A stretch of 40,127 nt of DNA, taken from Actinomycetota bacterium. GTDB taxonomy: Bacteria > Actinomycetota > Coriobacteriia > Anaerosomatales > UBA912. Positions 1 to 40,127 of the stretch are shown in pieces (within the stretch, counting starts at the first letter, position 1; the number at the start of each line of letters is the position of its first letter). The position numbers were made by a program, and so were the translations under genes. Where the stretch lies: NCBI GenBank assembly GCA_018334075.1, contig JAGXSC010000042.1, positions 1 through 40,127 on the forward strand. The letters run 5' to 3'. Below the pieces are notes generated by a model. That model was not told the origin of the DNA, did not search any database, and saw nothing but the letters and a program-made list of their open reading frames with translations.

Positions 1-537
1 CTGGAGATCCCTGTTGCGACATCAGTGATGCCCGATCCCGCAAGGATGACACTTTGGGAGACAGCGTGGGCGGGAATCGGCCAGCCTGTCGGAGAGCATG
101 ACACTCCCGGCCCTCAGTCGACAGCCCTGCAGATGGCGCTTGTGGCCTCGGGGATCGCCAATGACGGAGTCGTGATGCGCCCCCACCTGATCACGCGAGT
201 CACCGACCAGGCAGGAAGGATCATCTCGCGCAATCGCCCAGAAGGATGGCTTGAGGCATGCGAGCCGGGCACTGCACAAACCGTAACTGACCTGATGGTC
301 ACGGCAGTAACCGCGGGCACCGGGCGAGCGGCGTCGATACCCGGTGTTTCGGTGGCCGGCAAGACAGGAACCGCCGAGGTCGGCGGCGAGCGTACGCCCC
401 ACTCGTGGTTCATCGGATTCGCGCCAGCCGACAATCCCGCTGTAGCGATTGCGGTGGTGCTGGAAAACGCCGGGCCGGGCGGCCGTCATGCCGCACCTGC
501 CGCTCGCAGTGTCTTGCAGACGGCACTTACCCGATGA
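1..537 (+). CDS. pbpA: Penicillin-binding protein transpeptidase, C-terminal part (PbpA/FtsI-like)
   Basis: This is the last 178 residues of a class B penicillin-binding protein; its start lies outside the window. The reading frame is open from base 1. The KTG triad of the transpeptidase active site is at residues 121-123 of the visible part (KTGTAEVGG), followed by the usual SWFIGFAPADNPAVAIAVVLE strand, cut off before the catalytic SxxK Ser. The enzyme cross-links peptidoglycan on the outer face of the membrane. Only 72 bp separate it from the PASTA kinase, and rodA-pbpA-pknA/pknB is the classical actinobacterial order, so PbpA rather than division-specific FtsI is inferred. The family call is firm; the exact paralogue is inference. 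Confidence 0.88.
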   Translation: MEIPVATSVMPDPARMTLWETAWAGIGQPVGEHDTPGPQSTALQMALVASGIANDGVVMRPHLITRVTDQAGRIISRNRPEGWLEACEPGTAQTVTDLMVTAVTAGTGRAASIPGVSVAGKTGTAEVGGERTPHSWFIGFAPADNPAVAIAVVLENAGPGGRHAAPAARSVLQTALTR

Positions 538-609
538 GAGCATTATTCGGCTAGAATACAATCGAACGTTCACACGGTGATTTCTTAGTTGGACGAAACG
601 GAGCAAAGT

Positions 610-2430
610 GTGGAAGATATGGTGTTTGGCCGACGATACCGTGTAACCGAAAAGATCGGCTCTGGAGGCATGGCCGAGGTCTACAAGGCCGTAGACGAGG
701 TTCTCGGCCGCACCGTAGCGATCAAAGTCCTGCACTCCCACTACTCCTCCGACCCCGCATTTGTCGCACGCTTTCGCCAGGAGGCCCAGGCTGCGGCCAA
801 CCTTTCCCACCCGGGCATCGTCAACATCTACGACTGGGGACAAGACGGCGAAGCCTACTATATTGTTATGGAATACGTGCACGGCGCCGACCTCAAGGAA
901 CTGGTAACCAAAAAAGGCCCCGTCGATCCGGCGAAGGTCGCCGAATACGCCTCGCAGGTGTGTGCCGCGCTTTCGGTGGCGCACGGCTACGACATCATCC
1001 ACCGCGACATCAAGCCACACAATATCGTTCTAACTCCGAGCGGCTCAATCAAGGTGATGGATTTCGGCATCGCCCGAGCGGGCAACACGCAGATGACTCA
1101 AACCGGATCCGTGCTAGGCACCGCGCACTACGTAAGCCCCGAACAGGCGCAGGGTAAAGAGTTGACCGCGTCAAGCGACCTATACTCTTTGGGAGTCGTC
1201 TTGTACGAGCTGGCTACCGGGCGCGTTCCCTTCGACGCGGAAACACCTGTGGCGGTAGCGCTGAAACAGGTAAACGAAGACCCGATCCCTCCTCGGCAGA
1301 TAAACCCATCGATCCCCTCGGGACTCGAAGCTATCATTCTGCGCGCAATGGCCAAGTCTCCGTCCGAGCGCTACTTTTCCGCCGAGGAGATGCGTCGCGA
1401 CTTGAGTCGGGTCGCGGCGGGGCGCACGATCGAGCCGGTAATCGCCGAGAATATGATGGACGCGACCTCGGTCATGCCGGCGGTAGGCGCATCCGGGCAA
1501 AGGCCCGGGAACCCACGGGTTCGACCCGTGCCAAGCCGCAGAAACCCCTGGCCCTGGATCGCACTGGTTACGGTTCTGCTGATCATCGCATTTGGCACCG
1601 CCTGGGGACTCGGCGCGTTTCAGACCACCCCAATGGTGGTACTGCCTGACTTGACTGGCATGACGGAGCAGGAGGTGACCGACGCACTCGAAGAGATCGG
1701 GTTGACGGTCGGTACCGTCACTTTCGAGTACTCGGAGGAGCCTTCGGGCACGGTGTTGAGTCAGGATCCCACCGCAGGCACCGAAGTCGAGGTGCCGTCA
1801 GAGGTGTCGGTGGTCTTCAGCCAAGGATCCCAGCGCTTCGCCGTACCCAACCTGACCGACTTGAGCGAAGCCGAGGCCCTCGCGGAGCTGCGCAAGGCCG
1901 GCTTCGAGCTCAATACCATACAGAGAGAGTACTCCGACAAACCTGAAGGTGTCGTTATCCGGCAGGTCCCGGCGGCAGATACCTTCGAGCCGCAGGGCGC
2001 TCTTGTTACGATCGTCGTCAGTCGCGGAATCGAGCTGCGAGAGATACCACCGGTAACCGGAATGTCCCAGGGCGACGCCCGCAGACAGCTTGAGGCCGCA
2101 GGATTCAAAGTCAAAGTCGTCGAAGAGTTCAGTGAAACCGTGGCGCGAGGATCCGTGATAGGTCAATCTCCCGATGCGGGTGCGTCGCTGAGAGTCGGCG
2201 CAGAAGTAACAATTCAAGTCTCCAAGGGCAAGGACCTTGTGCGTGTCCCCAACGTCATCGGCCAAAGAGAAGAACAGGCGATCACGACACTCCGCGAGCA
2301 GGGCTTTACGGTCGATGTGCAAGAGCAGGTAAGCCCCGACGACGGTATCGTTCTAACCCAGGATCCCATACCTGACTTCAGCGCACCGCGTGGCTCACTC
2401 GTAATTATCTACGTCGGCGTCAGACCGTAA
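610..2430 (+). CDS. pknB: PASTA-domain serine/threonine protein kinase (PknB type)
   Basis: A eukaryotic-type membrane kinase that senses muropeptides or lipid II and phosphorylates cell-wall and division proteins. From the GTG at 610 (606 aa) the glycine loop GSGGMAEVY is at 17-25, the ATP lysine in AIKVL at 39, the catalytic loop HRDIKPHN at 131-138, DFG at 151-153, and a Thr-rich activation loop ends at SPEQA. A basic juxtamembrane stretch precedes one membrane helix near 312-335. Four PASTA repeats follow, each opening with a V/IPxxxG-like motif (PDLTGM, PNLTDL, PPVTGM, PNVIGQ). GTG 610 is preferred because GGAG lies six bases upstream; an in-frame TTG at 589 has no comparable site. Probably co-transcribed with pbpA. 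Confidence 0.95.
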   Translation: MEDMVFGRRYRVTEKIGSGGMAEVYKAVDEVLGRTVAIKVLHSHYSSDPAFVARFRQEAQAAANLSHPGIVNIYDWGQDGEAYYIVMEYVHGADLKELVTKKGPVDPAKVAEYASQVCAALSVAHGYDIIHRDIKPHNIVLTPSGSIKVMDFGIARAGNTQMTQTGSVLGTAHYVSPEQAQGKELTASSDLYSLGVVLYELATGRVPFDAETPVAVALKQVNEDPIPPRQINPSIPSGLEAIILRAMAKSPSERYFSAEEMRRDLSRVAAGRTIEPVIAENMMDATSVMPAVGASGQRPGNPRVRPVPSRRNPWPWIALVTVLLIIAFGTAWGLGAFQTTPMVVLPDLTGMTEQEVTDALEEIGLTVGTVTFEYSEEPSGTVLSQDPTAGTEVEVPSEVSVVFSQGSQRFAVPNLTDLSEAEALAELRKAGFELNTIQREYSDKPEGVVIRQVPAADTFEPQGALVTIVVSRGIELREIPPVTGMSQGDARRQLEAAGFKVKVVEEFSETVARGSVIGQSPDAGASLRVGAEVTIQVSKGKDLVRVPNVIGQREEQAITTLREQGFTVDVQEQVSPDDGIVLTQDPIPDFSAPRGSLVIIYVGVRP

Positions 2431-2516
2431 AGCTGCCGCTGGCTCGGCGTCAAGCACAGTTCAGCGGAGTGGTAGCTCGGCGTCAAAAAGCTTAGCGACT
2501 GGTGACCTCAGTTACA

Positions 2517-2551
2517 TTGTGAAATGTAGCACAAGCATCGCATTTGTGCTA
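2517..2551. promoter_or_regulatory. Overlapping palindromes with three TTGTG half-sites (Rex-like operator candidate)
   Basis: The 183-bp gap between pknB and the radical SAM gene holds TTGTGAAATGTAGCACAA at 2517-2534. It fits the Rex form TTGTGAA-N4-TTCACAA with one perfect half and a half changed at its two inner bases. A second perfect inverted repeat, TAGCACAA-N9-TTGTGCTA (2527-2551), shares the middle half-site. A -10-like TAAAAT sits at 2550-2555. Rex is an NADH/NAD+ sensor; a CRP/FNR-family protein could also use such half-sites. The palindromes are seen; the regulator is inferred. Confidence 0.5.
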
Positions 2552-2613
2552 AAATATGGCGCTATATGGCATATTGCCGCCAATATCAACCCTGTTGCTC
2601 AAAGGATCCCAAA

Positions 2614-3795
2614 ATGGCGCACGTTCGTTCTCTCTTCTTCAAGGACGGCCCTCTCACCGCGATAGAGGACAAGGCCGTCAAGGCATCGATGCTTGGTCGT
2701 CCCAGCGAGGTAATCTGGAACATCACGAATCGCTGTAACCTGCTTTGCGACCACTGCTATATGGCCGCAGACGCAAAGGCGAGGCCCGCCCAGCTGACCG
2801 ACGAAGAGACCATCGACATCATCCGTCAACTTGGCGAATCACAACTTCCCCTGCTATTCATGTCCGGCGGTGAGCCGATGCTGCGCTCCAACTTCTGGGA
2901 GATGCTCGCCGAGGCCAGAAAGTATGGCATCCAGACCACGATATCGACCAACGCCACCCTGATCGATCGTGATGCCGCAAAGCGCCTCAAGGCCGCCGGC
3001 GTCAGCTTCATCGCGACATCACTTTACGGCCCGGAGGAGTTCCACGACGCTCTTGTAGGTGTGCCGGGCACCCGAAAGCGCGTTGCAGAGGCAATCAAGA
3101 TACTGCGCGAAGAAGGCGTCGGCGTTGCGGTAAAGACAGCGCTTTCCAAGGACACCTGGCCATTCATTTACGACCTGATTCAGGAAGCCAAGGATCTGGA
3201 CGCCGGGCTCATCTACCTTTGCGACCTCATCACTTCGGGCCGCTCGGAAGATGGTGAAGACAACCGCATCACAGCGGAGCAATGGCGCGAGCTTGCGGAT
3301 TTCATCCTCGAAGATTCGATAAAAACGGTCGAAAGCAAGCAAAAGGGCTTGGAGTACGATATCGGCGCGATGCCCTCATTCGTCCCGTACATCGCCGAGA
3401 AACTCGTCGAGCGCGGCTACGACATCACCGCTACCATGGAGCGCCTCAAGATTATGAACGCTTGCCCCGTCGGCAAGGGTCACATGAACATCAACTCCGA
3501 GGGCGGGATCATGCCGTGCCAGTTCGCGCAGGACTGGACGATTGGAAATGTCCGTGACATGAGCGTGAAAGAGGCCGTTGACTCCCTGCTGAGTATTCGC
3601 AAAAAGCCGGTTACGGGCAAGTGCGGAGAGTGTGAGTACCTCAACATCTGCTATGGTTGCCGCACCAAGGCCTGGCATGCCGAGGGCGACCCCATGGGTG
3701 AGGACCCGACATGCATGCTCGACCCTGACTTCCAGCGCTCTGAGCGCCTTGTTCGAATGGCCTCCCCCTGCTGTGTCTCGGGTGCGTGCAGCTGA
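2614..3795 (+). CDS. Radical SAM/SPASM protein, NirJ/AhbC/AhbD-like
   Basis: A 393-aa radical SAM enzyme. The [4Fe-4S]/SAM motif CNLLCDHC has its cysteines at 41, 45 and 48, followed by MSGGEP. The C-terminal third has the SPASM-type cysteines (CPVGKGHMN, MPCQFAQD, CGECEYLNICYGC and a late Cys), which bind auxiliary clusters. The opening (GRPSEVIWNITNRCNLLCDHCY) resembles NirJ/Ahb enzymes of heme d1 and the siroheme-dependent heme b route, but other SPASM peptide-maturing enzymes look similar, so the substrate is uncertain. The protein ends in an unusual PCCVSGACS tail. ATG 2614 is chosen because AAAGGA lies seven bases upstream; an ATG at 2566 in the same frame lacks a ribosome site. The last codons overlap the next gene. 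Confidence 0.8.
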   Translation: MAHVRSLFFKDGPLTAIEDKAVKASMLGRPSEVIWNITNRCNLLCDHCYMAADAKARPAQLTDEETIDIIRQLGESQLPLLFMSGGEPMLRSNFWEMLAEARKYGIQTTISTNATLIDRDAAKRLKAAGVSFIATSLYGPEEFHDALVGVPGTRKRVAEAIKILREEGVGVAVKTALSKDTWPFIYDLIQEAKDLDAGLIYLCDLITSGRSEDGEDNRITAEQWRELADFILEDSIKTVESKQKGLEYDIGAMPSFVPYIAEKLVERGYDITATMERLKIMNACPVGKGHMNINSEGGIMPCQFAQDWTIGNVRDMSVKEAVDSLLSIRKKPVTGKCGECEYLNICYGCRTKAWHAEGDPMGEDPTCMLDPDFQRSERLVRMASPCCVSGACS

Positions 3796-4310
3796 AAGTG
3801 GATCTGCGTACGCGCTCTTTACAGGGAACGCTGCGTTACAACTTCGCTGACTGCTCGTTTGGCCGCTATATAGTGGCATGGCTTGACGGCTCCGTTTGCT
3901 ACCTTGCTTTCGGCAACTCCAATGCTGCGCTGCTTGCAGAGCTAAAAGCGCGCTTTCCGGCGGCTAACCTCATTGAGGAACCTGGCGGCCCCTTGACTGA
4001 TAGAGTCGCCGAATCCGTCGAGAACCCATGCCTGGCACAGGATATCCCCGTGGCACTTCTCGGAACGGCGTTCCAAAAGCTGGTCTGGGCCGCCCTGCGA
4101 CAGATCAAGCCCGGAGCCACCGCAACGTATGCCGAGATCGCCGCAGTAATCGGGCACCCGACAGCTGCGAGAGCCGTCGCTCAAGCGTGCGGGGCAAACC
4201 CTGTCGCGATCCTCGTTCCATGCCACAGAGTCATCGGCTCGGACGGCTCGCTTCGTGGATACCGGTGGGGAGTCGATCTGAAGCGCCTACTGCTCGAGCG
4301 CGAGCGGTAG
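3786..4310 (+). CDS. ogt: Methylated-DNA--protein-cysteine methyltransferase
   Basis: This 174-aa protein repairs O6-alkylguanine by moving the alkyl group to its own cysteine. The active-site PCHR is at 145-148 (Cys146), within the typical IPVALLGTAFQKLVWAALRQIKPGATATYAEIA ... RAVAQACGANPVAILVPCHRVIGSDGSLRGYRWG order (read in pieces). The N-terminal half is the variable domain. The GTG at 3786 lies inside the end of the radical SAM gene (10-nt overlap, different frame), suggesting translational coupling; GTG 3798 is an alternative start just after that gene's stop. Its stop directly abuts the stop of the convergent DUF6483-like gene. The chemical link between DNA repair and the SPASM enzyme is not obvious. 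Confidence 0.92.
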   Translation: MQLKVDLRTRSLQGTLRYNFADCSFGRYIVAWLDGSVCYLAFGNSNAALLAELKARFPAANLIEEPGGPLTDRVAESVENPCLAQDIPVALLGTAFQKLVWAALRQIKPGATATYAEIAAVIGHPTAARAVAQACGANPVAILVPCHRVIGSDGSLRGYRWGVDLKRLLLERER

Positions 4311-4694
4311 CTAGTTCAGGGCGTCAACGATCTTGGCCAGCTCTGGTTCCGCTTGAATAGCCGCTGTAAGCAGCGCTTCGGCTTTTTCCCGCTGCAGAGC
4401 CGCTTCCTCAAGATCGCCTGATGCCGCAAGCACAGAGGCCCTGTGCCGCAACGCCATCCCGAGAAGCGCCGTTCTTGACGCATCAAGAGTTCCGCCGATA
4501 GAAAACAGCTGCAATATGCCGTCAGCGGTAAGTGAATCGATAAGAGCCGGGTCCGTGTCGGAAGCCTGTTCGATGGCCTCTCTCGACAGCGTGAGGGCAT
4601 CGGCGAGGCGCCCGTTTTGAATCAGGAAGACCATCCGGCGAAATACCGCACCCACCGTCTCGATCATGCGAAGGATGTAATCTTGCTGATACAT
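4311..4694 (-). CDS. Small helical protein, DUF6483-like
   Basis: A 127-aa, mostly alpha-helical protein opening MYQQDYILRMIETVGAVFRR. That opening (YQQDYILRxIE) is what I recall of DUF6483 proteins of unknown function found in Gram-positive bacteria. The rest is Ala/Leu-rich with a helical-hairpin, TPR-like look (ALRHRASVLAASGDLEEAALQREKAEAL). The frame stays open 35 codons further upstream, but the ATG at 4694 matches the family start and has AAGGG immediately upstream. It has no signal peptide or membrane helix, so it is probably cytosolic. It faces ogt and starts divergently from the LysR gene. Function unknown. Confidence 0.7.
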   Translation of the reverse strand: MYQQDYILRMIETVGAVFRRMVFLIQNGRLADALTLSREAIEQASDTDPALIDSLTADGILQLFSIGGTLDASRTALLGMALRHRASVLAASGDLEEAALQREKAEALLTAAIQAEPELAKIVDALN

Positions 4695-4721
4695 GCCCTT
4701 GAGTATCCCAGAGAATAGGAG

Positions 4722-4751
4722 CGCCGTCACCGGTGGGCACTGGTGACGGCG
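4722..4751. promoter_or_regulatory. Ten-base perfect hairpin between divergent genes
   Basis: CGCCGTCACC and GGTGACGGCG are perfect inverted arms around a 10-base loop. They lie between the start of the DUF6483-like gene (4694) and the LysR gene (4837). No T-run follows on either strand, and both neighbours read away from it, so a terminator is unlikely. An operator or a structured 5' leader is more plausible. LysR proteins usually bind T-N11-A sites, which this does not obviously contain. Confidence 0.4.
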
Positions 4752-4836
4752 TGGGAGAACTCTCATAGATATTATTTCCCCTTTTACACACAAGTTCAAT
4801 TGCCGATTTCTTTACTATCTCGTAAGATAATCTTAA

Positions 4837-5775
4837 ATGTTGAACGTGAACCGAATGCGCATACTCAGGGAAGTGGCGTCTCGTGGCGGTATAGCCGCGG
4901 CTGCCAACGCACTCTATACCTCTCCTTCGGCAATTTCACAGCAGATGGCGGTGCTGGAGCGCGAGGCCGGTGTGAAGTTGCTGGAGCGCTCGGGGCGCAG
5001 CGTCAAGCTCACGGACGCAGGAATCCAGCTCGTCGCTCACGCCGAACATATCCTTGCTATTCTTGAAAGGGCGCAGACCGACCTGGCGATCATTGCACAG
5101 GGCAATCTTCCCGCTGGGCCAATCAGGGTATGTGCATTCCCCACTGCAGCCAGATCGATACTGATCCCGGCAGTCGTATCGCTAGCCCAGACCTATCCTT
5201 TCCTCGAACCAATCGTAAGCGATCTGGAGCCAGAAGAGAGTATACCGATGCTCAAAGCCCGCGGCATGGACGTGGTCATGATATACGAGTTCGACCATCT
5301 TGCGCCTAGTATAGATCCCGGAATCGAGCGCCATGCGCTGATGAACGAGCCCATGTATATCGCACTGCCGGAAACCGACCCTAAAGCTACCGGGTCTCTC
5401 AAAATGACCGACCTTGCAGATCGACGCTGGATTGTCGGCAGGGACGGCTCGTCACTTTTGGAGATCCAGATACACGTCGCCAACCAGGCCGGCTACAACC
5501 CTCTTATCAACTTCCATAGCAACGATTACCAGGTTATTTTGGCAGCGGTGCAAGCGGGGCTTGGGGTAGCTCTCGTCCCGCCTCTGGCGATGTTCGCTAG
5601 CGTCCCGGGCGTGGTTTTGCGGATTCCCGAAGACATCAGAGTAACTCGGAGCATATCCGCACTGGTTCGAAGCGGAAGCAGCAAACATCCATCTATAGCG
5701 GCAGCGCTCAAGGCGCTCACATACGCTTCGGAAGAGGCCAGCTCCCGAAGTTTCACTCCTCGGCCGATCAGGTAA
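4837..5775 (+). CDS. LysR-family transcriptional regulator
   Basis: A 312-aa LysR-type regulator. The winged helix-turn-helix is at about residues 3-62 (MRILREVASRGGIAAAANAL then SPSAISQQMAVLEREAGVKL and LLERSGRSVKLTDAG), followed by the linker helix and a periplasmic-binding-like effector domain from about 90 to 300. The effector is not predictable. The ATG at 4837 starts the domain exactly; no strong ribosome site is visible, as in leaderless actinobacterial mRNAs. Its stop overlaps the convergent aldo/keto reductase gene by 8 bp. LysR genes often control a neighbour, so the divergent DUF6483-like gene or the reductase are candidate targets (inference). Confidence 0.93.
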   Translation: MLNVNRMRILREVASRGGIAAAANALYTSPSAISQQMAVLEREAGVKLLERSGRSVKLTDAGIQLVAHAEHILAILERAQTDLAIIAQGNLPAGPIRVCAFPTAARSILIPAVVSLAQTYPFLEPIVSDLEPEESIPMLKARGMDVVMIYEFDHLAPSIDPGIERHALMNEPMYIALPETDPKATGSLKMTDLADRRWIVGRDGSSLLEIQIHVANQAGYNPLINFHSNDYQVILAAVQAGLGVALVPPLAMFASVPGVVLRIPEDIRVTRSISALVRSGSSKHPSIAAALKALTYASEEASSRSFTPRPIR

Positions 5776-6601
5776 GTCCCCAACTGTCCGGGTGCCGACC
5801 GGTCCTGAGCCCGGAATCGAGCGAGTCGATAAGCGCACACTCCGCCTCGGCAAGCTCGAAGTCGAATATCGCTGCGTTCTCAACGATCCTGCTTGAGTGC
5901 ACGGATTTTGGGATAGTGCCGATCCCCCGCTGCAACAGCCAGCGAAGCGTCACTTGCGCTGGAGTCTTTCCGTGATTTCGGGCAATCTGCAAGATCTCTG
6001 TAACCTCGCCGATAGCCCCGCGCATCAGCGGTGCCCACGCCTGGATTTGGATGTTATGCGACTGGCAATACTTCACTAGCTCTGGCTCCTGTAGGCGCGG
6101 ATGGAACTCCACCTGATTTACCATCGGGGCGATATTTGCCACTTTCGCGAGCTCTTCGAGATGTGCGGAAAGAAAGTTGCTCACACCGATGGCCCGGACT
6201 CTGCCATCGGCATATAGCTCCTCAAGCGCCCGCCAGGTACCGGCGTAGTGCTCGGCGGCGGGCCAGTGAACCAGATACAGATCCACGTAGCCCACGTTCA
6301 GCCGGTCGCAGCTACGCTCAAATGCTTCGCGAGCCGCTTGATAGCCCTGCTCGTCATTCCAGCACTTGGTGGTCAGGAATATCTCCTCCCGAGCGATACC
6401 GCTATCGCGCAAGGCGCGGCCTATCGCCTCTTCGTTTTTGTAGATGGAGGCCGTGTCGATCAAACGATATCCGGTCTCGACGGCGGTCAGAACAGCGTCG
6501 TGAATCTGTGACTCATCGGTGATCATAAATGTGCCTAACCCAAGAAGCGGCATCGCCACGCCATTGGAGAGCTCGACCGTGCTTGCAATGCTTAGTGACA
6601 T
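5768..6601 (-). CDS. Aldo/keto reductase
   Basis: This 277-aa cytosolic NADPH-dependent (beta/alpha)8-barrel reductase has the full AKR tetrad: Asp and Tyr in LIDTASIYKNE, Lys in TTKCW, and His in YLVHWP. The cofactor signature IPKSVHSSRIVEN is near the C terminus, and the family motif AIGVSNF is present. Its size and pattern match the AKR5-like 2,5-diketo-gluconate/methylglyoxal reductase group, but the substrate cannot be read from sequence. The ATG at 6601 has GAAAGG upstream. The gene is 28 bp downstream of the NAD(P)-binding reductase gene in the same direction, so the two may share a transcript. Confidence 0.93.
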   Translation of the reverse strand: MSLSIASTVELSNGVAMPLLGLGTFMITDESQIHDAVLTAVETGYRLIDTASIYKNEEAIGRALRDSGIAREEIFLTTKCWNDEQGYQAAREAFERSCDRLNVGYVDLYLVHWPAAEHYAGTWRALEELYADGRVRAIGVSNFLSAHLEELAKVANIAPMVNQVEFHPRLQEPELVKYCQSHNIQIQAWAPLMRGAIGEVTEILQIARNHGKTPAQVTLRWLLQRGIGTIPKSVHSSRIVENAAIFDFELAEAECALIDSLDSGLRTGRHPDSWGLT

Positions 6602-6629
6602 AAGAAACCTTTCGCGAATATCTATCCGA

Positions 6630-7259
6630 TCATTCCGAGATAGTGACCGCCCTGCGCAGCCAAGTATCTACCTTGAGAGACTTTAGCAAAAATCCGGCAA
6701 CGTCCTCGCGAGAAATTTTCCCGCCGGCCTTAAGCGGCTGACCCGTAAGCCCGATCCTGTAATCCCCGGTGTGCAGCCCGTCGGTCAATCCCGACGGCCT
6801 GGCGATCGTCCACTCCATAGCGCTGGCCGCAATCAGAGTCTCCATCATCTCCAGGTCATCGTAGAGAGCCCGGTATGCCGTCCGTATCAGCAGTTTGTAC
6901 CCGAAGGTAAGATTGCGATGAGTTCGCGCGAAAGCACCTGCGGCGCTGACCGCCGAGAGCCTCCTGATGTCGCTTTCGGCCATAGCCTGCATGATGTTGG
7001 CGATGCCCGCCGAGTAAAGATCCACCCTCGGAGCCGACCTGGTCCCAATCGCCGAGACAACCGCGTCACACCCTCGCAACGCCTCCCGAAGGGAGTCGAC
7101 ATCGCGCACATCGGCCTCGATGACACTTAGCCGCGGATGGGTCATCTCAAGCGATCCGATGTGCCTGACCAGCGCCACGACATCATCGCCCTGCCCGAGA
7201 GCCTGTCTCACCACATGCCTGCCTGTTCGGCCTGCAGCGCCTATGACTGCGATCCGCAC
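6630..7259 (-). CDS. NAD(P)-binding reductase, NmrA/SDR-like
   Basis: A 209-aa Rossmann-fold protein of the atypical short-chain dehydrogenase group. The dinucleotide loop GAAGRTGRHV is at residues 6-15, and an acidic DVRDVDSL, a VVSAIGT strand and a late IARPSGLTDG segment match the NAD(P)H-binding NmrA/flavin-reductase-like family. Substrate unknown. GTG 7259 is chosen because GGAG lies about nine bases upstream and the upstream ATG (7286) falls inside a stable hairpin. It follows hisG in the same direction but behind that hairpin. Confidence 0.82.
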   Translation of the reverse strand: MRIAVIGAAGRTGRHVVRQALGQGDDVVALVRHIGSLEMTHPRLSVIEADVRDVDSLREALRGCDAVVSAIGTRSAPRVDLYSAGIANIMQAMAESDIRRLSAVSAAGAFARTHRNLTFGYKLLIRTAYRALYDDLEMMETLIAASAMEWTIARPSGLTDGLHTGDYRIGLTGQPLKAGGKISREDVAGFLLKSLKVDTWLRRAVTISE

Positions 7260-7281
7260 TCGCTCGCCTCTCCAGCACGAT

Positions 7282-7309
7282 GCCACCGGCGAAATACGGC
7301 GCCGGTGGC
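7282..7309 (-). terminator. Strong hairpin after hisG
   Basis: GCCACCGGCG and CGCCGGTGGC form a perfect 10-bp stem with an 8-base loop, 13 bases past the hisG stop. No T-run follows on the minus strand, so this is either a U-poor terminator, as is common in high-GC actinobacteria, or an RNA-stabilising element between hisG and the reductase gene. Confidence 0.55.
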
Positions 7310-7322
7310 GTTCGGCTAACTT

Positions 7323-8195
7323 CTAGCGGACTATCTTGGTTATCGGAATCTCGAGTATGTCGTCGGCGCCTGCTGCTTTCAACTTCGGGATCAGCACGTT
7401 TACGGTGCTTTTCTCGGCCACCGTTGTGATCTCATAGCCGTCGCAGCCGTACAGGCTGTTGACTGTGGGCCGCTTCATGGCTGGCAAAACGGCAACGACG
7501 GCCTCCAGGCAGGCCCCGCTGACGTTCATCGACAACAGCACCTTCCCTCGCGCCTCTATCACGCCCAGGAGCAGCGTTCGTATCTCCTCGATAGCTTGGC
7601 GCTTGGTGGGGTCCTCCCATGCGGCCCTGTTCACGAGCAGCCTGGTCGTGGACTCCAGGATCGTGTCGACTATCTTCAGGCCGTTTTTGCGAAGTGTAGA
7701 TCCTGTCTCCGTCAGATCAACAAGCGCGTCCATCATCTCGGGCACCTTGGCCTCGGTGGCGCCGTACGAGAAGAAAACCTCGACATCGATTCCGAGCCTG
7801 TCGAAATACTCCTTGGTGACCCTGGGAAACTCCGTCGTAATCCGGCTGCCCGGCTTGATGTCTCTTGCCGAGGCGATGCTGGATTCTTCCGGAACCGCTA
7901 GAACCATGCGGACCACGCCCGCGCCGGTCTTGGCGTATGGCAGATCCGCAATCTCGATTACATCCGCGCCGCTTTCCCGCACCCAATCATGACCGGAAAG
8001 GCCAATATCGAAGTAGCCGTCCTGGACGAACAACGGTATCTCCTGCGGGCGCAACACCTTTACCCGCTCGATTCTGTGATCGTCGATGGTCGGGTTGTAC
8101 GCCCGGCTGGACTTGCGGATCCCAAGATCGGCCTGCGCAAATAGAAGCATCGTTTGCTCCTGCAGCGACCCTTTAGGTATTGCCAAGGAAAGCAT
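7323..8195 (-). CDS. hisG: ATP phosphoribosyltransferase, long form
   Basis: First enzyme of histidine synthesis: it joins ATP and PRPP. At 290 aa it is the long form, with a catalytic region (LAIPKGSLQEQT, DIGLSGHDWV, a PRPP-loop-type EVFFSYGATEAKVP, DALVDLTETGSTLRKNGL) and a C-terminal ACT-like regulatory domain (about residues 215-290) that binds histidine, so HisZ is not needed. ATG 8195 has GGAGAA upstream and begins exactly at the conserved LSLAIPKGS; the frame remains open six codons upstream. It is the only his gene in the window. It sits 25 bp after the DUF7282-like gene in the same direction. Confidence 0.95.
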   Translation of the reverse strand: MLSLAIPKGSLQEQTMLLFAQADLGIRKSSRAYNPTIDDHRIERVKVLRPQEIPLFVQDGYFDIGLSGHDWVRESGADVIEIADLPYAKTGAGVVRMVLAVPEESSIASARDIKPGSRITTEFPRVTKEYFDRLGIDVEVFFSYGATEAKVPEMMDALVDLTETGSTLRKNGLKIVDTILESTTRLLVNRAAWEDPTKRQAIEEIRTLLLGVIEARGKVLLSMNVSGACLEAVVAVLPAMKRPTVNSLYGCDGYEITTVAEKSTVNVLIPKLKAAGADDILEIPITKIVR

Positions 8196-8220
8196 TCGCC
8201 TTTTCTCCCTCAAATCGAGC

Positions 8221-8688
8221 TCACTGGTTTATGGTGATAGTTTTCGCCAACTTCATGCCATCAATGAAGTATGGCTTATCGGGGCTCTTGTCGAAATACT
8301 CCATGTCAAACTCGAATCTGTCTCTAACGCCGCGATCCGCGTGCATCACGACCAGCAAGTCCGGAGTCAACTCGACACCCGGCTCAAGCTCGACGGCTAC
8401 ATCGCGGCTTTCACCCTTTCCGACTCTCGTGATTCCGACTTTCGGTCCAGGCATTCCCTCCTCGGCGGTGTTGTGGACAACAACCCAGGAGTCATCGGGC
8501 GCAACGACCCTGTCAACCAGGATACTCTCCCGCTCGCCCGGCTGATCCACGACTTCAATGATCGCTCCACCTTCGGCCACAACGACCCCGAGCATCTTGC
8601 CCGAGTCCGCCCTGAATGAAAACACCGTGAGTGCGATCAGCGCCGCGGCTGCCGCTAATACTGCCGCTATCTTTATGAGTTTCCTCAT
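8221..8688 (-). CDS. Secreted or anchored protein with DUF7282-like domain
   Basis: A 155-aa protein with an N-terminal signal or anchor (MRKLIKIAAVLAAAAALIALT) and one extracellular beta-rich domain. The pattern VVDQPGERESILVDRVVAPDDSWVVVHN is what I recognise as a DUF7282-like domain (recalled from memory). The function is unknown. ATG 8688 has AAGGAAG upstream. It is the last member of the copper cluster before hisG, starting 89 bp after the copA stop across a short tandem repeat, so a role at the cell surface in metal handling is possible but unproven. There are no cysteines; three Met occur in the mature part. Confidence 0.65.
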   Translation of the reverse strand: MRKLIKIAAVLAAAAALIALTVFSFRADSGKMLGVVVAEGGAIIEVVDQPGERESILVDRVVAPDDSWVVVHNTAEEGMPGPKVGITRVGKGESRDVAVELEPGVELTPDLLVVMHADRGVRDRFEFDMEYFDKSPDKPYFIDGMKLAKTITINQ

Positions 8689-8717
8689 TTTTTCTTCCTT
8701 TTCCTCCGAAGCTACAA

Positions 8718-8796
8718 TTTTTCCTGGCACCAAGCTTTCTGGCGCTAAGCCTTTTCCTGGCGCCAGGTTTTCTGGTACTAAGCCTTTTTCCTGGCC
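8718..8796. repeat. 33-bp tandem repeat over the copA stop region
   Basis: Two near-identical 33-bp units (8718-8750 and 8751-8783) and a partial third (8784-8796) follow one another. On the minus strand the repeat duplicates the final codons of copA (around LARKKA and its stop), placing extra in-frame TAG codons downstream. It looks like a local slippage duplication of the gene end. Confidence 0.7.
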
Positions 8797-11123
8797 AACG
8801 AGGGCCGGAACCTTCGCAGCAACAACGAGCTGGTGACCACGCTCACACTCGAAAGCGCCATCGCCGCTCCCGCCAGCTCTGGACGTAGCAGCCCTAAAGC
8901 CGCCACGGGTATACCAAGAGTGTTGTACCCGAGCGCCCAGAAGAAGTTCTGGTATATCTTGCGCATCGTCCGTTTGGAAAGCTCGATCGCTGTCACCACG
9001 TCTCGAAGATCGTTCTTGATGAGGACTATCTCACCTGTTTCCATCGCCACGTCAGTGCCGGCACCCATCGCGATGCCCACATCCGCCTTTGCCAGCGCTG
9101 GGGTGTCGTTGATCCCGTCGCCGACCATTGCCACCTTCAGGCCCTTGGCCTGCAACCTGGCTACCTCGGCGGCTTTGTGCTCCGGCAGCACTTCTGCCAG
9201 CACATTCTCCGCCGAAATACCCGCTTGCGCGGCGATCGCCTCGGCGGTGCGGCGATTGTCACCGGTGATCATGTAGACGGCCAGGCCCATGCTCCGCAGC
9301 CGCTCCACCGCCTCTTTGCTGTTGCTCTTCAGCGTGTCCGCCACCGCGATAAGGCCAGCAGCTGCGTTGTCAACCGCGATAAGCATCACGGTCTTTCCTT
9401 CGCTCTCAAGCTGCGCGACTCTGTCGGCGAGGGCGGAAATATCGATATCATGGCGCTCCATAAGCTTCCTGTTTCCGAGGAAGACCTTGCGCCCTTCGAC
9501 AACGCCCTCCACACCGTGTCCGGGGATGGCCTCAAACTCTGTGGCCGAATAGTGGGGGATCCCGTTTTTCTCGGCATGCGCAACGATTGCCTCGGCGAGC
9601 GGATGCTCACTCAGGCGCTCCAGGGTAGCGGCCAGGCCGAGTAGCTCCTTGCCATCGGGAGAAGCGATGGTCTCGAACTCGGTCACTACCGGCGTGCCGT
9701 GAGTCAGCGTGCCGGTCTTATCGAAGATGATCGCATTTACCTTGTGAGTGGTCTCAAGAGCCTCTCCGCTCTTTATCAGGATGCCGTTTTCTGCGCCTTT
9801 TCCTGTTCCGACCATTATTGCCGTCGGAGTGGCGAGCCCTAACGCGCACGGGCAGGCTATGACTAGAACAGCGGTCGCCACAAGCAATGCTTTCACAAAG
9901 GGCGTGAACTCACCCATCGCGCCTGGGAAGAAAGTTGGCCCAAGCAGCAGCCAGACCAGAAACGTCACGAGCGCGAAGGCCACCACCGCGGGAACGAACA
10001 CCGCGCTGATCCGGTCGGCGAAACGCTGGACCGGAGCCTTAGAGCCCTGTGCCTCCTCGACAAGCCTGATGATCTGCGCAAGCGCTGTATCAGAACCGAC
10101 CTTGGTGGCTCGAAATCTGAACGAGCCCAGTTTGTTTATGGTCGCTCCGATGACGGTGTCGCCCGTGTTTTTCTCCACCGGAATCGATTCTCCGGTAAGC
10201 ATTGACTCATCGACACTGGAGCGTCCCTCAACGACGATGCCGTCAACCGGGATCTTGTCGCCCGGACGGACCACCACGATATCGCCGACGATGACCTGCT
10301 CGACCGGCACATCGATCTCCTGGCCGCCTCTGACGACCCTCGCCGTCTTCGCCGCCAACCCCATGAGCTTCTTGATCGCGTCACTTGCCTTGCCTTTAGC
10401 TCTAGCCTCGAGCAGTTTGCCGAGGATCACGAAGGTGATCAGCATCGCCGCTACTTCATAAAACATTGGCTCGGCCGCGAACTTCGGAATAAACGTAGCG
10501 GCCACACTATAAAAGTAAGCCGCGCTCGTACCTATCGCGATAAGCGTGTCCATATTGCCGGTACGACGCTTGATCGCATGCCAAAATCCTCGGTAGAACT
10601 GCGCGCCGGCGATAAACTGCACCGGGGTGGTCAAGATAAATCCGATGTACTTGTTCACCATGTACGGATCCCAGGCGCCACCCACATTGTTCGCCAACCA
10701 AGTTGCCACCGCCGCGGGCACCACCATCATGAAAGGGGGTACCATCGCAAATAGCAAAGAGGGCAAGGCAAGCGAAAACGCGAAGATGAACATCGCCTTT
10801 TCTCGCCGGAAGTGCCGCTCTTGCGCTTCGCGCTGCGTGTCAACCGGAGATTGCCCGGTTTCACCGGCGCTGGCCCGCACTGAAGCCTTGTAACCGACCT
10901 TGTTCACGGTCGTGAGCAGTGCGTCGATATCGATCACCGCGGGATCGAATTCGACAGTCGCCGACTCGGTGGCAAGGTTGACAGAGGCCTTCGAGACACC
11001 TGCCGTACCCGCCAGGGTCTTCTCGATCACCGCCACGCATGAGGCGCAGGTCATTCCGGTGACATCAAATACTACTTTGTCTTCTTTTTCGAGACTCTCG
11101 ATCTGTTCGACATTGTTGCTCAT
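8778..11123 (-). CDS. copA: Copper-exporting P1B-type ATPase
   Basis: A 781-aa membrane pump that exports Cu(I) using ATP. One N-terminal heavy-metal-associated domain carries GMTCASC (residues 23-29). The membrane Cu site CPC appears in [15 protein letters not shown], the phosphorylated Asp in DKTGTLTHG, the SEHPLAEA His-Pro motif that marks P1B pumps, and [18 protein letters not shown] in the hinge. The metal class is read from CPC plus the later membrane residues ([18 protein letters not shown] and the following MALSSVSVV). ATG 11123 is preceded by AGGTGA. It lies 11 bp after the cupredoxin gene, so it is almost certainly in the same operon. Confidence 0.96.
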
Positions 11124-11134
11124 CAAATATCACC

Positions 11135-11650
11135 TCACTGCACAAGAATCGAGCCAAAGACCATGTCCATGCCGCACTCAAAACCATAAATTCCCGGCTC
11201 TAGAGGCGGAATAGCGACGGTCTTGGGGCCGCTCGTCAGATCCGCATAGAATCCGAGATCGTTGCTTTTCACTTCGGCGAAGCACCCGGCGCCTTGCCCA
11301 AAGGTAATCTCGGCAGGCACTCCGGCCTTCAGCCTGATGAGGTTCGGCGAATATCCCGCACTTGTATCGACGGCGATGCGCTGAACGCCATCGCTATCCA
11401 AGACAGCGGATCCTTCGATCGTCTCGCCGCTACCGGCTCCGCAGCCCCCGCCCGTTCCGCAACCCCCGCATGGCAAAGCTTCGCTAGAAGCCGCCTGGGT
11501 GGGCAGCGCCGAGCCAGCGGCTCCTTCGGAAACGCCCCTGCCCTGGGCGAAACGATAGGACATCAGAAGTGCGAGCACGATCAAGATCGCCACAAGGGCA
11601 TATCTCACAAACTGAGCATCACCTGAGGTGACGGCTTTTTGATTACTCAT
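11135..11650 (-). CDS. Membrane-anchored cupredoxin with Cys-rich linker
   Basis: A 171-aa protein with an N-terminal membrane helix (about residues 16-31), then a linker holding CGGCGTGGGC (Cys 61, 64, 70), then a cupredoxin-type domain (about 85-171) ending GFECGMDMVFGSILVQ. Cys159 with the following Met residues resembles a copper or nitrosocyanin-like soft-metal site; the usual His ligands are not obvious. Probably it binds copper outside the membrane and buffers it or hands it to CopA or SafE (inference from neighbours). ATG 11650 has GGAG about nine bases upstream; an open frame continues nine codons further. Confidence 0.8.
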   Translation of the reverse strand: MSNQKAVTSGDAQFVRYALVAILIVLALLMSYRFAQGRGVSEGAAGSALPTQAASSEALPCGGCGTGGGCGAGSGETIEGSAVLDSDGVQRIAVDTSAGYSPNLIRLKAGVPAEITFGQGAGCFAEVKSNDLGFYADLTSGPKTVAIPPLEPGIYGFECGMDMVFGSILVQ

Positions 11651-11695
11651 AACGATCAGTCTCCTGTTCCAAAACATTGTTCATCGAATTTGATT

Positions 11696-12979
11696 TTACA
11701 ACCCGCCGATTAACTGGCCTGTAGCTACCGCCAGGACCAGTAGCGCGGCTATTACAACCAGCTCATTGACGGTAAACCCGAAATACCTGACTGGCTCGGC
11801 TCCGCCAGTCGCGGACTTTCCTACGTCGCCACTGGCGTTTCCCGCCACCGCTAAGGCACGCTGGCGGTATGTCATCCAGCCCAAGGCGGCGGCGACTAAA
11901 ACGAACAATCCTACCAACAGCGGAGATACTCCCGTCTGAGCCCCAGCCTGACCAGCGACTATACTCCCGGGCATCATTCCCATGCCGCAAGTGAGCGTAT
12001 AGTTGCCCGGAGCGACCGGGGGTAACTCGACCACTGTTGTGGCAAATGGCTCGAGATCGACCAGAACCCCCAATTGAGGGATGGCGAGCTGATCCGAGCA
12101 CGGATTGTCCTCCTGCCTGTCAACAACCAGGCGTACCGGCTGATTGACAGGAATTGCAAGTGCCGAGGGCTCAAAGCGCACATCCGCTATTACCAGCGGG
12201 ATCTCCACAACTCCATCGGGGCCGGCTACAAAGCCGCCGGCGGGTCCCTCGGCGGGTCCTCCGAGTACGGATTGCGTGATCGTGTGAAGCGTCACTGGCG
12301 AACCGAGAAGCATGGCACCACGGTTGAGATAGGTGAGTCCAAAGAGCAAAACGACGATGGCCAGCACCACCATGACCCGCGCTTTCAGCTTTGCGGGAAT
12401 CATACTCGACGCAACCCCGAATCCGAACATGAGCGGGGCGGTTCCAAGGCCAAAGGCCATCATCCCAAGCGCGCCTGTCAGCGGATTCCCAGATGCAATG
12501 GCCTGCAACTGCGCGGCGATCAAGGGCGCGCAGGGCATAAGTCCTGTAAGCAGACCAAAGAGAATCGGAGCGCTCATCGGCGATTGCCCGTGCTCGGCGT
12601 TGGATATCGCCTTTCGCCTGACCCCTCTCAGAGCTGAGACCAGAAACTTAGGTGGACGCGGGGTCAGCCGGGCAGCCCATGGAAACCGGCCGGTCATCCC
12701 CAGCGCCAGCACGATCATGAAACCGCCTGCCAACACCATTACATACGGACGGACGCCCTCCAGATCAAAGAATCCGCCGATGGCGCCTAGTGTCAGGCCG
12801 ACGATCATATAGCTCAGTATCTTGGCCGACTGGTAAGCGAAATTCGGCACAAGTTTGTCTTTCCACGTTGCGCCCTCTGTTTCCTTGAGGGCGTATGTGA
12901 TCACCATGGGTCCACACATGGACACACAGTGCAGGCTCGTAACAAGTCCAAGAACGAGCATAGGAACGAATATTTCCAC
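11696..12979 (-). CDS. SafE/UreH-type transporter fused to a cupredoxin domain
   Basis: A 427-aa fusion. The N-terminal part (about 1-230) is a six-helix SafE/DsbD-like membrane domain, with SLHCVSMCGPM (Cys18, Cys22) in helix 1 and TGLMPCAPL in a later helix, the pattern of DsbD_2/urease-accessory-type proteins. A cupredoxin-like domain follows (about 240-350), containing DNPCSDQL and ending TCGMGMMPGS, which closely resembles the neighbouring cupredoxin. Two more membrane helices finish the protein (SPLLVGLFVLVAAALG and ELVVIAALLVLAVATG). Known relatives of this membrane domain carry thiols or Cu (CcoH/DsbD families). GTG 12979 has GGAGGAG seven bases upstream. Copper transfer across the membrane is the likely job. 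Confidence 0.82.
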   Translation of the reverse strand: MEIFVPMLVLGLVTSLHCVSMCGPMVITYALKETEGATWKDKLVPNFAYQSAKILSYMIVGLTLGAIGGFFDLEGVRPYVMVLAGGFMIVLALGMTGRFPWAARLTPRPPKFLVSALRGVRRKAISNAEHGQSPMSAPILFGLLTGLMPCAPLIAAQLQAIASGNPLTGALGMMAFGLGTAPLMFGFGVASSMIPAKLKARVMVVLAIVVLLFGLTYLNRGAMLLGSPVTLHTITQSVLGGPAEGPAGGFVAGPDGVVEIPLVIADVRFEPSALAIPVNQPVRLVVDRQEDNPCSDQLAIPQLGVLVDLEPFATTVVELPPVAPGNYTLTCGMGMMPGSIVAGQAGAQTGVSPLLVGLFVLVAAALGWMTYRQRALAVAGNASGDVGKSATGGAEPVRYFGFTVNELVVIAALLVLAVATGQLIGGL

Positions 12980-13031
12980 GGATTTACTCCTCCATCAGTC
13001 GTACTACAGTAAACGAACTGATCGAGAAGTA

Positions 13032-13358
13032 TCAGATTCTAAGTCGCGTGGGCAACCTTTCGAGCGGCGGTGGCTCGGCGTATGGAAACTGCGCCATGCT
13101 TATACTAAAGCGCAAGCCGCCATTGGCCATCGCGCCGGGAGAGAACAGGGAGAAAACGACCACGAAAAGAAGCATAAAGGTAACCAGGGCTCCGACAGGA
13201 ATGACCTCCACCATCAGGTGCTCGGAGCATCCAAAAGGAATACCCATCAGTCCGTAGATCGCGCAATTCGGCATCAAGCATGGAGGCGCCAGTGCGGCAA
13301 ATACCGCAATCACCAGGACTGCGGCGAGTACGGCTATTATGGCTGCCGACCTGTACAT
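13032..13358 (-). CDS. Small two-helix membrane protein with three cysteines
   Basis: A 108-aa protein of unknown family, first in the copper cluster. It has two membrane helices (SAAIIAVLAAVLVIAVFAAL and IPVGALVTFMLLFVVVFSLF). Between them is an extracytoplasmic loop carrying PPCLMPNC and GIPFGC, a Cys/Met-containing patch that could bind copper. ATG 13358 has GGAGGA about ten bases upstream. It is 52 bp from the SafE fusion and runs the same way. The metal role is inference from position and residues only. Confidence 0.6.
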   Translation of the reverse strand: MYRSAAIIAVLAAVLVIAVFAALAPPCLMPNCAIYGLMGIPFGCSEHLMVEVIPVGALVTFMLLFVVVFSLFSPGAMANGGLRFSISMAQFPYAEPPPLERLPTRLRI

Positions 13359-13395
13359 AAAACGGCGTTCCTCCGGATGCCGAAATTTCAATCTA

Positions 13396-13410
13396 TTGCG
13401 TTTTGCGCAA
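13396..13410. promoter_or_regulatory. Inverted repeat upstream of the copper cluster
   Basis: TTGCG-N5-CGCAA (13396-13410), which contains the palindrome TTGCGCAA, lies about 40 bases before the first copper-cluster gene. It matches no copper-regulator box that I know (CsoR, CueR, CopY). It is a candidate operator by position. Confidence 0.35.
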
Positions 13411-13428
13411 ATACTATGCCAACAGGAG

Positions 13429-13450
13429 AAGGGCCGGTCTCCCGGCCCTT
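13429..13450 (-). terminator. Hairpin terminator after the LPxTG gene
   Basis: AAGGGCCGG and CCGGCCCTT form a perfect 9-bp stem with a TCTC loop, 25 bases past the LPxTG gene stop. The stem is flanked by TTTCTC on the plus side; the minus strand has only TTCTCC after the stem. It separates the surface-protein gene from the copper cluster. Confidence 0.6.
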
Positions 13451-13474
13451 TCTCAAACTACTCTGGTCGTCAAC

Positions 13475-14248
13475 TTAGGTTTTCGTGGCCCAGCGCCTGA
13501 GACCGTAGCCTGCAGATCCCATGAGCGTTGAGAGCATCGCCAGGAGCCAACCTGTGCCGCCCGTGAAGGGGAGGAACGGGTCCTCGTCGCTCTCTGTGAG
13601 CGGGAGGATCGGGTCCTCGTCTTCGACCGGAGGCTCTTCATCGATTGGAAGCTCTTCGTCTATCGGAAGCTCTTCCTCATCAACCGGGGGCTCCTCGTCT
13701 ACAGGAGGTTCCTCATCGACTGGAGGCTCTTCCTCGTCGACTGGGGGCTCCTCATCAACCGGGGGCTCCTCGTCTACAGGGGGTTCCTCATCGACTGGAG
13801 GCTCTTCCTCGTCAGGGGGCAGATAGTCCCATGACACATGGCTTAGCACGAGCTTTCCATCGCTTGAGTTCACAACCACGGAGGCCGACAGGAGTACATC
13901 ATGGCCACTTGTACCAACATAGAAGTGCTGGGTCCTGCCAGCGCCAACAGAGATGCCTGTCGCTGTTCTGGTTCCACCCGATGCAAAGGTTACAGTAAGT
14001 TGCCCTGCTGGAGACCCCTCATCAAGTTGGTTTAGGACAAAGTGCCAAACTACTGGATCTGCCAATCCGCCGTCATCAGACTCATTGTTGAAAGTCTCGC
14101 TGCTTGCGCCCACATGCGATCCGTGAAGCTGGATCGTAGAAAGCCCTAAGGCTACCCCGGCGAACAGCAGCAAAAATACCATTGCTGCCACCATGGGTAG
14201 CGATGCCAGAGTGAGCTTACTGAAACTTCTTTGTACTGAAGTCTTCAT
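13475..14248 (-). CDS. LPxTG-type surface protein with acidic Pro-rich repeats
   Basis: A 257-aa secreted wall protein. It has a long N-terminal signal (hydrophobic core AAMVFLLLFAGVALGL), then a compact domain of about 110 residues holding THFYVGTSG-type strands (a CARDB/DUF11-like look, family not recognised). A low-complexity region follows with about ten EEPPVD/EELPID units (roughly residues 148-215). The end has LPFTGG, a membrane helix and the basic tail RRWATKT, a standard sortase signal. Sortase would link it to peptidoglycan; the repeats act as a stiff spacer. ATG 14248 has AAAGGAGG eight bases upstream. Function of the exposed domain unknown. No sortase gene is in the window. Confidence 0.85.
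   Translation of the reverse strand: MKTSVQRSFSKLTLASLPMVAAMVFLLLFAGVALGLSTIQLHGSHVGASSETFNNESDDGGLADPVVWHFVLNQLDEGSPAGQLTVTFASGGTRTATGISVGAGRTQHFYVGTSGHDVLLSASVVVNSSDGKLVLSHVSWDYLPPDEEEPPVDEEPPVDEEPPVDEEPPVDEEEPPVDEEPPVDEEPPVDEEELPIDEELPIDEEPPVEDEDPILPLTESDEDPFLPFTGGTGWLLAMLSTLMGSAGYGLRRWATKT
13600..13815. repeat. Nested 15/75-bp coding repeats in the surface-protein gene
   Basis: Codon-level repeats of roughly 15-18 bp encode EEPPVD/EELPID. A larger 75-bp block (start near 13681, again near 13756) recurs nearly unchanged, including its synonymous codon choices, so the array has grown by recent duplication. Confidence 0.75.
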
Positions 14249-14298
14249 GATGCTCGCCTCCTTTATCTATCAATCGGTGCTTTCCTTTCACTTAATAC

Positions 14299-14345
14299 TT
14301 ACCCAAAATTACACTTTACTAATCATTTTACTTAGCTCTTACTAA
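14299..14345. promoter_or_regulatory. Phased TTACTWA direct repeats
   Basis: TTACTWA occurs at 14316, 14328 and 14339, about one helical turn apart, with a diverged TTACCCA at 14299. They lie 51-97 bases upstream of the LPxTG gene start, in an otherwise gene-free AT-rich stretch (14249-14408). Phased direct repeats are typical of response-regulator or activator sites. The same TTACTA core recurs at 36066. Confidence 0.4.
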
Positions 14346-14408
14346 TTATGATTAAATGCCCCGACCCTTAGCGCAAGACCCTTGATTATTGTGGATGCAT
14401 TACGGATC

Positions 14409-14606
14409 GCCTTTAGCGGTAAGCGTGAGCTTTGCCTCATCTTCAACACTAAGCGATGACGTTTGCTTATGAGTTGACACAGGGGTAGCACACAAAATTA
14501 ACAGAAACATTAAGCGATAGAAGCATTGACGCGCGGGGAGGGGCCATGACATGTTCTTTTAGAGGGCGACTTTTTCCAATCGGGCGAAGAGATAACTGCG
14601 TGGAAA
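14409..14606 (+). repeat. Leader repeat copy R1
   Basis: About 198 bp nearly identical (by eye over 90 percent) to 16828-17027. Its first 33 bp (14409-14441) match the 3' part of the HemW-like gene. TTGACA (14474-14479) and a later TTGACG give promoter-like boxes ahead of the secreted-protein gene. Both copies stand directly upstream of an island gene block. Confidence 0.7.
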
Positions 14607-14647
14607 TGGTTGTTGAAGAATAATTTTTAAAGGGGGCGAAAAAATCA

Positions 14648-15370
14648 ATGAAGAAGAAAGTCCGTACTGTGTCGGTGTTGCTAGCGGGGATTCTTTTAAT
14701 GTCTAGTACCTTTGCGACTCCGATAGCCGCCGGGCAGGGAAATGGCAGGGGGCAAGAAAAACAACGTGCGCAGCAAGTTCAGTATCTTGATGCAGAGATA
14801 CAAGTGATTGACGGTCAGCCAATGCTTAAGGTTGAAACAAAAGAAGGCTATGCATCCTATGAGTTCCCTTGGCCGGAGGTAGCGATTGTCGATGGCAGGG
14901 AGGTTACCTTGGAAAGACAGGGTAATTACTTTTTGCTCCAAACAGATGATGGTACCGAAAAAGTCTCCATTGAGGACTTTCAGGTGGCACTGGTAGCCGG
15001 ACAATTGATGTTAGTAAAAAGCGTGAATCCTTGGTGGACGGTACCAGTCGCAGTTGCTAAGGCTGCACTAATAGCCGCAGGAGTGCCAGTAACAATGGCA
15101 AACTTAAGCGCTGCGACCCTATTGATAGCGGCAGGTAAAAGTGTGACTGCGATAACAGTCCGACGGGTAGTATTAGCCCAGACCGCAATAGCTGCCGGAG
15201 TTGCAGTGGATAGGGCTGTTTCGACGTATAATCTTCTACGCGCAACCTATAGATGGATAATAGGTACTTGCATGTCGTGTGGCAGACTACGCACGCCCGG
15301 TGGTAGTTTTGGTGATTTTTATAGTAGCGCGTGCGCCCGAAGGCTTGGCGGTCAGCGCTCTTTTCCCTAG
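14648..15370 (+). CDS. Secreted protein with hydrophobic core, unknown family
   Basis: A 240-aa protein I do not recognise. A signal peptide (KKKVRTVSVLLAGILLMSSTFATPIAAG) is followed by a polar stretch rich in Gln, Glu and Lys (about 30-125), then a long Ala/Val-rich hydrophobic region (about 126-205, around VPVAVAKAALIAAGVPVTM and VLAQTAIAAGVAVDRAV), and a Cys/Gly-rich basic tail (GTCMSCGRL to the end, with a third Cys near the end). This signal, pro-region, hydrophobic-peptide layout resembles SdpC-like or other membrane-active peptide precursors, but no family match is claimed. ATG 14648 has AAGGGGG upstream. It is AT-rich compared with the flanking genes and is followed by a hairpin and a membrane-protein gene. 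Confidence 0.7.
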   Translation: MKKKVRTVSVLLAGILLMSSTFATPIAAGQGNGRGQEKQRAQQVQYLDAEIQVIDGQPMLKVETKEGYASYEFPWPEVAIVDGREVTLERQGNYFLLQTDDGTEKVSIEDFQVALVAGQLMLVKSVNPWWTVPVAVAKAALIAAGVPVTMANLSAATLLIAAGKSVTAITVRRVVLAQTAIAAGVAVDRAVSTYNLLRATYRWIIGTCMSCGRLRTPGGSFGDFYSSACARRLGGQRSFP

Positions 15371-15398
15371 CCTTTAGATGTTTCTCTAAGAATAATGG

Positions 15399-15440
15399 CT
15401 CATGGGCCGCCCTGGTGGTAGCCCATGAGTGTATCATTTT
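15399..15440 (+). terminator. Hairpin with T-rich tail after the secreted-protein gene
   Basis: CTCATGGGC (15399-15407) pairs perfectly with GCCCATGAG (15421-15429), with a 13-base loop, and the next bases include ATTTTTAATTT. This is a good intrinsic terminator. The next gene starts only 34 bases beyond the stem, so partial read-through may set the ratio of the two products. Confidence 0.65.
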
Positions 15441-15463
15441 TAATTTGGGAGTATTGATTTCTT

Positions 15464-15919
15464 ATGGATACAGAAGATTTGATACTTACATATATAGTGA
15501 TATGCGCGGTGTTTGGTTTGATATTCTTTGTCCCAAGTTTTCTTGGACAAAACGCCTGGTTATGGCTAAATAGCCGTTTTTTATGGCCACAGGACGATAT
15601 AAGAAAACCCAGAGCCAAGATCTCTTTCTCCTCCTCATTGGACGAGTTTCCGTTCTGGAGCATTCTTGCCGATCTTGTGATAACTAATACAATACTTGTA
15701 GTACTGTGCGAATTGGATATATTCAATATCCCTCCAGGAGAATTACCCCTATCAGATTATATTGCTATAGCTGTAGAGACACAGCAATTACACGACCCGG
15801 AGCATGTCATGGTTCGTATCACTATTATGGCAACAGTATATTTCATTGCTGGTGCTGTGAACCAATGGTTGCGTGAAAGAAAAAGATTGAAAAGACTGAA
15901 GGCTAGTTTTGCTGAGTAA
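15464..15919 (+). CDS. Three-helix membrane protein, island family (copy 1)
   Basis: A 151-aa membrane protein with helices near residues 7-29 (LILTYIVICAVFGLIFFV), 66-87 (ILADLVITNTILVVLCELDIF) and 119-139 (RITIMATVYFIAGAVNQWL), and a basic C-terminal tail (RERKRLKRLK). It is paralogous to the gene at 17571: both have QQLHDPEHVM/QRLQEDPVHLM just before helix 3, a SRxxxP/RLFPS segment after helix 1, and matching bases before the start (GGAG about 12 bases upstream of ATG). It follows the secreted-protein gene. Possible immunity or processing partner (inference). Confidence 0.72.
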   Translation: MDTEDLILTYIVICAVFGLIFFVPSFLGQNAWLWLNSRFLWPQDDIRKPRAKISFSSSLDEFPFWSILADLVITNTILVVLCELDIFNIPPGELPLSDYIAIAVETQQLHDPEHVMVRITIMATVYFIAGAVNQWLRERKRLKRLKASFAE

Positions 15920-15963
15920 TTAAACGCCCCCCCCCGAGCCAGATGTACCTCGCGAAAACAAGC

Positions 15964-16100
15964 TATAAGCGGGTAAAAGGTCACCTTTTATTCCCGAGAG
16001 TTTGGCCATCTCCGCGTCGTAAAGCAACATCACGCATGTCTGACTGGGAGAAGTTGAAGATCATGTCGACGTTGAGCGGGCGAAACTTGCTGGCGGCTCG
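15964..16100 (-). pseudogene. Internal scrap of the HemW-like gene
   Basis: This stretch aligns by eye with about 18710-18846 of the intact HemW-like gene, including CATCTCCGCGTC and GAAGATCATGTCGACGTTGAG, but it has indels and no open frame. It lies after a run of nine C (15927-15935) and just ahead of the decayed membrane-protein copy. It keeps the same orientation as the intact gene. Confidence 0.7.
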
Positions 16101-16153
16101 TCAGAAGAAAAGGGGCACCAGATTCGTACGTTTCTAGGTAGAGGAGGATTTTT

Positions 16154-16252
16154 GTGCCGAACCCTATATTGCCGGTAACGACGGACCCCGTAGTGGCGGT
16201 AATAGCATTTATTGCCTTATGGATGCTGCATTCCTACATAGTTCGCAAATAA
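16154..16252 (+). CDS. 32-residue membrane peptide, truncated head of the island family
   Basis: GAGGAGG at 16141-16147 sits six bases before GTG 16154, which opens a 32-codon frame: a short lead, one hydrophobic helix (VVAVIAFIALWMLHSYIV) and RK before TAA. Its TDPVVAVIAFIA aligns with YDPVIDLLAVIGFI of the gene at 17127, and homology continues past the stop, so this is the start of a broken copy. The strong ribosome site means the peptide could still be made. Confidence 0.5.
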   Translation: MPNPILPVTTDPVVAVIAFIALWMLHSYIVRK

Positions 16253-16425
16253 GACCGCAAGGGCACTGTTTCCCTCTTTATTTACAAAGCCGTTGGTTCT
16301 ACGATGGGGGCAAGAATACATTTTCGTATTTCCGCTGAATTATAACTCTATTTTTATTGGCCGATTTGCAGCCCTTCTTTTTTCGGCTGGAGATCAAATC
16401 TCCGTTCACAAGGAAGTTGCGAATC
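16253..16425 (+). pseudogene. Rest of a decayed copy of the 17127 gene
   Basis: The bases CTGTTTCCCTCTTTATTTAC (from about 16266) match the coding bases around LLFPSLCTKP of the 17127 gene. A later GGCCGATTTGCAG...TTTTTCGGCTGG stretch matches its helix 3 (FIGRFIVVLFFSW). Stops and frameshifts interrupt the frame, and the part for helix 2 is shortened. Confidence 0.65.
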
Positions 16426-16439
16426 GGAGGGGACTGGAT

Positions 16440-16745
16440 AAAAGGCCTTACTCTGGTGGTGCTTTATTTGTAGGCTTTCTGCTGCTAGTTATCCCAGAGA
16501 GGCTTGGACAAAAAGTCGGCATTTGGGCTGTCGCGCGACTATTTCCGTCATAGCCGCAGGGCAGACAGGGCGGACCACCGTCTATCAGGAGACTATCTGG
16601 CTGGTTGTGGGTTGCATCTGTGTTTATTGCCGTAGTTGCAGTTGAAGGCATTTTTCATTATTGGTTTTGTAGGTAATTTTCTTAGTAGTTGGCATCGTTT
16701 CACAAAAAAGAAGCAAAACAGCTCAGATCCAGCTTCTGAAAAGAT
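16440..16745 (+). pseudogene. Decayed copy of the 17571 membrane-protein gene
   Basis: It matches the 17594-18025 segment at its start (LTLVV/ARLFPS region: GGGCTGTCGCGCGACTATTT), middle (ACTATCTGGCTGGTTG) and end (CATTTTTCATTATTGGTTTT, CATCGTTTCACAAAAAAGAA). A stop follows AVARLFPS at 16551-16553, and about 130 bp between helices 2 and 3 is missing. It ends by joining directly to the HemW-like 3' scrap. Confidence 0.75.
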
Positions 16746-16746
16746 A

Positions 16747-16860
16747 GGGTAAAGACTCTCTTGCCTGGTCGCGAACGCTGTTCACGCTCACGAAAAACTG
16801 CCGCACCATCGCGATCAGCAGGTATCTGCCTTTGGCGGTAAGCGTGAGCCTTGCCTCATC
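16747..16860 (-). pseudogene. 3' scrap of the HemW-like gene
   Basis: These 114 bp match 18127-18240 without gaps and with about eight mismatches by eye. The reading frame of the scrap is still open and encodes LTLTAKGRYLLIAMVRQFFV and SVNSVRDQARESLP, nearly the same as the intact protein. Weak protein-level similarity (SVEDEARL versus DVDDEVRL) continues past the DNA match, hinting that the scrap came from a diverged homologue. Confidence 0.8.
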
Positions 16861-17027
16861 TTCAACACTAAGCGATGACGCTTGCCTATGAGTTGACACA
16901 CAGGGGTAACACACAAAATTAACAGAAACATTAGGCAATAGAAGTATTGACGTGCGGGTCGGGGCTATGACATGTTCTTTTAGAGGGCGACTTTTTCCAA
17001 TCGGGTGAAGAGATAACTGCGTGGAAA
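16828..17027 (+). repeat. Leader repeat copy R2
   Basis: Second copy of the leader at 14409-14606, including TTGACA at 16893-16898 and a two-base insertion after it. It overlaps the end of the HemW-like 3' scrap, and the junction between scrap and leader is the same in both copies. It precedes the pair of membrane-protein genes at 17127 and 17571. The following 100 bp hold a 7-bp inverted repeat (TTTCCAC/GTGGAAA) and no gene. Confidence 0.7.
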
Positions 17028-17126
17028 CGATTTTAGCTGGGCATTTTTCAATACGCCCTGACGGTTTGTGTGCATTTTCCACGGTATCCTTGTTTTATTC
17101 GGTGGAAATAACCATGCTTTTGAGGG

Positions 17127-17552
17127 GTGCGAATTTTTGAAGGATATGATCCCGTGATCGACTTGCTAGCAGTAATTGGGTTCATTGTCTTAGGGTTATT
17201 TTTTTGGGGCATATTTCATGTACTTATTCCCACTTATCTGGCAAATAAAGCTGCGAAGCTACTATTTCCCTCTTTATGTACAAAGCCAGTGGATGACCGA
17301 TTTTGGCACTTTTTTGTTTTCCCTCTTCCGCTGCTACTTATCATATCTCTATCGCTTTTACACTTCGGGTTAGATCTTGACTTGCAAATACCAACGTGGT
17401 TCCCATGGGCTCCTGAGGGTTTGCACCATATGTATCACAGATTTGCGCCCTCAGTGCCAGTTGCCGTGTTTATTGGCCGGTTTATAGTGGTGCTTTTCTT
17501 CAGCTGGCGGATGAAAATTAAAGATAGCAGCTCACAGGGTGCATTGCCTTAG
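17127..17552 (+). CDS. Three-helix membrane protein, island family (copy 2)
   Basis: A 141-aa membrane protein with helices at about 11-35 (LLAVIGFIVLGLFFWGIFHV), 61-83 (FVFPLPLLLIISLSLLHFGL) and 112-130 (VPVAVFIGRFIVVLFFSW). It shares with the other members the segment KLLFPS after helix 1 and a basic C-terminal end. The frame opens at GTG 17127; GTG 17154 with AAGGA nine bases upstream is an equally good start. Strongly AT-rich codon use. It is 18 bp ahead of the next family member, so the two are likely co-translated. Function unknown. Confidence 0.68.
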   Translation: MRIFEGYDPVIDLLAVIGFIVLGLFFWGIFHVLIPTYLANKAAKLLFPSLCTKPVDDRFWHFFVFPLPLLLIISLSLLHFGLDLDLQIPTWFPWAPEGLHHMYHRFAPSVPVAVFIGRFIVVLFFSWRMKIKDSSSQGALP

Positions 17553-17570
17553 TTAGGAGCGTTGATTCTT

Positions 17571-18056
17571 ATGGAAACAATAGGTCTGATACTCCTTACT
17601 CTAGTGGTGTTTTTGCTTGTGGCCCTTTTGCTGATGGTTACCCCAATAGAGCTTGGGCATCAAGGCGGAAATTGGGCTGTCTCGCGACTCTTTCCGTCAT
17701 GGCCGCCAGGCAGACGGTGGTACGACGAGCTACCGCTCAGGAAACTATCTGGCTGGTTGCGGGTTGCACCTGCAGTTATCGTTTTAGCTATGGCTCAAGC
17801 AGTGTTCGATAACTTTATTGCTGAGGAACCTAGCCCGCTAGGCGCCCCCTACCTTATCTTTACATCGTTGCAGGAGCAGCGACTACAAGAAGACCCTGTG
17901 CATTTGATGATTTACGGCATCCTTTTAGCTACGGCATTTTTCATTATTGGTTTTGTAGGTACTTTTCTTAGTAGCTGGCATCGTTTCACAAAAAAGAAGC
18001 AAAGCAGCTCATATCCAACTTCTGAAAAGCCGTACTTGAATTCTGATGCTAAATAG
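17571..18056 (+). CDS. Three-helix membrane protein, island family (copy 3)
   Basis: A 161-aa membrane protein with helices near 4-26 (IGLILLTLVVFLLVALLLMV), 67-88 (VAPAVIVLAMAQAVFDNFI) and 121-142 (MIYGILLATAFFIIGFVGTF), then a Lys/Ser-rich tail. SRLFPSWPPGRRW follows helix 1. ATG 17571 is set by comparison with copy 1 (AGGAG then a matching TTGATTCTT spacer); TTG 17562 is also open. A decayed copy is at 16440. It ends 29 bp from the convergent HemW-like gene. Function unknown. Confidence 0.7.
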   Translation: METIGLILLTLVVFLLVALLLMVTPIELGHQGGNWAVSRLFPSWPPGRRWYDELPLRKLSGWLRVAPAVIVLAMAQAVFDNFIAEEPSPLGAPYLIFTSLQEQRLQEDPVHLMIYGILLATAFFIIGFVGTFLSSWHRFTKKKQSSSYPTSEKPYLNSDAK

Positions 18057-18084
18057 CAAGACGTCGTCAAAAGCATGATTCCTC

Positions 18085-19374
18085 TCAGCATTTTCCCTCG
18101 CCGAAAAGCAACGCGCGCTCCTCGGCGGGTAAAGACTCTCTTGCCTGGTCGCGAACGCTGTTCACGCTAACGAAGAACTGCCGCATCATCGCGACCAGCA
18201 GGTATCTACCTTTAGCGGTAAGCGTAAGCCTTACCTCATCGTCTACGTCAAAAGCACCGTTCATGCGCAGGAATGCCATCTCAATGGGCAGGGCCCGATC
18301 GATCGCCACCCCAAAATCATCGGCAAACTTACGCTTGTCCAGCGAAAGACCGAACAGCTCCATGAGAATCCTGTAGCGCATTCTCGATCCGCGAGAAAAA
18401 CGCCTCGTCTGCGCGATAGAGGTGCCGTGAGAATCAATCCGGCGGATATAGTCATCGACCGAGAATGTGCTCACATATAGCGCTCCGCCAAGGTAGGAGA
18501 AAACGCCGCTCCCGACCCCGACGTACTCCTCATAATCCACGATGTACTCGTCGAGCATGCCTTTTCCCGTATGAGAGAATGTCCACGCGCTGGCAGGCGT
18601 GAACTCTGGGGCCAGCTTTTCGACTATCGTGTGATAGTAGAGAGCCTCACGCTCGTAGCTCACCGCCCCCACCGTGCGCCTGAGTGAATCCTCCACCACC
18701 GGCGAGGCCATGAGCGGGTAGAAGGTCGTCTGGTTCACTCCCGAGGCCTTGATCATCTCCGCGTCATGAAGAAGCATCTCGCGTGTCTGGCTCGGGAAGT
18801 TGAAGATCATGTCGACGTTGAGAGAGTGGAACTTGCCGGCGACCCAGCGCAAGCGCTCAAGTATCTCTTCACTCGAGCCGTATTTCTCGTAGCGATCCAT
18901 CTGCTTGAGCAGCGAGTCGTCAAAGCTCTGGACCCCTACGCTGAATCGATCGACACGCGACACCAAAGGATCGACGACCTCCGGGATCAAATGATTCGGA
19001 TTACTCTCCGAAGAAACCTCCCGGATATCAAAGAGTGACTTGGCGAGATCTATCGTCTCGCACAACTCGTCCACGAGCATCGTAGGAGTTCCGCCGCCGA
19101 TGTACATCGAAGTGCATCGATATCCCCGCTCGGCCACCATACGTATCTCTTCTCGCATGCGGCGAAAGTACTCGCGCGCGCGGCTCTCCTCGAAGGGGAT
19201 CCTGTTAAACGAGCAGTACGGGCACAGCTTTGAGCAAAAGGGTACGTGTGCATAGAGCAGGTATTTGCGCGCGACGTCCGGCTCCGGCAGGGCTTTTCCA
19301 TCGAATCGCTTTAGCTTCAGCAGATGGCTCGCCGAATACTGCATCACTGTGGAGATCAGGCGCTCGGCGATCAT
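18085..19374 (-). CDS. HemN/HemW-like radical SAM protein
   Basis: A 429-aa radical SAM enzyme of the coproporphyrinogen oxidase-like family. YLLYAHVPFCSKLCPYCSFNR carries the CxxxCxxC cluster site with the extra family Cys-x-Phe; MYIGGGTPTML binds SAM, and RFSVGVQSFDDSLLKQMDR is typical of the family. HemN makes protoporphyrinogen anaerobically, HemW inserts heme, and HutW/ChuW degrade heme; the sequence alone does not separate these. Its ATG overlaps the purD stop (ATGA), so the two are coupled. Pieces of this gene are scattered in the neighbouring island. Confidence 0.82.
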   Translation of the reverse strand: MIAERLISTVMQYSASHLLKLKRFDGKALPEPDVARKYLLYAHVPFCSKLCPYCSFNRIPFEESRAREYFRRMREEIRMVAERGYRCTSMYIGGGTPTMLVDELCETIDLAKSLFDIREVSSESNPNHLIPEVVDPLVSRVDRFSVGVQSFDDSLLKQMDRYEKYGSSEEILERLRWVAGKFHSLNVDMIFNFPSQTREMLLHDAEMIKASGVNQTTFYPLMASPVVEDSLRRTVGAVSYEREALYYHTIVEKLAPEFTPASAWTFSHTGKGMLDEYIVDYEEYVGVGSGVFSYLGGALYVSTFSVDDYIRRIDSHGTSIAQTRRFSRGSRMRYRILMELFGLSLDKRKFADDFGVAIDRALPIEMAFLRMNGAFDVDDEVRLTLTAKGRYLLVAMMRQFFVSVNSVRDQARESLPAEERALLFGEGKC

Positions 19375-20663
19375 GATTTTGCGAGCGTTTCGGTATCGCC
19401 GAGAGAGGCACGGCGGCCGATGTCCGTGCGATAGGACTTTCCTTCAAAGCTGATCAGCTCCACCGCTCTATATGCTCGCTGCCGAGCCGCTGTAAGATCA
19501 TGTCCGACCGCGGTCACGTTGAGAACTCTTCCGCCGGCCGTCACAAGCTCTCCGGCCTCATTCAACGCAGTTCCCGCGTGATAAACCCTCACGCCTTCGA
19601 TCTGCTCGGCCGCCTCGATGCCGGTTATGGGCTTGCCCGTCTCGTACTCGCCCGGATACCCGCTGCTAGCAAGCACTACGCTGACAGCCCAATCATCGCT
19701 CCACGCAATCTCGGCGTCCTCAAGTTCGCCCTGCGCACAAGCCAGCATCACCTTCGCCAGATCGCCAACCATTCGAACGAGTATCACCTGCGTCTCCGGA
19801 TCCCCGAATCGGGCGTTGAACTCAAGAACCCTCGGACCCTCCGCCGTCAGCATGAACCCGCCATAAAGTACTCCCCTGTAGTCGATACTTTCTTCACGGA
19901 GCGCTGAGACGGTCTTTTCCATGATCGCCAGCATTTGAGCGTGCTCGGCCGCAGTGACCGCGGGCACCGGGGAGTACACGCCCATTCCCCCGGTGTTTGG
20001 CCCCAAGTCACCATCGAAAGCACGTTTATGGTCCTGGGCCGGAGGCATAGGTATCATCGTGCGGCCATCCGTGAACACCAGCAGCGAGCATTCGGGGCCC
20101 TCAAGGTACTCCTCGATGAGGACCGTTGAGCCCGCGCTACCGAAGCGTCCACCGAAGCAATCATCTATGGCGTTTCGCGCTGTTTCAACGTCGGAAGCGA
20201 CAATAACGCCTTTACCGGCGGCTAGCCCATCAGCTTTCACCACGACTGGAGCGCCGACCTTCTCCAGATAGCCCAAAGCCGTATCCCTGTCGGTAAACGC
20301 CGATGACACCCCCGTAGGAATCCCATACTTGAGCATGAGGTTCTTGGCGAATGCCTTGCTGCCCTCCATCATCGCACCTGAGGCTCCCGGGCCGAAAACG
20401 GGTATTTTTGCCTCACGGAGAACGTCGGCCACTCCCGCCACAAGCGGAACCTCCGGCCCGATCACCACAAGCTCGACACCGTTATCTTTCGCAAATGCCG
20501 CTACCTGTGTTCCATCTTCGATGTCCAGCTCGACGTTTTCAGCCAGCCGAGCGGTTCCCGCGTTTCCAGGCGCCGAAAAAATGCCTGTAACCAGGGGTGA
20601 CTCCGCGAGTTTCGCCACGATCGCGTCTTCACGGCCTCCGCCGCCCAGCACAAGAATTCGCAT
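19371..20663 (-). CDS. purD: Phosphoribosylamine--glycine ligase
   Basis: Second step of purine synthesis: it joins phosphoribosylamine and glycine with ATP. This 430-aa ATP-grasp enzyme shows the N-terminal GGGGRE motif, VVIGPEVPLVAGVAD, FGPGASGAMMEGSKAFAK, VVKADGLAAGKGV, PPAQDHKRAFDGDLGPNTGGMGVYSP and EFNARFGDPETQ. ATG 20663 has GGGAGA upstream and starts at the conserved MRILVLGGGG; the open frame runs nine codons further. The usual GREHA motif reads GREDA here. It is the first gene of a two-gene unit with the HemW-like enzyme. Confidence 0.96.
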   Translation of the reverse strand: MRILVLGGGGREDAIVAKLAESPLVTGIFSAPGNAGTARLAENVELDIEDGTQVAAFAKDNGVELVVIGPEVPLVAGVADVLREAKIPVFGPGASGAMMEGSKAFAKNLMLKYGIPTGVSSAFTDRDTALGYLEKVGAPVVVKADGLAAGKGVIVASDVETARNAIDDCFGGRFGSAGSTVLIEEYLEGPECSLLVFTDGRTMIPMPPAQDHKRAFDGDLGPNTGGMGVYSPVPAVTAAEHAQMLAIMEKTVSALREESIDYRGVLYGGFMLTAEGPRVLEFNARFGDPETQVILVRMVGDLAKVMLACAQGELEDAEIAWSDDWAVSVVLASSGYPGEYETGKPITGIEAAEQIEGVRVYHAGTALNEAGELVTAGGRVLNVTAVGHDLTAARQRAYRAVELISFEGKSYRTDIGRRASLGDTETLAKS

Positions 20664-20707
20664 GATGATCTCCCGTAAGACAGTAGACAAGTGAGCAAGC
20701 GTTCCCG

Positions 20708-20713
20708 ATTATA
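20708..20713 (-). promoter_or_regulatory. Perfect -10 box before purD
   Basis: TATAAT on the minus strand lies 45 bases upstream of the purD ATG, in the divergent gap to the winged-helix gene. At 17-18 bases further upstream, only a weak -35 (CAGGTC/TCAGGT) is seen. Confidence 0.45.
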
Positions 20714-20843
20714 CCGCAGCGACCCGAGCTGACCTGAACCGCGCGAAATAATCGCAGCGAACAGGTGACATGCCTCGGCGCTTGGGGAATACTTATCGCG
20801 TACGTCAAGCGAGCTAATCGCACGAGCTGAAAGGAAAATCTCC

Positions 20844-21023
20844 ATGGAGCCTCAGGATCAGGTTTTGGAAGCGATGCGCGCGGCCGGCGAGCCGTTGAGT
20901 GCAGGCCAAGTAGCCGAGAGAACCGGCCTTGATCGCAAGGTCGTGGACAAGGTCATGGACGCACTCAAGAAGAGTGGTGCGATCGAGTCGCCCAAACGCT
21001 GCTACTGGCAGCCAAAGGCCTAG
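20844..21023 (+). CDS. Small winged-helix DNA-binding protein
   Basis: A 59-aa protein: MEPQDQVLEAMRAAGEPLSA, then GQVAERTGLDRKVVDKVMDA and LKKSGAIESPKRCYW. The three-helix layout (AGEPLSAGQVAERTGLDRKVVDK) is a MarR/ArsR-like helix-turn-helix, with a short wing after GAIESPKR. One Cys is present near the end. ATG 20844 has AAAGGA about nine bases upstream. The stop overlaps the arsC start (TAGTG), so the two are co-translated. It may regulate arsC or modulate another regulator; it is too short for a separate effector domain. Confidence 0.75.
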   Translation: MEPQDQVLEAMRAAGEPLSAGQVAERTGLDRKVVDKVMDALKKSGAIESPKRCYWQPKA

Positions 21024-21457
21024 TGACTGGAAAGGCAGCGCCCGTGGCACCGCGCAAGCGTGTGCTGTTTGTTTGCGTCGAAAACTCGAACCGCAGTCAG
21101 ATGGCCGAGGCATTCGCCCGCATCCTCGGCGGAACAGCTGTCGAGGCGTATAGCGCTGGTTCTCGGCCTTCAGGTGTGGTCAATCCGAAAGCGATTGAGG
21201 CCATGCGCGAGCTAGGATACGATCTCGCGGCACACGGATCGAAATCGCTCGACGAGCTTCCGGATGTGGAGTTTGATTTTGTGGCTACGATGGGTTGCGG
21301 AGATGCCTGCCCGCTGGTGCGGGCCAGGAAGCGGGCCGACTGGTCTATCCCCGACCCCAAGCACTTGCCTCCGGAAGAGTTCCGGGCAGTGCGCGACTTG
21401 ATCCGGGACAAGGTGCGATCTGCTTTGGAGGAGTTGGGAGTATCTAGCGCCCAGTGA
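21023..21457 (+). CDS. arsC: Arsenate reductase, low-molecular-weight phosphatase fold
   Basis: A 144-aa thioredoxin-type arsenate reductase. The phosphatase loop CVENSNRSQMAEAF (CX5R) sits near residue 18, the late Cys pair appears in ATMGCGDACP, and DWSIPDPKHLPPEEF carries the general-acid Asp. It reduces As(V) to As(III) with Cys relay to thioredoxin; a tyrosine phosphatase role is less likely given the second Cys pair. No arsB or acr3 exporter is in the window. The GTG start overlaps the winged-helix stop; a second start at a later in-frame GTG (21044) is possible. Confidence 0.92.
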   Translation: MTGKAAPVAPRKRVLFVCVENSNRSQMAEAFARILGGTAVEAYSAGSRPSGVVNPKAIEAMRELGYDLAAHGSKSLDELPDVEFDFVATMGCGDACPLVRARKRADWSIPDPKHLPPEEFRAVRDLIRDKVRSALEELGVSSAQ

Positions 21458-21487
21458 GCCCCCGCGTACGGATCGCGTGTCTCAAGA

Positions 21488-22360
21488 TCACGGCAAGGCT
21501 GACTGCTCCCAACCCCGAAAGACAGGGCTCCACCTGGCAAGCCGCTGGCTCATTATCTCGATAGCTTCAGGGTTGTTGTCGACCAGCAAAGCTCGGCGGT
21601 CGTTTGATAAGGCCGCCTCGCCGGTGCTTCCGCTTCCCGCAAAGAAGTCCACCACGAGATCGCCAGGGTTCGAGTGGACCGTAATGATCCGATTCAAGAT
21701 ACCCAGAGGCTTTTGGGACGGATACCCTGTTCTCTCGGCCCCGTTCGTCGGCACGATCGTGTGCCACCACGTATCTGTTGGAGTCTTGCCTCGGGCGGCT
21801 TTCTTCTCCTCAACCAGGCCGGGCGCCATGTAGGGTATCCGCTCTATCTCATCGTAATTGAAGGTGTAGTTCTCGCAATCCGCCACATACCAAAGGATGG
21901 TGTCATGCTTTGCGGGCCACTTCCGCTTGGGGCGTCCGCCGTAGTCATACGCCCAGATGATCTCGTTCATAAAAGCGTCTCTTCCAAACACTCCGTCCAT
22001 AAACACTTTGACGTAGTGCGCCTCCCGATAATCCAAATGGACAAAGATGGCTCCGTGCGGTTTTAGCAGACGTCGGGCCTCGATCAGGCGCTTTCCTATA
22101 AACTCCAGATAGTCTTCGAAAGTGTCACCGTATTCCATGGCGGAAACTGTAACGCTGGAGTACGTTTCACCTTTGAATCCGCGTCTAGTCCCCGAAGGGT
22201 CCTTGCGGACACGCTGACTTCTGAGCACCTGACGCTTGCCGGTGTTGAAAGGTGGATCGATGTAGATCAGATCGCATATTTCCGAGGGTAGCGAGCTGAT
22301 TACATCCAGGTTTTCTCCGAAAAAAACCTCCAGGTCCGATCGATTCTCTAAAGAGCTCAG
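21488..22360 (-). CDS. Site-specific DNA methyltransferase (N6/N4 beta class), probable CTG start
   Basis: A 290-aa orphan DNA methyltransferase. The catalytic motif IDPPFNTG (motif IV) is near residue 36 and the SAM loop DFFAGSGSTGEAAL near residue 244, the order of beta-class N6-adenine/N4-cytosine enzymes. GYPSQKPLGILNRII is the usual motif X neighbour. The first conventional start (GTG 22228) lies after the catalytic DPPF, so it cannot give an active enzyme; the frame upstream has no ATG, GTG or TTG back to the TAA of the preceding gene. CTG at 22360 has AAGGAGG eight bases upstream and is the likely start. No restriction partner is seen. Confidence 0.85.
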   Translation of the reverse strand: MSSLENRSDLEVFFGENLDVISSLPSEICDLIYIDPPFNTGKRQVLRSQRVRKDPSGTRRGFKGETYSSVTVSAMEYGDTFEDYLEFIGKRLIEARRLLKPHGAIFVHLDYREAHYVKVFMDGVFGRDAFMNEIIWAYDYGGRPKRKWPAKHDTILWYVADCENYTFNYDEIERIPYMAPGLVEEKKAARGKTPTDTWWHTIVPTNGAERTGYPSQKPLGILNRIITVHSNPGDLVVDFFAGSGSTGEAALSNDRRALLVDNNPEAIEIMSQRLARWSPVFRGWEQSALP

Positions 22361-22381
22361 TCTGCCGCCCTCCTTGTGACT

Positions 22382-25102
22382 TTAGGGAGTCTCTGTCGCC
22401 TCAACCGCCGCTGTCTCGGTGAGACGAGAAAGTACACTCCCGAGTTCCTCGATAAGCTGACCATAGCCTGCCCAGTCGCCCTCACGTTGTTTGGCGATTG
22501 CGCGCTCAAATATATCGCGCGCCAGTGCCGCGTCGACCACAACAGCGGGGTCATCCTTCGCCTCGCCTGGATCCGGCGCCGCCTCTCCAAATGCTGCCAG
22601 CAAGGCGGAATCGAGATTCTCGGCCATTTCGACCCTGTCGCCATAAACGACGAGCACTCTCGTCAGCTCGGGGATAGCGGCCTGCTCGGCCTGCAAATAC
22701 AGCGGCTGAATGTAGATCACCGATCCCTCAAGCGAAATAACCAGCATGTTGCCGAAGAGGACCTCGCTGCCGCGCTGTCCCCAAAGAGTCAGCTGCGGGG
22801 AGATCGCGTCGTCCTGGTTGATTCTGGCCCGAACCTGATCCGGCCCCAATATCACCCTATCCTTGGGGAACTCATAAACAACGGTTTTCCCATAGTTTCG
22901 AGCATCGGAGCTAGTTGCCATCCAGCCGATCATGTTGTCACGCCCCCGAGGAGTGAAGGGCATTATCATCTGAAAGTTTTCTGCTTCTTCCCCTGGCAGA
23001 CGGCCAAGCACATAAAACGGTCTCATTGCCCCGTTCGGCGTGCCTTCGCCTGGAAACTCCCACAGGTCTTCTTTGTTGTAGAACACCCTCGCATCTGTCA
23101 TGTGATAGCGCTTGTATACATCGGCCTGAATCGAAAAGATGTCCTGCGGATACCTGAAATGGGGGCGTATTCCGTCCGGAATCTCCGTCGCGTCAAAGAT
23201 TAGGCCCGGCATAATTTGCCGCCAGGCTGCGAGAATAGGCTCTTCAGGGTCGAATGCGTACAGCTTGGTCGTTCCATCATAAGCATCGACAGTGACCTTC
23301 ACGGAGTTACGTATGTAGTTGATACCGTTATAGTGTTGTGAGTATGGGTAGTGACTTGTGTAAGTGTACCCGTCGAGTATCCAAAGAATACGACCCTCGT
23401 GGACAATTGGATACGGATCGCCGTCTATCGCAAGCCATGGGGCCAGCTTTTCCACCCTTGTGACGATGTCACGATTGAGAAGAACCCGGCTGTCCGGTTG
23501 TATGTACTGGCTAAACATTATCTGGCTCGCGCCGAAGCGCAGGGCAAAAACCGCACGGCGGAAAAAGCTGTTGAGTTCTATGCCGTCCGTCCCCTCCCAA
23601 AAAGTCTCGGCATTCCTGTCCCCCATCGGAAAGGCAAACTCCGGCAAAGAAGTATCGACGATGATGTACTCATCCGTACTCTCTCCAAAATAAATTCCCG
23701 GCCTTGTGAGAGTCACCTCCACGGATGATCTGGGAGGTATATCGGATATGAAAAAGTTTGGAAAGCCTCTACCATCGGCCTCGTTCGAGGGACTCATAAC
23801 CAAGCCAAATCCGTGAGTGTATACAAGATGACGATTCACCCAGGTCTGAGCTTTCGGGTCGAGCAGGTTCACATCGAGCTCACGCGCCGAAACAAGCACC
23901 TGCCGCTGTCTGCCATCAATTTCATATCGGTCAACGTCCACATCATTGAATGTGTAGTACTGCCGAATGATCTGCAACTGGCGAAAGGACTGGACTATGA
24001 CCTCCGGATCCCAAAGTCGCAGGTTGTCAAGGGTGTCCCTGTTTTCCTGAACATCCTCGGCCGTCAAGGTTTCGTCTGCCGGAAACTCGCGAGTTTCAAC
24101 ATCATCAAGCCCAAACGCTTTCCGGGTAGCCTCGATGTTGCGTCGTATATAGGGCTCCTCGGCGGATAGCTCGTTCGGATTTACCCGAAAACGCTGAATA
24201 ATCTCCGGATAAACCCCTCCTACAAGGATCGCCGCCGCCAGCCACACTACCACGGCCGCCACCGGCAATTTCCAGCCCCGAATCCAAATATTGACAAGCA
24301 GCGCTACTGCCGTCACTGCGGAGATCGCGATCAGTATCTGATACGCAGGAAGTTGCGCGTGAATGTCCGTGTATGAAGCCCCCGTCACCTGGCCGCGCGG
24401 AGAAAAGTTCAACTCGTAGATGCTTACGTAGTAACCGAAAGCCTTGCTTGCGACGATCAGTCCAAGCAACACGGAAAGATGAGCCTTGACGTGCGGCGCA
24501 AATCTTCTGAACCCCGCAAGCGGCTGAATCGCACCGCCAACAAGATGGACAAACGCCGTGACAAGAGTTACGAAGATAAGCGTCGGGGTCAGCCATGCTG
24601 CCAGAAGTTGCAAAAGCGGAAGCTCAAAGACGAAAAACGCAATCTCTCTGTCGAAGAGCGGATCGGTCGCCCCGAATGGCTGTGCGGCCATAGCCAGACG
24701 AACCACATCCCAGGAAGGTGCCATATACAACCCCATAAGAAGACCAAACGCCAAGGAACCCCACAAGATGGCTTTGTCGAGAATGGGCATGGCCCTCTGG
24801 CGAATTGAGGAGATCAACTCCTCAAGCTGGGGAGTGGCGTTTTCCGCTGAAGCAATGACGGCATGGGGGGCAAACCTTCGGGCAAGCCTGGCATTTATGA
24901 ACAGGAGCGCGAATGCCACCGACCCGAATAAGAGCCCCATGGCCGCAAAGCTTGTCACGCTCGTGACAAAGACCTCCCGCTGCCCCAAGTCGACAAACCA
25001 CCAGTAGTCCACAAGCAGCCCGGCAAGAGTCGGCAAGCCGAGAAACACGGCTACCAGAAGAATAATGCCGATGCGATTTCCTGTTCTGGGAGAAGAAGAC
25101 AC
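22382..25102 (-). CDS. UPF0182 family membrane protein
   Basis: A 906-aa protein with seven N-terminal membrane helices (about residues 10-310, starting GIILLVAVFLGLPTLAGLLV) and a long extracytoplasmic part of about 550 residues. The family-typical RRNIEATRKAFGLDDV, WDPEVIVQSFRQLQIIRQYY, YTHGFGLVMSPSN, PPRSSVEVTLTRPGIYFGE, and the late MPFTPRGRDNMIGWMA are present. UPF0182 (COG1615) is common in Actinobacteria and Cyanobacteria; its function is unknown. GTG 25102 has GGAAAGGG eight bases upstream; an upstream GTG (25147) is less supported. The methyltransferase start follows its TAA by 21 bases. Confidence 0.92.
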   Translation of the reverse strand: MSSSPRTGNRIGIILLVAVFLGLPTLAGLLVDYWWFVDLGQREVFVTSVTSFAAMGLLFGSVAFALLFINARLARRFAPHAVIASAENATPQLEELISSIRQRAMPILDKAILWGSLAFGLLMGLYMAPSWDVVRLAMAAQPFGATDPLFDREIAFFVFELPLLQLLAAWLTPTLIFVTLVTAFVHLVGGAIQPLAGFRRFAPHVKAHLSVLLGLIVASKAFGYYVSIYELNFSPRGQVTGASYTDIHAQLPAYQILIAISAVTAVALLVNIWIRGWKLPVAAVVVWLAAAILVGGVYPEIIQRFRVNPNELSAEEPYIRRNIEATRKAFGLDDVETREFPADETLTAEDVQENRDTLDNLRLWDPEVIVQSFRQLQIIRQYYTFNDVDVDRYEIDGRQRQVLVSARELDVNLLDPKAQTWVNRHLVYTHGFGLVMSPSNEADGRGFPNFFISDIPPRSSVEVTLTRPGIYFGESTDEYIIVDTSLPEFAFPMGDRNAETFWEGTDGIELNSFFRRAVFALRFGASQIMFSQYIQPDSRVLLNRDIVTRVEKLAPWLAIDGDPYPIVHEGRILWILDGYTYTSHYPYSQHYNGINYIRNSVKVTVDAYDGTTKLYAFDPEEPILAAWRQIMPGLIFDATEIPDGIRPHFRYPQDIFSIQADVYKRYHMTDARVFYNKEDLWEFPGEGTPNGAMRPFYVLGRLPGEEAENFQMIMPFTPRGRDNMIGWMATSSDARNYGKTVVYEFPKDRVILGPDQVRARINQDDAISPQLTLWGQRGSEVLFGNMLVISLEGSVIYIQPLYLQAEQAAIPELTRVLVVYGDRVEMAENLDSALLAAFGEAAPDPGEAKDDPAVVVDAALARDIFERAIAKQREGDWAGYGQLIEELGSVLSRLTETAAVEATETP

Positions 25103-25150
25103 TATTCGACCCTTTCCTGACTGATTGGTTATTGGAAACGCCTGCACACC

Positions 25151-26602
25151 TCAGAGATAATCATCGACCTCGATGTTCAAATTCGCCGCATCGAGCGAAG
25201 CCCGCACCGTGATTCCCGAATCATTCGAAAGATCAACGACATAAGGTTCGATCATCGCCGAGGCCGGATCACTGATTACTTTGACAATCGGCTTCAACAT
25301 ATCCTTTTCACTTGGTCTCATAACGATCCCGATACTACCGTCGCTCAGGCGAACTACCGACCTTGGAGGATATATTCCCAATATGCTCGCAAATAAACGG
25401 GTCAGAACAGGATCCAGCGCAAAATCAGCACTCTTGGCAAGCGCCAACATCGCCTCACTCTGTGAGCGAGCGGAGCTGTAAGTCCGCCTTGACGTCATGG
25501 CATCAAAGGCATCAGCTACCGCCACTATCCTGGAAGCGAGATGCTGCGTGCGCCGCGAGACGACGGTAGGATACCCATTTCCATCGTAACGCATATGGTG
25601 CTCAAAGATAATCACCAGGGCGGATTTATCCAGCCCGGGGATTCTGGCCGCCTGCCTTGCGCCCGTAATGGGATGATTCTTGACAGCCTCCCACTCTGCG
25701 GCGGTCAGGGGGCCGGGTTTGTTGAGTATCTCAAAGTCAATCGTCATTTTCCCGATATCGTGCAACAATGCCCCGGTTCCCAGCGATTGCAGGAACCTGC
25801 TGTCACTACTTATCGTCGACCCGAGGGCCAGGGACAAGGTCGCCACATTCGCACTGTGGTAGAAGGTGTATTCGTCGTAGTTCTTCAAGCCCGTCAACTC
25901 GAGCATCACGTACCTGCTGGAGACTACATTGTCCACCAATGCGCGGACGACTTCCTTGATCATGCCGCTATTGATAGTCGTGTTCCGCCTCATCAAAATG
26001 TCGATCTCCCTGAGCAGGCTAATCGCGTCATCGTACGACTCGTGCGCACCCCTGGCTGAGGCCCTTTTTCGATCCACACTCTCAAGGATTTTGACCGACC
26101 TGACCTCTGCGCCACTGATTCCTGCTTCCGAGATCATGCGTTGCACTCCGCCGGACTCCTGCAGGGTTGAAGGATCGGACGACAAAATCGACAGAAGCCT
26201 TGCTAGTGCTACTCGATCAAGTCCGGGCCTGAAGATCAGGCTGCCAACTTCGGACGCGCTCAGTTCGCGTATGAGCTGATCGAAGAGCACACTCTCATCC
26301 GGCAACAGCTGCTGTCCGAGAAAAACCTCGCCCTCAAAAAAAGTGATCTCTACCTCGACCCCTTCACGGAAGTACCTGTCGATCACCTCGTACAGGGCCT
26401 CTATCGCACTCTCGCAAGCAGGATGATCGATCGAGTAGAAGCGAATCGCGTTCCGTGCGGCATACATCCGGGTGAGCAGTTCACGGATACGGCCAACTTG
26501 GTTGGTTGAGTAAATCGTGACATCCTTCGGTGAGCGCCTTGATCCGGATGCCGCAGTTGGAAGGCTTGCATCTTCGAGGGAGGCTTCTACTTCATCGCTC
26601 AC
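25151..26602 (-). CDS. HD-GYP domain protein, pair 1 (intact site)
   Basis: A 483-aa cytosolic protein. The N-terminal part (about 36-173) is a domain shared by four proteins in this window, with RFYSIDHPACESAIEAL in the place of the others' LYP..HP segment. The HD-GYP domain (about 195-420) has His249, HDIGK with HD at 281-282, NHPITG with His310, EHHMRYDGNGYP with HH 335-336 and the GYP at 343-345, and VADAFDAMTSRRTY with Asp364. All the metal ligands are present. HD-GYP enzymes hydrolyse cyclic di-GMP or related dinucleotides. GTG 26602 overlaps the HEAT-repeat gene stop by 11 bases, with AGGTG upstream. Confidence 0.9.
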   Translation of the reverse strand: MSDEVEASLEDASLPTAASGSRRSPKDVTIYSTNQVGRIRELLTRMYAARNAIRFYSIDHPACESAIEALYEVIDRYFREGVEVEITFFEGEVFLGQQLLPDESVLFDQLIRELSASEVGSLIFRPGLDRVALARLLSILSSDPSTLQESGGVQRMISEAGISGAEVRSVKILESVDRKRASARGAHESYDDAISLLREIDILMRRNTTINSGMIKEVVRALVDNVVSSRYVMLELTGLKNYDEYTFYHSANVATLSLALGSTISSDSRFLQSLGTGALLHDIGKMTIDFEILNKPGPLTAAEWEAVKNHPITGARQAARIPGLDKSALVIIFEHHMRYDGNGYPTVVSRRTQHLASRIVAVADAFDAMTSRRTYSSARSQSEAMLALAKSADFALDPVLTRLFASILGIYPPRSVVRLSDGSIGIVMRPSEKDMLKPIVKVISDPASAMIEPYVVDLSNDSGITVRASLDAANLNIEVDDYL

Positions 26603-28769
26603 TGGTTTCACCTCTCTCCTCGCGAGCCAATGAGTCAATGGCCTCGAGAGCCAGCTCGGCCGCAGCGTTGAGTCCTCTCAATTTGGAGCCCCCCATAAGA
26701 GCTCGCTGTCCGGCCAACGACCGTAACAGCGGGATACTCTCGATAGCTCCGATCTTTCCGAGTGCCTCGATGGCCTCGATTCGAACCTCGGGCTCCCTGC
26801 TGACACGACTCTCCCCGGCGGCCAGTTCCTGCAGCGCGGGCAGCGCGATCGCTGAGCGCACCATACCCAAATATCTCGCCGCCAGTCTGACGTTGGAGGC
26901 GTCTTGATCATCAAGAGCCGCAAGCAGCATCTCCTCGGCGTACTTACTTCTGACGCCGAAGAGCGCCCTTATTGTTTCGCGACGGACTCTGGCATCCGGG
27001 TGTCGGATCGTGCGCTCCAGATACGGGAGGATCTCGGTCTTTTTCGCTCTTCCTAAAATGATGATCACGTTTCGAACGAAGTACCAACGTGAGTCGCTCA
27101 CGTGCTCACCCAGATATTCAAGATGAGCATCCACCATCGAAGCAATCAGGTCGACCAGCGCCTTGCGCGCGGTCATCTCGGGTTCATTGGCAAGGACTTC
27201 AAGCAAGGGATTGATCGCAGAATCGCCCAATACCTCCAGGATTCGAAGGCAAGCGACCTTCTCCTCACTCCCCTCGTCGTAGATTCGATTGGCCGAGGCG
27301 ATCGCCGCCATCTCCTTGATGCCCGCCAGCCTGGCGATGGCATCGCCTAACCGGGTTGCGCGTTCCTTGCTCAGATCGGGCTGTGCGAGTACCGAGACCA
27401 GAGTTTCAAGTACATCCGCAGCCACCCGAAAATCCCGGCGCTCAATCGTCAGCTCAAGAGCGTCCTCAAGTAGCGACATCATTGAGGCGAAGCCTTCGTC
27501 ATCGGTATCTGCAGCTACTACCGCCGCCAGAGTGGCCACTACATCACCGTCGCTTATCCCCTGGCGAGCTTCGTCCACAAGCTGCTGCACCCTGAGATCA
27601 TGCGCCAAATCTTTTACCGTCATTTTTGGCACAAGCTCGAGCAGTTTCAATATCGAATAACCCGATTCCGAGTTTTCCGCTTCCTCACTGCTAACTTGAA
27701 CGCGAGTCGGCATGGCCTCTTCCAGGATCGCCCCTGTTTGCTCGGAAGAAAATCCTGCCGAGCGCATCGCCGCTCCGGCCGAGTTCAAGATCTCGTCTTT
27801 CTGGGAGTGCGACAGTAGCGCGAGGTTGCGTATGGCTCGGGCAAGGCCCGCGGCTGCAGCCGAGTCTTGTCTGGCCTCCTGCACCAGGGTTCGGCAAACT
27901 TCGTCGATTTTCATCTGCCTGAGCACGCCAGAAATAGCTTCATCGTTTTTTGAATGAGGCAGCAAGCGATCGGCTATAACCGCATATCGCACATCGTCGT
28001 CGAGAGAGAGTATCGCCTCGGCCAAACTGCTGAACAACTCCCGGCGACTGTCGGACGGAGCCGCAAGGGCCGCCCGTGCCATCTCCTCGATCTTCAAGGC
28101 AGACGCAACCTCCGAAGGGTCAACGCCTCGGCCGGCCGCACTCTCCCGCAAGTAGCCTTTCAGTACCTGAGTGTCACTAACGATACGCACCAGTATCCTT
28201 TGATCGAGAGGCCTTCCCTGCATTGCAGAGGCAAGAATCTCATCGATGCGAGCTACGGCGGGCGGCCATGGTTCTACATCGGTTACTGGCTGGCTATCCG
28301 TATCGGCGTCCATGTCGACAATACGGGAGCTCGACTCCAATACTGTGATCGCGTTGACTCCGCGGTCCCAAAGCCTGGTCTCCACACCGCCCGCATTAGC
28401 CAGATCCGGCGGACTGATGGTAAGAGTCTCCAAGAGCGCGAGAATATCACTTGCCGAGGTCCCTACGTAGAACCTCACCTCAGATACACGCCTGTTATAA
28501 AGCTCTTTCGCAAAAGATTCGAAAGCTGGTTGCCCCTCGTAGAGCATCACGTCCTGAAAAACGATCCCTGCCTTTTGAATCGAAAGACGCATATCCGCTT
28601 GGCTCTTGAGCAGCTCGGTAAGAATGCTGACTGCTTCCTCCGCGCTCTCAAGGGGAATGGTGCTTGAGACGGGATAGAGTTTGACCGCCTTCATCGTGAT
28701 CACAAGTTGCTTGACGAAGCGCTCAACGCCCGGAGGCATCCTTCTAATCTGAACTGGGCTGACCGTCAC
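26592..28769 (-). CDS. HEAT-repeat protein, pair 1
   Basis: A 725-aa, almost fully helical cytosolic protein. The first 150 residues carry the shared N-terminal domain (KAVKLYPVSSTIPLESAEEA to the RLWDRGVNAITVLE region). HEAT-like helical repeats occupy the last 300 residues (for example RPEVRIEAIEALGKIGAIES and PDARVRRETIRALFG), a binding scaffold. The middle part has no recognised motif. GTG 28769 follows GAGGAGG by five bases. The gene overlaps its HD-GYP partner, so the two are made together and presumably interact (inference). The first gene of a minus-strand unit; TATAGT (28813-28818) is a possible -10 box. Confidence 0.85.
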   Translation of the reverse strand: MTVSPVQIRRMPPGVERFVKQLVITMKAVKLYPVSSTIPLESAEEAVSILTELLKSQADMRLSIQKAGIVFQDVMLYEGQPAFESFAKELYNRRVSEVRFYVGTSASDILALLETLTISPPDLANAGGVETRLWDRGVNAITVLESSSRIVDMDADTDSQPVTDVEPWPPAVARIDEILASAMQGRPLDQRILVRIVSDTQVLKGYLRESAAGRGVDPSEVASALKIEEMARAALAAPSDSRRELFSSLAEAILSLDDDVRYAVIADRLLPHSKNDEAISGVLRQMKIDEVCRTLVQEARQDSAAAAGLARAIRNLALLSHSQKDEILNSAGAAMRSAGFSSEQTGAILEEAMPTRVQVSSEEAENSESGYSILKLLELVPKMTVKDLAHDLRVQQLVDEARQGISDGDVVATLAAVVAADTDDEGFASMMSLLEDALELTIERRDFRVAADVLETLVSVLAQPDLSKERATRLGDAIARLAGIKEMAAIASANRIYDEGSEEKVACLRILEVLGDSAINPLLEVLANEPEMTARKALVDLIASMVDAHLEYLGEHVSDSRWYFVRNVIIILGRAKKTEILPYLERTIRHPDARVRRETIRALFGVRSKYAEEMLLAALDDQDASNVRLAARYLGMVRSAIALPALQELAAGESRVSREPEVRIEAIEALGKIGAIESIPLLRSLAGQRALMGGSKLRGLNAAAELALEAIDSLAREERGETSER

Positions 28770-28869
28770 CAATACCTCCTCGGAAAGGCACGCCTCATGC
28801 CGCCATCGCCACACTATAGCTCAGCTTATTATACTGGAGTGAGCGTGTGTTGATGCTATCATTCCCCAC

Positions 28870-29556
28870 ATGACTTCCCTCCCGACACCTGTGCTTCTGG
28901 CCTCGGCCTCACCCAGACGCAGGCGCTTGCTGCAGTGGCTTGGCCTTCGCTACAGTGTGTTCGCCCCGAAGACAGAGGAGTCTCTCGAGTCACCGCTCGC
29001 CATAAATCCTCCAGCGCTTGCCATATCACTGGCCGAGGAGAAGCTGGCAGCCGCCCTTCCCGCCGCTTCGGCAGGAGCGCTGATTCTGACGTTCGACACG
29101 ATAGTGGTTCTCGGCGACAAGCTGCTTGGCAAGCCGAAAGACGAGTCCGCCGCGAGAGGGATGCTTCGCGAACTGGCCGGCCGCGATCACCAGGTAATCA
29201 CGGGCTGCTGCATACGCTTCCCGCACCTGGGCCGAACTGATTCATTCGCTGTGACCAGCAATGTCCGCGTCCAGAAGCTCACGAACAGGCAGATCGACGA
29301 GTGGCTCGCTCTCGGCGAATATATGGGGTGCGCCGGGGCCTACAACATCGAGAGGCAGATCGCCGAGACAAGCCTGCCCGACTGCCATCAAAATGTCGCG
29401 GGGCTGCCTCTCTGTCACGTCTATCTGAGATTGCGAGACTCTGATCTCGTGTTCGCTACCGCCGGAAAGCTGGTAGAGCCCGTCGCGCGCTGCGATTCGA
29501 CGCTGCGTCGGAAGTGCCAACTGGGTCCCGCGCTACTCGGTAGCGCTAAAGCCTGA
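28870..29556 (+). CDS. maf: Maf-like nucleotide pyrophosphatase
   Basis: A 228-aa member of the Maf/HAM1-like family, which hydrolyses non-canonical nucleoside triphosphates. The N-terminal LASASPRRRRLL, TFDTIVVLGDKLLGKPKD (where the catalytic Asp sits in FDT; ADT is usual) and MLRELAGRDHQVITG are clear. The usual late motif reads GEYMGCAGAYNIERQIA, and the C-terminal 60 residues (DCHQNVAGLPLCHVYLRLR) diverge from typical Maf and carry several cysteines. ATG 28870. A -10-like TATACT at 28830-28835 lies 34 bases upstream. It is divergent from the HEAT gene. Confidence 0.88.
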   Translation: MTSLPTPVLLASASPRRRRLLQWLGLRYSVFAPKTEESLESPLAINPPALAISLAEEKLAAALPAASAGALILTFDTIVVLGDKLLGKPKDESAARGMLRELAGRDHQVITGCCIRFPHLGRTDSFAVTSNVRVQKLTNRQIDEWLALGEYMGCAGAYNIERQIAETSLPDCHQNVAGLPLCHVYLRLRDSDLVFATAGKLVEPVARCDSTLRRKCQLGPALLGSAKA

Positions 29557-29587
29557 TCCAGCCAGCCGAAGCGCGTCTTTGGGGCAA

Positions 29588-30376
29588 TCACTTGCGTGCC
29601 ACCACGATGACGCTTTCGTCATCTTCGACTTCGAGCGGCCTTCGTTCATGATTTCCGAATGCCTCGATGCCGGTAAAGCCACTACGCGACAGCTCAGCGA
29701 CGAGTACATCCACCGGAATGAATGTATGTGCCGACCTCCTGTGCGTGAGCGTCCACTCCCCTTGCTTGGAACGTACAAGGGTGACAAAGTCGAAGTCGAG
29801 ACTCTCTCCGTCCTGCGGGTAGTCGATTACGCGAAGAAAGACCTTCACGCCCTCATCGGTATCTCTGACCACCGGCGGCACAGCGCGCACTCTAGAACCC
29901 GCCAGACGCGCATGATTGAGAAGGTGAAGGACGATAACCCCGCCGGGGGCAAGCACCTGGTAGAACTCCTTTACGGCCGCGCGCAAACCTGATGCGCCGG
30001 CCACATGAGGCAAGGCGTTTCCGGTGCAGACAAGCGCGTCAAACGGTTCTGCTGTCAAACCCTCTAGCTCGCCGAACCCCCCGCGCACCAGACGAACGTT
30101 GCCACCGGATGCCAGCAGGGATTTCTCGGCAGCTGCGACATTGATCCTAGCTTGGGCAAGCATCGACTCATCGGGATCCACTGCTGTGACACTCATACCC
30201 CAGCTGGCAAAGAGTAGCGAGTGGCGCGCACTTCCAGCGCCTACGTCGAGGACGCTATGCGCCCCTGACAGCGAAAACGCCCAGCGAAACAAGGTCGCCT
30301 CTCGCCGAAGCCGCTTTCCCCAATCCACGAACTGGTCATAATCGGCGGCGGGCGACGTGTCCTCTTGATCGCTCAT
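29588..30376 (-). CDS. Class I SAM-dependent methyltransferase
   Basis: A 262-aa methyltransferase. The SAM loop VLDVGAGSARHSLLFA is near residues 42-57, the second acidic motif AVDPDESM binds the ribose, FDALVCTGNALPHV is motif IV-like, and VLAPGGVIVLHLLN follows. This is a small-molecule-type enzyme (Methyltransf_25/11-like); the substrate is not readable. ATG 30376 has AGGAGG upstream. It lies 12 bp after the truncated amidohydrolase gene and appears to be the last gene of a three-gene unit starting with the CBS-domain gene. Confidence 0.88.
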   Translation of the reverse strand: MSDQEDTSPAADYDQFVDWGKRLRREATLFRWAFSLSGAHSVLDVGAGSARHSLLFASWGMSVTAVDPDESMLAQARINVAAAEKSLLASGGNVRLVRGGFGELEGLTAEPFDALVCTGNALPHVAGASGLRAAVKEFYQVLAPGGVIVLHLLNHARLAGSRVRAVPPVVRDTDEGVKVFLRVIDYPQDGESLDFDFVTLVRSKQGEWTLTHRRSAHTFIPVDVLVAELSRSGFTGIEAFGNHERRPLEVEDDESVIVVARK

Positions 30377-30388
30377 CCAGGCGCCTCC

Positions 30389-30829
30389 TTATTCGTCGAG
30401 GCAAAAAATTCGTGCGGCATTACCTCGCATGATCGCATCGACGTCAGTCAGGGACATGGGAGGAACGTGGTAATCGAGCCAATTATTGGTACCCGAGGAG
30501 TCCACGCATACGTTTTCGCACTGGTAGGCCAGGCGCCACTGACTGTCCGGCACCACGGAGACCAGCAGCGCCTTCGCTACTCCAGCCGCCTTGAGACGCT
30601 CAACATACCAATGGGCGGTCTGCTCCGGCGTCATATCAGGCAACAAAGCCTGCTGCCGACCGAAGCGCCGGTCCTTCACTGCCTGCCGAAACACGGGATT
30701 GGCATCAGGGTGGGCCTTCACATACTCCTGAAAGAGGCCGTGGGTGAAGAGATGGACATGCGCGTCTATCAGCTGCCCGGGCACTGTCGGAGAAGCAGGT
30801 GCAAGCTGATGCCCGGACTCTTCGCTCAT
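30389..30829 (-). CDS. Internally deleted amidohydrolase-like protein
   Basis: A 146-aa protein that begins like an amidohydrolase (GQLIDAHVHLFTHGLFQEY; HxH metal motif) and ends like one (MSLTDVDAIMRGNAARIFCLD, compare the common IxGNAxRLF ending). The middle of the usual barrel (normally about 280-300 residues) is absent, joined at about VVPDSQWRLAYQCEN and NWLDYHVPP. The other metal ligands are therefore missing, and catalysis is unlikely. The frame is open and its ATG overlaps the previous stop (ATGA), so it is still translated in context. Confidence 0.65.
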   Translation of the reverse strand: MSEESGHQLAPASPTVPGQLIDAHVHLFTHGLFQEYVKAHPDANPVFRQAVKDRRFGRQQALLPDMTPEQTAHWYVERLKAAGVAKALLVSVVPDSQWRLAYQCENVCVDSSGTNNWLDYHVPPMSLTDVDAIMRGNAARIFCLDE

Positions 30830-32133
30830 GTCACTTCCTCCGTCTGCTCCACCAGCACCCTGGCGATCCGGCGTCTTCTGATGACCTGAACGGTAAAGGT
30901 AACACCCTCTATCGTGATAGATTGACCCGGGAGAGGAATCCGCCCGAACTTCATCAACATCCAGCCGGCAACGGTTTCGTACCCATCTGACTCGGATATC
31001 GGAAAGCCCATCTTTTTCGCGTCCTCGACAGGCAATCTGCCATCTATCACCCAGCGCCCGGGGTCAAGCGGAGTGATATATCGGCGGTCTGGATCGAACT
31101 CGTCGGCGACCTCACCGATAACCTCCTCGACGATGTCTTCGATCGTCACGAGCCCCGCCGTGCCACCATGTTCATCAACAACAACTGCCATGTGATTACG
31201 CATCTTGCGCATATCGGAGAGCAGCGGAAGAATGCCTTTGGTCTCGGGCACGAAGACCGGTGGCCTGGCAATGGCGGCTACAGACTCGTCAAGTCGCCCT
31301 GCGGCTACAGGCTCTACGAGGTCTTTCAGCAACAGCACTCCGACGATGTTGTCGGGGCTTTCGCGATAAACCGGAAGTCGCGACAGGCCGGAGGTACGAA
31401 AGGCGGTCAGGGCCTGTCCGACCGATGTCGTGTCCTCGACCAAGGAAACGTCGACCCTTGGCACCATTATCTCGCGCACCACCGTGTCACCAAGCTCGAA
31501 TATCTCGTGGATCATGCGCTTCTCTTCATCCAGCAGAGTGCCTTGCTCGGTCACAAGCAGCTTGATCTCCTCTTCCGAGATACCCGGCCGGCCCTGCCCC
31601 GGCTTCACACCGATGAGGCGCGAGACCATATCTGTTGACCTGGCGAGAAACCAGACGAGCGGAGCCGTCAACTTTGCTACAAACGAAATCGGCCTTGCGA
31701 CAAATATCGCGACCGACTCAGCCCGCTGAAGCCCAAGCCGCTTCGGCGCCAACTCCCCCAGCACAAGGGTGAAGTACGATATCGTCAGCGTAATGACAAA
31801 TAGCGAAATACCTGCGGCGCTACGATCGATCCACGCAACGCCGAGACCCCTTAGCCACTCCGCCATCGGCGCCGACAGATTTACAGCGGCGGTTGCCGAA
31901 GCCAGAAATCCAACCAGCGTGATGCCTATCTGAATCGTGGCGAGCAACCTGGAGGGGTCTTCGAGCAATCGAATCGCAACACGAGCGCCAGCAGAGCCTT
32001 TCTCGGCACGCCTGAGCAGTATCGCCCTTCGTGCGCTGATCAGCGCGATCTCGGCTGCCGCAAAATATGCGTTCAGCATCAGAAGTCCGGCAATGAACAC
32101 TATCTCACCCAGGTATTCGTTCATGTGCTCCAT
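30826..32133 (-). CDS. CNNM/CBS-domain membrane protein (hemolysin C/CorC type)
   Basis: A 435-aa protein with a four-helix CNNM (DUF21) domain (about 1-200, with AYFAAAEIALISARRAILL and PKRLGLQRAESVA), then two CBS domains (about 215-330, VREIMVPRVDVSLVE and the DEHGGTAGLVTIEDIVEEV segment), and a CorC_HlyC domain at the end (WVIDGRLPVEDAKKMG). The family is linked to magnesium or sodium efflux and called hemolysins by history. ATG 32133 or 32124 are both possible; GGAG lies three bases before the second. It is the first gene of a minus-strand unit; an inverted repeat lies upstream. Confidence 0.92.
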   Translation of the reverse strand: MEHMNEYLGEIVFIAGLLMLNAYFAAAEIALISARRAILLRRAEKGSAGARVAIRLLEDPSRLLATIQIGITLVGFLASATAAVNLSAPMAEWLRGLGVAWIDRSAAGISLFVITLTISYFTLVLGELAPKRLGLQRAESVAIFVARPISFVAKLTAPLVWFLARSTDMVSRLIGVKPGQGRPGISEEEIKLLVTEQGTLLDEEKRMIHEIFELGDTVVREIMVPRVDVSLVEDTTSVGQALTAFRTSGLSRLPVYRESPDNIVGVLLLKDLVEPVAAGRLDESVAAIARPPVFVPETKGILPLLSDMRKMRNHMAVVVDEHGGTAGLVTIEDIVEEVIGEVADEFDPDRRYITPLDPGRWVIDGRLPVEDAKKMGFPISESDGYETVAGWMLMKFGRIPLPGQSITIEGVTFTVQVIRRRRIARVLVEQTEEVT

Positions 32134-32157
32134 ATTACCAGCAGGCAGCGACGCGCA

Positions 32158-32182
32158 AATGCCAAGTCTGCAGTTTGGCATT
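32158..32182. promoter_or_regulatory. Inverted repeat in the divergent gap
   Basis: AATGCCAA-N9-TTGGCATT is a perfect 8-bp inverted repeat in the 146-bp gap between the CBS-domain gene (-) and the second HEAT-repeat gene (+). It resembles a LysR or GntR-type operator by shape; the regulator is unknown. Confidence 0.4.
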
Positions 32183-32278
32183 GAAGGATTGGACGATATT
32201 GACCGATTATCAGAGAATGAGGGCGCTCTATGTTGATCCGGCAGCTCTCCGCCGACCCGGCGCACTGAAGGGTTTGTT

Positions 32279-34258
32279 ATGGACAAAGAGTTGCAGAGGA
32301 TTCTGGAAGATGTCGTCCGCGGAATTGCGGCGGCCGGAAAGGCCCTGCGCCTCTACCCCGCTACAAGCCCTATCCCTCAACAGTCGATCGACCGGGCACA
32401 CGTTGCCATCGAGCGCTTCCTGGCCAGCTCGGACATCTTGACGCTGACGGTCGCGCGCGATGGACTAGAGCACCGGGGCGAGGCGATTTCCAGCGGCGTC
32501 CCAGGAGTGGCTGACATCACGACGGCCTTGCGAAGCCACGATATCGCCGAGATCAGCTTCTTGCCAGGGTGCTCGGCCAACGAGCTCATAGCGCTGCTCT
32601 CGCTGCTGCTGAAAGAAGCCGACGAAGTCCGAAGTCAGGGTGGCCTGGCAGGCGCTCTCGTCGTCTCGGGCTCCAGCAATATCCGGGTCTCGGAGGTGCG
32701 ACTGCAAGTTGCCGAGGAGATGGTAGCTCAAGCCGACGTTGATGAAGCCGAGTTCCTCAAGGCCCTCGCGGACGACCCCGGACGCCTCGCTACCTGGATG
32801 ATGGCGGCAGCCTCAAGCGATTCGATCACCTATGAAGAAGGACTAACTGAGCTGGCTGCGGCGGCGGGCCACGACGGCCTTCAGCGACTTCAGGGAAACC
32901 TGGCTGCGGCCTTTCTCCTTCAGCCCAGCGAAGGCAAGGATGTTTTTCTCGAAGTGGCCATGGGCGAAGGCCATAACCGAAGTCTTCTCGGCGAAACGCT
33001 CAACATGTTGCGCGATACCGATATCGCCGTCGCGGTGACCGAAGGGCTTTACGGCAAGAATATGCTCTCGCTGTCCAGCGCCCTGACCCGCCTGCCCATC
33101 GAGCACAGGCTTACCACAGTTCATCAATCGGTCAACCAGTTGCTAGCCGATACATCCAAGTCCGGGAAGGAGCTGTCATTTCTCGAGCACATGATGGGCG
33201 TTCGCTCTCTGAACAACCCTGAGCTACCGCTCGCAGAGAGGGACGACTCTTATCAACAAGTCGCCGCTCTCACCAGCATGACGCCCGATGAGATTCTCGG
33301 CATTCGCGACACCGCTCTGGCCTCATCGAAATCGGCGTTCACTCATGGGGTCACCGTGATGTTGACACTTCTTGATCAGCAAACAGACTTTGCGCTGTAC
33401 TGCGAAAACCTCGATGGGCTGGCCGCTCTGGTGCCCGCACTGCTGGACGAGGGCGACTTCGATCAGGCGCTTCGGATAATGCGCGAACTGCACCTGCGCT
33501 CTGAACGCTCGGTCCAGCCCTGGCCGGAGCTGGGCGAACGACTTTTCGCAGCCATCACGAAGGCTTTGCCGGAACGCTCAATGCGAGTGATCCTGGGTAC
33601 GGTCATCGACGATGAGTCGCGCCTGCAAGACGCCAGGGAGCTCGTAAGGCTCGCTGGCGATTCCGCCGCAAGCACGTTGACGGTCGCCGGAATCGCCCTG
33701 GGCGAACCCGGACTCCAGGCAGCCGAGGCCATCGTCGGCAGGAGATTGCTTGACCTGCTCACGGTCCTGGCCGGCTCAACTCAATGGCATCATCTGGCGC
33801 CTGTAGTACACAGGCTCGCGCGAGACGGCAGCCCCAGATCTCTGCAAACCATACAGGCGCTCGCAGGCAACCCCGCGGAGCAGTTTCGCCGCGAGGTCGC
33901 ATCCGGGCTAGCCGAGACCAGTATTGACTCCGCGATCGAAATACTTGGGGCAATGACCAGGGATGCCAGCCCGGAAGTCGCTGTAACGGCTATCCGCTCA
34001 CTGGCGCGAAACGGGTCACCTCACGCGGTTTCAACTCTCGTCAAAACACTGGAGGCCATCGACATAGACGCGAAAGACTTCCTGCTGGCAAGAGAGATTA
34101 TCGGGGCTCTTGCCAGAATCGAGGCGGCAGAAGCAGCGGAGGCTCTGAGCCGGCTCTCTCGGCGCAAGGCGTTTATCAAGCGTGGGCATTTCAATGAGAT
34201 TCAAGAACTTGTACGCCGTGCCATTGAGTACAGAGCCGGTCAGAGGAGCGAAGCATGA
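32279..34258 (+). CDS. Helical repeat protein, pair 2
   Basis: A 659-aa, mostly helical cytosolic protein. The first 150 residues contain the shared N-terminal domain (KALRLYPATSPIPQQSIDRA, then VARDGLEHRGEAIS and EISFLPGCSANELIALL). HEAT-like helices appear near the C terminus (VAVTAIRSLARNGSPHAVST). It corresponds in order and size to the first HEAT gene but is strongly diverged from it. ATG 32279 has GAAGGG six bases upstream. The stop overlaps the partner HD-GYP start (ATGA), so the two are translated as a unit. Confidence 0.85.
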   Translation: MDKELQRILEDVVRGIAAAGKALRLYPATSPIPQQSIDRAHVAIERFLASSDILTLTVARDGLEHRGEAISSGVPGVADITTALRSHDIAEISFLPGCSANELIALLSLLLKEADEVRSQGGLAGALVVSGSSNIRVSEVRLQVAEEMVAQADVDEAEFLKALADDPGRLATWMMAAASSDSITYEEGLTELAAAAGHDGLQRLQGNLAAAFLLQPSEGKDVFLEVAMGEGHNRSLLGETLNMLRDTDIAVAVTEGLYGKNMLSLSSALTRLPIEHRLTTVHQSVNQLLADTSKSGKELSFLEHMMGVRSLNNPELPLAERDDSYQQVAALTSMTPDEILGIRDTALASSKSAFTHGVTVMLTLLDQQTDFALYCENLDGLAALVPALLDEGDFDQALRIMRELHLRSERSVQPWPELGERLFAAITKALPERSMRVILGTVIDDESRLQDARELVRLAGDSAASTLTVAGIALGEPGLQAAEAIVGRRLLDLLTVLAGSTQWHHLAPVVHRLARDGSPRSLQTIQALAGNPAEQFRREVASGLAETSIDSAIEILGAMTRDASPEVAVTAIRSLARNGSPHAVSTLVKTLEAIDIDAKDFLLAREIIGALARIEAAEAAEALSRLSRRKAFIKRGHFNEIQELVRRAIEYRAGQRSEA

Positions 34259-35571
34259 CCCGGGCCGCCAACTTAGTCGCCGCTTTAGCCTCAAGCCGAA
34301 AGGCCTCTCAGCTATACCCCAAGACGCATCCCGCTTTTGTGGAGGCGCTCGAGACACTATTGTCATCCGCAGCCACGCTGACCGCCGAGAAAACCTTCAC
34401 CCTGAACCTTCACAAAGGTCACCTCTATCAGGACAGCACCGTGATACCCGACGATGCCCCTGGTGTCAGATCTATCATCGAAGCGCTCGAACAACGCAAG
34501 GTTGAAAGCATCACGCTGCACGCTGGCTTTCAATCCCAGGACGCGATCGCGCTGATCGACGTTTTGGGGCTTCGCCCCTCTCCGGATCTGAACATAGAGA
34601 GCGAACTGGCGCTTCGCGGCGCAGTCCATGTGTCGATCGCGCACATAGCCGACGACGAGGATAAAGAGCAAAAGGAGAGGGATCTCGCTCGCGAAAAGAA
34701 CCTCGAATTGCATCGACGGCTGGTGGGCCTGATGAATTCGATGATCGAAGAATCCGTAAGGCTAGGAAGTGTCGATACCGGGAATATCGATCGCTCCGTC
34801 GAGGAAATGGCCGCACGTCTTCTTGAGAACCGTGGAGCGATTCTGGGCCTTGCCGCCCAAGGCAGGACCGGCAACGATCACATGCACCATGCCCTGGCTG
34901 TCATGATCTACTCTCTGGCGCTGGGCGCAACCCTGGGCCTGCCCCCTGAAGGGCTTTCCGCTCTGGGCTCGGCAGCCCTTTTGCACGATATCGGCAAGGC
35001 AAGCCCCCGCACAAACGAAGCACTGCCGATAGAGTCCATCTACCTGTCGCATCCCCAGCTAGGGGCGGAGCTGCTCGCCCGGCACGCAGAAAAAGACCCT
35101 TCGCTGATGTTGGTGGCTTACGAGCATCATATGCACGTTGATGGTGGCGGATTTCCCGAGGCTCCGTCCGGGTACATTCCACACCCATACAGTCGGATCG
35201 TTGCGATCGCCAACAGATATGCGAACTTGACCGCTCCGGGCGCCAGCGGTGATCCGCAAACCCCTGACCAGGCTCTTTTAAGCATAATTCGCGAGGCGGG
35301 AACGGTGTTCGACCCGCACTACGCGAAGCTGTTCGCAAAAGCAATGGGTGTCTTCCCGGTTGGGTGCATCGTGCGGCTGACCGACCACTCCGTGGGAGTC
35401 GTAACCGAGCCGGGCCCAGACCCCCTGCTGCCCAAGTTGCTAATGATCTACGGTACCAATGGAATCGCGCTGGAGCCTCCTTATAGCCTGGACCTTTCCG
35501 ACAGCACCCTGTCAATCGTGGAAATAGTCGCTTCGGAGAGCCTGGGGCTGACGGTCGCCGACTACCTGTAG
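34255..35571 (+). CDS. HD-GYP domain protein, pair 2 (degenerate site)
   Basis: A 438-aa cytosolic protein. The N-terminal shared domain is at about 1-130 (QLYPKTHPAFVEALETL, GHLYQDSTVIP). The HD-GYP-like domain keeps LLHDIGK (HD at 244-245), SHPQLG (His266) and EHHMHVDGGGF (HH 291-292). The GYP is GFP, and the segment that should be VADxFDALT reads IANRYANLT, with Asn320 in place of the metal-binding Asp. It may bind but not cut the dinucleotide. The C-terminal tail resembles the tail of the pair 1 HD-GYP protein. It is the partner of the preceding gene by an ATGA overlap. Confidence 0.88.
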   Translation: MTRAANLVAALASSRKASQLYPKTHPAFVEALETLLSSAATLTAEKTFTLNLHKGHLYQDSTVIPDDAPGVRSIIEALEQRKVESITLHAGFQSQDAIALIDVLGLRPSPDLNIESELALRGAVHVSIAHIADDEDKEQKERDLAREKNLELHRRLVGLMNSMIEESVRLGSVDTGNIDRSVEEMAARLLENRGAILGLAAQGRTGNDHMHHALAVMIYSLALGATLGLPPEGLSALGSAALLHDIGKASPRTNEALPIESIYLSHPQLGAELLARHAEKDPSLMLVAYEHHMHVDGGGFPEAPSGYIPHPYSRIVAIANRYANLTAPGASGDPQTPDQALLSIIREAGTVFDPHYAKLFAKAMGVFPVGCIVRLTDHSVGVVTEPGPDPLLPKLLMIYGTNGIALEPPYSLDLSDSTLSIVEIVASESLGLTVADYL

Positions 35572-35606
35572 GCACACGCCTATATATCTCCGCGCAAGCT
35601 CGAAGG

Positions 35607-35963
35607 CTACTGTGGAGTAATCTTTTGCAGCACAAGTGCGATCAGAGCGAGCCTCCGGCTGCGATCCTGACAAGCCTCCACGAAAGCCGCTACCGATTCC
35701 CGCATTTCGGCAGAGGGCTTATATCGCAACAAGCCGCCGGCACTCTGAAGAATCTTGTCATCGCACAATACCCGGACTTCTGGCTCGAGCTCCTCGATTT
35801 TGCGCCCAAGCCGGGAAGCGAGCGCATTGATGTCCAGGACGGCATCCTGATTTCTATAAAAAAACACGAGGATATCCCATGTCAGCAAAGACCTGACATG
35901 GCGCTCGACGAATTTAACAACTGGAGACCCTAAAACCCACTCCAAATCGTGCAGCCTTGTCAC
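35607..35963 (-). CDS. Small winged-helix-like protein
   Basis: A 118-aa protein with no family assigned. The middle (LTWDILVFFYRNQDAVLDIN then ALASRLGRKIEELEPEVRVL, LCDDKILQSAGGLLRYKPS) has the shape of a winged helix: a helix, an HTH-like ALASRLG helix and a wing. Hydrophobic helices flank it (RRLALIALVLQKI at the end). GTG 35963 opens the frame; no convincing ribosome site, so the start is uncertain. It runs opposite to the HD-GYP gene and ends 36 bp from its stop. A DNA-binding role is inferred only from shape. Confidence 0.55.
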   Translation of the reverse strand: MTRLHDLEWVLGSPVVKFVERHVRSLLTWDILVFFYRNQDAVLDINALASRLGRKIEELEPEVRVLCDDKILQSAGGLLRYKPSAEMRESVAAFVEACQDRSRRLALIALVLQKITPQ

Positions 35964-36065
35964 CCCCTGCGCAAGGGATCAATACTTATAACCATTATCG
36001 GGAAAACTCATGTAATTGCTTAGCAACTATCAATAGCTCCAGCCTAGCACACATGTTAGCCTAAT

Positions 36066-36080
36066 TAGTAATCTTTACTA
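36066..36080. promoter_or_regulatory. TAGTAA-N3-TTACTA palindrome before the FKBP gene
   Basis: A perfect 6-3-6 inverted repeat in the AT-rich gap (35964-36127), 48 bases before the FKBP start. Its half-site TTACTA is the core of the phased repeats near 14316-14345, so a shared regulator is possible. The gap otherwise shows no gene. Confidence 0.35.
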
Positions 36081-36127
36081 GTTGATTAATTTAGATGACT
36101 CTCGCTTGAAGGCCGAAGGGATACGCC

Positions 36128-36562
36128 ATGAGCTTGCAGACCGGAACTACCGTAAGTGTTCTCTACCGAGGCACCCTGGACGATGGAACCGAATTTGACT
36201 CCAACGACAGAACAAGTCCACTCGAATTCACACTGGGGCAAAACCAGGTTCTCCCCGCCTTCGAGCAAGCGGTGCTCGACTTGCAGTCAGGGTCGAGTGT
36301 CACTATCACCCTAGCGCCGGAAGAAGCATACGGACCACATTACCCCGAGGCGTTGCAAGTCGCCCCTCTCGCAGCCTTCCTTGAGCCCCCGGAGATAGGC
36401 TGCTTAGTGCGGTTGGTCAGTGATGACGGGCAGCATCTCGCGGCGACTGTCACCGAAATAAACGAAGATGGTGTGGTTCTCGACTTCAACCACCCCTTGG
36501 CAGGCAAGAGTCTGACGTTCACGATAGAGCTGCTTGAGGTCGTGTGTACAGAGGAGAAGTAG
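36128..36562 (+). CDS. FKBP-type peptidyl-prolyl isomerase, SlyD-like
   Basis: A 144-aa chaperone that catalyses proline isomerisation. The FKBP opening VSVLYRGTLDDGTEFDSN and LEFTLGQNQVLPAFEQAVLDLQSG are followed by an insert-in-flap region (about 70-120, starting PEEAYGPHYPEAL) and a closing FTIELLEV strand, the SlyD layout. It lacks the His-rich metal tail of classical SlyD. No signal peptide, so cytosolic. ATG 36128 is preceded by AAGGG. It converges with the CWB2 gene, with 31 bp between their ends. Confidence 0.9.
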   Translation: MSLQTGTTVSVLYRGTLDDGTEFDSNDRTSPLEFTLGQNQVLPAFEQAVLDLQSGSSVTITLAPEEAYGPHYPEALQVAPLAAFLEPPEIGCLVRLVSDDGQHLAATVTEINEDGVVLDFNHPLAGKSLTFTIELLEVVCTEEK

Positions 36563-36593
36563 ACGGTCTATCTTTGGCGCAAGCGTCTCTCGC

Positions 36594-38000
36594 TCATCTA
36601 GTCATCCCAGAGACGACGCTGAACACCTCGGGTGAAACTGCTGCCAAGCCGCCAAACACTTGTAGCGTCGAAATATCCCGGGTTACCGCTGCTATAGCGT
36701 TCCCTGACGCGGGAGGCAACGTTTGCGGGGTCGTCAAAAAGATCACTCCCCGAGATGCTCCTATCGCCATGCCCCCTGTCAGGGCATCGGCGAAGTCCTG
36801 TCCTGTGGCAACGCCGACGACAGAATAGCTTGACAGGCCGTTCGTCACTCCCCAGCCAGCTACAGCGACCGCCGTGCTGTACCGGTTGTCGCCACCCGCT
36901 CTGGCCAATCCCGGTATCCGCACACCAAGCTCTCGGAAAACCGCAGGCGAAACGGCCGCTTGACCTCCTGCGACAAGACCCGAAGAAAAGGTCCCGTGCC
37001 TCAGGAAAGAGCCCACGATGAGCGGTACCTCCGTCGGTCGGACGAGTATGACTGGAGCCTTGCCTGCATAAGCGAGAGGCCCTAGCGCCACGGCATCGGC
37101 AAAAATATCGCCCCGGGCAACAAAGACTCTGCCCCCGTGCTGTCCGAACTGCATCGCCCTGGCGGCGATGCGGGTGGCGGTCTCATATCGGTCCACGCCA
37201 CCGATCCTCTCGACATTCAGTCCGAGGCCCTCGAGCTGTTGCCGGACCCTGTGATGTACCGCACCCTCGCCCCCGACAATGATCGCATTTCGAACCCTCA
37301 AACGCAGGAGCTCGCTTGAGGCCACACCCGGCAAGTTGTTCGGTCTTGTCAGCAGAACCGGCCCCTCAACACAACCCGCCAACCCTGAGGCGGCAAGCGC
37401 ATCGGCAAAATCGGTGCCTGTAGCGATTATGACGGTGTCCGCGCTTTCAAAATTATGCTTCGATATCAACGCCGCTGTTTCGTAACGATCGCTGCCGCCC
37501 AATCGAATCTTTCTGGCGCCGGCAACAGGATTGACCCTGACTCGCACGACAACTCCGGCGCTGGCGCTGGCTTGATCTTCAGCCTGGGCACGAAGCCGTG
37601 GGGCCTGGTAGTCAACTCTGACGGAAGTAGATTGCATATCGGATACCTTACCGGAATCAGATACCAGCCGAGAGTAAAGGACCCGCTTGCCCTCAGGCGC
37701 GATAATGGGTCCGTCGGCGCGATGCCAAACGCCAAAAACATCATCCCATGTGTAATAAATAACTCCAGGCCGAAGTGCCACCAGCCTTATCACCACAGGA
37801 CCCCTGTTCCACCCCAAAGGCCCATCGGGAAACGATGGACTGACAAGAGCGTACACCCCCTTGCCAGATCCGGTCGCGACATACGGCTCGGCGAAGGCCT
37901 TGCCTGGCCACCCGACGCCAGCAAAAAGAATCACCACGACCAGAAGAACTCTGGCTAGCAATGTTCCCTTAGGCAAAATGGACAAGGAGGCAGAATGCAT
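36594..38000 (-). CDS. Secreted protein with three cell-wall-binding type 2 repeats
   Basis: A 468-aa secreted protein. Signal peptide (LARVLLVVVILFAGVGWPGKAFA), a domain of about 120 residues that may be a beta-sandwich (YYTWDDVFGVWHRADGP), then three CWB2 repeats of about 90-95 residues opening RLGGSDRYETA, RIGGVDRYETA and RAGGDNRYSTA, each with an ATGxDFADAL-like (one reads ARGDIFADAV) and VGG/AGG segment. CWB2 modules bind anionic wall polymers. The function beyond anchoring is unknown. ATG 38000 has AAAGGA eight bases upstream. Confidence 0.92.
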   Translation of the reverse strand: MHSASLSILPKGTLLARVLLVVVILFAGVGWPGKAFAEPYVATGSGKGVYALVSPSFPDGPLGWNRGPVVIRLVALRPGVIYYTWDDVFGVWHRADGPIIAPEGKRVLYSRLVSDSGKVSDMQSTSVRVDYQAPRLRAQAEDQASASAGVVVRVRVNPVAGARKIRLGGSDRYETAALISKHNFESADTVIIATGTDFADALAASGLAGCVEGPVLLTRPNNLPGVASSELLRLRVRNAIIVGGEGAVHHRVRQQLEGLGLNVERIGGVDRYETATRIAARAMQFGQHGGRVFVARGDIFADAVALGPLAYAGKAPVILVRPTEVPLIVGSFLRHGTFSSGLVAGGQAAVSPAVFRELGVRIPGLARAGGDNRYSTAVAVAGWGVTNGLSSYSVVGVATGQDFADALTGGMAIGASRGVIFLTTPQTLPPASGNAIAAVTRDISTLQVFGGLAAVSPEVFSVVSGMTR

Positions 38001-38118
38001 ACGCGTAAATCCTTTGGCTGACTCGGATGCACTTTAGCTAATCGAATATCGACATATCAGATTAGAAGGTAGATAGCACGCGATGCGAGCGGGTCTTTTT
38101 GTGGGATGGGCGGGCGTA

Positions 38119-38784
38119 TTACAGTACGAATAGCACAACCGCCAGAAAGTGAGACACGCTGCCGCCGAGCACAAAAACATGCCAGATCGCATGGGTGTAT
38201 GGAATCTTCTTCAGTAAATAGAATATTGTGCCAATCGAATACGCAAACCCGCCTCCCACAAGCAGCCAAATGCCGGCCGGGGGAAGTGACTCGATCAGCG
38301 GGCGAATCGCGAAGACGACAAGCCAGCCCATCGCTGAGTAAACCAGCACCGAAACCCAGGCGGGACGATAGGCCCACATGGACTCAAGGGCTATGCCGAG
38401 TATGGCAAGCATCCACACTGCGATGAACAGCCACCACCCTCCCTCGTAGCGAAGGGTCACAAGGGTAAACGGGGTGTACGTGCCGGCGATCAGCAGGTAG
38501 ATAGCAGCGTGATCGAAGATCTTGAACAGATGTTTGACCCTCGGCCAGGGAAAGCTGTGATAAAGGGTCGATGAAACATAGCCCAGCACCAGGGTTATGC
38601 CGTAAGTGATCGAGGCCCCCAGCTGCCAGACATCGCTGTTTTGCACCGCAAAAATAACGAGCATCGTCAGTGCGGCCACGCTAAGAACTGCTCCCAAGCC
38701 ATGTATGACGCTGTTGGCGATCTCCTCACCAAGCGAATATGGGCGAAGCGGTCTCTTGGTTGCCGTTGGTAAGTTGGCTGTCAT
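38119..38784 (-). CDS. trhA: Hemolysin III/PAQR family membrane protein
   Basis: A 221-aa seven-helix membrane protein. The family residues are there: SSTLYHSFPWPRVKHLF, KIFDHAAIYLLIAGTYTPF, and HAIWHVFVLGGSVSHFLAVVLFV, holding the Ser, Asp and His residues that bind zinc in the PAQR fold. Relatives may act as hydrolases affecting membrane lipids (TrhA/YqfA); the hemolysin name is historic. ATG 38784. The 38001-38118 gap to the CWB2 gene shows no clear terminator. Confidence 0.93.
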   Translation of the reverse strand: MTANLPTATKRPLRPYSLGEEIANSVIHGLGAVLSVAALTMLVIFAVQNSDVWQLGASITYGITLVLGYVSSTLYHSFPWPRVKHLFKIFDHAAIYLLIAGTYTPFTLVTLRYEGGWWLFIAVWMLAILGIALESMWAYRPAWVSVLVYSAMGWLVVFAIRPLIESLPPAGIWLLVGGGFAYSIGTIFYLLKKIPYTHAIWHVFVLGGSVSHFLAVVLFVL

Positions 38785-38875
38785 CCCGTCTTCACAATCT
38801 GCCGATAATAATCACGCCACGGCGATGGAGGTCAATCAAAAGGTGTTAGCGGCAAACATTATACCCAACCGATCG

Positions 38876-40127
38876 ATGAAGGCAGCAAGAGCTGGTGCGC
38901 TTACAAAGCTCCTGGTAGCCGCAGTGTTCTCTATCGTATTGGCTCCCTCTGTGGCAATGGGCATGATCCCTGCCCTTACTCAAAAAGAAATTGCGGTGCA
39001 AGCTGATTCTATCGTAATGGCCGACGCAACCTCAATCGAATATCAGCTGGATTCTTCTGCCAATCCTGTAACCGAAGTGCACTTCGAGATCGTTCGCGTT
39101 TTTGCGGGCGACTCCCCCAAAAAAATCACGGTCGCACTGCCCGGAGGGCGCATCGGTGACAGGGTTTTGCACGTGACCGGCGCACCTTACTTCGGCGAGG
39201 GCGACCGGGTGATACTCTTTCTGGACTCTTCAGGCTCAATTATCGCGGGAGAGCAGGGGCGCCTGGGCGTTAGCGCCGAAAGAGTGCTGGAAACCAACGA
39301 GTCCCTGGAGGATTTTGAGCGCCGAATCCTGAAAGAACGCTACGGCATCTCCTCGGCAGGCGCTGCTTCGGCGCCGGAAAATTCACCCACCGTCACCGCT
39401 CTTTCAGCACCCGCTATCACAACGCTGTCTCCCTCTTCCGTGCCGGCGGGAGCCGGGATAACCATCAGGATCGCCGGATCGGGATTTGGCTCCACACAAG
39501 GAGAGGTCGCGTTTTCGGACGGCACCGCGACCGTGATCGCTACCCGGATCGTGAGCTGGACCAATACGCTCATCGAAGTAGAGGTCCCCGCTTCGATAAG
39601 CTCCGGTCCGGTAAGGGTGCGCACGGCAACCGGTACGCTGTCCTCGGCGGCGACGCTGACGGTGCCGTACTCTTTGGGAAGAGCGGCCTGGGCCAGAAGT
39701 GTTGTGCCCTTCAGCGTTTCGGCTACCGCGCCGCCAGTATGGCGATCGATGGTCAACCAAGGAGCCATTGCCTGGAACGGCATCGCGAACTTCGCTCTTC
39801 TCGCCTCATCGCCCTCGCTCGCGCCCCAGCGCCGTAATGGCGTGAACGAGATCTGGTGGGGCACTCCGGGAATCCCGGGCGCCCTTGCCTCGGCCCATAT
39901 GTCGTTTGTCTTGCGAGACGGGAACCTGGATGGTTTTTACGACCTGATCGAAACGGATGTTATCTTTTCTTCGACGGTCTCGAACTGGGGCGATGGGCGA
40001 CCCGGGACCTTCGATATCCAGTCCGTGGCCGTGCATGAATTCGGACACTGGCTCGTCCTTGACGACCTGTATGGTGACTTGGACCGGCATAAAGTCATGT
40101 TCGGCCGTATCGCGACAGGCCAGCTGC
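38876..40127 (+). CDS. Secreted TIG-domain zinc metalloprotease, N-terminal part
   Basis: Partial gene running off the window (417 codons visible). A signal peptide (KLLVAAVFSIVLAPSVAMG), then a domain of about 100 residues (ADSIVMADATSIEYQLDSS), a glycine-serine-rich IPT/TIG domain (about 180-260, ITTLSPSSVPAGAGITIRIAGSGF), and a metzincin-like catalytic domain. This holds IQSVAVHEFGHWLVLDDLYG: HExxH with an Asp in place of the usual third His (HEFGHWLVLDD), as in matrixin-like proteases. The third ligand may lie past the edge. ATG 38876 starts a good signal peptide; in-frame GTG 38843 and ATG 38825 are alternatives. Confidence 0.85.
   Translation, partial: MKAARAGALTKLLVAAVFSIVLAPSVAMGMIPALTQKEIAVQADSIVMADATSIEYQLDSSANPVTEVHFEIVRVFAGDSPKKITVALPGGRIGDRVLHVTGAPYFGEGDRVILFLDSSGSIIAGEQGRLGVSAERVLETNESLEDFERRILKERYGISSAGAASAPENSPTVTALSAPAITTLSPSSVPAGAGITIRIAGSGFGSTQGEVAFSDGTATVIATRIVSWTNTLIEVEVPASISSGPVRVRTATGTLSSAATLTVPYSLGRAAWARSVVPFSVSATAPPVWRSMVNQGAIAWNGIANFALLASSPSLAPQRRNGVNEIWWGTPGIPGALASAHMSFVLRDGNLDGFYDLIETDVIFSSTVSNWGDGRPGTFDIQSVAVHEFGHWLVLDDLYGDLDRHKVMFGRIATGQL

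What the first reader, a model, noticed from the sequence alone, without database searches (positions are those of the whole stretch)
14249..18060. AT-rich island: secreted hydrophobic protein plus an array of paralogous three-helix membrane proteins
Seen: a signal-peptide protein with a long hydrophobic core and Cys-rich tail (14648-15370), followed by three intact (15464, 17127, 17571) and two broken (16154-16425, 16440-16745) members of one membrane-protein family. Shared marks are three helices, a KLLFPS/SRLFPS-like segment after helix 1, a Q-x-L-x-x-D/E-P-x-H segment before helix 3 in two of them, and a basic tail. The island has lower GC than both sides. Known: multiplied immunity-like membrane genes beside a secreted membrane-active peptide are a bacteriocin or SDP-type layout. 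Inference: an unnamed secreted-effector and membrane-partner system.
Basis: partly seen in the sequence, partly recalled or inferred. Interest (0 to 1): 0.78.

Follow-up and report, generated by a model that had tools for sequence, protein, structure and literature searches.

The report
Secreted toxins with swappable killing ends
This stretch of a bacterial genome looks like a small weapon kit: a secreted toxin protein whose front half is kept and whose killing end is exchanged together with a matching self-protection gene, a known general plan built here from protein families that have not been described.

Summary
The island is real and the toxin-immunity idea holds up, with one correction. 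The 240-aa secreted protein (S) belongs to a small family found in this genome, one related actinobacterium and four Bacillota MAGs. Its signal peptide and beta-rich N-terminal domain are conserved. Its C-terminal part is exchanged, and the neighbouring gene changes with it: hydrophobic, Cys-tailed ends sit beside the three-helix membrane protein M (4 of 5 cases, one a broken toxin), "SGQRF/HAGLRM" ends beside a soluble protein (3 of 3), other ends beside other membrane proteins or ABC transporters. A 5' cassette (promoter, ribosome site, signal peptide; about 245 bp) is 93% identical between two loci encoding unrelated mature proteins. S's N-terminal half evolves slowly (dN/dS 0.18), its C-terminal half fast (0.81). 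Best reading: a Sec-secreted polymorphic toxin with cognate and orphan immunity genes; the type A end probably depolarises membranes, as SDP and CDI ionophores do. Correction: the 17127 protein is not detectably in the M family (4.0 bits, no better than shuffles). The array grew by duplications carrying pieces of the flanking coproporphyrinogen-oxidase-like gene. Toxicity is unmeasured. Families are new; the plan is known.

The parts
14498..14555 (+). Promoter-like region of S: TTAACA (14498), TTGACG (14526), G-rich spacer, TGACAT/CATGTT about 14547-14555; the decayed form of an 11-bp-repeat TTAACA box kept in the Bacillota relatives
   Evidence: alignment of 14 upstream regions; TTAACA x3 at 11-bp spacing, 9 bp before TTGAC, in six Bacillota loci against 0.8 expected by chance
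14510..14755 (+). Shared 5' cassette: promoter, ribosome site, signal peptide and Gly-rich linker; 93% identical at G000:C7, where an unrelated mature protein follows, and 94% at C64
14648..15370 (+). S: 240-aa Sec-secreted protein; signal peptide about 1-28, beta-rich domain about 44-124, short hydrophobic helices about 134-204, tail with CxxC...C (208, 211, 229); proposed type A toxin
   Evidence: family alignment
15464..15919 (+). M: 151-aa three-helix membrane protein, proposed cognate immunity protein of S
   Evidence: M homologue directly downstream of type A S in L022, L026 and L042; profile
15962..16095 (-). Fragment copied from inside the flanking coproporphyrinogen-oxidase-like gene (79% to 18707-18841)
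16230..16425 (+). Decayed copy of N
   Evidence: 77% to 17226-17287 and a second short match
16446..16743 (+). Decayed copy of M (17571 type)
   Evidence: 77% to 17594-17772 and 95% to 17933-18029
16747..17027 (+). Repeat: 3' end of the radical-SAM gene (92% to 18127-18246) joined to S's upstream region (93% to 14409-14606); no S gene follows, N does
17154..17552 (+).
17571..18056 (+). M2: 161-aa three-helix membrane protein of the M family, proposed orphan immunity gene; homologue in C19 (59% aa, dN/dS 0.97)
18085..19374 (-). Flanking radical-SAM gene (coproporphyrinogen III oxidase family protein, NF006385), source of the repeated fragments; boundary of the island

Best explanation
The island encodes a Sec-secreted polymorphic toxin and its immunity array. 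Shown by sequence: S has a signal peptide, a conserved beta-rich N-terminal domain and a C-terminal part that differs between family members, and the neighbouring gene changes family with the C-terminal part. Inferred: S is exported by Sec into the envelope or medium; its N-terminal domain carries or targets it; the type A end (short hydrophobic helices plus a CxxC...C tail) inserts into the membrane of competing bacteria and dissipates the membrane potential. M, in the producer's membrane, binds the inserted end and blocks it. N, M2 and the two broken copies are left from earlier S-partner units added by duplication at the 3' end of the flanking radical-SAM gene; intact ones are kept as protection against kin toxins. 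New toxin types arise when the promoter-plus-signal-peptide cassette, or the longer front half, is joined to another toxin end that brings its own immunity gene.
For: C-terminal type and partner change together. Type A beside M: window, C1 (L022), Clostridium MAG (L026) and a broken Dethiobacter copy (L042). Type B beside soluble ImmB: C60 (L017), Dethiobacter (L027) and Bacillota HKB214 (L029). Type C1 beside ImmC1: L043 and a toxin-tail remnant in L029. Type C2 beside ImmC2: L041 and L044. Type E beside an ABC transporter: C7. Leader swapping in DNA: 248 bp at 93% between C42 and C7, then no similarity. Rate contrast: S N-half dN/dS 0.18, C-half 0.81; M2 0.97 with an intact frame (neutral chance of no stop 0.04). 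M and S co-occur in 3 of 4 M genomes of about 420. Known parallels: SdpC/YitM with variable hydrophobic ends and specific membrane anti-toxins (PMC6818787), CDI ionophores with membrane immunity proteins (PMC11630599), effector displacement leaving immunity arrays (PMC5361080).
Against: No toxicity or protection has been measured. No library or fold match for S, M or N. The AlphaFold models are of low confidence (pLDDT 68.5 and 66.5), and five aligned sequences are few. The G003 type A-like S sits beside an ABC-2-type permease, not M. The M-like gene in G001 stands alone. Some loci are related by descent, so partner concordance counts are not independent. dN/dS near 1 could also be relaxed constraint. 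Membrane depolarisation is argued from hydrophobicity and a membrane partner only.
Confidence: 0.78

Rival explanations
1. S is a precursor of an SDP-like peptide: only the hydrophobic C-terminal segment, cut out after export, is the toxin, and M is its membrane immunity protein. The front half is a propeptide.
For: SdpC and YitM have a conserved front and a variable hydrophobic end, and SDP is cut from the C-terminal hydrophobic domain (PMC6818787). S has the same gross layout and a hydrophobic end of similar position.
Against: SdpB, needed for SDP maturation, is not found above cut-off in any of six S genomes. The same front half also carries type B ends, which are not hydrophobic peptides.
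Confidence: 0.2
2. The island is a decaying graveyard: an inactive toxin cluster kept open by chance, with M and N drifting neutrally.
For: Two copies are broken, N and M2 have dN/dS near 1, and several S copies elsewhere are truncated or end at contig ends.
Against: S N-half dN/dS is 0.18. The M2 frame is intact at 20% divergence (neutral no-stop chance 0.04). Intact S and M pairs occur in two phyla.
Confidence: 0.08
3. S and M form a non-toxic envelope or signalling pair (for example a secreted pheromone or surface protein with a membrane receptor).
For: No activity has been measured; the N-terminal beta domain is unknown.
Against: Exchange of C-terminal ends together with unrelated partner families, orphan partner arrays, and an ABC transporter of lantibiotic-protection type beside the C7 member are usual for toxins, not for such pairs.
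Confidence: 0.1

Closest known systems
Sec-exported polymorphic toxin systems (Zhang et al. 2012, PMC3482391)
   Same: Conserved N-terminal part, exchanged C-terminal ends, adjacent partner gene that changes with the end, polyimmunity arrays
   Different: Short proteins (220-265 aa, one of 377) without repeats or a recognised processing peptidase; the N-terminal beta domain matches no known domain in the libraries searched; partner families match none either
SdpC/SdpI and YitM/YitQ of Bacillus subtilis (PMC6818787)
   Same: Signal peptide, conserved front, variable hydrophobic C-terminal end, specific membrane anti-toxin
   Different: No SdpB maturation gene found, no sequence match to SdpC or SdpI, Cys-tail motif CxxC...C, and the same front half is also used for non-hydrophobic ends
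CDI ionophore toxins and their CdiI membrane immunity proteins (PMC11630599)
   Same: Helical membrane-active end paired with a small, fast-changing membrane immunity protein
   Different: Not a CdiA protein; short secreted protein of Actinomycetota and Bacillota; three-helix rather than two-helix immunity protein
Immunity gene arrays by effector displacement in Vibrio cholerae T6SS (PMC5361080)
   Same: Old immunity genes retained after the effector is lost or replaced; toxin-tail remnant beside its immunity gene (L029)
   Different: Not a T6SS; repeats derive partly from a flanking metabolic gene

Membership tests
Polymorphic toxin-immunity systems | Conserved N-terminal region joined to different C-terminal ends | tested here: met
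   A/B ends after about residue 130-170; D after about 69; C1, C2, E after about 35-50
Polymorphic toxin-immunity systems | Adjacent gene whose family follows the C-terminal end | tested here: met
   A-M 4 of 5, B-ImmB 3 of 3, C1 2 of 2, C2 2 of 2; loci partly related by descent
Polymorphic toxin-immunity systems | Export signal | tested here: met
   N-terminal signal-peptide-like segment in all members with an intact start; judged from sequence, no dedicated predictor was run
Polymorphic toxin-immunity systems | C-terminal end is toxic and the partner neutralises it | not testable with these tools
   needs expression experiments
Polymorphic toxin-immunity systems | C-terminal end belongs to a recognised toxin domain family | tested here: inconclusive
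   type A none; type B DUF4258 E=0.2 and DUF7723 E=0.005, both below cut-off; type D DUF6973 26.7 bits against 27
SdpC/SdpI (SDP cannibalism toxin) | Sequence match of the secreted protein to the SdpC family | tested here: not met
   no NCBIfam or Pfam match to such a family
SdpC/SdpI (SDP cannibalism toxin) | SdpB maturation protein present | tested here: not met
   TIGR04033 below cut-off in six S genomes; control B. subtilis rings
SdpC/SdpI (SDP cannibalism toxin) | Immunity protein of the SdpI family | tested here: not met
   none of nine M/N proteins matches SdpI in Pfam
CDI ionophore toxins | CdiA carrier and CdiB partner | tested here: not met
   S is a 240-aa protein with a signal peptide and one small domain; no such genes among the ORFs of 11000-21500
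CDI ionophore toxins | Dissipation of target membrane potential | not testable with these tools
   needs a depolarisation assay

The most novel reading that the evidence does not exclude
A so far undescribed class of short Sec-secreted polymorphic toxins, defined by a new N-terminal delivery domain, in which a portable promoter-plus-signal-peptide cassette has spread between Actinomycetota and Bacillota (at least three source genomes appear, by their record names, to come from serpentinite sites) and has been joined to at least six unrelated toxin ends, most bringing their own immunity family, including the three-helix M proteins.
Probability: 0.5. Interest if true: 0.68.

Novelty: new variant of a known kind. 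Interest (0 to 1): 0.56.

Why it matters
It would add a compact secreted weapon family with a new delivery domain and several new immunity families to the repertoire of Actinomycetota and Bacillota. It also shows end swapping at DNA level in two steps (leader only, or leader plus domain), with the promoter travelling along. If the record names are read rightly, several relatives live in alkaline serpentinite groundwater, where antagonism between bacteria has hardly been studied; the S/M pair gives a concrete test.

Tried and rejected
Filing N (17127) in the M family: rejected, 4.0 bits, no better than shuffles; hits to N are circular because N was in the profile. SDP membership: rejected. A structured leader RNA in the shared 5' cassette: rejected, fold z-score 0.17. 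Phage or plasmid origin: no viral-contig or plasmid matches and no convincing PHROGs match. Defence system: no PADLOC match. Fold search of S in the PDB: nothing meaningful, best E 0.11. The first single-sequence genome scan with M2 found nothing. Type B as a DUF4258 nuclease: only suggestive (E=0.2), left open. Literature search for the TTAACA box gave nothing usable.

Full report
Observation. The window is contig C42 of a 1.89 Mb, 78-contig genome. S (14648-15370) has a signal peptide, a beta-rich part (about 44-124) and short helices (134-143, 150-161, 168-188, 193-204) in a low-confidence model (pLDDT 68.5). Its only cysteines are 208, 211 and 229, in the tail. The three membrane genes each have three hydrophobic helices. 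The broken copies at 16230-16425 and 16446-16743 are decayed copies of 17127-type and 17571-type genes.

Correction on the family. A profile made without the 17127 protein gives it 4.0 bits, the same as its shuffles, while true members left out one at a time score 47 (G001), 79 (15464) and 106 bits (L026). So there are two families: M (15464, 17571, one broken copy) and N (17127, one broken copy). N and M2 travel as a pair: the same pair stands in C19. N probably starts at 17154.

The island holds pieces of the flanking radical-SAM gene (coproporphyrinogen III oxidase family): 15962-16095 matches 18707-18841, 16747-16866 matches 18127-18246, and 14410-14447 matches 18209-18246. S's upstream region is repeated at 16828-17027 (93%), but there it leads into N, not into a toxin. 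The simplest reading is an S-N-M unit inserted or duplicated more than once at the 3' end of this gene, with S lost from the second unit and an older N-M pair decaying. C64 and C19 carry the same pieces around an S start and an N-M pair.

Relatives. S homologues: C1 (65%), C60 (52% over the front), G003 = UBA912 (43%); then a Clostridium MAG, a Dethiobacter MAG and Bacillota HKB214 by a scan of 84,980 genomes. Later, more leaders were found in these Bacillota and in G411. The family is rare: 2 of 400 genomes of the window's class, 4 of 98 in the class of the Dethiobacter MAG. None in viral contigs or plasmids. The CROMO record names suggest the Coast Range Ophiolite and HKB suggests Hakuba, both serpentinite sites; this rests on the names and my own knowledge (the Hakuba paper, does not name HKB214).

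Ends and partners change together. Type A (hydrophobic helices, CxxCG...GGxFGDxxSSxC tail): window, C1, L026, and a frameshifted copy in L042, all followed directly by M. G003 has a related tail with four Cys and is followed by an ABC-2-type permease. Type B (SGQRF...HAGLRM...WNW end): C60, L027 and L029, each with a soluble ImmB family; L027 also has an M gene after its ImmB. L029 has three ImmB copies, then the tail of a type C1 toxin and its ImmC1 gene, the pattern described for displaced effectors in Vibrio (PMC5361080). Types C1 and C2 share only the leader and have their own small membrane partners. Type D (L047, 377 aa) ends in a region just under the DUF6973 cut-off. Type E (C7) has an ABC transporter whose ATPase resembles lantibiotic-protection ones. 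Several of these loci are related by descent, so the counts are not independent trials.

DNA evidence of swapping. Window 14510-14755 is 93% identical to C7 over 248 bp: about 138 bp upstream, the signal peptide and part of the linker; beyond that nothing matches. The upstream region is also alignable with Dethiobacter (75% over 319 bp), so promoter and leader have moved together between phyla. The aligned promoters share TTGACG and a TATGATATATT-like -10 with a G-rich spacer. In six Bacillota loci three TTAACA-like hexamers at 11-bp spacing end 9 bp before TTGAC; 6 such hits in 176 kb, all at these genes, against 0.8 expected. From my own knowledge this resembles PhoP (or WalR) boxes, hinting at phosphate control; it is decayed in the window and I could not confirm it from the literature.

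Selection. Between window and C1, dN/dS is 0.18 for S residues 1-127 and 0.81 for 128-240. For N and M2 against C19 it is 0.93 and 0.97 with open frames; an M2 frame with no stop after that many random changes has a chance of 0.04. Fast change in the toxin end and partner with a held front half is what toxin-immunity coevolution gives, though relaxed constraint cannot be excluded for N and M2.

Mechanism. Shown: export signal, modular ends, partner change, arrays. Inferred: Sec export, delivery by the front domain, membrane insertion and depolarisation by type A, block by M in the membrane. Parallels: SDP and YIT toxins with specific membrane anti-toxins (PMC6818787) and CDI ionophores with membrane immunity proteins (PMC11630599). 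Not members: no SdpC/SdpI match, no SdpB, no CdiA/B. Filed as a new variant of polymorphic toxin systems (PMC3482391), with toxicity untested.

Scores. Confidence 0.78 for toxin-immunity with a membrane-active type A end as the most likely mode (the depolarisation step alone about 0.55). Interest 0.56: new families and a clear test, within a known plan.

Noticed in passing
L026:282, L027:3895, L029:7843, L041:2225, L043:1691 (-), L044:315: Three TTAACA-like hexamers at 11-bp spacing, 9 bp before TTGAC, upstream of the toxin genes; looks like a PhoP- or WalR-type box, suggesting phosphate or cell-wall stress control.
   Followed up: partly
L029:6507-10121: Three ImmB genes around a type B toxin, then the bare tail of a type C1 toxin and its immunity gene: a polyimmunity locus with a displaced-toxin remnant.
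   Followed up: partly
L018:5417-7914: 220-aa secreted protein with the window's leader but an unrelated mature part, followed by an ABC transporter of lantibiotic-protection type; possible separate bacteriocin family.
   Followed up: partly
L047:1827-2957 (-): 377-aa protein with the S front, then a region just under the DUF6973 cut-off; IS21-like genes beside it.
   Followed up: partly
window 13475-14248 (-): Secreted protein with EEPPVDE repeats and an LPFTG-like sorting end next to the island; no family match.
   Followed up: no
L022:7849-8550, L017:3-527, L044:2108-3321, L048:467-1620: Transposase genes or fragments (HTH_38/IS30-like, IS66-like, IS3-like) next to several toxin loci.
   Followed up: no
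L021:7660-8142 (-): Orphan M gene in related genome G001, which has no S: possible stand-alone immunity gene.
   Followed up: partly

What the first reader, a model, noticed from the sequence alone, without database searches (positions are those of the whole stretch)
14409..17027. 200-bp leader present twice, each ahead of an island gene block
14409-14606 and 16828-17027 are nearly identical, keep TTGACA boxes, and each precedes the start of an island gene group, whereas the genes after them differ. Conserved non-coding leaders with variable cargo suggest a cassette-like organisation, with the leader carrying the promoter and a recombination track.
Basis: seen in the sequence. Interest (0 to 1): 0.55.

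Follow-up and report, generated by a model that had tools for sequence, protein, structure and literature searches.

The report
Shared start module for swapped toxins
The repeated 200-base stretch is the promoter region of a small family of secreted, toxin-like proteins whose start (switch and export signal) stays the same while the protein behind it is swapped, and distantly related bacteria from alkaline serpentine waters carry the same module.

Summary
In detail: 14409-14606 and 16828-17027 match at 92.5% over 200 columns. The stated boundaries are not those of a unit. The first ~39 bases are a piece of the 3' end of the neighbouring hemN-like gene (18085-19374, minus). The conserved module runs on through promoter, 5' leader and signal peptide to ~14746-14755. 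Further copies lie on contigs C64, C7 and C1 of this genome and in three Bacillota MAGs. Cargo differs between copies; several cargos share an N-terminal domain but not the C-terminus, and the next gene usually matches the cargo type: a polymorphic secreted toxin-immunity family. In the window, copy 1 heads such a gene (14648-15370; putative immunity 15464-15919). Copy 2 has lost RBS and signal peptide and precedes orphan immunity-like genes. Leaders cluster by genome rather than by cargo. In Bacillota, 8 of 10 copies carry 11-nt TTAACA repeats as at pstS, and a G tract between -35 and -10 varies (G5/G10, G7/G12), suggesting phosphate control and phase variation. The window copies have neither (tract broken, spacer 18). 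Toxicity, transcription and recombination are inferred, not shown.

The parts
14410..14447 (-). short copy of the 3' end of the hemN-like gene, left edge of leader copy 1
   Evidence: 87% to 18209-18246
14474..14503 (+). TTGACA ... TTAACA, remnant of the repeat operator (TTAACA at 14498-14503); not at 11-nt spacing here
14526..14555 (+). proposed promoter: TTGACG, 18-nt spacer CGCGGGGAGGGGCCATGA (G tract interrupted), CATGTT; -10 picked by eye
   Evidence: not listed by the consensus scan
14565..14615 (+). 5'-leader hairpin (suggested): GGCGACT-TTTTCC ... GGAAA-GGTTGTT
14630..14636 (+). ribosome-binding-site-like AAGGGGG
14648..14746 (+). signal-peptide codons, the shared coding end of the head module
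14648..15370 (+). type A secreted toxin-like protein, 240 aa, no Pfam or NCBIfam match above cut-off
15464..15919 (+). putative immunity protein of the type A family, about 3 transmembrane segments
15962..16095 (-). inner fragment of the hemN-like gene, decayed
   Evidence: 79% to 18707-18841
16230..16743 (+). decayed copy of the membrane module 17127-18056
   Evidence: broken frame
16747..16866 (-). copy of the 3' end of the hemN-like gene, overlapping the start of leader copy 2
   Evidence: 92% to 18127-18246
16828..17027 (+). leader copy 2, without RBS and signal peptide; TTGACG 16947-16952, 18-nt spacer, CATGTT 16971-16976
17127..17552 (+). membrane protein of unknown family, first gene of the orphan module
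17562..18056 (+). orphan immunity-like membrane protein, same family as 15464-15919
18085..19374 (-). intact hemN-like gene (coproporphyrinogen III oxidase family), source of the fragments
   Evidence: NF006385, 508 bits

Best explanation
The repeated stretch is the head module (promoter, 5' leader, RBS, signal peptide) of a family of secreted polymorphic toxin-like proteins, each followed by its own immunity-like gene. Cargo is exchanged behind the head module by homologous recombination and duplication. In the window, copy 1 heads a type A toxin-immunity pair. Copy 2 stems from a tandem duplication that also copied the 3' end of the neighbouring hemN-like gene; its RBS and signal peptide are gone and it now stands before orphan immunity-like genes. 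Shown by sequence: the copies, the shared signal peptide, shared N-termini with differing C-termini, downstream genes that match the cargo type, the hemN fragments, and leaders that follow genome more than cargo. Inferred: promoter activity, secretion, toxicity, immunity, and recombination as the route.
For: Head-module copies in the own genome and in Bacillota. C60 and window proteins agree over the N-terminal 130 residues only (53%); C7 shares only the signal peptide. Partner genes by cargo type: A followed by the membrane family in 4 of 5 loci (window, C1, G398:C20, G396:C131 with a broken toxin gene; not G003), B followed by the soluble family in 3 of 3, C in 1 intact locus plus a remnant with its partner in L055, C' in 2 of 2. 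Orphan partners in the window, L053 and L055. hemN fragments next to leaders in C42, C64, C19. Leaders group by genome.
Against: No known toxin domain: no Pfam or NCBIfam match above cut-off, no useful fold match. G003 has a type A protein without the leader or the type A partner. The one same-genome, same-cargo leader pair is only 74% alike, and the five own-genome leaders do not form one clade. Promoter not found by a consensus scan. Some contigs end inside the module, so part of the copies could be strain variants in the assembly.
Confidence: 0.74

Rival explanations
1. Regulated, phase-variable version: in the Bacillota relatives the head module carries a PHO box and a slippery G tract between -35 and -10, so each toxin gene responds to phosphate limitation and switches at random with tract length. 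The window copies would be a stabilised descendant. It extends the best explanation for the relatives.
For: 8 of 10 Bacillota copies have three TTAACA-like repeats at exactly 11 nt, reached by 0 of 200 shuffles; pstS of G396 and G398 has the same arrangement (16 of 18 positions). In the G398 pair 328 upstream bases are identical and the first difference is G10 against G5; G397 pair G12 against G7. 6 of the 12 G/C runs of 7 or more in 66.9 kb of the three genomes lie in leader spacers. Spacers 14-21 nt.
Against: Own-genome copies: spacer 18 in 5 of 5, tract interrupted or G6, repeats not at 11 nt (0 of 6). Two of 10 Bacillota copies score lower (C122, C131). Tract lengths come from assemblies; -10 hexamers were picked by eye. 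No population data.
Confidence: 0.5
2. Ordinary tandem duplication of a non-toxic secreted-protein locus next to hemN, decaying, with the leader kept only because it is recent; the proteins are surface or stress proteins.
For: hemN fragments and a decayed module show duplication and decay. No known toxin domain. N-terminal beta domain predicted at fair confidence fits many secreted proteins.
Against: Same head module with different cargo at unlinked places and in another phylum; partner genes change with the cargo type; orphan partners and cargo tails (L055).
Confidence: 0.18
3. The leader is a small mobile element (MITE-like) that inserted ahead of several genes.
For: Several copies at separate places; transposase genes near one copy.
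Against: No inverted ends beyond chance (best 10-base arm match 7, reached by 194-196 of 200 random placements). Copies begin and end at different points. The conserved part includes an in-frame signal peptide.
Confidence: 0.04

Closest known systems
MafB/MafI secreted polymorphic toxins of Neisseria (PMC4287609, passages seen)
   Same: Signal peptide, similar N-termini, variable C-termini, immunity gene directly downstream, extra cassettes and immunity genes in islands.
   Different: No sequence relation was found or tested; here the protein is about 240 aa, the conservation reaches far into non-coding DNA, and one copy (C7) shares nothing but head module and signal peptide.
Polymorphic toxin systems in general (PMC3482391, passages seen)
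   Same: C-terminal domains exchanged with cassettes; several immunity genes in a row.
   Different: No toxin or immunity family of Pfam or NCBIfam recognised; exchange also at the signal-peptide end.
Promoters phase-varied by a homopolymer between -35 and -10: porA, fetA, opc of Neisseria (PMC2791445, passages seen)
   Same: G tract in the spacer with differing lengths (Bacillota copies).
   Different: Paralogous toxin promoters in Bacillota, combined with PHO-like repeats; the window copies have an interrupted tract.
PHO boxes (PMC4415409, passages seen)
   Same: 11-nt direct repeats, shared arrangement with pstS in the same genomes.
   Different: Gene behind it is a toxin-like secreted protein; in the window genome the spacing is off.

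Membership tests
Polymorphic toxin system | shared N-terminal part with different C-terminal domains | tested here: met
   window vs C60: 53% over 130 N-terminal residues only; L053/L055 vs window likewise mainly N-terminal
Polymorphic toxin system | immunity gene directly downstream, matching the toxin type | tested here: met
   by gene order and homology only: A 4 of 5, B 3 of 3, C' 2 of 2; protection not tested
Polymorphic toxin system | orphan immunity genes or toxin cassettes nearby | tested here: met
   window 17562-18056 and 16230-16743; L053 5563-5979; L055 3507-4568 and 6393-7121
Polymorphic toxin system | C-terminal domain of a known toxin family or shown toxicity | tested here: inconclusive
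   no match above cut-off in Pfam or NCBIfam; DUF4258 at E 0.2 for C60; toxicity not testable here
Promoter phase variation by homopolymer slippage | homopolymer between -35 and -10 with differing length between close copies | tested here: met
   Bacillota pairs G5/G10 and G7/G12; not so in the own genome, where the spacer is 18 in 5 of 5
Promoter phase variation by homopolymer slippage | reversible length change within one population that alters expression | not testable with these tools
   needs reads and reporters
Pho regulon | 11-nt direct repeats upstream, as in pstS of the same genome (Bacillota copies) | tested here: met
   8 of 10 copies at 0 of 200 shuffles; pstS of G396 and G398
Pho regulon | 11-nt direct repeats upstream in the window genome's own copies | tested here: not met
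   W1 12/18, reached by 30 of 200 shuffles; W2 best at 13 nt; C64, C7, C1a, C1b none
MITE / small mobile element | terminal inverted repeats and fixed ends | tested here: not met
Integron gene cassette | attC sites and an integron integrase | not tested
   not examined

The most novel reading that the evidence does not exclude
A cross-phylum 'promoter plus signal peptide' platform: one phosphate-controlled, slippage-switched head module, kept alike within a genome by recombination, onto which different secreted toxins and their immunity genes are exchanged among Bacillota and Actinobacteria of serpentinizing waters, so that each cell releases a different random subset of toxins when phosphate runs out. 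The window holds a stabilised branch of it.
Probability: 0.3. Interest if true: 0.78.

Novelty: new variant of a known kind. Interest (0 to 1): 0.6.

Why it matters
Polymorphic toxins are known for variable tips. Here the conserved part is largely regulatory DNA plus a signal peptide, shared between phyla, and in the Bacillota relatives it looks phase-variable and phosphate-linked. If true, it ties conflict between bacteria to phosphate scarcity, gives a DNA signature for finding unknown secreted toxins by their promoter rather than their protein, and makes cargo exchange directly testable. The cargo and partner families matched nothing in Pfam or NCBIfam above cut-off, so they are candidates for new toxin and immunity families.

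Tried and rejected
Leader as a known RNA family: no Rfam hit in the window, L007, L008, L009, L021 except a tRNA in L021, nor in L053 and L075. Leader in phages and plasmids: none. Leader DNA among relatives: 1 of 61 genomes, the own one. Conserved leader core as a pattern: 6 places in the own genome, none in the other 3 genomes of the family. Signal-peptide profile in the phylum: 1 of 396, the own genome. Leader in the order of G396: 3 of 19 genomes, all three already found. MITE-like ends: rejected. Consensus scan of 14200-18200: 3 promoter-like sites against 5.3 expected, none at the leader. Structure of the type A protein: mean pLDDT 72.5; Foldseek had no match at E<=0.001; best VIA-align Z 3.8, which the tool's note treats as not telling. 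Type B model too poor to use, pLDDT 47. Hairpin in the 5' leader: 86.7% of cells paired against 22-52% when slid, but covariation is reached by 185 of 500 shuffles, so only suggested. The pstS of G398 scored 10/18 because the 250-nt stretch used there missed the repeats, which lie further upstream (420 nt). One search used 13 of the 17 leader copies; left out were window copy 2, G003, C83 and G397:C64, which lack signal peptide or leader or are cut; pairs with unknown cargo were not averaged. The -10 hexamers were a list chosen by eye.

Papers: PMC2791445, PMC4415409, PMC3482391 and PMC4287609, passages only; PMC7325909, outline and abstract (not used as evidence); all others, search listing only. 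No paper describing this leader family appeared in the listings; the library is open-access papers only.

Full report
Observation. The two stretches match at 92.5% over 200 columns, above chance (0 of 20 shuffled windows). Their left edge is not leader: 14410-14447 and 16747-16866 are copies of the 3' end of the hemN-like gene 18085-19374 (gene named by NF006385). Another hemN piece lies at 15962-16095. The two-gene membrane module 17127-18056 has a decayed copy at 16230-16743. The island therefore looks like a decayed tandem array whose unit was [hemN end, leader, gene(s), membrane module]. The joint of hemN end and leader recurs on contigs C64 and C19. In relative G001 hemN and the next gene align about 0.6 kb apart instead of about 4 kb.

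What the leader is. The leader search in the own genome gave 6 matches: the query, window copy 2, C64, C7, a leader start on C19, and the hemN end itself. Between copies, homology runs on through RBS and start codon to the end of a signal peptide (14746 against C64, where that contig ends; 14755 against C7). A signal-peptide search found 5 places in the own genome: C42, C7, C64, C1 and C60. On C1 a related leader occurs twice, 94% identical over 140 nt, with a different gene after each copy. The second C1 copy lacks the promoter part; window copy 2 lacks RBS and signal peptide. The exchange points therefore vary.

Cargo. The window protein 14648-15370 has full-length relatives on C1 (65%) and in G003 (43%). 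C60 shares the N-terminal 130 residues (53%) and then carries another C-terminus, which is shared with the Bacillota proteins L053 and L055. C7 shares the signal peptide only and is followed by an ABC transporter ATPase gene and a second gene. Behind type A cargos stands one membrane-protein family in 4 of 5 loci (window 15464-15919, C1, G398:C20, and G396:C131, where the toxin gene is broken by stops); in G003 an ABC-2-like permease follows instead. Behind type B stands a soluble family (3 of 3). Types C and C' have their own partners. Extra partners without their toxin occur in L053, L055 and the window (17562-18056). This is the anatomy of a polymorphic toxin-immunity family; toxicity is inferred.

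Across phyla. A scan of genome contigs found 7 loci: four in Dethiobacter sp. CROMO_SB6, one in Clostridium sp. CROMO_A_128, one in Bacillota HKB214, and UBA912, which is the G003 locus. The upstream DNA of the four Dethiobacter loci matches the window leader at 71-76% over about 225-280 columns; HKB214 matches in shorter pieces; for the Clostridium locus blastn found only 21 nt, inside the signal peptide, although its -35, spacer and RBS align. A DNA search then gave 6 places in G396, 2 in G397 and 2 in G398, and one search showed a further leader copy on G398:C20. Elsewhere it is rare: 1 of 396 genomes of the phylum, 3 of 19 of the order of G396. Leaders resemble each other by genome rather than by cargo: 83.7% (12 pairs, same genome, different cargo) against 74.4% (7 pairs, different genome, same cargo) and 76.6% (35 pairs, both different); the single same-genome, same-cargo pair is at 74%. 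In the tree the own-genome leaders fall into two well supported groups (window/C64/C7 and C1a/C1b) that need not form one clade.

Regulation in the relatives. 8 of 10 Bacillota copies have a triple TTAACA-like repeat at exactly 11 nt, reached by 0 of 200 shuffles, and pstS of G396 and G398 has the same arrangement, with TAACACAAAATTAACAG in common with the G396 leader. PHO boxes are 11-nt direct repeats (PMC4415409, passages). Between -35 and the proposed -10 lies a G tract. In the G398 pair 328 aligned bases upstream are identical and the first difference is G10 against G5; in the G397 pair it is G12 against G7. Spacers run 14-21 nt, and 6 of 12 G/C runs of 7 or more in the 66.9 kb fetched from these genomes lie in leader spacers. 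This is the layout of porA-type phase variation (PMC2791445, passages). Tract lengths are assembly calls.

Regulation in the window. Neither feature holds here: the tract is interrupted and the spacer is 18 in all five promoter-bearing own copies, and the repeats are off the 11-nt period. A weak promoter is plausible (TTGACG, 18 nt, CATGTT), but the consensus scan did not list it. A 5' hairpin is suggested, not established.

Verdict. A new variant of a known kind: polymorphic secreted toxin-like proteins with an unusually conserved head module.

Noticed in passing
window 13599-13831: 18-21-bp repeats inside the minus-strand gene 13475-14248, a repeat-rich linker in a secreted-looking protein.
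   Followed up: no
window 15927-15935: A run of nine C just after the stop of 15464-15919, the only G/C run of 7 or more in the window and the own-genome loci examined.
   Followed up: no
L007 1458-2206 and 6345-7093: 749-bp direct repeat, 96% identical, holding a MazEF-like pair (name by eye) and flanking other genes; it ends next to the hemN fragment and leader on C64.
   Followed up: no
L009 2530-2572, 4502-4587; L007 7069-7113: A 43-45-nt repeat beside the leader remnant on C19 and beside the hemN fragment on C64; nature unknown.
   Followed up: no
L008 8417-10914: Head module followed by an unrelated secreted protein, an ABC transporter ATPase gene and a further gene, perhaps a bacteriocin-like unit with transporter immunity.
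   Followed up: partly
L055 2630-2680: TTGACAAGCGCGC followed by nine G, another promoter-like G tract outside the leader family.
   Followed up: no
L072 (G396:C83:211-364): A leader copy without its gene lies about 6 kb from pstS (C83:6608-7456) on the same contig.
   Followed up: no
L052 1856-2025: Second leader copy behind a type A toxin-immunity pair, followed by a different short signal-peptide-like frame; parallels the window.
   Followed up: partly
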